In this document: positions 1-64,000 of the stretch, in pieces
Position numbering within the stretch: the first letter of the stretch is position 1
How the letters are laid out: each line of letters begins with the position of its first letter
NCBI GenBank assembly: GCA_028280265.1
Contig: JANQMD010000013.1
Location: 27,744-91,743, forward strand
Length of the DNA: 64,000 nt
Direction of reading: 5' to 3'
DNA from: Flavobacteriaceae bacterium
GTDB taxonomy: Bacteria; Bacteroidota; Bacteroidia; Flavobacteriales; Flavobacteriaceae
Made by a program: the position numbers and the translations under genes
Notes under the pieces: generated by a model
Database searches by the model: none
Seen by the model: only the letters and a program-made list of their open reading frames with translations
Told to the model about the DNA's origin: nothing

Positions 1-208
1 AAGAAGAATCAACAGGGAAAAAATCTAATCCTTTAAAGTTTTTTAAATCTCTTTTTTTGAGAGGTGATTTAGAAGCATCTTTATAAACAGCATTTAATTT
101 TTTTTGATAATCTGTGAGGCCAGATATTGGTCTTTTACCTTGTGAAGAACAAGAAACAAGACAAAAAGAACATAAAATAATTGTGATTATATTTTTAAAA
201 TTAATCAT
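1..208 (-). CDS. DUF1684-type lipoprotein, N-terminal part (cut by window edge)
   Basis: This gene is absent from the ORF track because it runs off the left edge. On the minus strand it begins MINFKNIITIILCSF and has a lipobox-like LVSC near residue 20, so it should be a lipoprotein. The following stretch (YQKKLN, then SPLKKRDLKNFKGLDFFP) matches what I remember of DUF1684 proteins, which have no firm function. A second in-frame ATG lies one codon upstream (209-211). The start overlaps the stop codon of the upstream minus-strand gene (ATGATGATTAA), so the two are probably translationally coupled. Only about 69 residues are visible. Confidence 0.75.
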   Translation of the reverse strand, partial: MINFKNIITIILCSFCLVSCSSQGKRPISGLTDYQKKLNAVYKDASKSPLKKRDLKNFKGLDFFPVDSS

Positions 209-581
209 CATGGAGTTTTTTAATCATATTGTTTTTAGGTGAATCAGGACTATAAAGGATGTTGATAGAGTCATTTACTCGAATGGGCTTATCAAAAAAA
301 TCTTTAAAATCTTTTTTCTCAACTGTTCTGATACTAGTAATTTTTTCACCTGCTTTAGTCGAAAATTGAAATGTAAAAATATAATTTTCTATACGTTTTC
401 CTTCTAATTCATTTGCATTGTAATCATTTATATCAATATCTGTTACTAGAGCTAAAGTTTCAATTCCATTTTCTTCTAATTTTGATATTTTATAATCATT
501 CCACCAATTAGAAACAAACAAAGAGATGACTAACAAGGAAAAAACAATAATAACGTAATGACTGGTTTTGAATTTTTTCAT
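201..581 (-). CDS. DUF3592-like single-pass membrane protein
   Basis: A 126-residue protein with one N-terminal membrane segment (about residues 8-26) followed by a soluble domain. The pattern of an early beta-rich part (ETLALVTDID) and a late VNDSINILYSPDSPKNN resembles DUF3592 proteins, where a short conserved 'vlYdPenP' motif sits near the C-terminus. Function is unknown; the soluble part would lie outside the cytoplasm or in the periplasm. It overlaps the DUF1684-like lipoprotein downstream by a few bases, which indicates one transcript. The family call is from memory and moderate. Confidence 0.6.
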   Translation of the reverse strand: MKKFKTSHYVIIVFSLLVISLFVSNWWNDYKISKLEENGIETLALVTDIDINDYNANELEGKRIENYIFTFQFSTKAGEKITSIRTVEKKDFKDFFDKPIRVNDSINILYSPDSPKNNMIKKLHDD

Positions 582-680
582 AAGAAGTATTTTTTATTAA
601 AAATACAAAAAGTTACCTCTCTTTTTAGTTAATCTTAAAAAAATATGTAGCTTTACATCATTCAACAACAAAAGCGAATC

Positions 681-755
681 ATGAGAATCGTCAATACAAA
701 TACATCAAAGCAGTGGATTTCTACAATCCATAGCCGGGTAATGTATGTGTTTTGA
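681..755 (+). CDS. Leader peptide (24 aa) of an MFS-pump attenuator
   Basis: A 24-codon ORF, too short for the track, begins MRIVNTNTSKQ and ends SRVMYVF-TGA. Its codons overlap RNA segments that can fold in two ways. TGGATT (714-719) can pair with AATCCA (725-730). The overlapping ATAGCCGG (730-737) is exactly complementary to CCGGCTAT (790-797), the 5' arm of a strong terminator just downstream. This is the architecture of ribosome-mediated attenuation. A weak promoter-like TAGCTTTA sits at 648-655 (consensus TAnnTTTG). The downstream gene is an MFS transporter, so a ribosome-targeting drug could be the signal; that is inference. Confidence 0.6.
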   Translation: MRIVNTNTSKQWISTIHSRVMYVF

Positions 756-784
756 TGATATAGAAATAAGATCTATCAATACAG

Positions 785-817
785 AAAGTCCGGCTATTTA
801 GCCGGACTTTTTATTTT
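785..817 (+). terminator. Intrinsic terminator in MFS leader (attenuator)
   Basis: A perfect 11-bp stem, AAAGTCCGGCT / AGCCGGACTTT with a 4-nt loop (785-810), is followed by a T-rich tract. It lies between the leader peptide and the MFS gene. Its 5' arm is complementary to codons 17-19 of the leader ORF, which gives an alternative anti-terminator pairing. Confidence 0.8.
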
Positions 818-843
818 ATAATAACTCTCAATCAACTAAAAAA

Positions 844-2058
844 ATGAAAAAGCTATACTTTACTTATTTAGATACTTTCAAAGGCCTCTCAACAGAAGTT
901 TGGTGGCTCTCTCTCATAACATTAATCAACAGAGCAGGAACCATGGTGATTCCTTTTTTATCATTGTACTTGAATGAAAGTTTGAACTTCACTAAAGATG
1001 ATATTGCTTTAGTTATGATATTCTTTGGGGTAGGATCTGTGGGAGGCTCATGGTTAGGAGGGAAGCTAACAGATATGATTGGTTACTATAAAGTTATGTT
1101 TATTAGTTTAATTCTAACAGGCATTTCATTTGTAGTATTACAATATGTAAACTCAATGCTAGGTTTTGGAATAGGCATTTTAATATTAATGCTTATAGCA
1201 GATACTTTTAGGCCTGCTATGTTTGTCGCATTAAAAGCATATAGTAAAGAAGAGAATAGAACTCGTTCTTTAACACTTATAAGACTGGCAATTAATCTTG
1301 GATTTACAGCAGGACCAGCATTAGGAGGAATTATTATTACATATCTTGGATATTTAGGGCTATTTTGGGTAGACGGAGTTACTTGCCTGATGGCAGGGAT
1401 TTTACTATTAGTAGTCTTAAACCCTAAAAAAGCAAAGGTTCATGATGAAGTCTCTGTAGTAGATAACCCTATCTCTGTATATTCAGACAAAGCATTCTGG
1501 GTCTTTTTTGTTGCCATGTTCATCTTTGGATTCATCTTTTTACAATATTTCTCTACGATTCCATTATACTATTCAGAAGCACAATTTTTGAGTAAATTAG
1601 AGATAGGGCTACTTTTAGGAATGAACGGCTTTGTTATTGTTGCCTTAGAGATGCCATTAATTGCTTGGATAGAAAAAAGAAAGACCACTCTTACTCAATT
1701 GATGTTGGTAGGAATGATACTTACAGGAGTAAGTTTTGTAGTTCTATATGTAACTGAGTGGATAGGAATACTTATAATTGGAATGTTACTAATGACCGTT
1801 GGAGAAATGATCTTTTTTCCTTTTTCAAATGCATTTGCGGTAGAGAGATCTAAAAAGGGTAAAATGGGTGAGTACATGGGGCTATATACCATTGCTTTTT
1901 CATTATCTCATATTGTTTCTCATTATACAGGATTAAAATTGATAGTGGCTTTTGGGTATGATATGACTTGGGTTATTATTTCAGCCATTTCTTTTATTGG
2001 AGTCCTTTGTTTATGGCTTTTAAAACAGTTTCTTAAAAAAGAAAAATTAACATTATGA
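844..2058 (+). CDS. MFS transporter, DHA1-type efflux family
   Basis: A 404-residue polytopic inner-membrane protein with about 12 hydrophobic segments. The MFS motif A appears between segments 2 and 3 as GGKLTDMIGYYKVM. Length and the single-domain layout fit the drug:H+ antiporter 1 type; the substrate cannot be read from sequence. The ATG lies about 26 bases after the attenuator terminator, so expression is probably set by read-through. The stop overlaps the ATG of the following VOC protein (ATGA). The pairing of an efflux pump with a VOC protein, which often inactivates or binds antibiotics, is suggestive of a small resistance operon. Confidence 0.85.
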   Translation: MKKLYFTYLDTFKGLSTEVWWLSLITLINRAGTMVIPFLSLYLNESLNFTKDDIALVMIFFGVGSVGGSWLGGKLTDMIGYYKVMFISLILTGISFVVLQYVNSMLGFGIGILILMLIADTFRPAMFVALKAYSKEENRTRSLTLIRLAINLGFTAGPALGGIIITYLGYLGLFWVDGVTCLMAGILLLVVLNPKKAKVHDEVSVVDNPISVYSDKAFWVFFVAMFIFGFIFLQYFSTIPLYYSEAQFLSKLEIGLLLGMNGFVIVALEMPLIAWIEKRKTTLTQLMLVGMILTGVSFVVLYVTEWIGILIIGMLLMTVGEMIFFPFSNAFAVERSKKGKMGEYMGLYTIAFSLSHIVSHYTGLKLIVAFGYDMTWVIISAISFIGVLCLWLLKQFLKKEKLTL

Positions 2059-2432
2059 TTTTAAACCAAATAACCATTCCTTCTTTAGATGTAGAGAAAG
2101 GAACCGAATTTTATCAAAAGTTAGGCTTGCATCTCATTGTAGATGCAAGGCCTAGATATGTACGCTTCGAATTGCCTGATGGAGATGCAACGTTTTCCAT
2201 ACATTGGGTAGAGGAATTGCCCAAAGGAGAAGGCATTACTGTTTACTTTCAGAATGAAAATTTAGATGAAGTCGTTGCAGAACTTCAGCAGAAAGGAATT
2301 GAATTTGATTTGCTTCCTACTGATCAACCTTGGTTGTGGCGTGAAGCTCGTTTAAAAGATCCCGATGGGAATCAACTAATTATTTATAGTGCAGGCGAAA
2401 ACAGGAAAAATCCGCCATGGAGGGTTAATTAA
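2055..2432 (+). CDS. VOC (glyoxalase/bleomycin-resistance) family protein
   Basis: A 125-residue cytosolic protein with the layout of one vicinal-oxygen-chelate domain. It starts with ILNQITIPSLDVEKGTEFYQ, where the first strand is followed by the helix that positions a small molecule (FYQKLGL). It ends with the typical KDPDGNQLIIY strand. VOC members of this size dimerise and bind or modify small ligands such as methylglyoxal adducts, bleomycin or fosfomycin. Start overlaps the MFS stop by 4 bases (ATGA), so it is co-translated with the pump. The substrate is unknown. Confidence 0.8.
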   Translation: MILNQITIPSLDVEKGTEFYQKLGLHLIVDARPRYVRFELPDGDATFSIHWVEELPKGEGITVYFQNENLDEVVAELQQKGIEFDLLPTDQPWLWREARLKDPDGNQLIIYSAGENRKNPPWRVN

Positions 2433-2497
2433 CCTCAGTTTGACATATTTTTTGCCTTTTATTAGTCATTACTTAAGCTTTTGGTTATTAAGACGGT

Positions 2498-2572
2498 GTC
2501 ATTCCGACAGAGTGAAACGACGAGGAATCTGAGATTTCTCAATCGATTCTCCAAATCTGATTTCGAAATGAC
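2498..2572. repeat. Dispersed palindromic intergenic repeat (GTCATTCC...AATGAC)
   Basis: The segment opens with GTCATTCCGAC and closes with TCGAAATGAC, so the ends are inverted; internally it holds GAGGAATCT and GATTTC motifs. Very similar ends occur at 11165-11272, 11833-11900 and 49473-49536. These look like copies of a small palindromic repeat family common in Bacteroidota intergenic DNA. Confidence 0.6.
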
Positions 2573-2639
2573 ATTAATTGATAAGAAATATGAATTAATG
2601 ATTTGAATTTCAGGGACTATTAAATTTATCTGATATTCA

Positions 2640-3065
2640 TTAGTTTTTACGGATCTCTGCCTGTCGCATAGGCATACTATCAATTAAGACGAATAGCTTT
2701 TTCGATGTCAGCAGTTTTGTTTGCCGGAGTTTGATACCGCCATCCAAGCCAATGAGAACGATTTCAAAGTTGTCTTCTTTCTTTTTCATATCCACATAAA
2801 TTGTGTTTGATGGAGGAGCAATGGTGCTTTCAAGTCCTTTTTTGTAGCTGTTAGGCATGATCTGATATACAACAAGTTTTCGCTCCTTCAATCCATTAAC
2901 ATCCTTTTTGAGAAGTTGAAGCTGACTTTCAATTTTCGAAAAATTATCACTCAATACCAACAAAACTCGATCTTTCCATTCGTGTTTGGTGATGTCTTGT
3001 GAAAATGAAATGCCAGCACTAAAAAGTACCAGCATTCCAAAAAATAGGTTTTTCAAAAAACGCAT
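2640..3065 (-). CDS. DUF4174 secreted protein
   Basis: A 141-residue protein with an N-terminal signal peptide (hydrophobic to about residue 20, ending near SFSQD). The mature part starts with HEWKDRVLLVLSD, which recalls DUF4174, a thioredoxin-like-fold family of unknown role that often reads '.W..R.Llvfa'. The later part has alternating strands and helices (FEIVLIGLDGGIKLR). Its ATG overlaps the stop of the upstream hydrolase by one base (TAATG), so it is coupled to it. No catalytic residues are evident. Confidence 0.7.
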   Translation of the reverse strand: MRFLKNLFFGMLVLFSAGISFSQDITKHEWKDRVLLVLSDNFSKIESQLQLLKKDVNGLKERKLVVYQIMPNSYKKGLESTIAPPSNTIYVDMKKKEDNFEIVLIGLDGGIKLRQTKLLTSKKLFVLIDSMPMRQAEIRKN

Positions 3066-4987
3066 TATTTCAAAACGGTAAATTCAATACTAGAATCTGC
3101 AAAAACCGTATGTGTTTGGGTTTTAAAATCTTTCTCGTCCGCTTTGTAGATATTGTCTACATAGGTTTGAGGATTCAGATCAATCAATGGAAACCAAGTA
3201 CTTTGCACTTGGATCTGTAGTTTATGCCCTTTCTTAAACGTGTGAAAAACATCCTGTAGCTTAATATTTACATTCGTTTTTTTATTAGGAGTAAAGGGTT
3301 TTGGCTTGCTGAAACTGTTTCGGTAGCGTCCTCGTAACACCTCACTTCTTACCATCAAATGATAGTTGCTCATTTTTAGATGATCTTGCAACTCATCATT
3401 GTTTTCTTCAGCATCTACGGGATGCACATCAATGACTTTGACAATCCAATCGGCAGCAGTTCCCGTAGTAGCGACTTTTAACTTGGCTAAAATATCTCCA
3501 GTCAAAGTGAGGTCTTTTTCCAATATATCAGTTTCAAAAACCAATACATCGGGCCTTCTTGCTGCAAATCGTTGATCATCAGTCATGTATTTTCGAGGAG
3601 TAAATACCGTTTTAATATCTTCAGAGTAAGGTACAGGACGCTTGATGTCACTGATAAAACGGATACCTTTATTTGATTTTTTTGTCGAAGTCAACTCTTG
3701 ATTTTCAGATAAAAACATCTCTTGTTTGGTAGCATTTTTTGGAGGCCAAGAATCATAAGATTTCCACTCTTTTCTACCCGAATCATATACATAAGCTTCA
3801 GGAAGTCCAGCATTTTTAGAACCATCTCCTTTTAAGAAATGATTGAAAAACTTCGTTTCTACATCGTCCTGAAAATGAATGGAGATAGAATCTCCAAAAT
3901 AATAGTTTCCTACTGCATTTCGTTTACTTCTTCTTGCCCATCTTCCATGATCCCAAGGACCAAAAACCATAATATTGTAATTATCTGGATTGTGCTTTTC
4001 TATACCCTTGTATGTCTCTAGAGGACCGTATAAATCTTCGGCATCGAACCAACCACCAACGACCATGGTAGCAACAGTAGAAGGGACTTTGTCTAAATGC
4101 TGAATGATTCCTTTGCTTTGCCATACTTCATCATAATTTGGATGTTCGGTAATCTCTTTCCAAAAGAAATCATCTACTTTATCCTCGCTCTTGGGGTTGG
4201 CATTGTCCAGCTTTTCATATTGAAAATATTTGTTTAAGTTCTTCAACGGACCAGCATCTAAGAAAAACTGATACTGATCTTGTGTTCCTAAACTAGGAAG
4301 TGAATACCAGGCTGTATCTGTGGGCGAATCTTTATAAGTGCCAAACAAAGAAATTGCTCTAAAATAACTTAACAAAAAAGCTCCGTTGTGATGAAAATCG
4401 TCGAAATAGAAATCGCCAATACATGCCTGTGGCGAAGAAGCCTTCAAAGCAGGATGAGCCTCTACGGTTGAAGTGGTTGCATAATGACCAGGATAAGAAA
4501 TTCCCCATGTTCCCACTCGACCATTGTTGTTTTCTACATTGTTAATCAGCCAATCAATGGTATCATAAGTATCCGAAGATTCATCAGTTTGTGTCGAGTC
4601 TTTTTTATTCGGAATAAAAGCCCGCATATTGTCATAAATTCCTTCACTCATCCATCGCCCTCTTACATCCTGATAAACGATGATATTCCCTTCTTTCATT
4701 AAGTTCACATTCGGACCTATGTTGGATTTCATTTGCCCTTGCCCATAAGGTCGAGAACTGTACGGAGTTCTTTGCATTAAGATGGGGTATTTTTTACTCT
4801 TGTCTTTAGGAGAATAAATAGTGGTGTGTAGTTTTACACCATCTCTCATGGCAATATCTACTTCTTGTTTGGTGTAATTGTCTTCTACAAAAGTGTCTTT
4901 GGAGTTTTCGCTAACTTTTTCCTCAGTTGGATTACAACCGAAGAGTACCAATGCACTTAAAAGTAAAAAAGGTAGAATGTTTTTCAT
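3065..4987 (-). CDS. CocE/NonD-type (S15) alpha/beta hydrolase, lipoprotein
   Basis: The track ORF starts at 5194, but the true start is most likely the ATG at 4987, where a lipoprotein signal (MKNILPFLLLSALVLFGC) begins. The 640-residue product has an alpha/beta-hydrolase core with the nucleophile in GISYPG (Ser about 164), an acid candidate in GGWFDAED and a His in FGPWDHG. A C-terminal jelly-roll typical of X-Pro dipeptidyl-peptidase/CocE enzymes follows. Such enzymes hydrolyse acyl esters, glutaryl amides or dipeptides; the substrate is unknown. The protein should sit in the cell envelope. It is coupled to the DUF4174 gene by a one-base overlap. Confidence 0.85.
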   Translation of the reverse strand: MKNILPFLLLSALVLFGCNPTEEKVSENSKDTFVEDNYTKQEVDIAMRDGVKLHTTIYSPKDKSKKYPILMQRTPYSSRPYGQGQMKSNIGPNVNLMKEGNIIVYQDVRGRWMSEGIYDNMRAFIPNKKDSTQTDESSDTYDTIDWLINNVENNNGRVGTWGISYPGHYATTSTVEAHPALKASSPQACIGDFYFDDFHHNGAFLLSYFRAISLFGTYKDSPTDTAWYSLPSLGTQDQYQFFLDAGPLKNLNKYFQYEKLDNANPKSEDKVDDFFWKEITEHPNYDEVWQSKGIIQHLDKVPSTVATMVVGGWFDAEDLYGPLETYKGIEKHNPDNYNIMVFGPWDHGRWARRSKRNAVGNYYFGDSISIHFQDDVETKFFNHFLKGDGSKNAGLPEAYVYDSGRKEWKSYDSWPPKNATKQEMFLSENQELTSTKKSNKGIRFISDIKRPVPYSEDIKTVFTPRKYMTDDQRFAARRPDVLVFETDILEKDLTLTGDILAKLKVATTGTAADWIVKVIDVHPVDAEENNDELQDHLKMSNYHLMVRSEVLRGRYRNSFSKPKPFTPNKKTNVNIKLQDVFHTFKKGHKLQIQVQSTWFPLIDLNPQTYVDNIYKADEKDFKTQTHTVFADSSIEFTVLK

Positions 4988-5156
4988 AAGGGAAAATTTT
5001 AATTTCTTTCTCGATAAAAATACGGATTGTTTGTGAGATCTTACTTCAGAATCTCTGGCATTTTTTAAGAACCGCAAATAACACTGAATTGTATTATGTG
5101 TAATTTTACAAGTGTTAAATTTAGTTATTGTTGATATTTTTGCCTTAAATTTAAGA

Positions 5157-5184
5157 TTGCTTAAAAATTTAACAAGTACCTTTG
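5157..5184 (+). promoter_or_regulatory. Bacteroidota promoter TTG-N17-TACCTTTG
   Basis: TTG at 5157-5159 and a full TAnnTTTG match (TACCTTTG, 5177-5184) are separated by 17 bases. It lies about 27 bases before the ATG at 5211. This also shows that the track start at 5112 is upstream of the promoter and cannot be used. Confidence 0.7.
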
Positions 5185-5210
5185 TAGGGAACAAATCAAT
5201 CTTAAATATT

Positions 5211-5576
5211 ATGTCAACAATAAAAAAAGCAATTTTCTTTCTTCTTTTTACTGGACTATTTAGCGTTTCTATATCAGCTCAAAATAAAAATACTGATGTA
5301 AATGTGGGAAGTGTTTTTACCATAGGTGAAGTTGAACAAGACAACTACAAATACATTAATTTCCCAAAAGCGAATTTTGTGATTAAAAAAGGTGGAATTG
5401 TCAACTACAATTTGATAAGAGGAAAAAAAGTTGAAGTAACTTCTGTAAAGAAGAAAGAAAAAGGAACGTTAGCAACAATTAAATTAGTTTCAGGGAAGCG
5501 TTTTTTTGGTAGTCATAAGTATGTTACTGTATACATAGACAAAGCTATAGAAAGCAATGAACTGCAATCAAAGTAA
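5211..5576 (+). CDS. Secreted 121-aa protein of unknown function
   Basis: The start at 5211 is chosen because a signal peptide (MSTIKKAIFFLLFTGLF, cleavage near SISAQ) begins there and a good promoter lies just upstream. The mature 98 residues are lysine-rich and beta-rich (FPKANFVIKKGGIVNYN, VEVTSVKKKEKGT). I recognise this as a flavobacterial family that is sometimes labelled 'dihydroorotase' in databases, which the sequence does not support: there are no metal-binding histidine motifs. Export to the periplasm or outside is likely; no function can be assigned. Confidence 0.7.
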   Translation: MSTIKKAIFFLLFTGLFSVSISAQNKNTDVNVGSVFTIGEVEQDNYKYINFPKANFVIKKGGIVNYNLIRGKKVEVTSVKKKEKGTLATIKLVSGKRFFGSHKYVTVYIDKAIESNELQSK

Positions 5577-5595
5577 AAGAAATGATATTATTGAG

Positions 5596-5627
5596 AAAGA
5601 CTGTCTGTGAAGATGGTCTTTTTTTGT
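5596..5627 (+). terminator. Intrinsic terminator
   Basis: An 11-bp stem with two G-U pairs, AAAGACTGTCT / AGATGGTCTTT, with a GTGA loop and a following T-run. It ends the gene at 5211-5576. Confidence 0.75.
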
Positions 5628-5655
5628 GCAAATAATTAGATTTTAAATATTTTTG
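5624..5655 (+). promoter_or_regulatory. Promoter TTG-N21-TATTTTTG
   Basis: TTG at 5624-5626 and TATTTTTG at 5648-5655 fit the Bacteroidota consensus. The -7 box ends five bases before the track start at 5661, so the second Met (5679) is the better start unless the message is leaderless. Confidence 0.5.
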
Positions 5656-5678
5656 ACGATATGCTAAAGAAAGTACTC

Positions 5679-6419
5679 ATGAACCGAATTTTGATTTTGT
5701 TGGTGATATCATGTATGATGTCCTGCATTTCTAATGAGAAAAACAAAACACAAGAAAAGGCAAATACTCAAAAGAGTACTCCAGAGATAAAGCCGAATAG
5801 GTATAATGTTGCTTTTTTAATCATGGATGGAACATTTAATACAGAGCTTACAGCTCCCTATGATATTTTCCAGCACACGATTTTTAGAAAAGGAATCAAA
5901 CCCATGAATGTGTTTACTGTAGCTGATACAGACGAGCCTATTGTCACATTTGAGGGAATGCGCATTCTTCCTGATTTTAATTACTTGAAAGATAGTTTAC
6001 CCAGGATTGATATTCTGGTTGTACCCAGTGCAGAACATCATTTAGATTCTGATTTAGAAAATACACAGATGATCAATTTTGTAAAGAGAGTAGGAGACGA
6101 AGCCCAATTTGTTACCTCGCATTGCGACGGAGCTTTTGTGTTGGCGAAAGCCGGTTTGTTAAATGGAAAAGTATCGACGACATTTCCGAGTGATATTGAT
6201 AAAATGAGAGCAATGTTTCCAGATTTAGACATTCGTAAAGAAGTTTTATTTGTTCATGATGGAAATACCATTACATCTGCAGGTGGCGCTAAATCCTTTG
6301 AAGCAGCATTGTATTTGTGTGAATATTTATATGGACCTGAAATTGCGAGAAGCTTGGCAGGAGGCTTGGTGATCGATTGGAAGTTAGAAGAAGTTCCACA
6401 TTTGATTTTAAATGATTAG
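5679..6419 (+). CDS. DJ-1/PfpI-family lipoprotein
   Basis: I prefer the second Met (5679) over the track start (5661), because the promoter -7 box ends at 5655. The product (246 residues) opens with a lipoprotein signal ending in MMSC. A class-I glutamine-amidotransferase-like fold follows from about residue 40 (YNVAFLIMDGTFN). The nucleophile elbow is SHCDGAFVLA, as in DJ-1/PfpI and AraC-type GATase1 domains, and TSAGGAKSFEAALYL follows. Members include glyoxalases, proteases and ligand-binding modules. A membrane-anchored envelope version is uncommon but known in Bacteroidota. The substrate is unknown. Confidence 0.8.
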   Translation: MNRILILLVISCMMSCISNEKNKTQEKANTQKSTPEIKPNRYNVAFLIMDGTFNTELTAPYDIFQHTIFRKGIKPMNVFTVADTDEPIVTFEGMRILPDFNYLKDSLPRIDILVVPSAEHHLDSDLENTQMINFVKRVGDEAQFVTSHCDGAFVLAKAGLLNGKVSTTFPSDIDKMRAMFPDLDIRKEVLFVHDGNTITSAGGAKSFEAALYLCEYLYGPEIARSLAGGLVIDWKLEEVPHLILND

Positions 6420-6503
6420 ATAGTCAATACATCTGTTACACAAGAGAGTTTTATGTAAGCCTCAGAAGAAAGTTGTATTTTTAGAATCCTTAATTATAAC
6501 TAC

Positions 6504-9038
6504 ATGCGACTAAAAAACAAACTTCTTTACGTATTTTTATTTCTATTATCCTTTCAGCTGACTGCTCAAGATTATTTCTTCAAAGACAAAGCACCCTTCA
6601 ATCCTCAAATTCCAAGTCCAGAGGAATTTTTGGGATATCCGATAGGTGAGCAGCATACACGTCATGATCAAATGGTCGCATATTTTTACAAGTTGGCAGA
6701 AGTATCTGATCGAGCTGAAATTGAAGTGTACGGATATACACATGAAAAGAGAAAGTTAGTCATGCTGAGAGTCTCTACTCCGCAGAACCTTCAAAATATT
6801 GAAAGCATAAAAGGCGAACATTTAAAGTTTGTAGACCCAAAGCAAAGTCCCAAAAACTATAATGAAGTCCCTGTCTTTATTCAGCTAGGGTATAATGTTC
6901 ATGGGAACGAACCTTCCGGAGGAGAAGCTGCTTTGCTAACAGCTTACACCTTGGTAGCCTCTAATAGTGCAGAAGTACAAAACTACTTAAACAACTCTGT
7001 TGTCTTTATTGATCCAGTCATCAATCCAGATGGAAGAGATCGTCATACTCAATGGGCCAATCAATACAAAGCTTACTCTTTGGTTTCTGATAATTTGGAT
7101 GCTGAGCACAACGAAATGTGGCCAAGAGGGAGAACCAATCATTATTGGTTTGATTTGAATAGAGACTGGTTGTTAGCTGTACATCCTGAAAGTCAGGGTA
7201 AATTGAAGTGGTATCACAATTGGTATCCGAATGTGGTGACTGATTTTCATGAAATGGGAACCAATAGTCACTACTTTTTTGAGCCCATGAAGCCGATTGG
7301 ATCTCAAGACCCTATCATGCCCAAAGAAAACTATGAAGACCTAAACAACTTGTTTGCTCCTTACTACGCGAAAACCTTGGATAATATAGGCTCTTTGTAT
7401 TACACCAAAGAATCTTTTGACGGTACATATCCAGGTTATGGATCTTCATATCCCGATTTACAAGGAGCTTTGGCTTTGTTATTCGAACAAGCGAGTTCCA
7501 GAGGTCATATTCAAGATACAGATTATGGGAAAATCACTTTTCCTTTCACGATTAGAAATCAGTATCTATCCAGTATTGCTACCATCAAAGCTGCTGTTGA
7601 GAACAAAGCCACGCTTAGAAAATACCAACAAGACTTTTTTAAGTCAGCAGTCAGTAAAAAAGCAAAATCAGGATTTGCAGCCTATGAATTTGGTGATGAT
7701 TATGATCAAAACAGAAACAAAGCTTTCATCGACTTCCTATTGAAGCACAAAATCAAAGTATATAAGAAAAGCAATCGATTTGCTGTTCCTTTGAAACAGA
7801 ACCAACATCGAATGGTACAAACTATGTTTGAAACCTACAACAAATACAGAGACAGTGTTTTTTACGATGCATCGGCTTGGAGTGTGTCTAATTTTTACAA
7901 CATGAAGTCGAAGGGATTGAAATCCTATCGTCTCGGAACAGAAATCACTTCTACAGAGGGAATGGTGAATCCAGCAAAGGTTTCCAAAACAGCATATGCT
8001 TATCTGATGAGTTGGGACGATTATTATGCACCAGCAGCATTGAATTATTTACAACAAAAAGGATTGCAAGCTGCCGTTGCAATGAAGCCTTTTACAGCGA
8101 ATACGAATGCAGGAAATCGATCTTTTCACTATGGAGCCATTATGATTCCTGTGAGTAAGCAGAAAATGAACGCTGAGAAAGTTTTTGAGGTTGTTTCTCA
8201 AGCGCAAAGAAAATTCAATGTTCCTGTTTTTTCTACGAATACAGGATTCAGTATCAAGGGGATTGATTTAGGGAGTAATAACTTTAGAAAAATTCAAAAG
8301 CCCAAAGTAGCCATGCTTGTGGGAGATGGTGTATACTCGTACGAAGCAGGTGAGGTATGGCATCTTTTGGACACGAGGGTTCACATGCCATTGACCAAAC
8401 TACAGTTAAGGTCTTTTGGGAGAGTCTCTTTAGATAAGTATACCACTTTGGTAATGGTTTCGGGGAGTTACGGTCAATTAGATTCTATTCAAAGAAAGAA
8501 AATCAAAGATTGGGTGGGAAAGGGCAATACGCTAATTACCATCGGAAGGGCATCGCAATGGGCCATTCAAAGAAAGCTGGTAAAAGAGAGTTTAACCAAA
8601 GCGCCAAGAAGCAAAGACAAGTCAAAAGAAGTCAAAAGGTTGCCTTATGTTGAAGCTTCAGAGCACATAGGAAGAGAGCGTTTGGGAGGCGCTATTTTTG
8701 AAGTAGACTTGGATGTAACGCATCCACTAGGATTTGGATACAGAGATGCGAGATTGCCCATATATAAAAACAATAGGGTATTTCTTCAACCGAGTAAAAA
8801 TCCTTATGCTACTGTAGCGAAATATACCAAAGACCCACATATAGATGGTTATGTGTCTTCAAAGAACTTAGAAACCTATTTAAAGCCTTCAGCATCATTG
8901 ATTGTGAGTCGACTAGGTAGAGGAAGAGTGGTATTATTTGCAGACAATCCAAACTTTAGAGGAGCTTGGTACGGAACCAATAGACTCTTTTTAAATGCAC
9001 TCTTTTTAGGAAATCATATTTCAATTCCAAGGAACTAA
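6504..9038 (+). CDS. Secreted M14-family zinc carboxypeptidase
   Basis: An 844-residue protein with a signal peptide (cleavage near QLTAQ, residue 21). The M14 catalytic domain spans roughly residues 40-380. Zn ligands are visible as His133 and Glu136 in NVHGNEP and a later His in TDFHEMG (about 249); NPDGRDRH is the usual substrate-binding segment. The last 350 residues look like a class-I-GATase-like accessory domain (VAMLVGDGVYSYEAGEVW) common in Bacteroidota M14 proteins. It should trim peptides in the periplasm or outside. It stands alone and ends at a bidirectional terminator shared with the convergent M61 gene. Confidence 0.85.
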   Translation: MRLKNKLLYVFLFLLSFQLTAQDYFFKDKAPFNPQIPSPEEFLGYPIGEQHTRHDQMVAYFYKLAEVSDRAEIEVYGYTHEKRKLVMLRVSTPQNLQNIESIKGEHLKFVDPKQSPKNYNEVPVFIQLGYNVHGNEPSGGEAALLTAYTLVASNSAEVQNYLNNSVVFIDPVINPDGRDRHTQWANQYKAYSLVSDNLDAEHNEMWPRGRTNHYWFDLNRDWLLAVHPESQGKLKWYHNWYPNVVTDFHEMGTNSHYFFEPMKPIGSQDPIMPKENYEDLNNLFAPYYAKTLDNIGSLYYTKESFDGTYPGYGSSYPDLQGALALLFEQASSRGHIQDTDYGKITFPFTIRNQYLSSIATIKAAVENKATLRKYQQDFFKSAVSKKAKSGFAAYEFGDDYDQNRNKAFIDFLLKHKIKVYKKSNRFAVPLKQNQHRMVQTMFETYNKYRDSVFYDASAWSVSNFYNMKSKGLKSYRLGTEITSTEGMVNPAKVSKTAYAYLMSWDDYYAPAALNYLQQKGLQAAVAMKPFTANTNAGNRSFHYGAIMIPVSKQKMNAEKVFEVVSQAQRKFNVPVFSTNTGFSIKGIDLGSNNFRKIQKPKVAMLVGDGVYSYEAGEVWHLLDTRVHMPLTKLQLRSFGRVSLDKYTTLVMVSGSYGQLDSIQRKKIKDWVGKGNTLITIGRASQWAIQRKLVKESLTKAPRSKDKSKEVKRLPYVEASEHIGRERLGGAIFEVDLDVTHPLGFGYRDARLPIYKNNRVFLQPSKNPYATVAKYTKDPHIDGYVSSKNLETYLKPSASLIVSRLGRGRVVLFADNPNFRGAWYGTNRLFLNALFLGNHISIPRN

Positions 9039-9060
9039 AACAAAAACCCATGAAAAAACT

Positions 9061-9116
9061 AAAAAAGCCACTGGCTACTGAAATAAATTCAGCACAGGCA
9101 GTGGCTTTTTTGGTTT
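9061..9116. terminator. Bidirectional terminator between convergent genes
   Basis: A 13-bp perfect stem, AAAAAAGCCACTG (9061-9073) and CAGTGGCTTTTTT (9099-9111), has A-runs and T-runs on both sides, so it can work in both directions. It serves the M14 gene and the M61 gene. Confidence 0.85.
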
Positions 9117-9130
9117 TTAAAAATTATAGG

Positions 9131-10990
9131 TTACCCTTTTAACCAAGCATTTCTTAAAATCACTTTTGGATTGTCAGCTCCTAAATCTTGAACTTTTAAA
9201 CTAGAGATCTGTGTAGTAGCTTTCACCATTTTTCCTTCTAAAGAAACCTCTTTGCCATCTCTAACAACTTTCAGCTTTATAGGATCTCCTTCTTTCCATT
9301 GGAAAGACTTTCCAATAATTTGACGAGCATTTTGTAAATTAATTTCTTCATCGTTTACAGACTTTAGAATATCTCCAGCTTTCACGCCTAACGCCTCTAG
9401 AGCTGTGTGCGATCTTTTTAGGAAATAAATTTCTTGGTTTCCGTTTACAGAGATGAATGGAGTATTACTTCTGTCTAAGAAAAAACTGGTTTCCACAGTT
9501 TCTGTCTTCTCTTCAACCCCAACTTTTGAAAACAAAGCATTGTAATCAATTGGAGTATTTCCTACAACGTGATTTTTGAAGAATTCACCAACAGCAGGAT
9601 AGGTCATTTTTACGATCTCATCAATAATTAAGTCATCTTTAAATGGTTTTTTAGCACCGTACTTTTCAGATAAATCTTTCATTAAATTTCGAATACCATA
9701 AGCTCCTTTGCTCTCTTCTCTTAAAATAATGTCTAAACTCATACCAATGAGTGCTCCCTTCATGTAAACATTGCTATAATTCTTAGCATACGGTTCATCC
9801 AAGATGTTTTTACTCATTTTGGTAAATGACATGTTATCATCAAAACGCTTTGACGTGCTAATTTTTTGTTGCATTGCGTCGATGAAAGCTTGTTCGTCAA
9901 TAAGCCCCTGATTTACTTGAAATAGATTTGCAAAATATTCAGTCACACCCTCATACATCCATAAGTGTTGCGACATGTTAGGTTCATTAAAATTGAAGGA
10001 GTGAATTTCTTCAGAATGAACAGATAATGGGGTTACAATATGAAAAAATTCATGAGAAATAGTTCCATTAATCATTCCATCTGAAAGCTGTTGCTTTGTA
10101 TACGTTTCTGGATAAACAACAGTAGTTGAAGATAGGTGTTCTAGAGCTCCAAAACTATTCCACTTGTACACTTGCGGATCGAAGAGATATACTAAAATAT
10201 TATACTCGTTGGTCGTTTTAAAACCTTCTAAGAAATTGGTTTGTGCTTCCACCATCTTCTTCAGAGCTTCTTCCACATCCTTTGCAGCATGTACATTGTT
10301 AGGCGAATAAACAGCCAAAGTAACATCGATTCCATTTATATTGAAACTCACAGAATTTTTTGGAGCATACATAATTGGATTGTCAGAAATCTCATCGTAA
10401 CGAGAAGCAATGAATACATCTCCTGTGTTGGTTTCTTTGGTTGTATTCTTATTAATCAATGAAGAGGTTTCGTATAAATTCTCTGGATGACTCACCGTAA
10501 TTTCATAAGGATATTCTTTTTTCCCCTGGAAATAACCTACAAAACCAGGAAGATTTAAGAAGAAATTTTTATCCTTTTCAATATTCGTTCCAGCCATGAC
10601 ATAGATTTTGTGCTCTTTTTCAGAATCAAAAGTGTCTTCCACCCAGTAAGAAACTTTGTCAAGATTTTTAGCATTGTCTACTTGCCAAGAATTGGTATCT
10701 AGTTTTTTAACGGGCATTTCATTTCCGCTATTGTCATAGGCTTTAAAGTCTACAATAAACTTACCGTAATCGCTGATGGCATAAGTCCCAGGAACGATTG
10801 CAGGAATTTGATACACCACATTATCTTCTTTTATTTTTTGAGGATTGACAGTCACTTGAACTTTGTCATCGACAACATTGTTTAAATCAATAGCAATTTC
10901 TATTGTCTTGTTTTCTTTTTTGGCTAGTTTGGTTGTTGAGCAGCCACTAAGGATGACTAGACCGATGACTCCTAAAAGTAATTTTCTCAT
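9131..10990 (-). CDS. M61 (glycyl aminopeptidase) family peptidase with PDZ domain, lipoprotein
   Basis: The start is set at 10990 because MRKLLLGVIGLVILSGC is a good lipoprotein signal; ATGs at 11008 and 11026 are alternatives. The product is about 619 residues. An N-terminal beta domain (IEIAIDLNNVVDDKVQVTV) precedes the metallopeptidase domain with HEFFH (HExxH) and the upstream FGALEHLSST segment. A C-terminal PDZ module (about ALGVKAGDILKSVNDEEINL) follows. M61 enzymes cleave N-terminal Gly/Ala peptides. Location is the envelope. A TATTTTTG box at 11055-11062 on the minus strand is a likely promoter. Confidence 0.88.
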   Translation of the reverse strand: MRKLLLGVIGLVILSGCSTTKLAKKENKTIEIAIDLNNVVDDKVQVTVNPQKIKEDNVVYQIPAIVPGTYAISDYGKFIVDFKAYDNSGNEMPVKKLDTNSWQVDNAKNLDKVSYWVEDTFDSEKEHKIYVMAGTNIEKDKNFFLNLPGFVGYFQGKKEYPYEITVSHPENLYETSSLINKNTTKETNTGDVFIASRYDEISDNPIMYAPKNSVSFNINGIDVTLAVYSPNNVHAAKDVEEALKKMVEAQTNFLEGFKTTNEYNILVYLFDPQVYKWNSFGALEHLSSTTVVYPETYTKQQLSDGMINGTISHEFFHIVTPLSVHSEEIHSFNFNEPNMSQHLWMYEGVTEYFANLFQVNQGLIDEQAFIDAMQQKISTSKRFDDNMSFTKMSKNILDEPYAKNYSNVYMKGALIGMSLDIILREESKGAYGIRNLMKDLSEKYGAKKPFKDDLIIDEIVKMTYPAVGEFFKNHVVGNTPIDYNALFSKVGVEEKTETVETSFFLDRSNTPFISVNGNQEIYFLKRSHTALEALGVKAGDILKSVNDEEINLQNARQIIGKSFQWKEGDPIKLKVVRDGKEVSLEGKMVKATTQISSLKVQDLGADNPKVILRNAWLKG

Positions 10991-11054
10991 AAGTTTGTTG
11001 TATTTCATGTTCGTAGGACGAAACATTAACTTTTTTGTTACGTATTTGAAGTCG

Positions 11055-11062
11055 CAAAAATA
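11055..11062 (-). promoter_or_regulatory. Probable -7 box TATTTTTG for M61 gene
   Basis: The minus strand reads TATTTTTG, a full TAnnTTTG match, about 30-65 bases before the candidate starts. No clear TTG was found at the right distance, so support is partial. Confidence 0.4.
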
Positions 11063-11164
11063 AGATAGTTTGTGAATTATGACTGTTAAGAATTTGTGAG
11101 AGTTTTTTACAGGGTCGAGTCATCAAACCAATGAGAAAACACTTTTTTATGAATTCCTAGCTTT

Positions 11165-11272
11165 ACTTCGACACGCTCATCCTGACACGCAGGAATGACA
11201 AATCGTTTAATGCTTTCTTTTTTAGATTTTTAAGAGTGTATTTGCAATGATTTCTTATATTGAAATGACATT
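11165..11272. repeat. Degenerate dispersed repeat
   Basis: Contains ACTTCGACACGCTCATCCTGA and AGGAATGACA, and ends with TTGAAATGACATTAACTG, nearly the same end as the repeat at 2498-2580 (GAAATGACATTAATTG). It fills the space between the M61 promoter region and sigZ. Confidence 0.5.
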
Positions 11273-11810
11273 AACTGCATATTTTACAATCTTTTTTATC
11301 TTGAATTTCACCTACAAGATGACCTTTGTCGTTTAAAGAAAATCCACAACAATCCATAAAACCTTGAGCAATAAGTTTACGAGCTCTTTGAATTTGAGAT
11401 TTTACTGTTGGTATAGGAATGCCTAACTGATTGGCTACTTCTGACTGTTTCAGCCCCTTAATGTCTGATAAGAAAATGGGATCACGGTATTTTTTAGGGA
11501 GCCCTAATAATATGCCATGCAAGCAATCTTCTTCGGTATGTGAATCTTCTACGATTTCGGATTCAGATTCGAAATGAGCTATTTCAAAAGTCTGATTGGA
11601 TTGTTTGAAATAATCCACCATTGTATTTCTTGCTATGGAAAAAATCCAAGGCTTTAATTTCGTTAAATCATTTAGCGTATGAAGCTTGGTATGAATTTTT
11701 AAAAAAACTTCTTGTGTGATATCATTAGTCACAACAGAATCTTTTACTCTACTAAGAATAAAATGTTTAACGTCTTGAGAGTATGTGGTCCAAACTTCTT
11801 GTGTGGTCAT
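11271..11810 (-). CDS. sigZ: ECF-type sigma factor, SigZ-like
   Basis: The track start (11837) lies inside a palindromic repeat, so I choose the ATG at 11810 (MTTQEVW), giving 179 residues. Sigma region 2 is seen as DITQEVFLKIHTKL and KPWIFSIARNTMVDYF, and region 4 as GLPKKYRDPIFLSDIKGLKQSEVANQLGIP. The C-terminus carries paired cysteines (MDCCGF and CKIC), as in SigZ-type sigma factors, and could bind metal or sense redox state. No anti-sigma gene is adjacent. A gene for a 36-residue cysteine-rich peptide lies upstream on the same strand, which points to metal or thiol stress. Confidence 0.8.
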   Translation of the reverse strand: MTTQEVWTTYSQDVKHFILSRVKDSVVTNDITQEVFLKIHTKLHTLNDLTKLKPWIFSIARNTMVDYFKQSNQTFEIAHFESESEIVEDSHTEEDCLHGILLGLPKKYRDPIFLSDIKGLKQSEVANQLGIPIPTVKSQIQRARKLIAQGFMDCCGFSLNDKGHLVGEIQDKKDCKICS

Positions 11811-11832
11811 ATATAAGTCATATAAATGAAAT

Positions 11833-11900
11833 GTCATTGCGAAGGAAGAATAACTGAAGCAATCTCATAATACGGACTGCTACGTTTCCCTCGCAGTGAC
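11833..11900. repeat. Palindromic dispersed repeat (GTCATTGCGAAGGA...TCCCTCGCAGTGAC)
   Basis: The 14-base ends are inverted repeats with two mismatches. The motif GTCATTGCGA...GAAGCAATCT is the classic form of widely dispersed bacterial palindromic repeats. It lies between the cysteine-rich peptide gene and sigZ, where it could act as an RNA hairpin that dampens read-through. Confidence 0.65.
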
Positions 11901-11907
11901 AGTAAGT

Positions 11908-12018
11908 TTAACAACAATTACAACTAGAGCAATTGCAGTTCTGACAAGTACAACTTTTACAATTGCCACTTACGCATTCTGTACAATCACATGCACATTG
12001 ATTTTTATCTTTTGTCAT
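11908..12018 (-). CDS. Cysteine-rich metallothionein-like peptide (36 aa)
   Basis: This small gene is missing from the ORF track. It reads MTKDKNQCACDCTEC and continues as CxC, CxxC and CC clusters, with 12 cysteines in 36 residues and no aromatic residues. That composition is typical of metal-thiolate proteins (metallothioneins), though I cannot place it in a named family. It lies 97 bases upstream of sigZ on the same strand and divergent from a GbsR-type regulator. A TATCTTTT box (12053-12060, minus strand) may be its promoter. It probably buffers soft metals such as Cu, Zn or Cd in the cytosol; this is inferred from composition and context. Confidence 0.7.
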   Translation of the reverse strand: MTKDKNQCACDCTECVSGNCKSCTCQNCNCSSCNCC

Positions 12019-12093
12019 TCTATGAAATTTTTAAAATTCATAAAGTAGACCTAAAAGATATAAAAAAGATGCAATTTTTTTAAATTATTTTAT

Positions 12094-12111
12094 TTTCAAA
12101 AATTATTGAAA
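12094..12111. promoter_or_regulatory. Candidate operator TTTCA-N8-TGAAA (copy 1)
   Basis: TTTCAAAAATTATTGAAA is an inverted repeat that overlaps the -33 TTG of the gbsR-like promoter. A second copy with the same spacing, also followed by GTTT(T)AAA, lies at 12662-12679 before the membrane-protein genes. Likely binding site of the GbsR-type regulator. Confidence 0.55.
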
Positions 12112-12135
12112 GTTTTAAATTATTTTATATCTTTG
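12106..12135 (+). promoter_or_regulatory. Promoter TTG-N19-TATCTTTG (leaderless start)
   Basis: TTG at 12106-12108 and TATCTTTG at 12128-12135 are a textbook match. The ATG at 12140 begins only four bases after the -7 box, so transcription should start at or next to the start codon. Confidence 0.75.
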
Positions 12136-12139
12136 TTGC

Positions 12140-12643
12140 ATGAAGTTAGAAGAGGCTAAAATAAAATACATTCACACTTGGGGTAGTTTGGCTACCAGCT
12201 GGGGAATCAATAAAACCATGGCACAAGTACACGCTCTATTGTTAACCTCTATTGAGCCTCTTTCAGCAGAAGACATTATGGAAGCATTAAAGATATCTCG
12301 GGGAAATGTGAATATGAATGTGAGAGCTTTAATAGATTGGGGAATAGTTCGCAAAGAATTCATAGTAGGAGAGCGCAAAGAATTTTTTGTAGCAGATAAA
12401 GATATCTGGGAATTATTTAAGCAAATTACCAAAGAGAGGAAGAAAAGAGAAATAGAACCAGTTCTTAGAGTCTTGGAAGATCTCCAAGATTTAGAAGAAT
12501 CTGGCGAAGAAGCCGAGCAATTCAAAAAGCTTCTGAAGGATTTATCTTCCGTAACAAATACGGTAAATGGTATTTTAGATAAAGCCATTAAGGCAGATGA
12601 ACATTGGCTGTTATCTAATTTTACTAAGATGATAAAAAAGTAA
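12140..12643 (+). CDS. GbsR/MarR-family transcriptional regulator
   Basis: A 167-residue DNA-binding protein. A winged-helix lies at residues 20-85 (MAQVHALLLTSIEPLSAEDIMEALKISRGNVNMNVRALIDWGIV), the hallmark of GbsR-type MarR relatives; a long helical C-terminus (KKREIEPVLRVLEDLQDLEE) gives dimerisation. The start codon sits four bases after the -7 box, so the message is probably leaderless. A palindrome overlaps its own promoter, pointing to autoregulation. The same palindrome occurs before the next genes, so the two membrane proteins and the epimerase are likely targets. Confidence 0.85.
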   Translation: MKLEEAKIKYIHTWGSLATSWGINKTMAQVHALLLTSIEPLSAEDIMEALKISRGNVNMNVRALIDWGIVRKEFIVGERKEFFVADKDIWELFKQITKERKKREIEPVLRVLEDLQDLEESGEEAEQFKKLLKDLSSVTNTVNGILDKAIKADEHWLLSNFTKMIKK

Positions 12644-12661
12644 AAAAATTTAAAAAAAAAT

Positions 12662-12679
12662 TTTCAATAATTCCTGAAA
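12662..12679. promoter_or_regulatory. Candidate operator TTTCA-N8-TGAAA (copy 2)
   Basis: TTTCAATAATTCCTGAAA followed by GTTTAAAA, matching the layout of copy 1 at 12094. It lies 20 bases before the ATG at 12699. Confidence 0.5.
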
Positions 12680-12698
12680 GTTTAAAAACAATAAAAGA

Positions 12699-13040
12699 AT
12701 GATATACATTAGTTACATACTTTATTTACTACTTAGTAGTTGTATTGTGTTTTGGGTAGGAGACTTTTGTTATCAAAATGGTAAAGTATATATATCAAAT
12801 TACTTTCCAAATCATTTGAATATTGGAAATAGAATTAACAGACTACTACGCATCGCTTACTATTTGTTAAATATAGGTCTAACAGTCTTTAGTTTGTACT
12901 CCATAAACAATATTGAAAATCTGGAAATGATGGTGGTAGAAGTGAGTGAAATGCTTGGTTTCATTTTACTAATCATTGGGGTTTTACACTTCAATAATAT
13001 CATTATGATTTCTGTATTATATAAACATTTTAAAAATTGA
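12699..13040 (+). CDS. Small membrane protein, paralogue A (unknown function)
   Basis: A 113-residue protein with three likely membrane segments: residues 2-22, about 50-68 and about 84-106. It resembles the next gene in layout: a first segment, then FCYQNGKVYI versus HLFKHGKIFM, then a YYLLNIGLTV versus FYLVNIGFAM segment. The two are probably an old tandem duplication. I do not recognise a named family. It is the first gene of a run with the paralogue and a TIGR01777 epimerase, behind a palindrome shared with the gbsR-like gene. Confidence 0.65.
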   Translation: MIYISYILYLLLSSCIVFWVGDFCYQNGKVYISNYFPNHLNIGNRINRLLRIAYYLLNIGLTVFSLYSINNIENLEMMVVEVSEMLGFILLIIGVLHFNNIIMISVLYKHFKN

Positions 13041-13044
13041 AATT

Positions 13045-13446
13045 ATGAGCACTAATTATGAATTACTATCGTATCTTATTTATTTACCTGTAAGTATCTT
13101 ATTAACTACTTATGTATCTCACCATTTATTCAAGCATGGAAAGATCTTTATGTTAGATATTTTCCATCAGAAAACAGCTATAGCTTTAGCTACCAATAAA
13201 CTTTTTAAAATTGGATTTTATTTAGTGAATATTGGTTTTGCTATGCGAATTATAAAAGTATACCTAATTGAGAACTCTCAGCAATTGGTAGAGGTTCTAA
13301 GTGCTAAAATAGGAGGATTTTCCATCTATTTGGGTATAGTAATGATCCTATTTATTCTGTTTTTCTTAAAAGGAAGAAAAGCAAGTAGAAGTCTCAAAAG
13401 AGGCGAAGAAGAGCAAAATACTATTGAGCAAACGACAGTCATATGA
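13045..13446 (+). CDS. Small membrane protein, paralogue B (unknown function)
   Basis: A 133-residue protein with three likely membrane segments and a charged cytosolic tail (KGRKASRSLKRGEEEQ). It shares the [FY]YL[LV]NIG segment and the preceding xHGK/xNGK turn with the gene upstream, so the two are paralogues. It follows by four bases and its stop overlaps the ATG of the epimerase (ATGA), which implies tight co-translation. The function is unknown; the pairing could reflect a heterodimeric membrane complex. Confidence 0.65.
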   Translation: MSTNYELLSYLIYLPVSILLTTYVSHHLFKHGKIFMLDIFHQKTAIALATNKLFKIGFYLVNIGFAMRIIKVYLIENSQQLVEVLSAKIGGFSIYLGIVMILFILFFLKGRKASRSLKRGEEEQNTIEQTTVI

Positions 13447-14336
13447 AAATTATTATCGCAGGAGGAACAGGATATCTGGGACGGTTATTATCCAGTCATT
13501 TTTTAAAAGATCAAAAGAATAAAATCTTCATTTTATCTAGAACTGAAAAATTGAACAAAAGAAATCTTCATTATCTAAAATGGGATGGGAAAACAAGAGG
13601 TTACTGGGAGCAATTTCTAGAAGATGCAGATGTATTAATTAATCTAGCTGGAAAATCTGTTAATTGCAGGTATACATCAGAAAATAAAGAAGAGATTTAT
13701 GCAAGTCGAACTGAAAGTACCCATATTTTATGTCGTGTTGTACAAGATTTAAAAAAGCCTCCCAAAGTTTTTATTCAATCATCTTCAGCGACCATCTACA
13801 GGCATTCGGAAGATAAGTTAATGACAGAAAGAAGAGGAGAAATAGGAGTTGATTTTTCTATGGATGTTTGTAAAAAATGGGAAATAGTATTCAATTTATA
13901 TAAACTTCCAAAGACGAAAAAAATCATTACAAGAACATCAATAGTAATGGGAAATAAAGGAGGAGCTTTGCCAATGATAAAAATGTTAGTGATGCTTGGA
14001 TTTGGAGGAAAGCAAGGTAATGGAAAGCAATTCATTAGCTGGATTTCTGAAGAAGATTATGTTCGATCGATCATTCATCTTTTGAAACAAGAAGAAGGAG
14101 TCTATAATCTTTGTGTTCCGAATCCATTGAAGAATGAGACATTTCAGAGGAAACTAAGAATGAAACTAGGTATGTACTTTGGATTAAATACTCCGGAGTG
14201 GTTATTGAAATTAGGATCGAGAATTGTTGGAGCAGAACCAGAATTGATTTTAAAAAGCAGAAGAGTATATCCTGAAAAATTACTGAAAACAGGATTTAAC
14301 TTTAAAACAAATAATTTCGATGCGCTAACCATCTGA
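13443..14336 (+). CDS. TIGR01777-family NAD(P)-dependent epimerase/SDR
   Basis: A 297-residue extended short-chain dehydrogenase. The Rossmann motif GGTGYLG is at residues 7-13, the LINLAGKSVNCRY segment at about 67 is typical of the TIGR01777 (SDR39U1/YfcH) family, and the C-terminal DUF1731-like tail (TPEWLLKLGSRIVGAEPELILKS) is present. No YxxxK is obvious, as often in this family. The reaction is unknown. It is co-translated with the two membrane proteins (4-base overlap), and so may act on a product at the membrane. Confidence 0.85.
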   Translation: MKIIIAGGTGYLGRLLSSHFLKDQKNKIFILSRTEKLNKRNLHYLKWDGKTRGYWEQFLEDADVLINLAGKSVNCRYTSENKEEIYASRTESTHILCRVVQDLKKPPKVFIQSSSATIYRHSEDKLMTERRGEIGVDFSMDVCKKWEIVFNLYKLPKTKKIITRTSIVMGNKGGALPMIKMLVMLGFGGKQGNGKQFISWISEEDYVRSIIHLLKQEEGVYNLCVPNPLKNETFQRKLRMKLGMYFGLNTPEWLLKLGSRIVGAEPELILKSRRVYPEKLLKTGFNFKTNNFDALTI

Positions 14337-14357
14337 AACTATGAAAAAGAAGAAAGT

Positions 14358-14383
14358 AAAAACGCCGCAATTGCGGCGTTTTT
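14358..14383. terminator. Bidirectional terminator
   Basis: AAAAACGCCGCAA / TTGCGGCGTTTTT is a perfect 26-base palindrome between convergent genes. Confidence 0.85.
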
Positions 14384-14385
14384 AA

Positions 14386-15618
14386 TTATTGTATGATAAG
14401 TTTTTTACTTAACTCATTAGAACCAGAGGTGACTTTTAAAATATAGAGTCCACCTTTTAAAGCTGATATGTCTATTGTTTGTCTACTCAATCGATGATTT
14501 AAGTCCGCTTTAAAAACACTTCTTCCAGCAAGATCAAACAATTGCATTTTAGCATTTTCACTTAAAATATTATTCGCTGTGCTCAAGCGCAATTCGTTTT
14601 CAATAGGGTTAGAGAGTATTGCAAATGATTGTTCAAATACATTTGAATCTACTGACAATACATTGGTTTTAAATTGTGATCTAATAGTGTTCAAATGCGC
14701 TAAAGATCTTGTCATTTGTCCTTGGGTAAACATATACATACACGCATCATCTACGTAATCCATATAATTCATAGTCAATGACTTATTCCCGCAAAAGACA
14801 ATAGAGCCAGGAGTAGGACAACCAGACGCAGAGCTATCTATGTTAGGTGTGTCACTTACACCATCATCGCTACTACAACTACCACTTGCCCAGGGGTGAT
14901 CTAAATTTAAATAATGTCCAACCTCATGTGTTGTTGTCCTGCCCAAATTATAAGGCGAATTGGGACTAAAAATACCACAGCCACTTCCCGCTCCAAAGGC
15001 TTGGTCGTCCATAACAACAGCATCACCTGAACTAGGGTTACCTCCTAATGGAGCATATCCAAGTACACCACCGTCTAAATTTTTTACGATGATGTTGAGA
15101 TAGCCTGCCCATTTGGGATCACTATCAGTAGTTTGACCCTGATTATTCTGGCCATAAATATATCCGACAGTTACTGCTATATTTCCCTCAGTGAGTCCCG
15201 TACCAGTTGGGTGATTTTTAGTAGCTAATCTAAATTGTACATCTAAGCTTCCTGCATTGATGCCAGGGTATTGAGCACTAGCTGTTGCCCAATTAGAAAA
15301 ATCTGCATTGGTCTGTCTGTAATCGGCATTTAAGATATCTACTTGTTGTTTTGCCATATTCTCAAGGCACGTTCTATCAGAAGCATTTCCATTGATAAAG
15401 TGAACAGCTACAGGAATAACAATGGTTGCTCTTTTAAAATTAGATCTTTGTAAGTTTTCGTATTCTCTTTGAAAAGCTTCTTGACTTGCATCATATTGGG
15501 CTTTGAATACAGGATCTTGTAGTTTCTGTTTCATGTATTCTTCAGTACCGCACGATCTTTGTGCGTACAAACTTATGCTAAAAATAGCAACAATAAGGAG
15601 AGTAATTTTTTGTTTCAT
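14386..15618 (-). CDS. Secreted M43 (pappalysin-type) metalloprotease with T9SS tail, copy 1
   Basis: A 410-residue protein with a signal peptide (to about SLYAQ) and an M43 catalytic domain. The zinc motif is HEVGHYLNLDH (HExxHxxGxxH type with N in place of G), and the Met-turn is MNYMDY. Disulfide-type cysteines surround it (CSSDDGVSDTPN). The last 75 residues are a type IX secretion sorting domain of type A: a NPIENELRLS strand followed by GGLYILKV and KKLIIQ. It should be exported through T9SS and act extracellularly. It is about as long as, and nearly identical to, the next gene. Confidence 0.88.
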   Translation of the reverse strand: MKQKITLLIVAIFSISLYAQRSCGTEEYMKQKLQDPVFKAQYDASQEAFQREYENLQRSNFKRATIVIPVAVHFINGNASDRTCLENMAKQQVDILNADYRQTNADFSNWATASAQYPGINAGSLDVQFRLATKNHPTGTGLTEGNIAVTVGYIYGQNNQGQTTDSDPKWAGYLNIIVKNLDGGVLGYAPLGGNPSSGDAVVMDDQAFGAGSGCGIFSPNSPYNLGRTTTHEVGHYLNLDHPWASGSCSSDDGVSDTPNIDSSASGCPTPGSIVFCGNKSLTMNYMDYVDDACMYMFTQGQMTRSLAHLNTIRSQFKTNVLSVDSNVFEQSFAILSNPIENELRLSTANNILSENAKMQLFDLAGRSVFKADLNHRLSRQTIDISALKGGLYILKVTSGSNELSKKLIIQ

Positions 15619-15664
15619 ATATGTTATATTAATTTTGGATATCAGGTTGTAAATACAAATTTTC

Positions 15665-16876
15665 TTACTGCACGATAATTTTTTTACTTAGCTCATTAGG
15701 TCCAGATGACAGCTTTAGAACATATAAACCGCCCTTTAAAGAAGAAATATTGATTCTTTGCTCACTTAAGCGGCTATTTAAGTCAGCTTTAAAAACACTC
15801 TTTCCAGTTAAATCAAACAACTGTACCTTGGCATTTTCATCCAGAATATTGTTAGCGGTACTTAATCGCAATTCGTTTTCAACAGGATTGGAAAGTATGG
15901 CAAAAGATTGCTCAAATACATTTGAATCTACAGACAGCACATTGGTTTTAAATTGCGATGTAATAGTATTCAAATATGCTAAAGATCTTGCCATCTGCCC
16001 CTGAGTAAACATGTACATACACGCATCGTTTACGTAATCCATATAATTCATGGTCAGTGACTTGTTGCCACACAAGACAACAGAGCCAGGTGCAGGGCAA
16101 CCAGATGCAGAGCTATCAATATTAGGAGTATCACTTACACCATCATCACTAGAGCAAGTACTATTAGCCCAAGGGTGATCTAAATTCAAATAATGCCCAA
16201 CCTCGTGAGTAACAGTTCTACCCAAATCAAAATTATTAACTGGAACAACCACCCCACAACCGCTCCCAGTACCAAAAGCTTGGTCATCAATTACAGCAGC
16301 ATGTCCAGCATTAGGGCTTCCTCCCAAAGGGGCAAAACCTAAACTACCAATGTTCTTTACAAGAATGTTTAAGTATCCAGCCCAGTTAGAATCGGTATCC
16401 GTACCGCCTCCAAAATTATAACCTATGGTTACGGCTACATTTCCTTCAGTAAGTCCTGAGCCGCTTGGATGATTCTTAGTGGCTAGCCTAAATTGTACAT
16501 CTAAATTTCCTGCATTGATTCCTGGATATTGAGCACTAGCTGTTGCCCAATTAGAGAAATCCGCATTGGTTTTTCTATAGTCAGCATTAAGAATATCAAT
16601 TTGTGCTTGTGACATATTTTCCAGACAAGCTCTGTCAGAGGCATTTGATTCTGGGAAATGAATGGCTACAGGAATGATAATGGTTGCTCTTTGGAAATTA
16701 GATCTTTCCAAGTTTTTGTATTCTTTATGAAAAGCTTCTTGACTTGCATCATGTTGGGCTTTGAATACAGGGTCCTGTAGTTTATGGCTCATGTATTCTT
16801 CAGTCTCACACGATCTTTGTGCAAACAAACTCATGCTAAATACAACCATAATGAGGAGAGTAATTTTTTGTTTCAT
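15665..16876 (-). CDS. Secreted M43 metalloprotease with T9SS tail, copy 2
   Basis: A 403-residue paralogue of the preceding gene with the same order: signal peptide, M43 domain (HEVGHYLNLDH, MNYMDY), sorting tail (NPVENELRLS, GGLYVLKL, KKIIVQ). Identity is high along the full length, including the start region and a shared TTAATATAACATATATG sequence at both starts, so this is a recent tandem duplication. Differences cluster around the loop after KNHPSGSGLTEG and in the ADH-like loop before HEVGH, where substrate recognition would be expected. The role is extracellular proteolysis. Confidence 0.88.
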   Translation of the reverse strand: MKQKITLLIMVVFSMSLFAQRSCETEEYMSHKLQDPVFKAQHDASQEAFHKEYKNLERSNFQRATIIIPVAIHFPESNASDRACLENMSQAQIDILNADYRKTNADFSNWATASAQYPGINAGNLDVQFRLATKNHPSGSGLTEGNVAVTIGYNFGGGTDTDSNWAGYLNILVKNIGSLGFAPLGGSPNAGHAAVIDDQAFGTGSGCGVVVPVNNFDLGRTVTHEVGHYLNLDHPWANSTCSSDDGVSDTPNIDSSASGCPAPGSVVLCGNKSLTMNYMDYVNDACMYMFTQGQMARSLAYLNTITSQFKTNVLSVDSNVFEQSFAILSNPVENELRLSTANNILDENAKVQLFDLTGKSVFKADLNSRLSEQRINISSLKGGLYVLKLSSGPNELSKKIIVQ

Positions 16877-16980
16877 ATATGTTATATTAAGTTGAACCCC
16901 AGATTATAAAGATAATTCTTTTTTTTTCTTACAACCTGAAGCTATTAATACAACAGCCTAATATAAAATTACCCTACTTT

Positions 16981-19900
16981 CTACATATTTCTTCGGTATT
17001 GTCCACCTACTTCAAACAAAGCAGCTGTAATTTGCCCTAGCGAACAAACCTTCGTAGCTTCCATTAATTTTTCGAACAAGTTCTTATTTTGTATGGCAGC
17101 CTCTTGTACCAAAGCCAACTGTTCTGTTACTTTTTCCTTGTTAGCTTTATTAAGATTTTCCTTTGTTTTAATCTGAAATAGTTTTTCCTCCTCAGTAGCT
17201 CTGATTACTTCGGCAGGTTGAACAGTTGGAGAACCTTTAGAGCTCAGAAATGTGTTTACGCCAATGATTGGGAATTCTCCAGTATGCTTCAATGTCTCGT
17301 AGTACAGACTTTCTTCTTGAATCTTGGAACGCTGATACATGGTTTCCATTGCTCCTAAAACACCACCACGTTCTGTAATGCGGTCAAATTCTGTTAACAC
17401 AGCCTCTTCAACCAAATCTGTCAACTCTTCAATAATGAAAGAACCTTGAATTGGATTTTCATTTTTTGCCAACCCTAATTCTTTATTGATAATCAATTGA
17501 ATTGCCATCGCTCTACGAACAGATTCTTCGGTAGGAGTAGTAATGGCTTCATCATAAGCATTCGTATGAAGTGAGTTACAGTTATCGTAAATTGCATACA
17601 AGGCTTGTAGTGTTGTTCGAATGTCATTGAAATCTATTTCCTGAGCGTGTAAAGAGCGTCCAGAAGTCTGAATGTGATATTTCAACATTTGAGCTCTTGG
17701 GTTCGCATTGTATTTGTACTTTAATGCTTTTGACCATATTTTTCGAGCTACCCGACCGATTACCGCATACTCTGGATCAATTCCATTGGAAAAGAAGAAA
17801 GATAAGTTTGGACCAAACTTATTAATATCCATTCCTCTTGATAGATAGTATTCTACATAGGTAAATCCATTTGCTAAAGTCAATGCCAATTGTGTAATTG
17901 GATTTGCTCCAGCTTCAGCAATATGATACCCTGAAATAGAAACAGAATAGAAATTACGTACTTGTTTATTTATAAAGTATTCTTGCACATCTCCCATCAA
18001 ACGCAACGCGAATTCTGTAGAGAAAATACAAGTGTTTTGAGCTTGATCTTCTTTTAAAATATCCGCCTGAACGGTTCCACGAACTTGTGCTAAGGTTTCT
18101 GCTTTGATTTGTGCATATACATCAGATGGTAACACTTGATCTCCAGTAAGTCCTAATAGCATGAGTCCTAAACCATCATTTCCTTCTGGCAATTCTCCTT
18201 GATAGGTTGGTCTTTCTAGGCCTTTATCTTCGTATATCTCCTTTAGTTTCGCTTCAACTTCAGTTTCAAGTTCATTTTCTTTAATATATTTCTCACAGTT
18301 CTGATCAATAGCTGCATTCATAAAGAATCCTAATAACATAGGAGCAGGACCGTTGATGGTCATAGAAACGGAAGTCATTGGGTGGCTCAAGTCAAAGCCA
18401 GAGTACAACTTTTTTGCATCATCTAAACAACAGATAGAAACACCTGCGTTTCCAATTTTTCCGTAGATATCTGGACGATGCCCCGGATCATTTCCATATA
18501 GAGTTACAGAATCAAAAGCTGTAGAAAGACGCTTCGCGTCCATTCCTAAACTTACATAATGGAAACGTCTGTTGGTACGTTCTGGTCCACCTTCTCCTGC
18601 AAACATTCTCGTTGGATCTTCTCCCGTTCTTTTGAAGGGGTACAATCCTGATGCATATGGGAATTCTCCTGGAACATTCTCCTGTAAGTTCCACTTTAGG
18701 AGATCTCCCCAAGCCTCATATTTAGGTAATGCTACCTTAGGAATGTCAGAATGTGATAATGATTTGGTGTGTGTTTCAATTTTAATTTCCTTATCTCTAA
18801 CCTTAAAGGAATAGATCGGATTTTTATAACGTTGAACTTTTTCTTTCCAATTTAGAATGATCTCCCAGTTGTATGGATCCAAGTTCATTTTTACCTTGTC
18901 GAACTGAGCCAACAATAATTTGATAAACTCTTTGTCATCTCGAGCGGAGTCGAGAGACAGAATCTCATCATCAATTCCAGTTTTTGACAACTCAGGAGTA
19001 ACATCAGCTACAGACTCAATAGTCTTGTAGATTCCGAACAATTTTTGAGCAACCTTAACTTGATCATCTGCTCTTTTATCATAAGCTCGATTATTTTCAG
19101 AGATCTCAGATAAATATCTTGTTCTAGAGGGAGGAATGACGAAAATTTTCTCTGACATTTCTTTCGTAATCTCAAAAGAAGATTTCAAATCAGCATCCGT
19201 TTTTTCAACCAATTTGTCCATGATGGCCTTGTACAACGAATTCATCCCAGGGTCGTTAAACTGAGAAGCGATCGTTCCAAATACGGGCATATCATCCATG
19301 TGAACATCCCATAGATTGTTGTTACGCATGTATTGCTTCTTTACGTCACGGATTGCATCTAACGCACCTCGTTTGTCGAATTTATTGATGGCAACCAAGT
19401 CAGCAAAATCCAACATATCGATTTTTTCCAACTGAGTAGCGGCTCCAAATTCTGGAGTCATTACATATAATGAAGTATCTGAGTGTTCTATAATTTCGGT
19501 ATCAGATTGTCCAATACCTGAAGTTTCTAAAATGATCAAATCAAATTCAGCGGCTTTTAAAACTTCAACAGCTTCATTTACATATTTTGACAGGGCTAAA
19601 TTGGATTGACGCGTAGCCAAAGAACGCATGTAAACACGCTCATTATTAATCGCATTCATACGAATACGGTCTCCTAACAAAGCACCACCTGTTTTTCTCT
19701 TTGATGGGTCTACAGAAATTAACCCGATCGTTTTTTCAGGGAAGTCAATTAAAAATCTACGGACCAATTCATCTACCAAACTAGATTTTCCAGCTCCTCC
19801 TGTACCTGTAATTCCTAAAACTGGTGTTTTCGATTTTTTATTCTTCTCGTGAATGATATCCATGGTCTCCTTGGCTACCTCTGGAAAGTTTTCAGCTGAG

Positions 19901-20412
19901 GAGATCACACGAGCAATGCTTCCAATTTCTTTGTTGGTAATGTGTTTGATTTCTCCATTCAAAACATCACCAATGGGGAAGTCAGATTTTTGTACTAAGT
20001 CGTTAATCATTCCTTGTAATCCCAGTTCTCGACCGTCATCTGGAGAATAGATTCGGGTAATCCCATAATCCATCAACTCCTTGATTTCTTCTGGGAGGAT
20101 TACTCCACCACCGCCGCCAAAAATCTTAATATGGCCAGCCCCTTTTTCTTGCAATAAATCATACATGTATTTGAAATACTCGTTATGCCCTCCCTGATAA
20201 GAGGTCATGGCAATGGCATTGGCATCTTCTTGAATGGCACAGTTCACCACTTCTTCTACACTTCTATCATGACCAAGATGTATGACTTCAACACCGGTAG
20301 ATTGAATAATTCTTCTCATGATATTGATTGCGGCATCGTGTCCATCAAAGAGTGACGCAGCAGTAACAATACGAACTTTATGCTTTGGTTTGTAAGGAGC
20401 TATTTGTTCCAT
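16981..20412 (-). CDS. icmF: Fused acyl-CoA mutase (IcmF/methylmalonyl-CoA mutase family)
   Basis: A 1143-residue protein. Residues 1-135 form a B12-binding domain ([31 protein letters not shown]). A MeaB/ArgK-type GTPase follows (Walker [15 protein letters not shown] at about 201, NKFDK), and then the mutase TIM barrel and linker from about 530. This order is that of IcmF, which interconverts isobutyryl- and butyryl-CoA, with the G-domain acting as its own chaperone. A relaxed substrate range is possible. Residues about 485-493 (SLDSARDD) are encoded by a palindromic repeat element; see findings. The gene stands alone. Confidence 0.9.
18933..18959. repeat. Palindromic repeat translated inside icmF
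   Basis: TGTCATCTCGAGCGGAGTC plus GAGAGACA forms an imperfect inverted repeat, read on the minus strand as CTCGACTCCGCTCGAGATGACA. It matches the form of dispersed bacterial repeats (TCTCGAC...GCTCGAGATGACA) and related copies elsewhere here, yet it is inside the icmF reading frame between the GTPase and mutase parts. Confidence 0.6.
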
Positions 20413-20694
20413 AGAGTCTTTTCAATTTTATATGTAAAAACGATACTAAATTACTGACGCAATTTACGGAATTTTCAAAAAAGTGCAGCTTTTTTTGAGG
20501 TTATAAAAATCAAAAGCTATGAAAAGTGTTTTTCATTATGAGGATTGTAATAGATGCCGTAGGTTAGAAGAAAGTTTCTAAATAATGTCTTAAATTTATG
20601 GGGATTTGGCATATTTTTTGATTTAAAAAATGATGAAATCATAAGCCAAATCTGATCAAAATGATATAATATTCACTATTAAAACCCAATGACC

Positions 20695-21249
20695 ATGAAG
20701 TTTTTTAAAGTTCTCTCATTGCTGCTAGTCTTTATAATTTCCTCTTGCAGTACTGTAAAAGTTACTACGGATTATGATACGAAAGCCAACTTTAACAGTT
20801 ATAAAACTTTTGCTTTTTACAAGAAAGGAATTGATAAAGCATCCGTTTCTGATTTGGATAAAAAAAGAATTTTAAGAGCTATTGAAAGAGAATTGACGTC
20901 GAAAGGCTTCACAAAATCGAATGATCCCGATTTTTTGGTGAGTATCTACACAAAATCTAGAGAACGTATTAATGTAAGAGATAATAATTTTGGTTGGGGC
21001 CTCGGATGGGGATGGGGCTGGGGTTGGAACCCATGGATGTGGGGAGGAATGAATAATAATATCAATGTGAATCAGTATACAGAAGGTACACTCTTTATTG
21101 ATTTTATAGATAAAGACAAAAAAGAATTGGTTTGGCAGGGCATTGGGTCGGGCTCGATGAAATCTAAAGGTCCTGAGAAAAAAGAGAAAAGGATTAATAC
21201 ATTCGTAAAAGAAATACTATCTAAATACCCTCCTGAATTAGTAAATTGA
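20695..21249 (+). CDS. DUF4136 lipoprotein
   Basis: The start at 20695 gives a lipoprotein signal ending in ISSCS; the ATG at 20689 (MTMKFF) is an alternative. The 184-residue product has the DUF4136 pattern: VTTDYDTKANFNSYKTFAFY, then a helix (LDKKRILRAIERELTSKGF) and DFLVSIY. A Trp/Gly-rich loop (GWGLGWGWGWGWNPW) precedes a strand that ends DKDKKELVWQGIGSG. DUF4136 proteins are envelope lipoproteins of unknown role. It ends at a terminator, and is otherwise monocistronic. Confidence 0.8.
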   Translation: MKFFKVLSLLLVFIISSCSTVKVTTDYDTKANFNSYKTFAFYKKGIDKASVSDLDKKRILRAIERELTSKGFTKSNDPDFLVSIYTKSRERINVRDNNFGWGLGWGWGWGWNPWMWGGMNNNINVNQYTEGTLFIDFIDKDKKELVWQGIGSGSMKSKGPEKKEKRINTFVKEILSKYPPELVN

Positions 21250-21278
21250 AAAAGGCGCTTATTTAAGCGTCTTTTTTT
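21250..21278 (+). terminator. Intrinsic terminator
   Basis: AAAAGGCGCTT / AAGCGTCTTTT stem with one G-U pair and a 4-nt loop, followed by a T-run; ends the DUF4136 gene. Confidence 0.8.
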
Positions 21279-21282
21279 GTAG

Positions 21283-21465
<183 letters not shown>

Positions 21466-21517
21466 TTTGTAACTTTTTATGAAGGCAATTTCTTAATTAT
21501 TAAAGATGAATATTTTG

Positions 21518-22234
21518 ATGAAAAGCAATATTATTTTTATAGTTCTACTGGTTTTTCAAAGTTTGAACTTTCAGCAAGTACAAGCGCAATCGATCAAAGA
21601 TTTTTTGTCGCAAGATCAAATAGGTAAAGGTTTGAAAGAAGCTTTAGAACACGGTGTGAAAAATCAAGTTTCTAAGCTAACCGCAAAAGACGGTTTTTTT
21701 AAGAATGAGCTAGTTAAGATATTATTACCTGGAGATTTAAAAAAAGTAGATAAGCGATTAAGAAGATTGGGCCTGTCTAAATTAGCTGATGAAGGACTTC
21801 TTTTGTTAAATCGAGCTGCAGAAGATGCAGTAAAAACGGCCACTCCAATTTTTATAAATGCAATCAAAGGAATCACATTCGGTGATGCAAAGAAAATTTT
21901 AATGGGAGAGAAAAATGCAGCTACCAATTATTTGCAGACAAACACTTCTGAGTCTTTGTATACAGAATTTAGTCCTGTGATCAAAAAATCGTTCTCCAAG
22001 GTTGGAGCTGATAAGGTTTGGAGTCAATTGATTTCTAAATACAATAAAATCCCTTTTGTAAAGAAGGTGAATCCTGATTTAACAGATTACGTTACCCAAG
22101 AAACGTTGAAAGGTGTTTTTACAATGATCGCTATTGAAGAAGAAGGCATCCGAAAGAAAATTGGTCTAAGGGATACTGACATACTACGCAAAGTATTTTC
22201 TCTTCAGGATGTGCTTTTCAAGAAGAAAAACTGA
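21518..22234 (+). CDS. DUF4197 secreted protein
   Basis: The second Met (21518) starts a typical signal peptide (MKSNIIFIVLLVFQSLNF, cleavage near VQAQS); the track start is 21506. The mature helical protein (about 210 residues) has the DUF4197 features GLKEALEHGVKNQVSKLTAKDGFFKNELVKILLP and ATPIFINAIKGITFGDAKKILMG, and ends GLRDTDILRKVF. The family is predicted to be periplasmic and has no known function. No neighbours in the same operon apart from the small DUF5522 gene upstream. Confidence 0.85.
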   Translation: MKSNIIFIVLLVFQSLNFQQVQAQSIKDFLSQDQIGKGLKEALEHGVKNQVSKLTAKDGFFKNELVKILLPGDLKKVDKRLRRLGLSKLADEGLLLLNRAAEDAVKTATPIFINAIKGITFGDAKKILMGEKNAATNYLQTNTSESLYTEFSPVIKKSFSKVGADKVWSQLISKYNKIPFVKKVNPDLTDYVTQETLKGVFTMIAIEEEGIRKKIGLRDTDILRKVFSLQDVLFKKKN

Positions 22235-22240
22235 GAGTTT

Positions 22241-22993
22241 TTATGCCAATGTTTTCCTTAAACTTGTAAAGTAATCAAAAGCCCTTATAAGTCGACTGCC
22301 ATACCAACTAAACATTTCCCCGTCTACAAGAATAACTTTTGTGTTAGGTATTAGTTCCTTAATTTCAAGTTGATGTTTTTCTTTGAAAGGATAAGGTTCC
22401 GAGGATAAGAGAATCAAGTCAGGAGAGCGGTCAACGACTTCATCAAGATTTATTTCTGGGTATCTTTCTTTGTTTTTAAAGATGTTCTCGAATCCGTTAA
22501 GCTCTAGTAAAAAATGAATAAAAGTTCGTGAAGCGGCAACCATCCAAGGGGCTCTCCAGATGAAATACGCAATTTTAAGTGTAGGTTTGTCTTTTATAAA
22601 GATTGAGAAATTATGTAGCTCTTTATCGATTCTCTTTGTAATTTTTTGAGCCTCTAGTTTCTTGTCAAATAGTATTCCATATTCCAATATAAGCTCTTTT
22701 GCATCTTGAAGATTAAAAATATCTGAAACATGTACTTTGCATATCTGTTCACATGCTTCAACTATTTCTTTGGTGTTTTCTTCTTTATTGCATAAAATAA
22801 TATTTGGCTTTAAGGATTTTATTTTGTCAATTTTAACATTTTTAGTGCCTCCAACAATTACCTTTTTCTGCTTCGCTTCAGTAGGATGAATACAGAACTT
22901 TGTAACTCCAACAATTTGTTCTTCTAAACCTAAATCAAACAGAAGCTCTGTCTGACTTGGGACCAGTGAAATGATTCTATAATGTGCTTTCAA
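22241..22993 (-). CDS. BtuF-like helical-backbone metal receptor domain protein, no signal peptide
   Basis: A 250-residue protein that is one periplasmic-binding-like domain of the BtuF/FecB class: RIISLVPSQTELLFDLGL at the start, then KIKSLKPNIILCNKEEN, and a long spine helix (EYGILFDKKLEAQKITKRIDKEL). BtuF binds vitamin B12 for import, but this protein has no visible signal peptide, so it may be cytosolic, or the signal has been lost. Family members without a signal are common in Bacteroidota. The B12-dependent icmF lies nearby. It runs convergently to the DUF4197 gene with six bases between stops. Confidence 0.75.
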   Translation of the reverse strand: MKAHYRIISLVPSQTELLFDLGLEEQIVGVTKFCIHPTEAKQKKVIVGGTKNVKIDKIKSLKPNIILCNKEENTKEIVEACEQICKVHVSDIFNLQDAKELILEYGILFDKKLEAQKITKRIDKELHNFSIFIKDKPTLKIAYFIWRAPWMVAASRTFIHFLLELNGFENIFKNKERYPEINLDEVVDRSPDLILLSSEPYPFKEKHQLEIKELIPNTKVILVDGEMFSWYGSRLIRAFDYFTSLRKTLA

Positions 22994-23132
22994 AATCTAT
23001 TTTTAAAAAGGGTTAAAAATAATGATCTTTTTTTGGTTTTTTCTAGCACTTATGTGTAGTTTAGCAACAGTTAATAAACTGTTAAGAAAACATAGCAAAG
23101 TGTTAAAAAATAAGGTTAAAACTAAAAAAAGT

Positions 23133-23140
23133 TAAATTTG
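23133..23140 (+). promoter_or_regulatory. -7 box TAAATTTG upstream of susC
   Basis: TAAATTTG is a TAnnTTTG match 95 bases before the susC-like ATG. No TTG at the right distance was found. It would place the two hairpins below in the transcribed leader. Confidence 0.45.
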
Positions 23141-23147
23141 TGTAAAA

Positions 23148-23199
23148 ATGAGCGCATTCTTTGTGCTCATAATTTTTTCATCTTTCTTGTTAGATGAAA
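23148..23199 (+). promoter_or_regulatory. Two hairpins in susC leader
   Basis: Hairpin 1: ATGAGCGCA / TGTGCTCAT (23148-23170), followed by AATTTTTTC, so it could terminate. Hairpin 2: TTTCATCT / AGATGAAA (23176-23199). They lie between the -7 box and the ATG at 23235. Confidence 0.5.
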
Positions 23200-23234
23200 G
23201 TTTATTATAGAATGTCTAATTTAAATTAAAATTT

Positions 23235-26201
23235 ATGAAAGTAAGATTACTTCTCATTATGGTATTCTTTATGGGAGTGTCGATTTTTGCTCAGCAAAAA
23301 ACAGTTACAGGTACTGTTACCAGTGACTCTGATCCACTGCCTGGAGTATCCGTAACGATTAAAGGAACAACAACAGGTACTGAAACTGATTTTGATGGAA
23401 AGTATTCCATCCAAGCCAATGTTGGCGATGTTTTAGTATTTAGTTACTTGGGTTACAAAACAGTAGAAATGACTGTAGCTCAGAGTAACACGATTGATGT
23501 TAGTTTAGAAGAGGGGAACAATGTTTTAGATGAGGTGATTATTGTTGGATTTGGTACGCAGAGTAAGAGAAAACTTACTGATAACGTAGCGAAAATCAAC
23601 GCAGCCGATATTTCTAACATTCCTAACCCGAGTGTTTTAAACAACATCGCTGGTAAAGCAACGGGGGTTCAAATCACGCAAACAAACGGTAAAGTCGAAG
23701 CTGGTTTAAACATCCGTGTAAGAGGTCAAGCTAGTATTAGTGCTGGTACGCAACCTCTTTATGTATTAGATGGGATACCATTAATTAACAACAACGAATC
23801 TAGTAACGGTTCTCCTACAAACCCATTGTTGACATTAAGTCCAAATGAAATTGAGTCTATTGATATCTTAAAAGATGCATCATCGGCTGCAATTTATGGA
23901 TCTAGAGGTGCAAATGGGGTTGTAATTATCACAACTAAAAAAGGGAAAGAAGGAAAAGCAAAATTCAACATTAACCTTTCAAATGGTTTTAGTGATAGAG
24001 CAAATTCTAGAGATTGGTTAAATGCAGCTCAATATGTTGAGTTATTCCTAGAAGCTGGAGCTAGATCACCATTTGGTAACTTAACTGGTTTTGTACAAGG
24101 AAGATTTGATAGATACTCAAACAATACTGACTGGAGAAATGCTGCAGTAGATACAAACTGGGAAGATTTAGCCTTAAGAAAAGGATATACGAGAGATGTA
24201 GATTTCTCTATGTCTGGTGGAAATTCTAAGACTACATATTTCTTCTCTGCTGCATACAACGATACAAAAGGTATTGTAAGAGGTAATCAGTTAGAGAGAA
24301 TTTCTGCAAGAACAAATGTTCAACATAAATTAACTGATAAGTTTACTGCTGGAATGAGTGTAAACTTCTCTAGAGTTGATATTGATAGAATTGCAAACGA
24401 TAATGCGTTTGTAACTCCATTACAAGCAATTGCACAAGCACCTATTTCTCCAGCTTATGATGCTACTGGAGAGCCTTTCACAGGTACCGTTTATGCAAAC
24501 TTCTTATTACAAGACAAGCATGCGAACTACAATACCATTATTAGAAGAGTAAACGGAAGAATGTATGGTAAATATGAAATCATTGATGGATTAACGTTTA
24601 ATTCTGATTTCGGATACGACCTTTATACACAATCTGAAGACTCTTTTACAGGTAGGTTAGCGCCATTCCAATCAACAAATGGACAGGCTTTTGCTTCTGA
24701 TGTTGCAACAGAAAGCTTTAACTTTAGTAATTACTTCAACTACGATGTGAAGTTTGGAGACGATCACGACTTAAATGTTGTAGCTGGTACTGAATTTAAC
24801 AAGTCTAAGCGTAGAAGAACGAGTGTAACTGGAACACAGTTCCCAACAGATGATTTCCAAACGATTAACAGTGCAGCTCAAATTACTGCAGGTACTGGAA
24901 GTTTTACTGAGTTTGCATTTGTATCTTATTTTGGTAGAGCAACATATTCATTCAAGAACAAATACCTTTTCAAAGCGAGTGTAAGGCGTGATGGTTCTTC
25001 TCGTTTTGGTAAAGCTGTTCAGTTTGGTACATTTACTGCATTTTCTGGAGGTTGGATTTTATCTGAGGAAGATTTCTTAGCAGATAATGAAACACTAACG
25101 TTTGCGAAACTAAGAGCAAGTTATGGTACGGTAGGTAACGCGGAAATTGGAAACTTTGCCTCTAGAGGATTGTTCGGAGGAGTATCTTATAACCAAAGAC
25201 CAGGTATTGCGCCAACGCAACCAGAAAACCAACAATTATCTTGGGAGTCTTCAACACAAACTGATATAGGATTCGAGTTTGGATTGTGGAATAGAATTAC
25301 AGGTGAGTTAGCTTACTATATCAAAGATACTGATGATTTGATCTTTGCTTCTCCACTTCCACCAACTTCAGGTGCGGCTAGCATTAATAGAAATATTGGT
25401 AGAATTAGAAGTAAGGGTATCGAATTTGCTTTCCAAAGCAAGAACATTGTTTCTGATGATTTTACTTGGAATACGAACTTTAACATTGGACAAAATGATA
25501 ACGAAGTGGTAAGATTACCAGGTGGGAATGATGTAATCGGAGGAAGAAATATCTTAAGACAAGGTGAAGTTGCAAATGCATTTTACTTAATCGAATACGC
25601 AGGAGTAGATCCAGCAAACGGAAATGCATTGTACAATTTGAATAATGGTACAGGAGGAACTACAACAGACCCTAATGCAGCACAAAGAATTATAGTTGGG
25701 AATCCATTCCCAGAGTGGGTTGGAGGTTTAACCAATACATTCAACTACAAAGATTTCGACTTTAGTTTCACATTCCAAGGAGAATTTGGAGCGAGTATTT
25801 ACAATTCAGCTGGTAGATTCCAATCTGCGAATGCTGACTGGTTCGATAACCAATCTGCAGATCAGCTAAGAAGATGGCAAAATCCAGGAGACATCACAGA
25901 TGTACCTGAAGCTCGTTTGGCTGGAGGAAATGGTACTGCGCATTCTACAAGATACTTAGAAAAAGGAGACTTTGTTAGATTGAGAAACATTACTTTAGGA
26001 TATACATTACCCAAAGATGTTTTAGACAAAGCAGGATTTAGTAATGTTAGAATTTACATGAGTGGATTTAACTTATTAACGTTTACTGGTTTTACTGGAT
26101 ATGACCCAGAATCTAGAAGTGATGCTGGTGGAATTGGACAAGTTTTCTACTCTGCTCCAGCTGCTAAGACGATATCTATGGGAGTAAACTTATCATTCTA
26201 A
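23235..26201 (+). CDS. SusC/RagA-type TonB-dependent outer-membrane transporter
   Basis: A 988-residue protein with a signal peptide (cleavage near IFAQQ), a carboxypeptidase-regulatory-like N-domain (about 22-105: VTGTVTSDSDPLPGVSVTIKG), a plug (from DEVIIVGFGTQSKRK; IRVRGQ, YVLDGIP, SSAAIYGSRGANGVVIITTK) and a large beta-barrel that ends in an aromatic strand (SMGVNLSF). It imports large ligands together with the SusD lipoprotein that follows by 19 bases. No glycoside hydrolase or peptidase gene sits in the same operon, so the substrate is not predictable. Two hairpins in the leader suggest RNA-level control. Confidence 0.92.
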   Translation: MKVRLLLIMVFFMGVSIFAQQKTVTGTVTSDSDPLPGVSVTIKGTTTGTETDFDGKYSIQANVGDVLVFSYLGYKTVEMTVAQSNTIDVSLEEGNNVLDEVIIVGFGTQSKRKLTDNVAKINAADISNIPNPSVLNNIAGKATGVQITQTNGKVEAGLNIRVRGQASISAGTQPLYVLDGIPLINNNESSNGSPTNPLLTLSPNEIESIDILKDASSAAIYGSRGANGVVIITTKKGKEGKAKFNINLSNGFSDRANSRDWLNAAQYVELFLEAGARSPFGNLTGFVQGRFDRYSNNTDWRNAAVDTNWEDLALRKGYTRDVDFSMSGGNSKTTYFFSAAYNDTKGIVRGNQLERISARTNVQHKLTDKFTAGMSVNFSRVDIDRIANDNAFVTPLQAIAQAPISPAYDATGEPFTGTVYANFLLQDKHANYNTIIRRVNGRMYGKYEIIDGLTFNSDFGYDLYTQSEDSFTGRLAPFQSTNGQAFASDVATESFNFSNYFNYDVKFGDDHDLNVVAGTEFNKSKRRRTSVTGTQFPTDDFQTINSAAQITAGTGSFTEFAFVSYFGRATYSFKNKYLFKASVRRDGSSRFGKAVQFGTFTAFSGGWILSEEDFLADNETLTFAKLRASYGTVGNAEIGNFASRGLFGGVSYNQRPGIAPTQPENQQLSWESSTQTDIGFEFGLWNRITGELAYYIKDTDDLIFASPLPPTSGAASINRNIGRIRSKGIEFAFQSKNIVSDDFTWNTNFNIGQNDNEVVRLPGGNDVIGGRNILRQGEVANAFYLIEYAGVDPANGNALYNLNNGTGGTTTDPNAAQRIIVGNPFPEWVGGLTNTFNYKDFDFSFTFQGEFGASIYNSAGRFQSANADWFDNQSADQLRRWQNPGDITDVPEARLAGGNGTAHSTRYLEKGDFVRLRNITLGYTLPKDVLDKAGFSNVRIYMSGFNLLTFTGFTGYDPESRSDAGGIGQVFYSAPAAKTISMGVNLSF

Positions 26202-26220
26202 TTTTTAAACTGAGAATATT

Positions 26221-27582
26221 ATGAAAAAAATATATGCATTAATATTACTAGTAGCAGCTACAGTATTTGTAAGTTGTGAGAGTGAATTGAACGTAGAGCC
26301 CGCTCAAAGTATTTCCCAAGATGCAGCATTAGCTACTGAGGCTAATATTTTAAACATCTTAATCGGTACTTATGATGAAGCAGGACAAGCTGCTACCTTT
26401 GGAGGTAGAACTCATTTGATCGCTGATTTATTAGGATCTACCAATGAGATTGCATGGACAGGAACTTTCTTGGATCCAAGACAGTTCTTTACAAAAAGCA
26501 TATTAGTAGACAACGGTTTTGTTGCGGGTCACTGGGCTAATTCTTACGAGGTGATTAACCAAGCAAACTTAGTAATCGATAATGTGGCAAAAATTACTAG
26601 TAGCACAGCTAATAGAGATAAAGCTGAAGGAGAAGCAAAGTTTTTAAGAGCTTTAACGTATTTTGATTTAGTACGTTTGTTTGCAGATCCTTATGTAGCT
26701 GGAGGAGCAAATGCTCAATTAGGAGTGCCATTACACTTAAAAGGAATTTTAGATTATGGTGGAAACCTAGATATTGCTAGAAGCACAGTGGCGGAAGTTT
26801 ATACACAAATATTAAGTGATTTAACTGATGCTGTTGCTAAATTACCTGCTACTAACGAATTTTTCGCAGATCGTTTTTCTGCAAGAGCATTGCAAGCTAG
26901 AGTATATTTTCAACAAGGAAACTATGCAGCAGCTAGAGATGCAGCAAATGATGTAATTACAAACAGTGGTCATGCATTAACATCAACGTATGCTGGAGCA
27001 TTTAACAACAATGCTGATAGTTCAGAAGATATTTTTGCTTTCCAAGTAACAGCTCAAACAGGAACAAATCAAATGATTACTTTCTATGCTTCACAAGCAA
27101 ATGGAGGTAGAGGAGGTGATGTTGGAGTAAGAGCTGGTTATACAGCGTTATTTGATACTCCTGCAACTGATGTTAGAGCTACATTTACCTATGTAAGCCC
27201 TGACAACGGGGAAAACTTAACTTCTAAGTATACAAATCAATTTGGAAATGTACCTGTAATCAGATTTGCAGAAATGCACTTGATTAGAGCTGAGTCTAAC
27301 TTTAGAATGTCTACAACTACAGGTTTGGCTCCATTAGTTGAAATCAATGCGTTAAGAGCTAGATCTGGAGCTCCAGCTTTGGCAGGTCCATTGACACTTA
27401 ATCTATTATTCAACGAAAGAAGATTAGAGTTAGGTTTCGAAGGTCATTTATTACATGACTATAAGAGAACTCAAAGATCTGTTGGAACTACTGCTTACAA
27501 TGCTGGTAATTTAGTATTGCCAATTCCACAAGCAGAAATGGATACAAACTCATTAATGGTTCAAAATACTTTCTACCGATAG
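26221..27582 (+). CDS. SusD/RagB-type surface lipoprotein
   Basis: A 453-residue lipoprotein (signal ending FVSCE). The SusD fold is seen in TPR-like repeats (AKFLRALTYFDLVRLFADPYV, ARALQARVYFQQGNYAAARDAAND) and the C-terminal EINALRARSGAP plus FNERRLELGFEGHLLHDYKR, typical of RagB/SusD. It caps the SusC barrel and captures the substrate at the cell surface. It is shorter than many glycan-binding SusD proteins (often over 500 residues), so a small or peptide ligand is possible; that is inference. A terminator follows. Confidence 0.92.
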   Translation: MKKIYALILLVAATVFVSCESELNVEPAQSISQDAALATEANILNILIGTYDEAGQAATFGGRTHLIADLLGSTNEIAWTGTFLDPRQFFTKSILVDNGFVAGHWANSYEVINQANLVIDNVAKITSSTANRDKAEGEAKFLRALTYFDLVRLFADPYVAGGANAQLGVPLHLKGILDYGGNLDIARSTVAEVYTQILSDLTDAVAKLPATNEFFADRFSARALQARVYFQQGNYAAARDAANDVITNSGHALTSTYAGAFNNNADSSEDIFAFQVTAQTGTNQMITFYASQANGGRGGDVGVRAGYTALFDTPATDVRATFTYVSPDNGENLTSKYTNQFGNVPVIRFAEMHLIRAESNFRMSTTTGLAPLVEINALRARSGAPALAGPLTLNLLFNERRLELGFEGHLLHDYKRTQRSVGTTAYNAGNLVLPIPQAEMDTNSLMVQNTFYR

Positions 27583-27602
27583 AAAGTTTACCATATAAAT
27601 CA

Positions 27603-27638
27603 AGAAGAAGCTGTCTATTTAGGCAGCTTCTTTTTTAG
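27603..27638. terminator. Terminator between susD-like gene and pyrF
   Basis: AAGAAGCTG / CAGCTTCTT stem with a T-run on the plus strand and an A-run on the other side, between convergent genes. Confidence 0.75.
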
Positions 27639-28442
27639 TATAACACTCATTTGTTTTTGCATTTCAAGAGCTTTCGATCTCGCAGCATCTGAGAAGTTCT
27701 CATCGCTGGAAGCATAGATAATTCCTCTCGATGAGTTTACGAGGAGGCCTACTTTCTCATTAAATCCATGGTCGCAAACATCTTGCAAGTTTCCTCCTTG
27801 CGCACCCACACCAGGGACTAATAAAAATGAATCGGGAATAATTTGCCTGATTTCAGAAAGGTATTCTGCTTTAGTAGCCCCAACAACGTACATTAAATTA
27901 TGAGCATTTTTCCATGTTTTAGAAGTTTCTAAAACCTTTTTATACAATTCTTGTTGATCAATTTTCTGCGTTTGAAAATCAAATGCTCCCTGATTTGATG
28001 TAAGAGCTAATAATATGGTATGCTTATTTTCGAAAGCTAAAAAAGGCTCAACAGAATCTTTTCCCATATAGGGAGCTACCGTTACACTGTCAAAGGATAA
28101 GTCTTCAAAAAACGCTTTTGCATACATGGTAGAGGTGTTCCCAATATCTCCTCTCTTGGCATCTGCAATTGTGAAAATAGTTGGATAATATTCATTTAGA
28201 TAATCAACTGTCTTTTCAAGAGCCTTCCAACCTTTCAAGCCATAAGCTTCATAAAAGGCAGTATTGGGTTTGTAGGCTACACATAAATCGTGCGTTGCAT
28301 CAATAATTGCCTTATTAAATTCGAAGATGGGATCTTCTTTTTCAAGTAAAAAGCTTGGAATTTTTGAAAGGTCTACGTCCAATCCTACACATAAAAAAGA
28401 GGATTTTTTTTGAATCTGTGAAAAAATTTCTTCTGTTGTCAT
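27615..28442 (-). CDS. pyrF: Orotidine 5'-phosphate decarboxylase (type 2)
   Basis: A 275-residue cytosolic enzyme that decarboxylates OMP to UMP in pyrimidine synthesis. The type-2 signature is clear: [14 protein letters not shown] at the start and the catalytic lysine motif [13 protein letters not shown] at about residue 88. GVGAQGGN near the C-terminus binds phosphate, and [10 protein letters not shown] completes the barrel. Length matches the long type-2 form (about 270). The gene is alone; its promoter is probably the TACATTTG box at 28464-28471. Confidence 0.93.
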
Positions 28443-28463
28443 CTAAGCAAAATATAAGTTGAG

Positions 28464-28471
28464 CAAATGTA
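28464..28471 (-). promoter_or_regulatory. -7 box TACATTTG for pyrF
   Basis: The minus strand reads TACATTTG, a TAnnTTTG match, 22 bases before the pyrF ATG. The -33 element is not evident. Confidence 0.45.
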
Positions 28472-28588
28472 GTATATATTTTCTACCCACTTAAAGTCCG
28501 ATAAAAAGTTTCCGAAACCTTGGCAGCAATTTATTTTTTTAAGAAGTTTGTGAAAGAGCTTATCAAATGTACTGTTTACAATTTCTCC

Positions 28589-29665
28589 ATGATTAGATTC
28601 ATAGCAAATAAAATTCTTTATGGTTTCCTTACTCTCTTTGGAGTAGTTACTGTGATTTTTTTATTGTTTAATATTCTGCCTGGAGACCCCGCTAGAATGA
28701 TGCTAGATCAAAGAGAAGATTCTGAACAATTAAAGAACATTCGAAAAAAGTATGGATTCGATCAATCCAAAACAAAACAGTACTTCTATTACCTAAATGA
28801 TTTATCTCCTCTGTCTTTTCATTCAACCGATAAGGAAGATTACACATATTTAAAACCTAAGAAATACTCGTATCAATCACTGCTTTCATTTGAAAAGGTA
28901 AAAGTTGTTTTAAAATTTCCTTATTTAAGGGAATCCTTTCAAAAAAATGGAAAAAGAGTCTCTGAGGTGATAAGTGAAACAATGCCTAATACGGCGATTC
29001 TTGCTGTTTTTTCAATTCTGTTGGCGGTTTTCTTAGGAATATTTTTTGGGGTACTCTCTGCGGTTTTTAAAGATACTTGGTTCGATAGAGTAGTGGCAGT
29101 TATCAGTACCTTAGGAATGAGCATACCTTCCTTTTTTTCTGCCATTCTTTTTGCGTGGTTTTTCGGTTTTATACTACACGAGTTTACAGGTTTAGAAATG
29201 ACAGGTAGTTTGTATGTAGTAGATGATTTTGGAGAAGGAACTTACATTCAATGGAAAAACTTAATTCTTCCTGCTGTTGTTTTGGGAATTCGCCCTTTGG
29301 CAGTTGTGATTCAGCTCATGAGAAATTCGCTGCTAGAAGTCTTTAGTATGGATTATATAAGGACAGCAAAAGCCAAAGGATTAAGCCCGTATCAAGTTAT
29401 TAAAAAACATGCTATAAAAAATGCTTTAAACCCAGTAATCACAGCAGTCTCAGGCTGGTTTGCTTCCATGCTTGCAGGAGCAGTCTTTGTAGAGTATATC
29501 TTTAATTGGAATGGTTTGGGAAAAGAAATCGTAAATTCTTTAAACACACTAGATCTACCAGTTATCATGGGAAGTGTACTGGTGATTGCTTCACTTTTTA
29601 TAGTTATCAATATACTGGTAGATGTTATCTACAGTTGGCTGGATCCAAGAATAAGATTGCAGTAA
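28589..29665 (+). CDS. DppB/OppB-type ABC transporter permease (orphan)
   Basis: The true start is ATG 28589 (MIRFIANKILYG), not the track start, because the first membrane helix begins there; 358 residues. The binding-protein-dependent permease signature is YIRTAKAKGLSPYQVIKKHAIKNALNPV (EAA loop). A long extracytoplasmic stretch of about 100 residues follows the first helix, as usual in DppB. It would pair with a DppC-type subunit, ATPases and a binding protein to import peptides or nickel, but none of these genes is nearby, so the other parts must be elsewhere. Confidence 0.85.
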   Translation: MIRFIANKILYGFLTLFGVVTVIFLLFNILPGDPARMMLDQREDSEQLKNIRKKYGFDQSKTKQYFYYLNDLSPLSFHSTDKEDYTYLKPKKYSYQSLLSFEKVKVVLKFPYLRESFQKNGKRVSEVISETMPNTAILAVFSILLAVFLGIFFGVLSAVFKDTWFDRVVAVISTLGMSIPSFFSAILFAWFFGFILHEFTGLEMTGSLYVVDDFGEGTYIQWKNLILPAVVLGIRPLAVVIQLMRNSLLEVFSMDYIRTAKAKGLSPYQVIKKHAIKNALNPVITAVSGWFASMLAGAVFVEYIFNWNGLGKEIVNSLNTLDLPVIMGSVLVIASLFIVINILVDVIYSWLDPRIRLQ

Positions 29666-29666
29666 G

Positions 29667-29863
29667 ATGAAAAAAATCAAAAGACATATCCAAAGTATAG
29701 TATGTATCTTTCTTTCACTGGATAAAACGATGAGAAGTTGAAGAGGTTTCTATGTTTATGGTAGATTCCGAAGTATTTAGTAGTCAACAAACAAGGGAAA
29801 ATATCACTTTACAAAGTATCTGAAATAACAAATAAAAAGATTGAAGAAGCCATAAAAAAATAA
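29667..29863 (+). pseudogene. Degraded gene remnant (thioredoxin-like secreted protein?)
   Basis: An ATG at 29667 opens a signal-like run (MKKIKRHIQSIVCIFLSL) that stops at TGA after about 25 codons. About 100 bases later a different frame gives YLVVNKQGKISLYKVSEITN and KKIEEAIKK ending in TAA at 29861-29863, which reads like the C-terminal tail of a TlpA/thioredoxin-like protein. Between them frames are broken by stops. I interpret this as an exported protein gene that lost its middle and acquired frameshifts. The family assignment is weak; the presence of two coding-like ends is directly visible. Confidence 0.45.
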
Positions 29864-29893
29864 GTACTTTTAAATTTTTATAAGATAAACAAT

Positions 29894-30652
29894 ATGGCAA
29901 GAAAAAATATAGTTGCTGGCAATTGGAAAATGAATAATAATGCTACGCAAACTCAGGAATTAATACAAGGTTTAAAATCTTCCCTCGAGGGAATAACATT
30001 GAACTCAAGAGTTGTAATTGCTCCTACTTTTGTGAACCTTTCATCTGCTGTTTCATCAACAGAGGGGACTGCAATTGAAGTATCAGCACAAAATATGCAC
30101 CAAGCAGATAGTGGAGCATATACAGGAGAAATATCAGCTGATATGTTAAAAGATATTGACATTCAAACGGTCATTTTAGGACATTCAGAAAGAAGAACTT
30201 ATTTTGGAGAAGGAGATGAGCTTTTAAAAGAGAAAGTAAACACTGCTCTTGCAAAAGAATTAGAGGTGATTTTTTGTTTTGGGGAGCTGTTAGAAGACCG
30301 TAAATCAGATAATCACTTTGCCGTAGTAGAAAGCCAGTTGAAGAATGTATTATTTGATCTAAAAGCTGATCAATGGAAAAATATTGTACTGGCTTATGAG
30401 CCTGTTTGGGCCATTGGTACAGGTGAAACAGCAAGCCCAGAGCAAGCCCAAGAAATGCATGCTTTTATACGAAGTTTGATTGAGAATCAATATGGAGCTG
30501 AGGTTTCTGAAGATGTTTCCATTCTGTATGGAGGAAGTGTAAAGCCAGGAAACGCTCAAGAGATTTTCTCTAAGAAAGATGTAGATGGAGGTCTTATAGG
30601 AGGTGCTTCTTTGAAAGTACAAGATTTTACTGAAATCATCAAAGCAATATAA
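29894..30652 (+). CDS. tpiA: Triosephosphate isomerase
   Basis: A 252-residue TIM barrel that interconverts dihydroxyacetone phosphate and glyceraldehyde 3-phosphate in glycolysis. The start VAGNWKMNN holds the substrate lysine. The catalytic histidine is in LGHSERR (about 94) and the catalytic glutamate in AYEPVWAIGTG (about 169). The phosphate loop is YGGSVKPGNA and IGGASL. The stop is directly followed by the ATG of the next gene (TAAATG), the head of a tightly packed operon. Confidence 0.97.
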   Translation: MARKNIVAGNWKMNNNATQTQELIQGLKSSLEGITLNSRVVIAPTFVNLSSAVSSTEGTAIEVSAQNMHQADSGAYTGEISADMLKDIDIQTVILGHSERRTYFGEGDELLKEKVNTALAKELEVIFCFGELLEDRKSDNHFAVVESQLKNVLFDLKADQWKNIVLAYEPVWAIGTGETASPEQAQEMHAFIRSLIENQYGAEVSEDVSILYGGSVKPGNAQEIFSKKDVDGGLIGGASLKVQDFTEIIKAI

Positions 30653-31057
30653 ATGGCAAAGTCTTGGTTGGAAAAGTTTCACTCTGATAAAAAACCTATC
30701 GTGAAAGTAATCGATAAGAGATTTGCAGATATGCCAGAGGGAACAAAAATGTTTATTGCTACTCCTAAGATTGTAGATGAATATATCAATCACATTCCAA
30801 AAGGGGGGCAAGTAGACATTACAACCATGCGAAAGGACCTTGCTGCTGAGTATGAGGCTGAAATGACATGCCCCGTTACAACTAGTATATTTTTGAGGAT
30901 TGCCTCTGAGGTAGCCTATGAGAAATATACCTCGGGAACTTCACTAGATGAGGTAACACCTTTTTGGAGAGTGATAACACCTAAGTTACCTATTGCAAAA
31001 AAGCTAAGTTGTGGAGTAGATTTTATTCGGACTCAAAGAGAAAAAGAGGGTATATAA
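30653..31057 (+). CDS. MGMT-like (alkyltransferase-like) protein
   Basis: A 134-residue protein that resembles the 'MGMT family' of short bacterial proteins. It has the helix-turn-helix-like PKGGQVDITTMRKDLAAEYEAEMTCPVTTSIFLRIASEVAYE and a C-terminal PFWRVITP that recalls the PWHRV of alkylguanine transferases. The catalytic PCHR motif is absent, and the only nearby cysteine is in TCPVTT, so methyl transfer is unlikely. A DNA-binding or sensing role is possible. The start follows the tpiA stop directly, and its stop overlaps the prmA ATG (TAATG). Confidence 0.7.
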   Translation: MAKSWLEKFHSDKKPIVKVIDKRFADMPEGTKMFIATPKIVDEYINHIPKGGQVDITTMRKDLAAEYEAEMTCPVTTSIFLRIASEVAYEKYTSGTSLDEVTPFWRVITPKLPIAKKLSCGVDFIRTQREKEGI

Positions 31058-31890
31058 TGGATGCAGTTTATATAGAATATAACTTTGAAGTCACACCAAA
31101 AGAACCGGCAACTGAAATACTAGTTGCGCAATTAGGTTTCGTAGGCTTTGAAAGTTTTGTAGAGACTGAAAAAGGCGTAACAGCTTACATTCAAAAAACA
31201 GATTGGAATAATGCCATCTTGGAAGGGATTTACATTCTTAGTTCTGGAGAATTTGATATTCAATACAATTATACTGAAGTTGCCCAAACCAATTGGAATG
31301 CAGAGTGGGAAAAGAATTTTAAACCTATCCAAGTAGATGGTTTGGTAAGTATTCGAGCACCATTTCATGAGGATGCAAAATTAGAGTACGACATTGTTAT
31401 TGAACCAAAAATGAGCTTTGGAACTGGGCATCATGAAACAACACACATGATGGTACAGCACCTTCTCGACTTAGATCTAGAAAAAAAGAAAGTACTAGAT
31501 ATGGGTTGTGGAACAGGAATTTTAGCAATTTTTGCTGAGATGAAAGGAGCTTATCCCATTGATGCTATAGATATAGATCGTTGGTGTTATGAAAACTCTA
31601 TAGAAAATGCAGATCGTAATAAATGTAAGCACATTTCCGTTTATGAAGGAGATGTTGCATTGCTAAATAATAAAAATTACGATGTAATCATTGCCAATAT
31701 CAATAGAAATATCTTACTGGCAGACATGAAAGCCTATAGCAATTGTCTCCATGAAAATGGAATTTTGCTATTGAGTGGATTTTATGAGGAAGACATTCCA
31801 ATGATCAACGAAGAGGTTTCTAAATATGGATTTACTTTTCAGAGAAAAATAGAAAGAAACAATTGGGTGGCTTTGAAATATAGAAAGTAA
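31057..31890 (+). CDS. prmA: Ribosomal protein L11 methyltransferase
   Basis: The start is ATG 31057 (MDAVYIEYNF), which overlaps the stop of the previous gene; the track start at 31009 is internal to that gene. The 277-residue product has an N-terminal substrate domain (to about 100, with NWNAEWEKNFKPI) and a class-I SAM domain: KLEYDIVIEPKMSFGTGHHETTHM and VLDMGCGTGILAI are strongly diagnostic, followed by VIIANINRNIL. It trimethylates L11 lysines and N-terminus on the ribosome. Position between tpiA and clpS is a known flavobacterial order. Confidence 0.95.
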   Translation: MDAVYIEYNFEVTPKEPATEILVAQLGFVGFESFVETEKGVTAYIQKTDWNNAILEGIYILSSGEFDIQYNYTEVAQTNWNAEWEKNFKPIQVDGLVSIRAPFHEDAKLEYDIVIEPKMSFGTGHHETTHMMVQHLLDLDLEKKKVLDMGCGTGILAIFAEMKGAYPIDAIDIDRWCYENSIENADRNKCKHISVYEGDVALLNNKNYDVIIANINRNILLADMKAYSNCLHENGILLLSGFYEEDIPMINEEVSKYGFTFQRKIERNNWVALKYRK

Positions 31891-31910
31891 ATTTTATTAA
31901 ATTCGGGATG

Positions 31911-32186
31911 ATGAGTACAAAAGAACAGAAGCAAGAAGAAGTTGAGGTACTTGAGCAAGAGGTAAATCAACATGAAATTATACTTTACAACGATGATGTG
32001 CACACATTCGATTTTGTCATCGATTCTTTGATTGATGTTTGTGAACATACCATTGAGCAAGCAGAGCAATGTACTTGGTTGGTACATTTTAAAGGGAAGT
32101 GTACAGTAAAAACTGGAGAATATGATGATTTAAAACCTAGATGTTCTAAATTGTTAAGTCTTGGCTTGTCTGCAGAATTGGTATAA
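31911..32186 (+). CDS. clpS: ATP-dependent Clp protease adaptor ClpS
   Basis: A 91-residue adaptor. The second Met (31911) is taken as the start; 31908 is also possible. The core ILYNDDVHTFDFVIDSLIDVC is the N-degron binding face, with the Asn-Asp pair that holds the N-terminal amino group; EQAEQCTWLVHFKGKC continues the helix with the conserved His region (here VHFKGK). It brings N-end-rule substrates to ClpAP/ClpCP. It lies 20 bases after prmA in the same run. Confidence 0.92.
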   Translation: MSTKEQKQEEVEVLEQEVNQHEIILYNDDVHTFDFVIDSLIDVCEHTIEQAEQCTWLVHFKGKCTVKTGEYDDLKPRCSKLLSLGLSAELV

Positions 32187-32189
32187 AAG

Positions 32190-32462
32190 ATGGAAAATGT
32201 ATTAAAGTATTTCGAATTTTCACGTTTCTTTAATGATACTTCAGGGATCTTTTCAGGAAACGAAATAGCAGTCAGTCAACTCGACTCACATCATTTTTTA
32301 ATTTTTGAAAAAGAAGACAACTCTTACCATCTCTATGTTTCTAAATATGACTCACGAGCAGAGGTAGGTAAATCAAAACCTCAAATATTGGAGTTGTATA
32401 TTAAGAATTATGACAAGAGCAACCCTGAACATCGAATTGCTATTCGAAGATATTTTGAATAA
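32190..32462 (+). CDS. Hypothetical 90-aa cytosolic protein
   Basis: I do not recognise this family. It begins MENVLKYFEFSRFFND, lacks a signal or membrane segment, and is rich in aromatic and charged residues; the middle (HHFLIFEKEDNSYHLYVSKYD) suggests beta strands. It is four bases after clpS on the same strand with an ATG that follows the stop closely, so it is co-transcribed. It may be a partner or regulator of proteolysis, but nothing in the sequence proves it. Confidence 0.6.
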   Translation: MENVLKYFEFSRFFNDTSGIFSGNEIAVSQLDSHHFLIFEKEDNSYHLYVSKYDSRAEVGKSKPQILELYIKNYDKSNPEHRIAIRRYFE

Positions 32463-32552
32463 ACTACATAGATACAAATACACGACGCATTGATAGAAGC
32501 CTAAATTGTAATCACGTTGTGTTCGTTTCTTCTTAATGGGATTGTCGTTCAT

Positions 32553-32583
32553 AAAATAAGTTCATTTTGTATCAACTTATTTT
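32553..32583 (+). terminator. Hairpin after clpS operon
   Basis: AAAATAAGTT / AACTTATTTT, a perfect 10-bp stem with an 11-base loop. It has no long T-run, so it may be a stabiliser rather than a terminator. Confidence 0.4.
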
Positions 32584-32601
32584 AGTACGAGACAAGCCAA
32601 T

Positions 32602-32634
32602 AAAAAAAAGCTCATCATCCCGATGAGCTTTTTT
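32602..32634. terminator. Bidirectional terminator
   Basis: AAAAAAGCTCATC / GATGAGCTTTTTT, with A- and T-runs on both sides, between the clpS operon and the convergent SbtA-type gene. Confidence 0.8.
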
Positions 32635-32638
32635 ATCA

Positions 32639-33601
32639 TCAAAAGTATTGAATAACCCACAAGTAAAGTGGCATACCCAATGTTATATTAAAAGGAAAGG
32701 TAATGGCCAACGCCATTGGTAAATATAAGCTAGGATTTGCTTTAGGCGCAGCGAGCCTCATAGCTGCTGGTACAGCAATATATGAGGCACTTGCTGCTAA
32801 TATTGCAAATAATAACCTATTCCCCTCTCCATCTATAAAACTTCCGCTTAACCATGCAACCGTTAACCCATTGATAATTGGAATAATAATGGCAAATAAA
32901 AATGCAAACCATCCCTTTTTGATAAAATCTGAGAGTTTTTCACCGCTAGTAATTCCCATGTCTAGAAGGAATACTGCTAAAAAACCTTTGAAAATATCTG
33001 TTGTAAAAGGCTTGATTCCTTCAGCTTGTTGATCGCTTGCCAAAAAGCCAATTAATAAGCTTCCTAGTATCAATAGTACACTGCCATTTGTTAAAGAATG
33101 CTTTACTAGGCTAGCAATATTGATTTTTGTATCTCTTTCCTTGTTATATACCGAAATAAGGAGTACTCCTACAATAATGGACGGTGCTTCCATAAGAGCC
33201 ATGGCAGCAACCATGTGACCACCAAAAGGAATATTCTCCATCTCTAAAAAAGAAATTGCTGTTACAAAAGTTACAGCACTTACTGATCCGTATGCTGCAG
33301 CAATGGCTCCAGAATTCCATACGTTGAACTTCCTGCGTAGAATAAAGTAGGTGTAGAATGGAATAACTATTGCTAGTAAGATTCCAAACCCTAAAGACCA
33401 CCATATCTCTGCATTTAGTGCGCTATGAGCTAATTCCTGCCCCCCTTTAAAACCAATTGATAATAATAAATAGAACGAAATAAACTTTGAAGAACTTGCT
33501 GGAATTTTTAAATCGCTTTTTATCTGGACCGCAACGATGCCCAAGAAAAAAAACAAGAGGGCAGGATTAGTTAGATTGTCAACTAAAAGGTGAAAATCCA
33601 T
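32639..33601 (-). CDS. SbtA-type sodium-dependent bicarbonate permease
   Basis: A 320-residue inner-membrane protein with about ten hydrophobic segments. It begins LLVDNLTNPALLFFFLGIVAVQIKSDLKIPASSSKFISFYLLLSIGFKGG, the start of the SbtA (DUF897) family of Na+/HCO3- symporters, and has a repeat with GAIAAAYGSVSAVTFVTA and ILAASASYIAVPAAMRLA. In a heterotroph it would provide bicarbonate for anaplerotic carboxylation. It is the last of three minus-strand genes behind a divergent LysR regulator. Confidence 0.85.
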   Translation of the reverse strand: MDFHLLVDNLTNPALLFFFLGIVAVQIKSDLKIPASSSKFISFYLLLSIGFKGGQELAHSALNAEIWWSLGFGILLAIVIPFYTYFILRRKFNVWNSGAIAAAYGSVSAVTFVTAISFLEMENIPFGGHMVAAMALMEAPSIIVGVLLISVYNKERDTKINIASLVKHSLTNGSVLLILGSLLIGFLASDQQAEGIKPFTTDIFKGFLAVFLLDMGITSGEKLSDFIKKGWFAFLFAIIIPIINGLTVAWLSGSFIDGEGNRLLFAILAASASYIAVPAAMRLAAPKANPSLYLPMALAITFPFNITLGMPLYLWVIQYF

Positions 33602-33648
33602 TTGGGAAAATTAATATGTTAAAGAACTTAATTGTTTTTTTAGTCATT

Positions 33649-33930
33649 TTATTCGAAAGAAATCTCAAGAATCCCATTAATTCTTAAGTTAGATCCCTCT
33701 TTTCGTGCCATAGAAATAAATTCTTTGGCAACTATTTTTTCATTTTCTAGCTCTTGTACACGTCCATCGGGATAATTACAGTCAGAGTGGATATTTCCCT
33801 CTACTTTGGATAAACGCTGTAGCTTGTGAAAATTAATCTTCTCCGTAATCAATGCTGAAATTACATCTGAAGCTTCAGAAGGAGTAAACGTACCCTCTAC
33901 TAATTGAACTTTTTGAATTACTTCTGTCAT
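33649..33930 (-). CDS. Hypothetical 93-aa cytosolic protein next to SbtA
   Basis: A 93-residue protein with no membrane segment. It begins VQLVEGTFTPSEASDVISALITEKINFHK and ends LRINGILEISFE. I remember similar short proteins in Bacteroidota with a 'GTFTp.EA.eil..l...KInFH' start, but not a named family. Its size and position next to SbtA invite comparison with SbtB, a PII-like partner, but the PII signature loops are not visible. It is 47 bases upstream of the permease on the same strand. Confidence 0.6.
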   Translation of the reverse strand: MTEVIQKVQLVEGTFTPSEASDVISALITEKINFHKLQRLSKVEGNIHSDCNYPDGRVQELENEKIVAKEFISMARKEGSNLRINGILEISFE

Positions 33931-33941
33931 TTTAAAACTTT

Positions 33942-34202
33942 TTAAGCTTTTTTAATAATTGTGTTTTGTTGCCCCATCATTTTTATAAGAAGGATTCCCA
34001 TAATGATTAAGTATCCTGATAGGAGACTCTGAAAAAATACAGCACTTATAAAATAGGAGGCCAACAGTATAGAAAAGGCTGATAAGATTAAAAGAACCAT
34101 AGCTGCTACTTTGATAAATTGTTCGTACCCAGAAGTGTTGTTACGATTAATTTCTTGCTTCTGAAATGCAGTATACTGATTTAGATTTACAAGCCTTGAC
34201 AT
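33942..34202 (-). CDS. Small membrane protein, two segments (unknown function)
   Basis: An 86-residue protein with two likely membrane helices (about 27-52 and 53-75): VAAMVLLILSAFSILLASYFISAVFFQSLLSGYLIIMGILL. The N-terminus is cytosolic and polar (NLNQYTAFQKQEINRNN). No family was recognised. It is the first gene of the SbtA run, 11 bases before the 93-aa gene, and may be part of a transporter complex. It faces the LysR gene across an 86-base intergenic region with a long inverted repeat. Confidence 0.55.
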   Translation of the reverse strand: MSRLVNLNQYTAFQKQEINRNNTSGYEQFIKVAAMVLLILSAFSILLASYFISAVFFQSLLSGYLIIMGILLIKMMGQQNTIIKKA

Positions 34203-34252
34203 AATACTTTCTTTTGTTGGGACAAATTTCAGTAGAATTTTTCATATATTTT

Positions 34253-34282
34253 TATTTATATTTATGATGTAAAATATAAATA
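34253..34282. promoter_or_regulatory. 11-bp inverted repeat, likely LysR-type operator
   Basis: TATTTATATTT - ATGATGTA - AAATATAAATA is a perfect inverted repeat centred between the LysR gene and the divergent SbtA run. LysR regulators bind T-N11-A dyads in such intergenic regions. The arms are only A/T, so chance symmetry is possible. Confidence 0.5.
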
Positions 34283-34288
34283 TAATTT

Positions 34289-35212
34289 ATGAATTATACT
34301 TTGCATCAACTTCAAGTATTTCTAAAGGTCTCTGAAAATGAAAGTATTACAAAGGCTGCAGAAGAGCTTTTTTTAACGCAACCAGCGGTTTCTATACAGT
34401 TAAAAAACTTTCAAGATCAGTTTTCAATTCCTCTCACAGAAGTGGTAGGTAGAAAGCTTTTTATTACTGAATTTGGAAAAGAAATTGCCAGTGCTGCAGA
34501 AAAAATACTTCTAGAAGCAGAGGCTATTAACTACAAAACGCATTCTTTCAAAGGCTTGTTAGCAGGTCGCTTAAAAGTATCGGTCGTTTCTACGGGGAAA
34601 TATGTAATGCCGTATTTTTTATCGGACTTTATGGAGAAACACAGTGGTGTGGATTTGGTTATGGATGTTACCAACAAATCGAGAGTTGTTAGGAGTTTAG
34701 AAAACAACGAAGTAGATTTTGCTCTGGTATCTGTAATACCCGAACATCTTAAGTTAGAACGAATTCAATTGATGAAAAATAAGCTGTTTCTTGTTGGGAA
34801 TACACAAAAGAGTATTGCTAAAAATTTTTCCAGAAAGAAAATTTTTGAAGAGTTTCCATTAATTTTTCGAGAAGAGGGATCGGCGACTAGAAATGCTATG
34901 GAGGCCTACATAAAGAGAAATCACTATGCAACTAAGAAGAAAATTGAGCTTACCTCTAATGAGGCTTTGAAACAAGCAGTTACGGCAGGCCTTGGGTATT
35001 CCATTATGCCATTGATTGGAATTAAAAATGCTCTGAAGAATCAAGAGCTTCAGATTATTCCAGCAAAAGACCTTCCGATAGTGACGCATTGGAACTTAGT
35101 TTGGCTGTCTGCTAAGAAATTATCGCCTACAGCAGAAGCTTTTTTAAGTTATATTCAAGAAGAAAAAGAAAGAATTATTGAAAAATCTTTTGCTTGGTTT
35201 GAAAGTTATTGA
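34289..35212 (+). CDS. LysR-family transcriptional regulator (CbbR/CmpR-like)
   Basis: A 307-residue regulator. The N-terminal winged helix (residues 1-60) is MNYTLHQLQVFLKVSENESITKAAEELFLTQPAVSIQLKN, a typical LysR helix-turn-helix. The effector domain (about 90-295) includes GRLKVSVVSTGKYVMPYFLSDFMEK, which matches the CbbR/CmpR subclass that reads carbon supply. It is divergent from the SbtA run, which it likely controls. That link is inferred from arrangement; the effector is unknown. Confidence 0.85.
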   Translation: MNYTLHQLQVFLKVSENESITKAAEELFLTQPAVSIQLKNFQDQFSIPLTEVVGRKLFITEFGKEIASAAEKILLEAEAINYKTHSFKGLLAGRLKVSVVSTGKYVMPYFLSDFMEKHSGVDLVMDVTNKSRVVRSLENNEVDFALVSVIPEHLKLERIQLMKNKLFLVGNTQKSIAKNFSRKKIFEEFPLIFREEGSATRNAMEAYIKRNHYATKKKIELTSNEALKQAVTAGLGYSIMPLIGIKNALKNQELQIIPAKDLPIVTHWNLVWLSAKKLSPTAEAFLSYIQEEKERIIEKSFAWFESY

Positions 35213-35269
35213 TCAAAAATGTGACTTTTATATAGAAAGGAATGTCAAATAAATAGGAAGATCAAAAAA

Positions 35270-35455
35270 ATGGGTAAAAAAATATGGGTTTTATGTGTGA
35301 TGCTGCTAACAGCATCTGGTGTAGTTGGACAAGTAGTGCCTCCATCTATTCCGCCTCCGCCTCCGCCTCCAGGTTTGCCCATAATTGGTGAAGAGTTATT
35401 TTTTTTATGTATTGGTTTCTTATATGCAGTAAAGGAAGTGAAGAAAGCTAAATGA
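35270..35455 (+). CDS. Small proline-rich membrane-anchored protein
   Basis: A 61-residue protein: signal peptide (MGKKIWVLCVMLLTASGVVGQ), then a proline run (IPPPPPPP), then GLPIIGEELFFLCIGFLYAV and a basic end (KEVKKAK). The final motif, hydrophobic and basic segments form a tripartite sorting-like end that occurs in many short Bacteroidota proteins of this type (GLPID...). The DNA of the proline run is a CCGCCT repeat. The function is unknown; the protein probably sits in the inner membrane with its proline run outside. Confidence 0.6.
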   Translation: MGKKIWVLCVMLLTASGVVGQVVPPSIPPPPPPPGLPIIGEELFFLCIGFLYAVKEVKKAK

Positions 35456-35592
35456 TTTGATACAAACTGATTAGGTTGATTTAATAATGAAGTCCTCGTC
35501 AGTAAAGGAGTCTGCAAATTTTGCAAATTTTTTGTTTTTATAGGATTGTAGTTCCTTGGCGCTCCGCGCTGAAAATCAAAACCTCGCTAAAA

Positions 35593-35627
35593 CAAAAAAG
35601 CAAGCTTTAAATTTTAGCTTGCTTTCG
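35593..35627 (-). terminator. Terminator of tRNA-Arg
   Basis: On the minus strand AAAGCAAGCT / AGCTTGCTTT forms a 10-bp stem followed by TTTTTGTTTT. It lies just past the tRNA 3' end (35637). Confidence 0.75.
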
Positions 35628-35636
35628 ATTTATTCG

Positions 35637-35710
35637 TGACCTCGGCAGGATTCAAACCTGCAACCTCTTGAGCCGTAATCAAGTGCACTATTCAGTTATG
35701 CTACGAGGCC
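35637..35710 (-). tRNA. tRNA-Arg (anticodon ACG)
   Basis: The minus-strand sequence folds as a tRNA: acceptor arms GGCCTCG and CGAGGTC (one G-U pair), the D-arm region GCATAACTGAATAGTGC, anticodon stem CTTGA/TCAAG around the loop TTACGGC (anticodon ACG, at positions 34-36), and T-arm GCAGG TTTGAAT CCTGC. CCA is not encoded. A34 would be deaminated to inosine by TadA to read CGU, CGC and CGA. A terminator follows. Confidence 0.93.
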
Positions 35711-35768
35711 TTTCTGCTGTTAAGCGGGTGCAAATATAAACATGTTTTTTAAATCTGAAAAGCTTTCT

Positions 35769-35984
35769 TTAAGCGATTTCGTTCTTAAATTCTTCTATAA
35801 TAGGAGTCGCTTTTTCGAGGTTAGTATTTAAAATATACAACTCATCAACATAGTTGGTAATTTCATAAGCAGGAATTTTGTCTGACTTTACAATACTACT
35901 AATGTTTTTCTCTTCTAAAATAGATTTTAGCCTTCTGGTAATAATAGGAGAGCCAGTAAATACTTTAATATGTTCTTCTTTCAT
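35769..35984 (-). CDS. DUF2007 putative signal-transducing protein
   Basis: The start is the ATG at 35984 (MKEEHIKVFTGSPIITRRLKSILEEKNI), since the track start lies inside the upstream small gene. The 71-residue protein has the DUF2007 core: FTGSPIITRRLKSILEE followed by a strand and a C-terminal helix (ATPIIEEFKNE). The family is a small ferredoxin-like fold of unknown role. It begins 11 bases after the stop of the 50-residue gene upstream, so the two form an operon. Confidence 0.75.
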   Translation of the reverse strand: MKEEHIKVFTGSPIITRRLKSILEEKNISSIVKSDKIPAYEITNYVDELYILNTNLEKATPIIEEFKNEIA

Positions 35985-35995
35985 AAATATAGATA

Positions 35996-36148
35996 TTAGT
36001 CTAGTGCGTTTAATGTTATATATGCCTTCCATCCAATAATAGCAAGTTGAACTTTAGAGGCTTTTGATAAATCCAACCTTCGTTTCGTGTAGGATGGTAA
36101 AAGAGCTTTGTTGAGTTTGGCCAAAATCTTAAAAACCGATTTTTTCAT
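35996..36148 (-). CDS. Conserved 50-aa flavobacterial protein
   Basis: Not in the ORF track because it is below 60 residues. It reads MKKSVFKILAKLNKALLPSY and then DLSKASKVQLAIIGWKAYIT. I recognise this as a short protein found throughout Flavobacteriia, next to DUF2007; it is sometimes labelled SsrA-binding protein, which the sequence does not support (SmpB is about 150 residues). Basic and amphipathic N-terminus; may bind RNA or membrane. Co-transcribed with the DUF2007 gene. Confidence 0.75.
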   Translation of the reverse strand: MKKSVFKILAKLNKALLPSYTKRRLDLSKASKVQLAIIGWKAYITLNALD

Positions 36149-36188
36149 ATTACTTGGTTCTTACTCAAATATAGCGAAAAACAATGAG

Positions 36189-36210
36189 AGCGGGTACAAG
36201 ACCCGCTCGA
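36189..36210 (-). terminator. GC-rich hairpin after SPFH gene
   Basis: GAGCGGGT-ACAAG-ACCCGCTC, 8-bp perfect stem. On the minus strand TTTTT follows after six bases, so it may end the SPFH transcript. It resembles the hairpin at 37713-37735 in its GAGCG core. Confidence 0.5.
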
Positions 36211-36230
36211 CATATCCATTTAAAAGATGG

Positions 36231-37568
36231 TTACTTTTTGTTTTCCATCATTTTTTTTGCCAATTCAGCACCAATCAAAGACTCTAATAAATTTCCTTTG
36301 CTAGCACCTTTGCCACCTTCAATATAGGTTTGCGGGAGCCTCAAATCCTTTAACTGTTGAGCTACTCCAACTGCTGTCTTATACTGCCACTCAGCTTTTT
36401 CTTGTGGAGTCAAACCAGCGCTTACTAATTTTGCGTTTTCGTAGTATTGAGCATCAGCAGCTACCTTTTTGCTTTTAGCCTTGTATAGCTCAACCTCGTA
36501 TTGCTTTTTCTCTTTGATCAAATTAAATTCAGCGACTTTGGCTTCTGTTTCAGCAGCAATGGTTTGCTGTATTTGTACTTTTTCAAGACGAGCTCTTTCT
36601 TTTGCTTTTTCAGACTCTCCTTTTGCAACCTCTTTCTTAGCTCTGTAATACTCGCGTTCTGCTTGCTGTTTCTCTAATTGAGTTTGTGCAACTTCATTTT
36701 TCTGTAAATCCAATCGTTGATCGAACGATGCTTCCCAATCGATTCCAGTTACTTGTGCTTGGTAAATTTTTAGTCCGTATTGCTTCAAAGTATTTGAATT
36801 GTCTCGAATAATGTTTCCGTTAGCATCTCTCTTAATACGAAATTTCTTTTGCTTGTTGGATTTTCCAACTTTAATTTCTCTTACAGTAGTGGTATCTCCA
36901 ACAATTTCTGTAACACTTTCGTCTTCGTAATATTGTTCTACTTGATACATGCCATTTTCCAATTGATCTCTAAAATATCTATCAAAATCGGAGGCTTGTC
37001 CAGAAATATAATCTTGAGCATCCATCAACTTACAAGTATTCTTTATAGCGGCATCAATGTTGGGAAGTACTCTTCCGAATATCAATTTCCCTTCACTTTT
37101 GTTACGATCTGCCATGTTCAAAAAGATCTCTTCGTCGTTTATATTCACTCCTACAATAACGGAAGTACTGATTTCTGCTTTGATGGCATCACTGAATTCC
37201 CATTTTTGAGCTTTTCGGTTGTATATTCCTTGCCCATTTTTAGGTAATTCATCTTTGCTGTTTACAATAATATCTTTAATAGATATCTCGTAAGATAGGG
37301 GGATAACTCTTCCCCAGTATTTAAGTTTGATTCCTTGCGTTGTAATCATTTTATCTCCTCCACTTAGATATTGGACCGCATAGGCAGTTCCGGCGTCAGC
37401 ATAAAAGAACAGCCCATTGATAAGACTCAGTACAATACCTAAAAAGGTAATTTGCAAACTTCTGGCTTTTGTGAATGTATTAAGAAGTTTGTTGGTGGTA
37501 AATAATGACTTTAAGACAATGGTAAGGATTCCAATGATAATTAATAAAATTCCAATAGTTGTTAACAT
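36231..37568 (-). CDS. SPFH/Band-7 domain membrane protein
   Basis: A 445-residue protein with two N-terminal hydrophobic segments (about 2-18 and 38-58) and a Band-7/SPFH domain (about 60-270, with VNINDEEIFLNMADRN). A long alanine/glutamate/lysine coiled coil follows (EREYYRAKKEVAKGESEKAKERARLEK), and then a C-terminal helix (QQLKDLRLPQTYIEGG). SPFH proteins oligomerise in the membrane and organise functional microdomains (flotillin, HflK, YqiK). No NfeD-like partner gene is adjacent. The gene stands alone and its substrate proteins are unknown. Confidence 0.85.
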   Translation of the reverse strand: MLTTIGILLIIIGILTIVLKSLFTTNKLLNTFTKARSLQITFLGIVLSLINGLFFYADAGTAYAVQYLSGGDKMITTQGIKLKYWGRVIPLSYEISIKDIIVNSKDELPKNGQGIYNRKAQKWEFSDAIKAEISTSVIVGVNINDEEIFLNMADRNKSEGKLIFGRVLPNIDAAIKNTCKLMDAQDYISGQASDFDRYFRDQLENGMYQVEQYYEDESVTEIVGDTTTVREIKVGKSNKQKKFRIKRDANGNIIRDNSNTLKQYGLKIYQAQVTGIDWEASFDQRLDLQKNEVAQTQLEKQQAEREYYRAKKEVAKGESEKAKERARLEKVQIQQTIAAETEAKVAEFNLIKEKKQYEVELYKAKSKKVAADAQYYENAKLVSAGLTPQEKAEWQYKTAVGVAQQLKDLRLPQTYIEGGKGASKGNLLESLIGAELAKKMMENKK

Positions 37569-38216
37569 AGCGTTTGGTTTTAATAGATTAATAATTTATT
37601 CGTAAAATAAGTTTGATTTTGATAGCAATTTTTAGACAATTTTCTCCAAAACTAATGGAAAAACTACGAATTCAGATGATTATTTAATAATAAATCGACA
37701 ATAAAATAAATCAGAGCGAGCATAGCACTCGCTCTTCATTAGTTGGCTAGCTATTTTTTTAAAATTCAAATAAATTAACGGTTGTTTAGCAATTTTTCCC
37801 CTTGGGAATTAAAATATAATAGTAATAAAATAGTTAGCGACTTCAATAAGTTTCAATGCAGCGACAATCATTTTTGTTAGTTTTTAGTGTTAGACAATGT
37901 TCAATTTCGAAATTGTTTTTTGAAGATAATTTAATAAACGTATATCTTCCTAATAAAATCACTGAAAAAGATTAAATTAATTTTATAATTAAAATTAAAT
38001 AATTAATTTTAGTTATAATGTGTAACATTTATTGCTTCATTATTGTTTTAAATTGTAATAATAAATGAGTTTTATTATTCGAAAATGTAATAAAATAAAG
38101 GGTTTTTTAGATGTTTTTTTTAAATTAAGTACTAAAAAAGCCCTTTTTTAAGCAAATCCATCTTTTCGACTTATTGAGAGGTAAGAAAAATGTATCTTCG
38201 CAAAAAAAATTAGAAA
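37569..38216. other. Gene-free AT-rich stretch (648 bp)
   Basis: No believable coding frame. It holds an 8-bp hairpin AGAGCGAG / CTCGCTCT (37713-37735), a dense A/T tract at 37960-38060, and a hairpin-like AAAGGGTTTTTTAG / CTAAAAAAGCCC pair (38096-38152) that could be a terminator. A -7-like TATCTTCG (38193-38200) with TTG at 38174 may be the promoter of the antiporter gene. Confidence 0.5.
38174..38200 (+). promoter_or_regulatory. Possible promoter TTG-N16-TATCTTCG
   Basis: One mismatch to TAnnTTTG and a 16-base spacer; 16 bases before the GTG start of the antiporter. Confidence 0.4.
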
Positions 38217-39152
38217 GTGAATTTTATATTGATCCTTTTAGGATTTTCTCTCTTAATTTTGGGTGGAAATTGGCTGCTAAAATCAGCAATTTCGATCTCT
38301 TTAAAACTACAGATACCAAAAATTGTAATTGGAATGACTGTAGTTTCTTTTGCAACTTCAGCACCAGAATTGATTGTGAGTTTACAATCTGCCATTGATG
38401 GATATACAGATCTTGCGTTAAGTAATGTCATTGGATCCAATATAGCCAACCTAGGTTTTGTTTTAGGAATTACTTTATTGATTGCTAAAATAGATGTAGA
38501 AAAAAGTTTTTATAAGACAGATTGGCCTATTATGATGATTGCTTCTGGTTTCTTGTATTATTTTATTCTGAGCAATAATGCCATAGGAAGATATGAAGGG
38601 ATTTTTCTATTTAGTTTTCTAATCATTTTTTTGATTTACTTATTAAGGTTTCAAAAACAGGCAGTTGTAGATGAAATGCCAGAGGATGACGAGGTTTTAC
38701 CCAATTATAAAACAATGCTTTTTCTAGTAATTGGCGGGATTGCACTGTGGGGTGGGTCTGAACTATTAATAGAAGGAGTTACAGATATGGCGAAAGACTT
38801 TGGAATAAGTGAACGTTTAATTGGAATTACTGTGGTATCTATTGGGACTAGTATTCCTGAGTTAGCGGCCTCTGTGATTGCAGTAGTAAAAAGAGAAAAA
38901 GCAATTTCCTTAGGAAATCTAATAGGATCAAATATTTTTAATATTTTGGCTGTACTAGGAGTTACTTCTATAGTAGAGCCTGTAGCGATAAACGATAGCA
39001 AGTTAGTGGATATAGATATCTATTGGATGCTGGGAATATCCTTTTTAACCTTTCCATTAGTACTTTTATCGAAGAAAATGAGATTAGGAAGAAAAAGCGG
39101 CTTTATCCTTTTAATCTTGTACTTTATCTTTTTATATCAAACATTTTCATAA
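38217..39152 (+). CDS. Calcium/sodium antiporter (YrbG-type, CaCA family)
   Basis: A 311-residue inner-membrane exchanger with about ten hydrophobic segments and two inverted alpha-repeats. The first repeat has VVSFATSAPELIVSL, the second VVSIGTSIPELAASV, both carrying the ion-binding G/A-T-S-x-P-E core, plus SNVIGSNIANLG and GNLIGSNIFNIL. The family expels Ca2+ in exchange for Na+ or H+. The start codon is GTG. The gene is alone, with terminator-like hairpin at its 3' end shared with the convergent glutamine synthetase gene. Confidence 0.9.
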   Translation: MNFILILLGFSLLILGGNWLLKSAISISLKLQIPKIVIGMTVVSFATSAPELIVSLQSAIDGYTDLALSNVIGSNIANLGFVLGITLLIAKIDVEKSFYKTDWPIMMIASGFLYYFILSNNAIGRYEGIFLFSFLIIFLIYLLRFQKQAVVDEMPEDDEVLPNYKTMLFLVIGGIALWGGSELLIEGVTDMAKDFGISERLIGITVVSIGTSIPELAASVIAVVKREKAISLGNLIGSNIFNILAVLGVTSIVEPVAINDSKLVDIDIYWMLGISFLTFPLVLLSKKMRLGRKSGFILLILYFIFLYQTFS

Positions 39153-39182
39153 AAAAAGCAGTCAATAAATGACTGCTTCATA
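39152..39182 (-). terminator. Terminator of glnII-type gene
   Basis: GCAGTCA / TGACTGC stem with loop ATAAA; on the minus strand a run of seven T follows. Confidence 0.75.
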
Positions 39183-39204
39183 TATCTTAAAAATAGGTAA
39201 AGTC

Positions 39205-40215
39205 TTAAACGTTAGCAGACTTTACAGTTTCTACGATTCTTCCGGCTACTTTGTATGGATCAGCATTTGAAGCAGGTCTTCTGTCTTCTAACCATCCTTT
39301 CCATCCTTTTTCTACTGTAATGATAGGAATTCTAATAGATGCTCCTCTATCAGATACACCATAACTAAAGTCATTGATAGATGCAGTCTCATGAAGTCCT
39401 GTCAAACGTTGGTCATTAAACTCACCATAAACGTCGATGTGTTCTTTTGTTACAGGTCTAAAAGCCTCACACACCTTTTCATATACCTCTTTAGAACCAC
39501 ATGTTCTTAATAAAGTATTAGAGAAATTTGCGTGCATACCAGATCCATTCCAATCTCCTTTTATGGGTTTAGGGTGATATTCAATATAGTATCCATACTT
39601 TTCAGTTAATCTGTCTAGTAAATAACGACCTATCCAGATCTCATCACCTGCTTTTTTAGCTCCTTTCGCAAACAATTGGAATTCCCATTGTCCAGAGGCT
39701 ACTTCTTGGTTGATTCCTTCAAAGTTTAAACCAGCTGCAATACATAAATCAGCGTGCTCTTCTACAAAATCTCTTCCGTGTGTATTTCTACCTCCTACAG
39801 AACAATAATAAAGACCTTGGGGTCCAGGGTATCCGCCAATAGGGAATCCTAATGGTAATTGAGTGTGGGTATCCATGATAAAATACTCTTGCTCAAAACC
39901 AAACCAGAAATCGTTATCATCATCATCAATTTTTGCTCTTGCATTGGTTGGATGAGGAGTTCCGTCTGCATTTAATACTTCTGTCATTACTAAATAACCA
40001 TTCTCTCTAGCAGGATCTGGATAAATAGCTACAGGCTTTAATAAACAATCTGAAGAACCTCCTTCTGCTTGTTTGGTTGATGAACCATCAAAAGACCATA
40101 TTGGACAATCTTCTAATTTTCCACTAAAATTATCCTCAACTTTAGTTTTACTTCTCATGTTTTGAGTAGGGAAGTAACCATCTAACCAAATGTACTCTAA
40201 TTTAGACTTGCTCAT
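39205..40215 (-). CDS. Glutamine synthetase, eukaryotic-type (GSII)
   Basis: A 336-residue enzyme that makes glutamine from glutamate and ammonia with ATP. It is the short GSII type, much smaller than GSI (about 470) or GSIII (about 730). The beta-grasp N-terminus (YIWLDGYFPTQNMRSKTK) precedes catalytic motifs FGFEQEYFI, NGSGMHANFS and RIPIITVEKGWKGWLEDRRPASNADPY. GSII is known in several Bacteroidota. No adenylylation site is expected in this class. A promoter TTG-N17-TATATTTG is visible upstream. Confidence 0.92.
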   Translation of the reverse strand: MSKSKLEYIWLDGYFPTQNMRSKTKVEDNFSGKLEDCPIWSFDGSSTKQAEGGSSDCLLKPVAIYPDPARENGYLVMTEVLNADGTPHPTNARAKIDDDDNDFWFGFEQEYFIMDTHTQLPLGFPIGGYPGPQGLYYCSVGGRNTHGRDFVEEHADLCIAAGLNFEGINQEVASGQWEFQLFAKGAKKAGDEIWIGRYLLDRLTEKYGYYIEYHPKPIKGDWNGSGMHANFSNTLLRTCGSKEVYEKVCEAFRPVTKEHIDVYGEFNDQRLTGLHETASINDFSYGVSDRGASIRIPIITVEKGWKGWLEDRRPASNADPYKVAGRIVETVKSANV

Positions 40216-40246
40216 TGTGTTGTTTTATGTAAGTTAATAATACAAG

Positions 40247-40274
40247 CAAATATAATTGAATTCATGTTTTTCAA
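40247..40274 (-). promoter_or_regulatory. Promoter TTG-N17-TATATTTG for GSII gene
   Basis: On the minus strand TTG (40272-40274) and TATATTTG (40247-40254) fit the Bacteroidota consensus, about 32 bases before the ATG. Confidence 0.65.
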
Positions 40275-40608
40275 ATAAAAAATGATGTCCATTTAAAGGT
40301 TTTTATTAAGAAATTGTTCATATTTATTATTTTGCTAAAAAACAGTGTTTTAGAATGTGACTTTTTCAAAAAAAAACTTCTTTTTTTAGAATTTCAAAAC
40401 GGGATTTTTAAGCAGTTTTCAACTAATACGTTTTCGTAATTGTGTTTTTTCTTTTCAAAACCAAAACAATATGTGCTATTCTTCTATAAAAACGAAATTT
40501 TTGTTTTTCAAGAGAATAAAAAAATTTCGTTTTACCTCAGGAATCACCTCGTTAGGACATAAATTTTTTTCATGTGATTTTGTAAATTTTCAAATGAAAA
40601 AAATCATG

Positions 40609-40616
40609 TACTTTTG
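40609..40616 (+). promoter_or_regulatory. -7 box TACTTTTG for purM
   Basis: A full TAnnTTTG match 19 bases before the ATG at 40636. A TTG occurs 26 bases upstream, slightly further than the usual spacing. Confidence 0.55.
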
Positions 40617-40635
40617 TGCAAAATCACAACTACAA

Positions 40636-41814
40636 ATGAACCAAGAGGTTTCAAAAAGATACGCACAAAGAGGTGTTTCAGCTTCTAAAGAGGATGTTCA
40701 TAATGCCATAAAAAATATCGACAAAGGATTGTTTCCAAAGGCATTTTGCAAAATAGTTCCTGATTATTTAACTAATGATGAAGATTACTGTTTGATTATG
40801 CATGCAGATGGCGCTGGAACCAAATCATCTTTGGCTTATATGTATTGGAAAGAGACTGGAGATATTTCTGTTTGGAAAGGAATAGCCCAAGATGCGTTGA
40901 TTATGAATATTGATGATTTGTTGTGCGTAGGAGCTACGGATCATATTATGTTATCTTCTACGATAGGGAGGAACAAAAATTTAATTTCTGGTGAGGTAAT
41001 TTCAGCAATTATTAACGGTACAGAGGAGCTGATTGAAGACCTCAAAGAGTTTGGTGTCACCATTCACTCAACTGGAGGAGAGACAGCAGATGTAGGAGAT
41101 TTGGTACGAACGATCATTGTAGATTCTACTGTGACTGCCCGAATGAAGAGGTCGGATGTGATTGACAATGCAAATATTCAATCTGGAGATGTTATTGTTG
41201 GTCTAGAATCTTTTGGTCAGGCTACTTATGAAAAGGAGTACAATGGAGGTATGGGAAGTAATGGATTGACTTCAGCAAGACATGATGTTTTTCATAAATA
41301 TTTGGCTGAAAAGTTTCCTGAAAGTTATGATGCATCTGTTCCTGAAGACTTAGTGTATTCTGGTCAAGTAAAGTTAACTGACAGAGTAGAGAATGCTCCT
41401 ATTAATGCAGGAAAATTAGTTTTATCTCCTACAAGAACCTATGCACCCATTATCAAGGAAATATTGTCAAAATACAATTCCGATACCATACATGGAATGA
41501 TTCATTGTTCTGGAGGAGCGCAAACTAAAATACTTCACTTTGTAGATGACTTGCATATTATCAAAGACCAGATGTTTGCAGTTCCACCTTTATTTCAACT
41601 GATTCAAGAACAATCAAAAACTGATTGGAAAGAAATGTATCAAGTATTTAATTGTGGGCACCGAATGGAGTTGTATGTGTCTCCAGAAGTAGCAGATGAT
41701 TTGATTGCAATTTCTAAATCTTACAATGTAAATGCTCAGGTTATCGGTAGGGTAGAAACTTCAAAAACAAAAAAGTTGACGATCAAAAGTGAATATGGAA
41801 CTTTTGAATACTAA
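40636..41814 (+). CDS. purM: Phosphoribosylformylglycinamidine cyclo-ligase (AIR synthase)
   Basis: The start is ATG 40636 (MNQEVSKRYAQRGVSASKED), just downstream of a TACTTTTG box; 392 residues. It catalyses the ATP-dependent closure of FGAM to AIR in purine synthesis. The ATP-binding part has LIMHADGAGTKSSLAY, and GMGSNGLTSARHD and MIHCSGGAQTKI match the PurM family. It is longer than the roughly 345-residue E. coli form, as is usual in Bacteroidota. The 3' end overlaps the convergent DUF6265 gene by four bases. Confidence 0.9.
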   Translation: MNQEVSKRYAQRGVSASKEDVHNAIKNIDKGLFPKAFCKIVPDYLTNDEDYCLIMHADGAGTKSSLAYMYWKETGDISVWKGIAQDALIMNIDDLLCVGATDHIMLSSTIGRNKNLISGEVISAIINGTEELIEDLKEFGVTIHSTGGETADVGDLVRTIIVDSTVTARMKRSDVIDNANIQSGDVIVGLESFGQATYEKEYNGGMGSNGLTSARHDVFHKYLAEKFPESYDASVPEDLVYSGQVKLTDRVENAPINAGKLVLSPTRTYAPIIKEILSKYNSDTIHGMIHCSGGAQTKILHFVDDLHIIKDQMFAVPPLFQLIQEQSKTDWKEMYQVFNCGHRMELYVSPEVADDLIAISKSYNVNAQVIGRVETSKTKKLTIKSEYGTFEY

Positions 41815-42245
41815 GGACCAGCAGACTTTACAAATACAAAGTCTATTGAAAAATCATCATTAGAAACTTCTGCCCTTAAAGTATCTGAAGCTATTTGATA
41901 TTGAATTTTTTTTGGAAATTCATTGTCAGGATTTTCGCAGGTAAAAGAGGTAGGAGATTGTTTTGTAAACTTAAACAATGTGGGTTTTTCATTCACGCCA
42001 ACTACTTGTAAAAATAAAGAGTCATTCTTTTCTATCACAGATAGAATTTCCTTAAAAATAGTATCGCTCTCTTGTAAAGTAAAACCGATACCGGTAAAAT
42101 TAGACCTCCAGATTTCATACGTTTTTTTATTGGATTTGTTATTCAAGCGTTTCCACTTACCAATTAAAAAGTCTGGTTTTACTATTGAATCATTTTTGCA
42201 AGAAAAAAAGCAAACGCAAAATAAGAATAGGTAAAGTCCTTTCAT
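41811..42245 (-). CDS. DUF6265-like lipoprotein
   Basis: A 144-residue lipoprotein (signal ending FFSCK). The mature domain starts PDFLIGKWKRLN and has YEIWRSNFTGIGFTLQESDTIFKE and FTCENPDNEFPKKIQYQI, which match my memory of DUF6265 ('W..G.W', 'E.W', 'FeNp.hdFP..I.Y'), a lipocalin-like family of unknown function. It overlaps purM by four bases at the 3' end. Location is the cell envelope. Confidence 0.75.
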   Translation of the reverse strand: MKGLYLFLFCVCFFSCKNDSIVKPDFLIGKWKRLNNKSNKKTYEIWRSNFTGIGFTLQESDTIFKEILSVIEKNDSLFLQVVGVNEKPTLFKFTKQSPTSFTCENPDNEFPKKIQYQIASDTLRAEVSNDDFSIDFVFVKSAGP

Positions 42246-42533
42246 TTTAGTTTTTAAAATGATATAAAACCAAATTTAACAGAATAATTGATAAAAAGTA
42301 AACTTATAGAATATAAACAAGTTCGAAAAAAATCTGAGATCTTAGAAAAAAGGACGGGTTTAAAAATTAAATCGATCAAATATCAAATTGTTTCGCTTGT
42401 CTTACTACTATATTTTTAAAAAATGAAACCCAAGTAAAAACTTGGGCCTTAATTCATTGAATCTGTTATTTCTTACGGGTAAAATGAAATGATGTTGATT
42501 CAAAGTTCTCTTCTGTATTTTAGTCTTTACGTT

Positions 42534-42713
42534 CTATAAACTAATGTGAAAGTCTAAATCTATTTGATTGGTATTGATTTCTATTTTCTTAAGGGCAAAC
42601 TCTAAGAATTCCTTTAATTCATAACCATTGGTAGTAATTTGATCCATCGGTCTAATTCCTCTTTTGCTCTTAGTATAAGAGTAATATATGTGATTAAATT
42701 CTTGATATGTCAT
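42534..42713 (-). CDS. Hypothetical 59-aa protein
   Basis: One residue short of the track limit. It reads MTYQEFNHIYYSYTKSKRGI and continues through NGYELKEFLEFALKKIEI to the end at HISL. Helical, acidic/basic mixed, no signal or membrane segment. The reading frame has natural amino-acid use, unlike the other ORFs around it, and it opens in a gene-poor region. I do not recognise a family. It may be a small regulator or part of an accessory remnant; low certainty. Confidence 0.45.
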   Translation of the reverse strand: MTYQEFNHIYYSYTKSKRGIRPMDQITTNGYELKEFLEFALKKIEINTNQIDLDFHISL

Positions 42714-42907
42714 GATCTATTCTTGTTTACTTTTAATTCTTTTTTGACTAGTAGCCCTTTTCCATATACTTTAGGAAAAGTATGTAGAAATGGGCATACT
42801 CCTAATCAAAAATTGTGTCTTTTTTTATCTTAAATTATTAGCGAGTGTTTGTTTTTAGGTGTAGCAATAAGATGCTCAGTTATTGTTCTTTTATACAAAC
42901 TAAAAAT

Positions 42908-43014
42908 GATGTTTTTGATTATGGTAAGGACCTCTTTTTATATTGCATCGTCTGGGGTTAATCTTTCAATGTTCAAAAAAGAGGTCTTACCTCCCCTAAT
43001 CAAAAAGGTACATC
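42908..43014. repeat. Long imperfect inverted repeat
   Basis: Left arm GATG-TTTTTGATTATGGTAAG (onward ...GACCTCTTTTT) pairs with right arm AAAAAAGAGGTCTTACC... TAATCAAAAA...CATC. About 30 bases per arm pair with short gaps around a 35-base centre. Nothing else here explains it; it may be a small non-autonomous element or a structured RNA. Confidence 0.6.
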
Positions 43015-43446
43015 GATTAGTACTTGACACGAGTCTTGTTTCGTATCAATAACTAATTCCGATGATTAATATTTTTTATGTATCGTGATGTTTTCATGTG
43101 TAATTGATCCCTTTATTATAAGACAACTTTATAAGTAAGTCCCCCTATTTTTATTTGTAATTCTTCAATAAAAACTCTTGCCTTGATTTTATGTAAAATG
43201 ACTGTATCATCCCCATTAGTATCAAAACAAGTTTTTCTCTTTGATTAGTAATGTGAATCAAAGTGTTCTTGTGTGAACCAATTTTATTTTGGACGTTTAT
43301 TCCAACAAAAGATGGTGAGAATAACATGGGGAGGACAAGTTGTTCTTTCATGAAAAGTGTTATTGACTAAGTAAATATAAGACAAGATAATAAGTAAATA
43401 CCCTATTTTTTAACACTTTTATACATTATACTTGAGTATGATTTAA

Positions 43447-43454
43447 TAAGTTTG
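43447..43454 (+). promoter_or_regulatory. -7 box TAAGTTTG before TonB receptor
   Basis: TAnnTTTG match 33 bases upstream of the ATG at 43488; a TTG is found only 12 bases before it, too close for the housekeeping spacing, so an ECF-type promoter may apply instead. Confidence 0.4.
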
Positions 43455-43487
43455 TAGAGTTAGTATCACTCATTTTTAAGCGAAAAG

Positions 43488-46166
43488 ATGCGTATATTTT
43501 TATTTTCTCTCCTTCTTTTTACCCCTATTGTTGCGTCTTATTCTCAAGATAATCAATATGTTAATTATAATAATGTTAAAGACCTTCGAGAGGTCTTGAA
43601 AGATCTCGAGTCTAGGTTTGATATACTATTCTCTTACGATCCCGAAATTTTAAAAGGGAATAAAAAGATTACCATAAACCAAAGACTAACTTTAAAACAG
43701 ATACTTAAAGAGCTAGCAAGTCAAACTGGTTTGGTGTTTGAAAAGGTATCTGAAAAACAAATTCTCATTACTAGAACAGGAATCATCTGTGGTTATGTTA
43801 AAGACAAAGAAAGTTCTGAACCTTTAGCATACGTAGATGTGTTTATCGATGACAAAGTATATACTGTAACAGATGGAAACGGTTTTTTTAGTTTTGATCT
43901 ATCATCTTATTCAAGCAAAGAAAGAGTCATTACTTTTAGCAGTTTAGGTTATAAAGGTTTTAAACAGCCTATAACTCCTAATAAAGATTGTATTACTGTT
44001 TTCTTAGAAGGTAACACCTCTACATTAAACGAAGTAGTTGTATTGAGTTATGTAACTAGTGGTATAGATAGAAATAAAGATGGATCTGTTGATGTAGACA
44101 CAAAACGATTGGGGATCTTACCAGGTTTGGTAAGCCCTGATATTGTACAAAGCATTCAGCTAATTCCAGGAATTTCAACTTTAGATGAATCGGCAACTGG
44201 AATTCAAGTTAGAGGCGGTACACCAGATCAGAATCTAATTTTATATGATGGTATAAAATTATATAACACGGGATATTTTTACGGAATGTTCTCCCTTTTC
44301 AATCCTTTTGCAACTGAGAAAGCAAAAATATTTCGATCGGGTACCAGTGCTTCTTACGGTGATCGCATTTCTGGTATCATAGATATCTCGAGCGGAGAAA
44401 AAATACCATTGAAAACTGAGGGAGGAGCAGAAATAGATGGATTATCGCTTAATGGCTTTTTAAAGACAAAATTATCAGATAAATTAGGGTTGTATTTCTT
44501 TGCTAGAAGATCCTACTCAGATATCCTGCAAACACCTACCTATCATAGTTATGCAGATAAGATTTTTACAAACTTTGGTGTTGCGAGAGATATCAATGGA
44601 AATGTTCTACAGTTAGAAACAGATGACGATTTTACACGAGAAACGAGTAACAATACATTCACTTTCTCAGATTTTAGTACAAAACTTATTTATGAGCCTA
44701 ACGAGAGAAATACAATTTTATTCAGTGGTTTGTATACCAATAATTCTTTAGATTTCGATTTTACTGGAGGTGAAGAAAAATCTGCTGATGATCTAAATAC
44801 AGTAAACAAGGGTTTTAGTGTTCAATGGCAGCATAGCTCAAGTGAGTATCAAAAAGAAGAAATCACTTTTTATTATTCTGGTTACGATTCTTTTTATCAA
44901 AATGATGAAATCGAAAATGTAAATGGTAATGGAGTTGTAGATGTTACTAAAATTAACATTCGCGAAAATAGAATTGATGATTTTGGTTTGAATCTTTCTT
45001 TAGAAAGGCAGCTAACGGAGTCTCAAAAAATAAATCTAGGATTTCAAACATCAAACACCAATGTAGTTTTAAATGTACAAGAAATTGAACCTTTTGATCC
45101 CAATGAAAATGAGACGACATTTCAAGATTTGAATAATTTTAAGAATGCTATTTTTAGCGAATATTCCTATACTTTTTCGAATAAAGGGTATATGAATATT
45201 GGTGCTCGTTTGGTCCATTATAGCTCGGTAAATAGATTTTTACTCGAACCTAGGTTTAACTTGGAATATCCGATCTCCGAACGCTTTAGATTAAAAACTG
45301 CTATAGAAAGAAGGAACCAACCTATTTCTCAGTTGATAGAGTTTAATACAACAGAACTTCGTTTGGAAAATGATCTTTGGCGTTTGTCTAATAACGATGA
45401 ATTTCCTTTGTTACGTAGCAATCAGATTTCAGGAGGATTATTGTATAATTATAAGAACTTGAATTTAGATATTGATGCCTATTATAAAAAACTTGATGGA
45501 TTAACGACCTTCACAAGCGGTTTTAGTAACCCTTTAGATAATTTAGAGCAAGGAAGTAGTATTATAAAAGGATTGGATATTTTAATGAGATATCGATGGA
45601 ATAACTATAAAATATGGCTCGGCTACACTTTTAACGATATTACCTTTCAATTTCCAAATCTTGTGAATACAAGTTCTCGATTTCCAGGGAATAATGACAT
45701 CACCCATCAATTTAGAATTTCAAATTCACTAAAATTGAACAATTGGGAGTTTGCATTAGGATGGCAAATAAGAACTGGAAGACCCATTACACCAGTTACT
45801 AGCTATGAGATAAAAATAGATGCGGATGGGGAAAATGCGGGAGTTGTCAACTTTGGAGCAATCAATAGTGGTAGATTGCCAGCTTTCCACAGATTAGATG
45901 CTTCTATACTATATGATTTTGATATCAGAACTTCGAATAAAAAAATCAAAGCGCAGTTTGGACTTTCTGTATTAAACATCTACAACCGAATAAAGCCTTT
46001 AGACTTAATTTACAAAGCTGAAAAAAAACCACTAGATGATGGAGGTATCGCTATACCTGGTACAACTGGTAGTACTCCTGATGAGTTAGAAGTGATTTTG
46101 GAACAAGTAATTCAGCGTAATTCTTTAGGGCTTACACCAAATGCAGTCCTAAGGATTATTTTTTAA
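43488..46166 (+). CDS. TonB-dependent receptor with STN signalling domain (FecA-like)
   Basis: An 892-residue outer-membrane receptor. Order: signal peptide (about 1-20), STN domain (about 25-92: LREVLKDLESRFDILFSYD and LKQILKELASQTGLVFE), carboxypeptidase-regulatory-like domain (about 98-180), plug (from EVVVLSYVTSGIDRN; GIQVRGGTPDQNLILYDGI) and barrel ending NAVLRIIF. The STN domain talks to an anti-sigma factor when ligand is bound. The FecR/FecI genes face it from the other side, which suggests it is their partner. The ligand is unknown. Confidence 0.88.
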   Translation: MRIFLFSLLLFTPIVASYSQDNQYVNYNNVKDLREVLKDLESRFDILFSYDPEILKGNKKITINQRLTLKQILKELASQTGLVFEKVSEKQILITRTGIICGYVKDKESSEPLAYVDVFIDDKVYTVTDGNGFFSFDLSSYSSKERVITFSSLGYKGFKQPITPNKDCITVFLEGNTSTLNEVVVLSYVTSGIDRNKDGSVDVDTKRLGILPGLVSPDIVQSIQLIPGISTLDESATGIQVRGGTPDQNLILYDGIKLYNTGYFYGMFSLFNPFATEKAKIFRSGTSASYGDRISGIIDISSGEKIPLKTEGGAEIDGLSLNGFLKTKLSDKLGLYFFARRSYSDILQTPTYHSYADKIFTNFGVARDINGNVLQLETDDDFTRETSNNTFTFSDFSTKLIYEPNERNTILFSGLYTNNSLDFDFTGGEEKSADDLNTVNKGFSVQWQHSSSEYQKEEITFYYSGYDSFYQNDEIENVNGNGVVDVTKINIRENRIDDFGLNLSLERQLTESQKINLGFQTSNTNVVLNVQEIEPFDPNENETTFQDLNNFKNAIFSEYSYTFSNKGYMNIGARLVHYSSVNRFLLEPRFNLEYPISERFRLKTAIERRNQPISQLIEFNTTELRLENDLWRLSNNDEFPLLRSNQISGGLLYNYKNLNLDIDAYYKKLDGLTTFTSGFSNPLDNLEQGSSIIKGLDILMRYRWNNYKIWLGYTFNDITFQFPNLVNTSSRFPGNNDITHQFRISNSLKLNNWEFALGWQIRTGRPITPVTSYEIKIDADGENAGVVNFGAINSGRLPAFHRLDASILYDFDIRTSNKKIKAQFGLSVLNIYNRIKPLDLIYKAEKKPLDDGGIAIPGTTGSTPDELEVILEQVIQRNSLGLTPNAVLRIIF

Positions 46167-47072
46167 AGAAACAGTCTTTTTATCTGAGGATAAATTGTAA
46201 TCAATACCCAAAACAGGCAATGTAGTCCTTAATGCTAAGGATACATCATTATGAGCAAAACTTCCTGTAAAAAGTACGGAAGTATCTACTTCATTTGTTT
46301 CAACTTTAATATTGTACTGTCTTTCCAAAGATTCTAGTACGTTAGATAAAGGTTCTTCATTAAATACACTGAATCCATTTTTCCAACTTGGTGCTAGAGA
46401 ACTGTGTGAATTGGTAACCGTTTTTTCGGCTTCGAAAAGAACCCTATCTCCTTTCTGTAGGATAATTTCTTTATTAGAATCGTTTTCTGTAACTGAAACC
46501 TTACCAGAATAGCAAACAACCTCGAAACGTTGGTTTCTATCCGTTATGTTAAACTTGGTCCCTAATACTAGTACTTGACCAGATTCAGAATTTACTTTGA
46601 AATTAGTGTCTCCCTTGAGAACATCAAAGTAGGCTTCTCCATTTAAACTTACTTCTCTATTATTATTCCAGAAGAAGCGTTTGTATTGGATTTCAGACCC
46701 TGCATTGATATGAACCTTGGAACCATCTGGCAAATCCGCAAGGACTTTTTCACCAAAACCAGCTACAATTGTTTTAGAAGAATTGAGAAACCATACTACA
46801 CTTACTAATAGTGCAACAGTTGCAGCAATATAATAGAATTGACTGATATGTATATTTTTGCTTTTCTTTGTGTCAGAAGAAATTTTTGTGTTTAATTTTT
46901 TATAATCTTTTTCTAAATCTACAGAAGTAACAGCGAAACTAGAAACCTCTTTATTTATTCTATCAAATAAGGTAAAGTCATCTCGGGACTCGAATTCTGT
47001 AAGCTCTTCTGGAGTTAGTCTATTCTCTGCCCAACGGGCTAGAAAACTTTCATCATCTTTAAGCCTATTCAT
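46149..47072 (-). CDS. FecR-family anti-sigma regulator
   Basis: A 307-residue protein: cytosolic N-terminus (ESFLARWAENRLTPEELTEFES) that binds sigma, one membrane segment (about residues 81-97), a periplasmic FecR domain (DGSKVHINAGSEIQYKRFFW and VSLNGEAYFDVLK) and a DUF4974-type C-terminal domain that resembles the STN. It should hold FecI until the receptor signals. Its last 18 bases overlap the end of the receptor gene on the other strand. Confidence 0.9.
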   Translation of the reverse strand: MNRLKDDESFLARWAENRLTPEELTEFESRDDFTLFDRINKEVSSFAVTSVDLEKDYKKLNTKISSDTKKSKNIHISQFYYIAATVALLVSVVWFLNSSKTIVAGFGEKVLADLPDGSKVHINAGSEIQYKRFFWNNNREVSLNGEAYFDVLKGDTNFKVNSESGQVLVLGTKFNITDRNQRFEVVCYSGKVSVTENDSNKEIILQKGDRVLFEAEKTVTNSHSSLAPSWKNGFSVFNEEPLSNVLESLERQYNIKVETNEVDTSVLFTGSFAHNDVSLALRTTLPVLGIDYNLSSDKKTVSLKNNP

Positions 47073-47163
47073 TTTGTAAGTGCTTTAATTCCATGTGGAA
47101 AAATAGTTATTTTTAGATTTATTAAGCTGTTTAAATAAGACAGACATTTTGCATTATACCCTA

Positions 47164-47682
47164 TTAAATTCTATGATTATTCCCTAGAGCATCTCTTAAC
47201 TGTAATAAGGCCTTACTCATTCGACGTTCTACAGCCTTAACAGTTATACCAATAATGTCTGAAATCTCTTTGTAAGTTTTTTTGTCAATTCTACTCAACA
47301 AAAACACTTCTCTTTCCTTTGGAGAAAGCTCAGAAATTGCAGTCTCTAACTTTTCTTTGAACTCATTTACTTCCATCAAATATTGTGGAGATTCCTGATT
47401 GTAATCTATTTGTTTAGAGTTCTTTTCAAATTTCATAACCACTTTTTTATGGGCTACTTGGTTCAAAAAGGAATTATGGCAAGTCTTATAGATATAGGAT
47501 TTTGCTTTATTAAATTGGATATCCGCACACCTTTTCCATAGTTCTACAAAAGCATTTTGTACTAAATCTTCGGCTAAGTCCATGTCACCACTTTTGTAAT
47601 ACATGTGATTTCTTACCGATTCATAGTGTTCACGAAACAGAAAATTATAATTTTTTTCTTCGCAGATGGAGAGTTTCATCAT
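47164..47682 (-). CDS. FecI-type ECF sigma factor
   Basis: A 172-residue sigma factor; the second Met (47679) is a possible alternative start. Sigma region 2 is present as DMDLAEDLVQNAFVELWKRC, and region 4 as ISELSPKEREVFLLSRIDKKTYKEISDIIGITVKAVERRMSKALLQLR. It is 91 bases upstream of the fecR-like gene on the same strand. Expected targets are the receptor and its own operon. The Bacteroidota type (RpoE-like family 1) is typical in SusCD/FecA control. Confidence 0.9.
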   Translation of the reverse strand: MMKLSICEEKNYNFLFREHYESVRNHMYYKSGDMDLAEDLVQNAFVELWKRCADIQFNKAKSYIYKTCHNSFLNQVAHKKVVMKFEKNSKQIDYNQESPQYLMEVNEFKEKLETAISELSPKEREVFLLSRIDKKTYKEISDIIGITVKAVERRMSKALLQLRDALGNNHRI

Positions 47683-48049
47683 TCAAAATTTTCTATACAA
47701 AGAAACAATAAAAAAATAAAGTAGGGTAATATAAGTTTCAAATGTCTTTTAATAGTAACGAGCGGGCTACACATTAAAATGAGAGATTACCAATCGATAT
47801 ATAAAGCATATCTGAAAAACAGAAATAATGAAATTTCATTTTTTTGCTCGCTATCATAGATCTTTGAAACATAAGCAATTTATGATTTTTTAGTGGTTTT
47901 ACCTAAAATTTTTTAGCTAAAGGCGCTACTAAAAATAGATAATGGTATTTTACTTATAGTTTATAAAGTATTCACGCAATAAAACTTTAAGACTCTTGAA
48001 AATAAAACTGCTATAAGAAGAAAACAATTAAATGCTTTATATATTAGGG

Positions 48050-48087
48050 GCCTCAGGATTAGATTTTATCTTTCTTGAGGCTTTTTT
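48050..48087 (+). terminator. Orphan terminator upstream of prfA
   Basis: GCCTCA (48050-48055) and TGAGGC (48076-48081) pair, and TTTTTT follows. There is no annotated plus-strand gene upstream on which it could act. Confidence 0.65.
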
Positions 48088-48116
48088 CTTCTAGCTGTGT
48101 TTGAATGATATTTCGA

Positions 48117-48145
48117 TTGTAGTATCACAAAAAATTGTAAATTCG
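48117..48145 (+). promoter_or_regulatory. Promoter TTG-N18-TAAATTCG for prfA
   Basis: TTG at 48117-48119; TAAATTCG at 48138-48145 (one mismatch), 21 bases before the ATG. Confidence 0.5.
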
Positions 48146-48166
48146 TTGCCCAAGAAAAGACAGTAG

Positions 48167-49243
48167 ATGCTAGATAAGTTACAAATAGTAAAGCAACGTT
48201 ATGATGAAGTTTCTGATCTCATTATCCAACCAGATATTATTTCAGATCAGAAGCGTTACGTTCAATTGAATAAAGAATACAAAGATTTAGGTGAGGTGGT
48301 AAAAAAGGCCAATGAATATGAATCTTTGTTAGGAAATATCGATGAAGCTAAGGAAATTATTGCCGATGGTTCAGATGCAGAAATGGTGGAAATGGCCAAA
48401 ATGGAATTGGATGAAGCCAATGGAAGAATTCCTGCTTTGGAGGAGGAAATCAAATTTTTGTTGATACCAAAAGACCCGGAAGATAGTAAGAATGCTGTTG
48501 TAGAATTACGTGCGGGAACTGGAGGAGATGAAGCGAGTATTTTTGCTGGTGACTTATTCCGTATGTATACCAAATATTGTGAAGGGAAAGGTTGGAAAGT
48601 TTCTACAGTGGATTTTAGCGAAGGAACGAGTGGAGGATTTAAAGAAATACAATTTGAAGTTTCTGGAGAAGATGTATATGGAACGCTAAAATTTGAAGCA
48701 GGTGTGCATCGTGTACAACGTGTACCACAAACAGAAACGCAAGGTCGTGTTCATACATCTGCAGCAACCTGTATGGTATTTCCAGAAGCTGAGGAGTTCG
48801 ACGTAGAAATCAACCCCAAAGATGTACGTATCGATTATTTCTGTTCATCAGGTCCAGGTGGGCAATCTGTAAATACCACATACTCTGCGGTGCGTTTGAC
48901 GCATATTCCAACTGGTTTGGTAGCACAATGTCAGGATCAAAAATCACAGCATAAGAACAAGGAGAAAGCTTTTAAAGTATTGCGCTCTCGTTTGTATGAC
49001 TTGGAATTAGCAAAGAAACAAGAAGCCGATGCAGCTAAAAGAGGAAGCATGGTTACTTCTGGGGATCGTTCGGCAAAAATACGTACCTACAATTACCCAC
49101 AAGGTCGTGTAACTGATCACAGAATTGGATTGACATTATATGATTTGTCTAACATCGTGAATGGAGACATTCAGAAGATTATAGATGAATTGATGCTCGC
49201 TGAGAACATGAACAAGCTCAAAGAATTAGGAGAAACGATATAA
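48167..49243 (+). CDS. prfA: Peptide chain release factor 1
   Basis: A 358-residue protein that terminates translation at UAA and UAG. The GGQ motif that triggers peptidyl-tRNA hydrolysis is in [20 protein letters not shown] (about residue 225), and the N-terminal helical domain is ordinary. Domain 2 contains [17 protein letters not shown]. Length agrees with RF1 family (about 355-360). Monocistronic; a GCGAG terminator follows at 49388-49412. Confidence 0.95.
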
Positions 49244-49387
49244 TGTTAGTTCGAGTGAATTCACGAGTTGAAAACGAATGAATTTGTATCGAGAACTACC
49301 TAGGGCAAAACTTCTCGATACAATTTTCTTAACTTCGACAAGCTCAGTTTGACAGAAAATTACTCGAAGTGACAATAAGAAATATAA

Positions 49388-49412
49388 ACCTCGCAATCGG
49401 CGAGTTTTTTTT
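49388..49412 (+). terminator. Terminator of prfA
   Basis: CTCGC / GCGAG with a 5-base loop and a run of eight T. Confidence 0.8.
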
Positions 49413-49472
49413 AGTTAACATCATTCTGATCATGTTTTAAGCATGAGAAGAAATCTCTTTGAAACATTGCTT

Positions 49473-49536
49473 TGTCATTTTGAGCGAAGCCGAAAAATCT
49501 CTTTTATTAGATTTCTCCATTTCAGTCGAAATGACA
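49473..49536. repeat. Palindromic dispersed repeat copy
   Basis: Starts TGTCATTTTGAGCGAAGC and ends CAGTCGAAATGACA; ends are inverted, and the core has paired AAATCTC / GATTTCT segments. Same family as 2498-2572. Confidence 0.6.
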
Positions 49537-49542
49537 TTCTTT

Positions 49543-51948
49543 TTACTTCCCAAACAAATGGAGTTCGGTAAATTCTTTATCTATGGTAATAGAATTTTTA
49601 CCATTCACTTTTAAATCCTTTAAAGAAATCTCTACATTGTCTATTTGTATCGATGTGATCATAAAAGGAAGGTTGTGGAATACCAGATTAAACTTAGAAT
49701 AGTTGGCATCAAATTTCCCTTCTTTGTGTTGCTGTAAGATGAATTCATCCTTCTTTCCTGTTACTTTAAAAGTACGCAAACTATAGCGCCCTTTCTTATA
49801 ATCCAATCCGTCATGCGCATCATCAAACAATTGAGATTTTTCTTTTCCCTGTTTGTAATAAATGTCCAAAGTAATTTCATCAAACTCTTTTTCACCTACA
49901 TACTGTTGTACAGGATATTTTGGAATAACTGCTCCTGCTTTTACAAACAATGGAACCGTTTCGAGATCGGCGTCTACCCACATTTCTTTTCCTCCATCAA
50001 CTAGTTCATCGGTCCAGAAGTTGTACCATTCTCCTCTTGGAATATACATACGTCTTCCTTTTGCATTGGGTTCCATAATTGGACATACAAGGATTTGATC
50101 TCCAAAGAGAAACTCATCACTTCTGTAATGGGTATGAATGTCCTCTTGGTCATACAATACCAAGGATTTGATAATTGGAGTTCCTTCTTCTGCATATTTC
50201 CAAAAAGCTGTGTACAAATACGGCAACAACTGATAACGCAGCTCGATGAATTTTCTGACAATATCAGTAATTTCATCTCCGAACTCCCAGGGTTCTTGAT
50301 CTCCATGGTCTCCTGAGGAATGGACTCTGCAGAATACATGGAAGACTCCCATTTGAATCCAACGGGCAAACAATTCTCCTTGGGGCTGCTCAGCAAATCC
50401 TCCGATATCGCTTCCAGCGAATGAGAATCCAGACATGGCCATACGCTGTGCTTGGACATTTGCAATCCACAAGTGTTCCCATGTGGCTATATTGTCCCCA
50501 AACCAGCTTGAGGTGTAGCGTTGTGTTCCTGAATACGCGGAACGAGTAATCACAAACGGACGTTTCGGATAACAATATTTCTTTAACCCATGATAGGTAG
50601 CACGGGCCATTTGCATTCCGTAAACATTATGTGCTTTTCTATGGCTACACGGATTTCCGTCGTAGTCATGTCTTACATCGTCTGGAAAGGTTTTGTTGGG
50701 AACTTCCATCACGGCTGGCTCATTCATATCGTTCCAAACACCTTTTACACCGATATCTTCAATCAACTCTTTAAACAATCCAGACCACCATTCGCGAACT
50801 TCAGGTTTGGTGTAATCGGGGAAGTAACAATCTCCTGGCCATACTTTTCCTTTCATATAAGGTCCGTCTGCACGTTTGCAGAAATAATCTTTGTCTAAGG
50901 CTTCTTTAAAAACAGGATAATCAGGATCGATCTTAATTCCTGGATCTATAATCACGACAGTTTTAAAACCATCGTCCTCAAGCTCTTTAACCATTCGTTT
51001 AGGATCAGGGAAGCGGTCTTTATCCCAAGTGAAACAACGGAATCCATCCATATAATCAATATCCAAATAGATCGCATCACAAGGAATGTTCAAGTCTCTG
51101 AATTTTTGAGTAATTTCTTTTACGTTGCTTTCAGGATAGTAACTCCATTTACATTGATGAAATCCTAATGCCCAGAGAGGAGGTAGTGTGTGTGGTTTTC
51201 CAGTTAGGTCTGTATAATTTTCAATCACATCATTTAGCTGTGGGCCGTAGATGAAATAATAATTCATCTCTCCACCATCAGCCCAAAAACTGGTGATGTT
51301 TCGCCGCTCGTGAGCAAAGTCGTAATGACTTCTAAAAGTATTGTCGAAAAAGATTCCGTAAGCTTTATTGTTGTGAACCCCTGTGTAAAAGGGAATGGCT
51401 TTGTATATAGGATCGGTATCTTTTCCGAAAGCATAGGAGTCTGTGGACCAATTCTCAAAACGTCGACCTTTTAAGCTCACTTGAACAGGCTTATCACCTA
51501 GGCCATAATAACTTTCGGTCCTGTGAGAAACCTTGCTCATTTTCACAATATTTCCACCCCACTGATAACTTTCTTCCCAATGAAAACCGAGTTCATCTTC
51601 ATTAATTACCTTTCCATCTTTGGCATCATACAAAGCGATACGCATGTTTGCTTTGGTAACCTTGCAAATCAATTTAGAGGTAGTGATGGTAAAGACATCT
51701 TTTTCTTCAACCACTTCTAGTTTATTGTAGCCACGGCTTGCATACATGGTAATTCCGTATGAAAAATCGGTATCAAATTTTCCTGTAGTAGCATAACGAA
51801 AACGGATGACACTATCTCTTACCACAGTCACTTGAAGCACAACTCCATTATGAGCTGTAAAAGTTAGGGTATCAACGTCTTTAGAATAATTTACAATATG
51901 TGTGGGAAACTGATTCCCTTTATATTCGAGTTCAGTATTAACAATCAT
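49543..51948 (-). CDS. Glycoside hydrolase family 31 alpha-glucosidase, cytosolic
   Basis: An 801-residue protein without a signal peptide. The N-terminal beta-sandwich (about 1-230) precedes the GH31 barrel: DAIYLDIDYMDGFRCFTWD, nucleophile in GVWNDMNEPAVM (about 415) and acid/base region SSWFGDNIATWEHLW. The C-terminal sheet domains follow. GH31 alpha-glucosidases release glucose from maltose, isomaltose and dextrins. A cytosolic one could return maltose units to glucose. It is next to the HxlR gene and 2 kb from the GlgE cluster, same strand, but with its own transcription unit. Confidence 0.9.
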   Translation of the reverse strand: MIVNTELEYKGNQFPTHIVNYSKDVDTLTFTAHNGVVLQVTVVRDSVIRFRYATTGKFDTDFSYGITMYASRGYNKLEVVEEKDVFTITTSKLICKVTKANMRIALYDAKDGKVINEDELGFHWEESYQWGGNIVKMSKVSHRTESYYGLGDKPVQVSLKGRRFENWSTDSYAFGKDTDPIYKAIPFYTGVHNNKAYGIFFDNTFRSHYDFAHERRNITSFWADGGEMNYYFIYGPQLNDVIENYTDLTGKPHTLPPLWALGFHQCKWSYYPESNVKEITQKFRDLNIPCDAIYLDIDYMDGFRCFTWDKDRFPDPKRMVKELEDDGFKTVVIIDPGIKIDPDYPVFKEALDKDYFCKRADGPYMKGKVWPGDCYFPDYTKPEVREWWSGLFKELIEDIGVKGVWNDMNEPAVMEVPNKTFPDDVRHDYDGNPCSHRKAHNVYGMQMARATYHGLKKYCYPKRPFVITRSAYSGTQRYTSSWFGDNIATWEHLWIANVQAQRMAMSGFSFAGSDIGGFAEQPQGELFARWIQMGVFHVFCRVHSSGDHGDQEPWEFGDEITDIVRKFIELRYQLLPYLYTAFWKYAEEGTPIIKSLVLYDQEDIHTHYRSDEFLFGDQILVCPIMEPNAKGRRMYIPRGEWYNFWTDELVDGGKEMWVDADLETVPLFVKAGAVIPKYPVQQYVGEKEFDEITLDIYYKQGKEKSQLFDDAHDGLDYKKGRYSLRTFKVTGKKDEFILQQHKEGKFDANYSKFNLVFHNLPFMITSIQIDNVEISLKDLKVNGKNSITIDKEFTELHLFGK

Positions 51949-52104
51949 TCGGCATCATTTTTCGTATGTAAAAAAAAGGAAAAAATCACAGAGACTCAAG
52001 TGTTTTTAACGATAACGGTGTAGTTAAGATTACAGACTTTTGGAGCTTAAAGCCTAAAGTCAGAAGCCAAGAGGTTCTTTTTCTAAATTGATGTAAAAGC
52101 TTTG

Positions 52105-52452
52105 CTACTTATCAGAAATTCCATCTTCCTTCATCAACTTGAATCCATAGTCACGCAACATAGAAATAATAGGAATGGATTTTTGCCCTTTTTCGGTGAT
52201 TTGATACTCAACTTTTACAGGAACTTCAGGAATGATTTCTTTACTTATGAATCCATCTGCAACGAGCTCTTTTAAATTTTTACTTAGCATCCGATCTGAA
52301 ATATGCCCAATACTTTTCTTGAGTTCGTTATAGCGCCATGATTTGTCTTTCACTCGCCATAAAATGGGCATTTTATAAGTTCCCCCAATCTTGGAAAACA
52401 CATATTCAACTGGAGTGTAATAGAGTTTTTTGTCTTTGATAAATTCGGGCAT
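52105..52452 (-). CDS. HxlR-family transcriptional regulator
   Basis: The start at 52452 (MPEFIKDKKLYYTPVEYVFSK) is chosen over 52479 because the minus-strand promoter (-7 box TATATTTG at 52477-52484) lies over the upstream ATG. The 115-residue winged-helix protein has the HxlR pattern: IGGTYKMPILWRVKDKSWRYNELKKSIGHISDRMLSKNLKELVADGFISKEI. Such proteins repress a divergent gene until an electrophile such as an aldehyde or quinone is present. It likely controls the divergent DJ-1-like and reductase genes. Confidence 0.85.
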   Translation of the reverse strand: MPEFIKDKKLYYTPVEYVFSKIGGTYKMPILWRVKDKSWRYNELKKSIGHISDRMLSKNLKELVADGFISKEIIPEVPVKVEYQITEKGQKSIPIISMLRDYGFKLMKEDGISDK

Positions 52453-52464
52453 ACTTACAGCGAT

Positions 52465-52477
52465 GTTAGTTACTAAC
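52465..52477. promoter_or_regulatory. Palindromic operator GTTAGTTACTAAC
   Basis: A 13-base palindrome (GTTAG-TTA-CTAAC) at the transcription start of hxlR, next to its -7 box. It lies between the divergent genes and fits as the HxlR operator. Confidence 0.6.
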
Positions 52478-52507
52478 AAATATAGTCAAGTCATTGAATC
52501 AAAACAA
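52477..52507 (-). promoter_or_regulatory. Promoter of hxlR-type gene, TTG-N20-TATATTTG
   Basis: On the minus strand TTG (52505-52507) and TATATTTG (52477-52484). It overlaps the divergent promoter. Confidence 0.6.
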
Positions 52508-52523
52508 GTTCAATATAACTTTG
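52494..52523 (+). promoter_or_regulatory. Promoter TTG-N19-TAACTTTG
   Basis: TTG (52494-52496) and TAACTTTG (52516-52523) match the consensus exactly. The 5' leader to the ATG at 52642 is about 115 bases. Confidence 0.7.
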
Positions 52524-52641
52524 TGCAAAGTAAATTACATCGGTGTAAGCACACGATACATTTACAGAAAACTAAATTTAATTTCGAGACAAGCCTCCAG
52601 GGTATTAAACCCTTTGGCAGTGCCAATAAAAATTACAAAAA

Positions 52642-53409
52642 ATGAAAACAATTATTGAATCAAATGAATATGTACATTATCATGGAGCTCCTTCAAAAGG
52701 AAAAATATTGATGGTGGCGAGTAGTCCAACTATTTCTGAACAAACGGGCTGGCCCATTGGATTTTGGGCTGCAGAATTAACACATCCTTTATTGGTATTT
52801 AAAGAAGCTGGCTACGAAGTTGAATTGGCCTCCACAGAAGGAGGGAAGATTGAAATGGATGGTTATTCCAATCCTACAGATGAAAGTGGTTATGCAGCTC
52901 ATGATGTTATTTCTCTAGGTTTTATGCAACAAGACAGCTTTCAAGAATTTTTAAACTCTACAAAAAAGATTACGGAAGTAAATGCAAATGAGTATAAGGC
53001 GATTTTTTTGGTGGGAGGCCAAGGGCCGATGTACACCTTCAGAGGAAATTCAGCTCTAGAAAAATTATTTGCAGACTTTTATGAATCTGGAAAACCCAGT
53101 GCAGCAGTTTGTCATTCTACGACTTTGTTGTTAGAAGCAAAAACATCGAATGGAGAGTTGTTAGTGATAGGGAAAACATGGACGGGTTTTGCAGATAGCG
53201 AAGAAGATTTCGCAGATCAAGCTGTTGGGATGAAAATTCAACCTTATCGAATTGAGACAGAGGCAAGAAAGCTAGAAAACACCAATTTTAAAGTTGCAGC
53301 ACCATTTTCTTCCTATGTGATTGCAGATGGAAATCTAATTACTGGTCAGCAGCAAAATTCAGGATATGCAGCGGCGAAAATGGTTGTACAACAATTAAAT
53401 GAATTATAA
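52642..53409 (+). CDS. DJ-1/Hsp31-like type 1 glutamine amidotransferase domain protein
   Basis: A 255-residue cytosolic protein of the DJ-1 superfamily. KGKILMVASSPTISEQTGWPIGFWAAELTHPLLVFKEAGYEVELAS is the usual start, and the nucleophile elbow is AAVCHSTTLLLEA (Cys about 157). A His in AAHDVISLG and the downstream SEEDFA fit the Hsp31-like group that acts as glyoxalase or protein repair. It is translationally coupled to the next gene (TAATG). Regulation by HxlR suggests electrophile detoxification. Confidence 0.8.
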   Translation: MKTIIESNEYVHYHGAPSKGKILMVASSPTISEQTGWPIGFWAAELTHPLLVFKEAGYEVELASTEGGKIEMDGYSNPTDESGYAAHDVISLGFMQQDSFQEFLNSTKKITEVNANEYKAIFLVGGQGPMYTFRGNSALEKLFADFYESGKPSAAVCHSTTLLLEAKTSNGELLVIGKTWTGFADSEEDFADQAVGMKIQPYRIETEARKLENTNFKVAAPFSSYVIADGNLITGQQQNSGYAAAKMVVQQLNEL

Positions 53410-54044
53410 TGAAAATTGCATTCATCGGGATAGGAAATGTAGGATTTGCCTTGGCGAATAACCTTCAAAAGAAAGGACATAAGATTCTAGTAGTGAGTAA
53501 CGACCAAACATCAAAGAGTGTTCAAAAAGCCTTAGAATCAAATGAAAGCTTTCAGGTAGTTGGAGTTCAAGAAGCTATTCAAGAAGCGGAGATGTTTTTT
53601 TTAGCAACTCCTTTTTCAGCTAACGAAAGCATCTTAACACAACTGGATTTCCAAGGAAAGATTTTAGTAGACTGCACGAATCCAGTGGGAGCAGGAATCT
53701 CTCATGGTTTGAGTAGTAAAGTTTCTGGAGCAGAGAAAGTTCAAGAATGGGCATCATCAGCAAAAGTGGTCAAAGCTTTTACCATTTATGGATTTGAGAA
53801 TTTTCAAAATACTATTTTTCCGAAATACAATGTAAAACCTGTGATGATGATAGCAGGAAATGATTCGAGCGCTAAAAAGCAACTTGAACCTCTGGTAAAT
53901 GATTTAGGTTTTGATATGCTCGATACAGGAAAACTAGATCAGGCATTGCATTTAGAGCACATGACCTTACTTTGGGTGAAAATGGTAAGAAGAGACGGAC
54001 ATCACCCTAATTTTACTTGGGCGTATTTGGAGAAGAGTGTATGA
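53409..54044 (+). CDS. NAD(P)-binding F420-reductase-like oxidoreductase
   Basis: A 211-residue Rossmann-fold protein: IAFIGIGNVGFALANNLQKKGHKILVVSND has the GxGxxG nucleotide motif, followed by EAIQEAEMFFLATP and LVDCTNPVG. The family covers NADP-dependent F420 oxidoreductases and NADPH reductases; in a bacterium without F420 synthesis, a general NAD(P) role is more likely. Its ATG overlaps the stop of the DJ-1-like gene by one base, so the two act together in the HxlR-controlled unit. Confidence 0.8.
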   Translation: MKIAFIGIGNVGFALANNLQKKGHKILVVSNDQTSKSVQKALESNESFQVVGVQEAIQEAEMFFLATPFSANESILTQLDFQGKILVDCTNPVGAGISHGLSSKVSGAEKVQEWASSAKVVKAFTIYGFENFQNTIFPKYNVKPVMMIAGNDSSAKKQLEPLVNDLGFDMLDTGKLDQALHLEHMTLLWVKMVRRDGHHPNFTWAYLEKSV

Positions 54045-54066
54045 AAAAATTTAAAAACTTCGTCAG

Positions 54067-54089
54067 GCCTGCCTGCTGACAAGGCAGGC
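54067..54089. repeat. GC-rich repeat hairpin between convergent genes
   Basis: GCCTGCCT / AGGCAGGC with a 7-base loop, followed by CAATTTGACAAGCCTGTCAC. The CCTGCC core recurs in Bacteroidota intergenic repeats; here it may also end transcription from both sides. Confidence 0.55.
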
Positions 54090-54106
54090 TCAATTTGACA
54101 AGCCTG

Positions 54107-56029
54107 TCACTTTTTAGCAGAGCTCACATACTTAAAAGCCATCATTCCCAATGGAGGTAAGGTTAATTCAACAGAATTTTCTCTGTAATTCCATCCGATT
54201 TCTTGAGTCTGAACTTTCTTGTTGTGATAGTCTCCAGTTCCATTAAATTTCTTGGCATCAGAATTAAAAATTTCCTTCAATACTCCAGACCTTGGAACTC
54301 CAATTCGGTAGTTCTCTCGTGGAATAGGAGTGAGGTTGCAGATGATAATGACATCGTCTTTCTCTGCTTTTCCTTTTCGTATGTATGAAATCACAGAGCT
54401 CTCATGATCGCTGTGATTGATCCATTCAAATCCTTCTGCTGTAAACTGATGTTGGTACAGCGCTTTTTCTTTTTTATACAAAGTGTTCAACGCTTTTACA
54501 CAGGTTTGAGCTCCTTTGTGAACATCATATTCTAACAAATGCCAATCCAAACTTTGTTGAAAGTTCCATTCACTAGATTGGCCAAACTCTCCTCCTTGAA
54601 ATAACAGTTTGGTTCCTGGATGTGTATACATGAAGCTGTACAACAAACGCAAATTGGCAAAACGCTGCCACTCGTCACCAGGCATTTTCCCTAAGATAGA
54701 TTGCTTTCCATAAACCACTTCGTCATGTGAAAGTGGCAACATAAAGTTTTCTGTGAAAGCGTAGTTTAAACTGAAAGTCAATTCGTTTTGATGGTGTTTC
54801 CTGTAGATCGGCTCTTTGGCAAAATACTGTAACGTATCGTGCATCCAACCCATCATCCATTTCATTCCAAACCCGAGTCCTCCAATGTAAGTGGGTCTGG
54901 AAACCATTGGGAAAGAAGTGGACTCTTCAGCGATGGTTTGAACATCGGGAAAAGATTCATAAACAGCCTCATTCATCTCCTTCATAAAGGCAATGGCTTC
55001 TAAATTCTCTCTTCCTCCATATTGATTTGGCTCCCATTCTCCATCTTCTCTAGAATAATCTAAGAATAGCATGGAGGCAACTGCATCTACTCGCAATCCG
55101 TCTGCATGAAATTGATCTAGCCAGAAGATTGCATTGCTAATTAAAAAAGATTTTACCTCGTTTCTCCCATAGTTGAAAATCAAACTTTTCCAATCTGGGT
55201 GATATCCTTTTCTTCTATCTGGGTGCTCGTATAAATGAGATCCATCGAAGAATCCCAATCCATGATCATCTGATGGGAAATGGGATGGAACCCAATCCAA
55301 TAAGACTCCAATTCCTTTTTCGTGAAATTTGTCAACCAAATATTTGAAATCATCTGGATACCCAAAGCGTGAAGTGGGTGCAAAATATCCAGTTAGCTGA
55401 TACCCCCAAGAAGGATCGTAAGGATATTCCATTACAGGCATAAATTCGACATGTGTAAAATTCATGTCTGCCACATAATCAACCAAGTCATCTGCCATTT
55501 CACGATAACTTAAAAATCTGTTTTCTTCCGTATTCTTTTTCCAGGACCCTAAGTGAACTTCGTAGACAGAAAAGGGCGCATCTAAGGCATTTTTCTTCTT
55601 GCGATTTTTCATCCATTTGGCATCTTGCCAAGCATAATCATCACTCCAAACCACAGAAGCAGTTTTGGGTGGATGCTCGCATCTTTTGGCAAAAGGATCT
55701 GATTTTTCAACAGTAGAATCGTTATGGTGGCTTTGTATTTTGTACTTGTAGAGATTTCCTTTTCCTACTCCAGGAATGAAACCTTCCCAAATACCACTAC
55801 CGTCCCAACGAACATTGAGTTGGTAATCTCCTTCCACCCAAAAATTAAAATCTCCTATGACTGAAACATTCTTTGCGCTAGGAGCCCAAACAGCAAAATA
55901 AGTTCCTGTGATACCATCAACTTCAACGATATGAGAACCAAATTTCTCATAGAGGCGATAATGCTTTCCTGCTTTAAATAAGTTGATATCAAACTCTGTA
56001 AAAAGACTGTGTGCTTGTGTGTAAGCCAT
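54107..56029 (-). CDS. glgB: 1,4-alpha-glucan branching enzyme
   Basis: The start is ATG 56029 (MAYTQAHSLFTEFD), two bases after the maltokinase stop; the track start at 56080 is inside that gene. The 640-residue enzyme has an N-terminal CBM48 domain (YFAVWAPSAKNVSVIGDFNFW) and a GH13 barrel with catalytic DGLRVDAVASML, TIAEEST and LSHDEVVYGK. It introduces alpha-1,6 branches into glucan. As the last gene of the GlgE operon it matches the pathway, in which GlgE extends and GlgB branches. Confidence 0.95.
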   Translation of the reverse strand: MAYTQAHSLFTEFDINLFKAGKHYRLYEKFGSHIVEVDGITGTYFAVWAPSAKNVSVIGDFNFWVEGDYQLNVRWDGSGIWEGFIPGVGKGNLYKYKIQSHHNDSTVEKSDPFAKRCEHPPKTASVVWSDDYAWQDAKWMKNRKKKNALDAPFSVYEVHLGSWKKNTEENRFLSYREMADDLVDYVADMNFTHVEFMPVMEYPYDPSWGYQLTGYFAPTSRFGYPDDFKYLVDKFHEKGIGVLLDWVPSHFPSDDHGLGFFDGSHLYEHPDRRKGYHPDWKSLIFNYGRNEVKSFLISNAIFWLDQFHADGLRVDAVASMLFLDYSREDGEWEPNQYGGRENLEAIAFMKEMNEAVYESFPDVQTIAEESTSFPMVSRPTYIGGLGFGMKWMMGWMHDTLQYFAKEPIYRKHHQNELTFSLNYAFTENFMLPLSHDEVVYGKQSILGKMPGDEWQRFANLRLLYSFMYTHPGTKLLFQGGEFGQSSEWNFQQSLDWHLLEYDVHKGAQTCVKALNTLYKKEKALYQHQFTAEGFEWINHSDHESSVISYIRKGKAEKDDVIIICNLTPIPRENYRIGVPRSGVLKEIFNSDAKKFNGTGDYHNKKVQTQEIGWNYRENSVELTLPPLGMMAFKYVSSAKK

Positions 56030-56031
56030 AA

Positions 56032-57660
56032 TTAGTTGTTCAAAATATTCTGAATTCCCGTTAAGGGGATAATGGCCCATCTAGGTCTTGAGTTTAATTC
56101 ATAACCCAATTCATAGATAGCTTTTTCTAATAAGTGATATTTGAGAATAAAAACGCGTTCTTGATTGTAGCCCAAATTGAGGTTTTCTCCTTGTATGGTT
56201 ACAATGTATGTTTCCATGAAAATGGCAACAAAATATCTGTACAGAAGCTCTCCAAATTCAAAGAGCTCTTCAGGTGATTTCTGATACTCATCTTTGTGGC
56301 TAAAAATAGTTGAATAGATGGCATAGTGAAACGATCTAAACAATCCAGCAACGTCTTTTAGAGGAGGTTGTTTTACTTTTCTATCTCGAATTGTGCTCTC
56401 AGGCTCTCCTTCAAAATCAAGGATGCAAAAGTCATGCTCTTGAACCAATACTTGACCCAAATGATAATCTCCATGAATTCGAATGCGTTCTCCTTTCAGC
56501 TTGGTCCAATCAAAACTAACCAGGCGTTTTCGGATTTCATTTTTCTGATCTAAGAATTCTTTTGCCAAATCGAGCGCAGCTCCATCCAATTTGTGCAGAT
56601 TGTTTTCTGTCATGTTCAATCGGTTTTGAAACATATAAGTCAACCTGTTTTTCAACCAAACGGTATAGTCGCCATTGAACTGCGTAGGTGTAAAAGCTGT
56701 TTCTTCAAATTCAGAACCCAATGCAGCATGCATCTCACCAGTTCGTTGGGCCAATAATCGCACCTTTAATAAAATATTCAATCCTGCCCAGTCAATGATT
56801 TCTGCTGGAAGATCATTGATCTTGAGACGGCCAAATAATTCAACCTTGGGAAGGTTCTGTATTTCAATGTTTTTTTGATCGATCGTTTGATAAATCTTAT
56901 GAATTTCTTTTAAGAAATAATCCCATGCATCTCCTTGGTTAGAAACCAACTTTTGCATCAACGCTATGGTAATGTATGTACTATCAGAATCAATAATATT
57001 GATGCTTCCCATATAAGGAGGCGTATTCTTAAAATCTTTCTTGTCCGACAAAAATCGACTCATTTCATAATCAGGATTCTTATCTGCATAAATTCTACGA
57101 AAGAATTTTAAGATATATTGCTCGTTGTAAATAATGGAAGTATTACTTTGCTCTACTCCTATAAACCGAGAAGATTGATAGGGGACAACTTCGTAATTTT
57201 CTGATTTATGATACTGTACTTTGGTCTTGTCGATTGGCAGAGCAGTTGAAATTCTTTCGAAAGCTAGTTTTCGAAATGCCTCTAAATAAATGGCATCGAT
57301 GATAAAACCATCTTGATCTTTTAATTTGATTGGAAGAATTCTATTTTCTTCTGCGAATGATTCGTCAGAAACAAAAGCGATAGGAAGAAAATAATGATGA
57401 TAGAAAGCCTCAGCAAAGTTCACTTCTAAGAGCAGTCCAAAATAGACCTCTCCGTGTTGCTGAATGCGAAAGTATTCTCTTAGCTCTATGTATTTTAGTT
57501 TGCTAGATTTTCCTCCATACCAGCGTTGTTTTTGGATGTACTCCTCCAAAACATCAGCTAAAAAGACTTTGATAAAGTCTTTATTCTCTATCAAATCATT
57601 CCAGTTGCTTTTGGCACTAAAAATGGAAACTTCTTTTTTGGTAGCTGATCTTTTAGACAT
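56032..57660 (-). CDS. Maltokinase (Pep2/Mak-type)
   Basis: A 542-residue kinase-fold protein. The N-terminal cap domain shows EYIQKQRWYGGKSSK, the maltokinase signature. Kinase features are IHGDYHLGQVLV (catalytic loop) and ILDFEGEPESTIRD (metal-binding). It phosphorylates maltose to maltose 1-phosphate, the substrate for GlgE. Often this domain is fused to TreS; here it stands alone. It ends two bases before glgB and starts two bases after glgE, so all three are co-translated. Confidence 0.9.
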   Translation of the reverse strand: MSKRSATKKEVSIFSAKSNWNDLIENKDFIKVFLADVLEEYIQKQRWYGGKSSKLKYIELREYFRIQQHGEVYFGLLLEVNFAEAFYHHYFLPIAFVSDESFAEENRILPIKLKDQDGFIIDAIYLEAFRKLAFERISTALPIDKTKVQYHKSENYEVVPYQSSRFIGVEQSNTSIIYNEQYILKFFRRIYADKNPDYEMSRFLSDKKDFKNTPPYMGSINIIDSDSTYITIALMQKLVSNQGDAWDYFLKEIHKIYQTIDQKNIEIQNLPKVELFGRLKINDLPAEIIDWAGLNILLKVRLLAQRTGEMHAALGSEFEETAFTPTQFNGDYTVWLKNRLTYMFQNRLNMTENNLHKLDGAALDLAKEFLDQKNEIRKRLVSFDWTKLKGERIRIHGDYHLGQVLVQEHDFCILDFEGEPESTIRDRKVKQPPLKDVAGLFRSFHYAIYSTIFSHKDEYQKSPEELFEFGELLYRYFVAIFMETYIVTIQGENLNLGYNQERVFILKYHLLEKAIYELGYELNSRPRWAIIPLTGIQNILNN

Positions 57661-57662
57661 GC

Positions 57663-59600
57663 CTATTTCTTTATTTTAAAGATGTGAAAGGGGAGTGTAG
57701 GATGTAGCTCCACATAATTCCACTCATCATACCAATTGTAACTATTTCCGGTAATGAGATCATGAACCTGAACTTGTTGTCCCTGTTGAATACCGAGCTC
57801 ATGCATTGGAAGCTGAACGTGGCCAGATTGCATGTAATACGGATCTAAACTGATTACGGTTAATGTTTCATCAGTTTTTTCATCATCCCACTTGTAAAAA
57901 GCAATGAGGTTTTCATTTTCGATATGACAAAATTGAATGTTATTGGTTTGCTGATAAGATGCATGATGATGACGTATCTTATTGATACTACCGATTAATT
58001 TTGTCAGCTTATTTTCTTGAAACCAATCATAATGGCATAGCTGAAACTTCTCAGACATATAATACTCTTCTTTGCCTGGAATGGCCTCATCGATCATTTG
58101 CTCAAAAACAGGTCCATAGATTCCAATATTTGAGCTCAAGGTAGCAGCCAATGCATAACGTTGCAGGTATTTTGATTCGTTGGCCCCTTGAAGGTGATAT
58201 GGATTGATGTCAGGAGTATTTGGCCAGAAATTAGGTCGCATGTATTCTTTACGATCCGTTTTGGTCAAATCTTTCATGTATTCAATCAACTCGTGTTTTG
58301 TATTTCTCCATGTAAAATAGGTATACGATTGAGTATAGCCTTGCTTTGCCAGTTGCTCCATGACTTTTGGTTTGGTAAATGCTTCCGCCAAAAACAGTAC
58401 ATTTGGATGTTTTTTCTTGACTTCAGTGATAATCCAATTCCAGAAATAATAGGGCTTTGTGTGAGGATTGTCTACACGAAAAACCTCAATACCACAATCA
58501 ATCCAATAAAAAAGGATCTCCAAACATTCTTTCCACAGATTTTTGTAGTCTTTGCTTTCCCAGTAGATAGGTAAAATATCTTGGTATTTCTTTGGAGGGT
58601 TTTCTGCATATTGAACCGTTCCATCGGGTCTCCATTTGAACCAATCTGGATGCTCTGTCACCCACGGATGATCAGGAGCTGCCTGTAAGGCATAATCCAT
58701 AGCAACATCGATACCTAAACCTTTGGCCGCTTTTACCAACTCCTTAAAATCTTCTACAGTTCCTAATTCTGGATGAATATCTTTATGCCCCCCTTGCTTT
58801 GAACCAATACCCCAGGCAGACCCCACATCTCCATCTTCTGCCTCAGTCGTATTGTTTTTTCCTTTTCTATTGACTTCTCCAATAGGATGAACAGGAGGGA
58901 AGTACAGGGTGTCAAATCCCATTTCAGCAATTCTGGGGAGCAATCTATGACAATCTTTAAAAGTTCCATGTGTTCCTTCATCCTCTGAAGATGATCTAGG
59001 GAAGAATTCATACCAAGTACTAAAACGTGCTTTCTTTCTATCTACATACACCTGAAACTCTTGAGATTCGTTCATCAAAAACTTAGCGGGATATTTTGTG
59101 AAAATAGTTTCTAGTTGATCGCTAATTGCTTCTTTGATCGCTTTCTCGTAATCTTCATCAGATTTAAAAATAGAAATGACGTGTTGTAAGTATTTTTTTT
59201 CTGTTTTATTTGCTTCTTTCAAGAGAGGCTTTAGATACTCAATGCCTTCTAACAGTTCTGACTTTACATGTTGATTGTCGCTAATTTTTCTTCCAATACC
59301 ATATTGCCAGTTTAAGGCATCATCTACCCAGCCTTGAAGTTTGTATGAATAAAATCCTTGCTTTTGAACTTGAAAAGTAGCGGCCCAACCATCGTTATCT
59401 ACATGATGCATTCTTACCTCTCTCCAAACTTTTTCTTTTTGGTGTTTGTATAAAATACTTGCTTGAATTTTGTCGTGACCATCAACAAGAACATCTGCAG
59501 TTACATCTACCAATTCATCGAGAACTCGTTTGATAAAGACAGTACCTTGATTGATTTGTGGTCTGATATTTTCAAGAACAACACGCTTCTGATTTTGCAT
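57663..59600 (-). CDS. glgE: Alpha-1,4-glucan:maltose-1-phosphate maltosyltransferase
   Basis: A 645-residue GH13_3 enzyme that extends alpha-glucan chains with maltose 1-phosphate. An N-terminal beta domain precedes the barrel: RFSTWYEFFPRS, TLYFPPVHPIGEVNRKGKNN, AMDYALQAAPDHPWVTEHPDWF, nucleophile region VFRVDNPHTKP (Asp), acid LFLAEAFTKPKVM (Glu). First gene of the glgE-mak-glgB operon. A TACTTTTG box lies 31 bases upstream. No glycogen-synthase or treS gene is in the window, so maltose could arise from imported sugars or elsewhere. Confidence 0.93.
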   Translation of the reverse strand: MQNQKRVVLENIRPQINQGTVFIKRVLDELVDVTADVLVDGHDKIQASILYKHQKEKVWREVRMHHVDNDGWAATFQVQKQGFYSYKLQGWVDDALNWQYGIGRKISDNQHVKSELLEGIEYLKPLLKEANKTEKKYLQHVISIFKSDEDYEKAIKEAISDQLETIFTKYPAKFLMNESQEFQVYVDRKKARFSTWYEFFPRSSSEDEGTHGTFKDCHRLLPRIAEMGFDTLYFPPVHPIGEVNRKGKNNTTEAEDGDVGSAWGIGSKQGGHKDIHPELGTVEDFKELVKAAKGLGIDVAMDYALQAAPDHPWVTEHPDWFKWRPDGTVQYAENPPKKYQDILPIYWESKDYKNLWKECLEILFYWIDCGIEVFRVDNPHTKPYYFWNWIITEVKKKHPNVLFLAEAFTKPKVMEQLAKQGYTQSYTYFTWRNTKHELIEYMKDLTKTDRKEYMRPNFWPNTPDINPYHLQGANESKYLQRYALAATLSSNIGIYGPVFEQMIDEAIPGKEEYYMSEKFQLCHYDWFQENKLTKLIGSINKIRHHHASYQQTNNIQFCHIENENLIAFYKWDDEKTDETLTVISLDPYYMQSGHVQLPMHELGIQQGQQVQVHDLITGNSYNWYDEWNYVELHPTLPFHIFKIKK

Positions 59601-59630
59601 TCTTACGTCTGATTTTTAGTTTGATAAAAT

Positions 59631-59638
59631 CAAAAGTA
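59631..59638 (-). promoter_or_regulatory. -7 box TACTTTTG for glgE operon
   Basis: Minus strand TACTTTTG, about 31 bases before the glgE ATG; -33 element not clear. Confidence 0.4.
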
Positions 59639-59735
59639 GCAAAATTCAATACCGGATTGATACCCTCAAAAAAAATAGCGTTCAATACAACGTTTTCGTG
59701 TTGATAACATTTTGTAAAATGCTAAAAAAGAAGAC

Positions 59736-60320
59736 TTAAACCCCTCTTTGTTTGTTGATTTCGTCTTGTAATTGGCGACGTAATTTTTGCTCTCTCTCCA
59801 GCGATTTCTTTTTGTGAATTGCAAATTCTTGTTCCAAATCGATGAGGTCAGATTTTGCATTTGTAGTAAGCACATTGCTGTTTTTAAAGCGATACATGAA
59901 GTACAAAAGGAACACCAATAATATGGTTATAATAGACCAAACAATAATATTATAAGTGCTTTTTGAAAATTCGATTCCTAGAAACCGAATGCTATTTTTT
60001 TGAGCCAAAGTCTGTCTCCAATCAGTTTCGAATGTAGCCGCTATTTTTTTGATACCATTGATGCTGTCTTTTTGACTCTCAATTTGACGTTGATTAGAAA
60101 GTACTTTAGATTTTAAGTCTTTTATGGAATCAGCAACTTGATTTTTTAAATTACGATACCTCTCTTTGCTGATGACTTTATATTCTTGATAAGAAGTTGA
60201 AATTCTATATATTTTATCAAACTTTTCAAGAATAGTCAACGTATCTTTTTTCTGTTGAGCTTGAACAGAAATTGAAAGAAATATACAAAATACAATGAGT
60301 AGGGACTTGAGTATTTTCAT
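59736..60320 (-). CDS. Secreted/membrane coiled-coil protein of unknown function
   Basis: A 194-residue protein: signal peptide (to about VQAQQ), a coiled-coil periplasmic domain (about 40-100: SKERYRNLKNQVADSIKDLKSKVLSNQRQIESQKDSI), one membrane segment (about 124-143) and a cytosolic coiled-coil tail (EQEFAIHKKKSLEREQKLRRQLQDEINK). Similar proteins in Flavobacteriia are sometimes misnamed tRNA (guanine-N1)-methyltransferase; no methyltransferase motif is present. It lies between the glgE operon and the rplT terminator, in its own unit. Confidence 0.65.
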   Translation of the reverse strand: MKILKSLLIVFCIFLSISVQAQQKKDTLTILEKFDKIYRISTSYQEYKVISKERYRNLKNQVADSIKDLKSKVLSNQRQIESQKDSINGIKKIAATFETDWRQTLAQKNSIRFLGIEFSKSTYNIIVWSIITILLVFLLYFMYRFKNSNVLTTNAKSDLIDLEQEFAIHKKKSLEREQKLRRQLQDEINKQRGV

Positions 60321-60349
60321 GGTTGATGAGGTTAGTGATGCGAAATTTA

Positions 60350-60388
60350 AATAAAAAAACCCAAACTTATCGTTTGGGCTTTTTAGTA
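60350..60388 (-). terminator. Terminator of rplT operon
   Basis: CCCAAAC / GTTTGGG with 5-base loop; the minus strand continues with a run of T. Confidence 0.85.
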
Positions 60389-60403
60389 TAAGCGAATGAA
60401 TGA

Positions 60404-60748
60404 TTATTTTACTTTCTCTACGATTGCCTTAAAAGCTTCTGGGTTATTCATAGCTAAATCTGCTAAAACCTTACGGTTTAACTCGATATTATTAGCTTTT
60501 AATTTTCCCATAAACTGAGAGTAAGACATTCCGTGTAAACGTGCTCCAGCATTGATACGCTGAATCCATAATGAACGGAAGTTTCTCTTGTTATTTTTAC
60601 GGTCTCTATATGCATATAGCATTGCTTTTTCAACCGCATTTTTTGCTACTGTATAAACGTTTTTTCTACGTCCGAAGTAACCTTTTGCTTGCTTCAAGAT
60701 TTTCTTTCTTCTATTTCTTGAAGCTACTGAATTTACTGATCTTGGCAT
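60404..60748 (-). CDS. rplT: 50S ribosomal protein L20
   Basis: A 114-residue basic protein: [20 protein letters not shown] at the N-terminus and [43 protein letters not shown] at the C-terminus are diagnostic for L20. It binds 23S rRNA early in assembly and may repress its own operon by binding the mRNA. It follows rpmI with an unusually wide 156-base gap filled by degenerate short repeats. Confidence 0.97.
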
Positions 60749-60904
60749 AATTCAAATTGTTTTTGTAGTAGGCGGCTTATTTAATTATGAATTTTTAATT
60801 TTCAATTACGAATTTTTGTAAAATTTAACTCGTAACTCAACACTCATAACTCAAAACTCTTAGTTGCCTAGCTCCATGGTTAATAATTAAATTCCCTTGC
60901 GAAA
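60749..60904. repeat. Degenerate short repeats between rplT and rpmI
   Basis: Contains several TAACTC-type units (ACTCGTAACTCAACACTC, ATAACTCAAAACTC) and AATTACGAATTTTTG. These read like decayed simple repeats within a ribosomal-protein operon. No coding frame. Confidence 0.45.
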
Positions 60905-61102
60905 TTATTTCAACGATAATTGTTGCTTAATATTCGCCTCATCTGACTTATGAACTAATGTATCATGAGTCAATTTAAGCTTACGTTTCTTAGACTTCTT
61001 TGTTAAGATATGACTTTTAAACGCGTGCTTTCTTTTGATTTTACCAGAACCTGTCAACTTAAAACGTTTCTTTGCACTGGATTTTGTTTTCATTTTAGGC
61101 AT
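60905..61102 (-). CDS. rpmI: 50S ribosomal protein L35
   Basis: A 65-residue basic protein: [31 protein letters not shown] is the usual start, with [10 protein letters not shown] following. It belongs to the infC-rpmI-rplT cluster. The flanking gaps (107 and 156 bases) are wider than in most bacteria. Confidence 0.97.
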
Positions 61103-61209
61103 CTCTCCTTCGTTTTTATTTCTCGCTTATATATTTTTAGTTGAAAAGTTTAAAAGCCAAAAGTTGAAAGTGTAATTCTACTTAAGTTTCTAACTTTCCA
61201 ACTTTTAAC
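61103..61209. repeat. Inverted short repeats between rpmI and infC
   Basis: AAAAGTTGAAAG and CTTTCCAACTTTT (with further AAGTTTAAAAG / CTTTTAACTT) are imperfect inverted copies of a simple motif. Possibly a processing hairpin or decayed repeat. Confidence 0.45.
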
Positions 61210-61770
61210 TTATTTTGTTTTCTTTGGAGCGATAAACATAATCATACGCTTACCTTCAAGTTTTGGCATTTGCTCTAACTTACCATACTCCTCTAATTCT
61301 TGAGCCAAACGCAATAATAAAATTTGACCCTGTTCTTTAAAGATAATTGAACGTCCCTTAAAGAATACAAATGCTTTTAATTTCGCACCGTCTTGTAAGA
61401 ACTTAATAGCATGTTTCTTTTTAAATTCATAATCATGCTCGTCAGTTTGAGGTCCAAAACGAATTTCTTTGATGGTTACTTTAGTAGCTTTCGCCTTTAA
61501 AGCCTTTTCACGTTTCTTTTGCTCATACAAGAACTTTTTGTAATCAATGATTTTACAAACCGGAGGCTTTGCTTTTGGACTAATTTCAACTAAATCTAAT
61601 CCTTGCTCTCTAGCCATTTCTTTAGCTCTGGCTAAAGGGTAAACACCAACTTCTACATTTTCGCCCACTACTCTAACTTCATCAACATATTTAATTTTTT
61701 CGTTGATTCTGTGTTGGTCTTCTTTGATAATTCTTGCTGGTCCTCTAGACCTTTTTCTTCGTATTGCTAT
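61210..61770 (-). CDS. infC: Translation initiation factor IF-3 (ATA start)
   Basis: The track begins at an internal GTG (61668). In-frame coding continues upstream as [22 protein letters not shown], which is the normal IF-3 N-terminus, to an in-frame TAA at 61774-61776. No ATG, GTG or TTG lies between; the best start is ATA at 61768-61770 (ATA-GCA-ATA-CGA), giving 186 residues. IF-3 genes often use rare start codons (AUU in E. coli) because IF-3 rejects them and so represses itself. The domain order is normal: N-domain, linker, C-domain ending FIAPKK. Confidence 0.85.
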
Positions 61771-61807
61771 GACTTATAAATTTTATCCTGTTTTGCAGGG
61801 GTTGTTA

Positions 61808-63754
61808 CTAATTTTTAAATTCTACAATTGTTTTACTTATTTCTTCTTTGATTAAGGCAACAAATTCATCAATTGTAAATGTTCCCAAATCTCCCTCTCC
61901 GTGTTTTCTAACAGATACAGTGCCTTCACTTTCTTCTTTTTCTCCAACAATCACCATAAAAGGAACCTTACTTACTTCTGCATCACGAATCTTTCTTCCT
62001 GTCTTTTCATTCCTGCTATCTACGAGGGCGCGAATTTCGGAATTTTCCAACAAATGTAAAACTTTTTCAGAATATTTTTGATATTTCTCACTGATTGGCA
62101 GGATGATAACTTGTTCTGGGGTGAGCCATAACGGAAAATTTCCTCCTGTGTGTTCCAATAAGATGGCAATGAATCTTTCCATAGATCCAAACGGAGCTCT
62201 ATGAATCATTACAGGCCTGTGAGATTGATTGTCTGATCCCTTGTAGGTCAGATCAAAGCGCTCAGGCAGGTTATAGTCGACTTGGATGGTTCCCAATTGC
62301 CAACTTCTTCCCAAGGCGTCTTTCACCATGAAATCTAATTTGGGTCCGTAAAACGCTGCTTCACCTTCCTCTATCACATAATCCAGACCTTTGTCTTTGG
62401 CAGCATTGATAATTGCTTGTTCAGATTTTTCCCAATTCTCAACAGAACCAATATACTTTTCAGGTTTTTCTAGATCCCTAACAGAAACCTGCGCAGTAAA
62501 GTTTTCGAATCCTAAAGATCTAAAAACATATAGTACGAGATCTATTACATTTTTGAATTCTTCATCTAGTTGTTCAGGAGTACAAAAAATATGTGCATCA
62601 TCCTGAGTAAATCCACGAACACGAGTTAACCCGTGTAATTCACCACTTTGTTCGTATCGATATACAGTGCCAAACTCTGCAAATCTTACTGGTAAGTCTT
62701 TGTATGAATAAGGTTTGAAATTATAAACTTCACAATGATGTGGACAATTCATCGGTTTTAATAAGAATTCTTCATCATCTTTTGGAGTTGTGATAGGTTG
62801 AAAACTGTCTTCTCCGTACTTGGCATAATGTCCTGAGGTTACATACAAATCTTTCTGACCGATATGTGGAGTCATCACCATTTGGTATCCAGCTTTCTTT
62901 TGAGCCGCTTTCAAGAAGTTTTCTAATCTTTCTCTCAATGCTGCGCCTTTGGGAAGCCATAAAGGGAGTCCTTGACCAACAGTTTGTGAGAAAGCAAATA
63001 ATTCTAATTCTCTACCTAGTTTTCTATGATCCCTTTTCTTAGCTTCTTCTATCAACTCTAAATACTCAGTCAGCATTTTCTGTTTTGGAAATGAGATTCC
63101 ATAAATACGTGTTAGTTGATTGTTCTTTTCATCACCTCGCCAATAAGCCCCAGCAACATTCATGATCTTAATAGCTTTGATAATTCCTGTATTTGGAATA
63201 TGTCCACCACGGCACAAATCTGTAAAATCGCTATGATCACAAAATGTAATATCTCCGTCCGTTAGGTTTTCAATGAGCTCTACTTTGTAAGGATTATTTT
63301 CTTCCTTATATAAGGACAGTGCATCAGCTTTTGAAACAGACCGCATTGTAAATTCATGCTTCCCTCTTGCTAACTCTAAAAATCTCTTTTCTATGGAAGG
63401 AAAATCTTTTTCTGAAATCGTTTCCTCACCAAGATCAATATCATAGTAGAATCCGTTATCAATTGCAGGACCTATAGTTAGCTTTGCATTCGGGTGAAAC
63501 TCCAAAACAGTTTGAGCCAAAACATGGGCAGAAGAATGCCAAAAGGCTTTTTTGCCTTCAGCATCATTAAATGTATACAATATTAATGATCCATCAGAGG
63601 TTAATGGGGTGGTCGTTTCAATGGTGTCTCCATTAAAACTTGCAGAAATCACATTTCTTGCCAAACCTTCACTAATGCTTCTAGCAACATCTATAGAATT
63701 GATGCCGCTTTCAAACTCTTTAATGCTACCATCAGGTAGCGTAATATTGATCAT
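61808..63754 (-). CDS. thrS: Threonyl-tRNA synthetase
   Basis: A 648-residue class-II synthetase. The TGS domain (1-60, [20 protein letters not shown]), editing domain ([10 protein letters not shown] with zinc-like Hxxx[16 protein letters not shown]), and catalytic core (zinc Cys in [10 protein letters not shown], motif 2 around [28 protein letters not shown], motif 3 [10 protein letters not shown]) are all present, with a C-terminal anticodon domain. It charges tRNA-Thr. It heads the cluster, followed 37 bases later by infC. A TTG-N20-TATCTTTG promoter lies upstream. Confidence 0.97.
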
Positions 63755-63783
63755 GTACTTGATATTATATAATAATGAAGCTG

Positions 63784-63814
63784 CAAAGATATTAGAAAAC
63801 TAAAATGAATACAA
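63784..63814 (-). promoter_or_regulatory. Promoter TTG-N20-TATCTTTG for thrS
   Basis: On the minus strand TTG (63812-63814) and TATCTTTG (63784-63791) match the consensus, about 30 bases before the thrS ATG. Confidence 0.7.
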
Positions 63815-63935
63815 TAAAATATAGTTTTCTCTGGCTAAAAAGGTTCGTTCTAGAATAAATAAGTTGGTGTGCTTGGGTAAATATTTGATGTTTAACTGAT
63901 TAGAAAAACTTGAAAAAAAAGTAAAGAAATATTTG

Positions 63936-63963
63936 GTTGTGGGGTTTATAGTGTACTATCTTT
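63936..63963 (+). promoter_or_regulatory. Strong promoter at right edge (possible rRNA operon)
   Basis: TTG (63936-63938) and TATCTTTG (63956-63963), 17-base spacing, followed by GCGGTCCGTTTTCACGGGG and AGTTCATTGAGAAG. That leader resembles what I remember upstream of flavobacterial 16S rRNA genes (GTTC-TTGA-type). The gene itself is outside the window. Confidence 0.5.
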
Positions 63964-64000
63964 GCGGTCCGTTTTCACGGGGAGTTCATTGAGAAGTTTG

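Follow-up and report, generated by a model that had tools for sequence, protein, structure and literature searches.

The window that we analysed is a 64,000-nucleotide stretch of a contig from a Flavobacteriaceae bacterium. Reading along its minus strand, we find a putative promoter, an unannotated gene for a peptide of 36 amino acids, a predicted stem-loop, and a gene for a SigZ-like ECF sigma factor; a GbsR/MarR-type gene diverges from them (Table 1). The peptide is MTKDKNQCACDCTECVSGNCKSCTCQNCNCSSCNCC, and 12 of its 36 residues are cysteines. The open reading frame for the sigma factor was listed as 11271-11837, and the start that is kept in relatives is at 11810 (MTTQEVW...), which gives a protein of 179 amino acids. 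The original prediction for this locus pointed to the cysteine-rich ORF ahead of sigZ, to a CC and a CxxC at the C-terminus of SigZ, and to the lack of a visible anti-sigma gene. All three observations hold: the ORF is on the same strand as sigZ, the cysteines are at residues 154-155 and 175-178 of SigZ, and no anti-sigma-like gene adjoins sigZ (the downstream genes differ between genera). These observations were right and understated; they included neither a promoter nor a stem-loop, and they did not show how widely the locus is conserved.

Table 1. Features of the peptide-sigZ locus (positions within the window).
Feature	Position	Strand	Description
SigZ-like ECF sigma factor, 179 aa	11271..11810	-	sigma-70 regions 2 and 4; C-terminal CC-x19-CxxC tail; linker Cys96
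Stem-loop between peptide gene and sigZ	11811..11907	-	-31.6 kcal/mol, z -5.4; candidate attenuator or stabiliser
Peptide gene	11908..12018	-	36 aa, 12 Cys, metallothionein-like; conserved 11-Cys pattern in relatives
-10 element GTCTA, 17 nt after -35	12046..12050	-	spacing identical in all paired loci with recognised motif
-35 element TGCATC, followed by T-tract	12068..12073	-	SigZ-type promoter; shared by paired loci
GbsR/MarR-type gene	12140-12643	+	divergent from peptide-sigZ

Members of the peptide family share a pattern of 11 cysteines (C-x-C-x-C-x2-C-x4-C-x2-C-x-C-x2-C-x-C-x2-C-x-C). By pattern search, we found it in 44 of 301 sampled Flavobacteriaceae genomes, from 33 of 237 genera. 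As a control, we reversed the pattern, and its sole match in these 301 genomes was a TGT repeat. Because the search itself forces there to be 11 cysteines, the independent evidence for the family is a search anchored on the sigma factor. (Across 396 genomes from the phylum, matches outside of Flavobacteriaceae were low-complexity sequences only. Within the window, only one further ORF passes the filter for cysteine-rich ORFs that this one passes; together with the conservation of the family, this makes a chance occurrence untenable.) In the family alignment, the cysteines are invariant, with codons that alternate synonymously between TGT and TGC, while the residues in between vary freely. This points to purifying selection on the cysteines.

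The peptide had no match in Pfam, NCBIfam, or the sequences of the PDB, and in particular did not match any described metallothionein family in those searches; short cysteine-rich queries are hard for such tools. Its composition is nevertheless of the metallothionein type: it is small, lacks a signal peptide, is about one-third cysteine, contains CxC and CxxC motifs, and has few or no aromatic residues. SmtA and MymT are bacterial metallothioneins with this kind of make-up, and regular CxC/CxxC spacing with almost no aromatic residues or histidines is typical of metal-thiolate clusters. Judging from its composition, we propose with moderate confidence that the peptide binds metal. It also resembles PmtA, which is likewise small, without a signal peptide, about one-third cysteine in CxC/CxxC motifs, and almost free of aromatic residues (PMC11237414). 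It differs from the bacterial metallothioneins in having no sequence-family match and in its partner, which is a sigma factor and not, for instance, an ArsR/SmtB-type repressor.

SigZ is the best family match for the sigma factor, yet the match is under both curated cut-offs (165.4 vs. 212 bits for NF007215 and 153.4 vs. 168.65 bits for TIGR02959). Five of its cysteines are conserved: Cys96 lies at the start of region 4, and the other four are in a short C-terminal tail. C96, C154, C155, and C175 are present in 44 of 44 distinct members of the clade, and C178 is present in 43 of 44. (The SigZ of Polaribacter sp. BM10, at L056:3998-4528, ends before the last cysteine of the tail and is a natural truncation.) In the AlphaFold model, regions 2 and 4 are well predicted, and the CC ends a long helix, after which comes a short hairpin; confidence is low at the end with the CxxC (pLDDT of about 64 at the last two cysteines). 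A Foldseek comparison of the model to the PDB returned ordinary ECF sigma factors only, with no match on the tail. We propose, again with moderate confidence, that the tail is a metal(loid) sensor.

The peptide gene lies 10-256 bp upstream of sigZ (median 85 bp), on the same strand, in 35 of the 36 genomes that contain this clade of SigZ (hypergeometric P = 3.5e-36, ignoring kinship; because the sampled genomes are related, such P values overstate their independence). The pair is widespread in the Flavobacteriaceae, in genera that include Polaribacter, Tenacibaculum, and Kordia. The exception is G190 (L181, about 6045-6800), where the promoter is kept, the peptide gene is frameshifted, and sigZ has two in-frame stop codons. 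To judge from these reading frames, the peptide gene and sigZ have decayed together.

Conservation of the ORF had been named beforehand as a test of the original prediction, and a pairing unique to this strain as grounds for rejecting it. We found a family with invariant cysteines in dozens of genera, and the pairing is not a peculiarity of the strain. The prediction had also suggested a self-contained module that included the divergent GbsR regulator. The peptide/sigma unit survives, with its near-constant pairing, its own promoter, and conserved cysteines in both products, but GbsR is not a component of it. GbsR has its own neighbours, GbsR and the module each occur without the other, and GbsR adjoins the module in some genomes of the same genus only; its position here is incidental local synteny.

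Across the genera that we compared, the module has no conserved third gene, and the conserved unit contains no metal transporter or efflux gene. In RiPPs of the bufferin type, a gene for a modifying enzyme sits beside the precursor. Judged from the neighbouring genes, we rejected a modified copper-binding RiPP of this type for want of a conserved third gene. We also considered the downstream genes for a YghX hydrolase and a methyltransferase as a core part of the module and rejected them, as they are found in some relatives only. Elsewhere in the window, two similar adjacent genes on the minus strand (14386-15618 and 15665-16876) probably encode secreted metalloproteases with HEVGHYLNLDHPW motifs and are apparently the result of a tandem duplication.

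Nearly every peptide-sigZ pair is preceded by an ECF-type promoter, TGCATCTTTTT-N12-GTCTA, i.e. TGCATC-N17-GTCT. The copy in the window spans 12073 to 12046 on the minus strand. The spacing is 17 nt in 45 of the 45 paired upstream regions where the motif was recognised. One locus (L106) has a one-base variant of the motif, and one genome (G182) has the pair and no recognised motif. A bipartite promoter with fixed spacing before the operon is what marks an autoregulated ECF operon, and the comparison of these loci makes a strong case that SigZ uses the TGCATC-N17-GTCTA promoter. (A scan of the window for sigma-70 promoters and terminators gave nothing above chance.)

An alternative sigma factor normally has several genes under its control, and most such factors are held in check by anti-sigma proteins. 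We found the exact promoter motif in 33 of the 301 genomes, 29 at SigZ loci and 4 elsewhere. When we allowed up to one mismatch in a whole-genome search, the motif was present in 40 of 42 SigZ genomes, at 40 operon sites plus 4 strays, as compared to 2 matches for the reversed pattern. Because the promoter is found essentially once per genome, at the peptide-sigZ operon, these searches, which were for sequence patterns only, suggest that the operon for the peptide and SigZ itself is essentially the sole strong target of SigZ. An alternative that conflicts with just this single-target claim is that SigZ has further, weaker targets in a wider metal-stress regulon. Real regulons tolerate divergence, and some genomes do contain stray sites with a single mismatch. 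However, these strays are few, are modestly above the reversed-pattern control, and are not shared between species: a looser motif search in eight genomes of the same genus found no other shared site except for one weak intergenic pair in two relatives. We consider a wider regulon to be somewhat unlikely.

The region between the peptide gene and sigZ folds with z < -3 in 37 of 42 loci, as compared to 1.75% of random flanking segments (z-scores are from dinucleotide shuffles for the loci and from mononucleotide shuffles for the flanking control). By stem length the contrast is weaker: a stem of at least 10 pairs is present in 36 of 42 loci, and 25% of AT-rich control segments have one as well. 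The stems of relatives mostly show no sequence relationship to one another but are as strong as the one in the window, and many precede a T-rich stretch, as intrinsic terminators do. The stem in the window comes from a dispersed palindromic repeat (11838-11907) with a second copy in the genome that is 78% identical, and our scan of the window found no U-run after it. (At the position of this repeat, L010 and L175 have different palindromic sequences.) Some Polaribacter (L052, L053, and L055) lack the stem-loop. We have moderate confidence that the stem-loop acts as an attenuator, so that partial termination would leave the peptide in excess over the sigma factor. Alternatively, it might stabilise the mRNA rather than attenuate its synthesis.

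Nine genomes, mostly small or incomplete, contain the peptide in varied contexts without a close SigZ or the SigZ promoter (L163-L171); TGCATC-N17-GTCT preceded none of these nine orphan peptides. Because several of these genomes are incomplete, sigZ may in some cases be missing only from the assembly. In G223, the orphan peptide has as neighbours a gene of the Lrp type and a small ORF on the minus strand. Neighbours of this kind border the peptide-sigZ pair in other genera, and the locus looks like one from which sigZ was lost. That nine genomes keep the peptide without a close SigZ or its promoter suggests that it probably also functions independently of SigZ; this speaks for buffering rather than an anti-sigma role. 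If the peptide were instead a small anti-sigma factor, or a metal donor, then it would bind the cysteine tail of SigZ and its chief job would be to control SigZ. This would account for the near-obligate pairing, the joint decay in G190, and the abundance of cysteine in both proteins, and ECF operons usually encode their own regulator. Besides the orphan peptides, two observations argue against this explanation, which we consider quite improbable: the residues between the cysteines vary freely, unlike those of a specific protein interface, and two families of peptides with different cysteine patterns serve SigZ proteins of one clade.

The second of these families is linked to another clade of flavobacterial SigZ proteins (34-41% identity), in which a promoter, a different cysteine-rich peptide, usually a stem-loop, and sigZ are found in the same order (L251, L252, L254, L256, L258, L259, L261, L262, and L265). 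The sister peptides are of the type MNxCKCTNCxCxxCxCxNC-x4-CxCxKCxCxxCxCC, and the sister promoter is GTATCTTTTT-N12-GTCT. The peptide pattern occurs in 16 of the 301 genomes and, by coordinates, lies beside a SigZ match in 15 of these 16. The sister promoter was found in 12 of the 16 genomes, once in each. No peptide was detected at L253, which belongs to the sister SigZ clade. In a phylogenetic tree, the two clades with linked peptides form a single group (99/84), and the first clade is monophyletic (96/90).

More distant SigZ proteins, from Bacillota, Chloroflexota, and Nitrospirota, share the cysteine-rich tail: the CC is common to most of the SigZ proteins from other phyla, and most have a second cysteine pair or cluster. 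ArsM, an arsenite methyltransferase, is adjacent to sigZ at nine of the distant loci, along with ArsD at two of these nine, and DUF2703 is adjacent at five (L059, L061, L063, L066, L068, L070, L071, L075, L076, L060, L062, L069, L074, and L078 each lie directly beside one of these genes). Two flavobacterial loci outside of the peptide clades (L260 and L263) have a putative ArsM-like start downstream. The genomic context of the distant homologues suggests that the ligand may be a soft metal(loid) such as As(III). The flavobacterial peptide-sigZ module contains no ars gene. (Two SigZ-like factors from Bacteroidota, at L077 and L082, lack the cysteine tail and are followed by PhzF-family genes. 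A search of plasmids found no close relative: most of the matches listed were at or below 30.5% identity, mostly ECF factors from Klebsiella, and the two that we inspected had no annotated cysteine-rich peptide or ars neighbour.)

The cysteines of SigZ might instead sense oxidants, electrophiles, or NO, with the peptide as a thiol buffer and not a metal store. CC and CxxC motifs can form disulfides, the peptide has 11-12 thiols, and the absence of a transporter or efflux gene from the conserved unit would also fit. However, the spacing of the peptide's cysteines and its near lack of aromatic residues and histidines fit metal-thiolate clusters, the distant relatives of SigZ are in arsenic contexts, and the redox-responsive cases covered by one review rely on a zinc anti-sigma factor that is a separate protein (PMC8999054). 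We view a redox or electrophile module as unlikely.

There are precedents for C-terminal cysteines that sense metals in ECF sigma factors, namely CorE (PMC3107203) and OrbS (PMC9023288). CorE and CorE2 of Myxococcus xanthus were formerly in ECF44 and are now in ECF238; in CorE, the extension is 38 residues long and contains six cysteines, and the linker has a CXC; CorE regulates several copper-homeostasis genes (PMC3107203, PMC8999054). Like CorE, our SigZ is an ECF sigma factor with no linked anti-sigma factor, a short cysteine-rich C-terminal extension, and cysteine between regions 2 and 4. In contrast to CorE, its tail is about 25 residues long with four cysteines, its linker has one cysteine, and it has one apparent target operon, which encodes a peptide. 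The linker CXC holds for the former ECF44 only (PMC8999054). The linker between regions 2 and 4 of SigZ contains C96 and no CXC, and because of this we say that the module would work like CorE and do not classify SigZ as CorE-like. In OrbS of Burkholderia cenocepacia, a C-terminal cysteine cluster acts as a built-in "anti-sigma" that responds to Fe(II); the genes that OrbS serves are for siderophores, and Fur in turn controls OrbS (PMC9023288). SigZ shares the C-terminal cysteine cluster with OrbS, for which, unlike SigZ, no cysteine-rich peptide partner is described (PMC9023288). As for the named SigZ families (NF007215 and TIGR02959), they are the best match and many relatives in other phyla have the cysteine-rich tail, but the SigZ in the window belongs to a separate flavobacterial clade that is tied to cysteine-rich peptides.

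Comparison of the loci shows that the peptide gene and sigZ are paired, that the pairs share a promoter with almost no other copies in the genome, that a stem-loop usually lies between the two genes, and that cysteines are conserved in both products. We think it fairly probable that these elements constitute a two-gene, self-regulated stress module, with SigZ carrying an on-board cysteine sensor and a metallothionein-like peptide as the output. Our best reading, by analogy, is that the module is an autonomous soft-metal(loid) homeostat, similar in principle to CorE and OrbS. In the proposed mechanism, the five conserved cysteines of SigZ would bind a soft metal(loid) ion. The candidates that we see are As(III)/Sb(III), Cu(I), Cd(II), and Zn(II), and we hold any choice among these lightly. 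Ligand-bound SigZ would then direct RNA polymerase to one promoter, TGCATC-N17-GTCTA, which precedes the peptide gene and sigZ. Most of the output would be the cysteine-rich peptide, which would act as a metallothionein and sequester the ion, and the stem-loop 3' of the peptide gene would limit read-through, so that more peptide than SigZ would be made. With the ion taken up by the peptide, SigZ would lose it and the loop would close. We put forward more tentatively the full proposal, in which a SigZ with a one-promoter regulon and an undescribed metallothionein superfamily with two cysteine patterns form a closed-loop metal(loid) homeostat that is related to the SigZ proteins serving arsenic operons elsewhere. 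The part of the literature that we searched contained no report of the peptide-sigZ pairing or of SigZ with arsenic, and relative to those papers and the sequence libraries, neither the peptide nor the circuit has been described.

This SigZ is unusual in that it appears to act at one promoter only, to lack a linked anti-sigma factor, and to have a cysteine-rich peptide as its main output. The module would be a minimal and portable sensor-effector circuit of about 1 kb, with its own type of promoter, which could be useful for biosensors. Our results add an unannotated family of peptides to dozens of genera, suggest a function for SigZ-type sigma factors, and tie these factors to arsenic contexts in other phyla.
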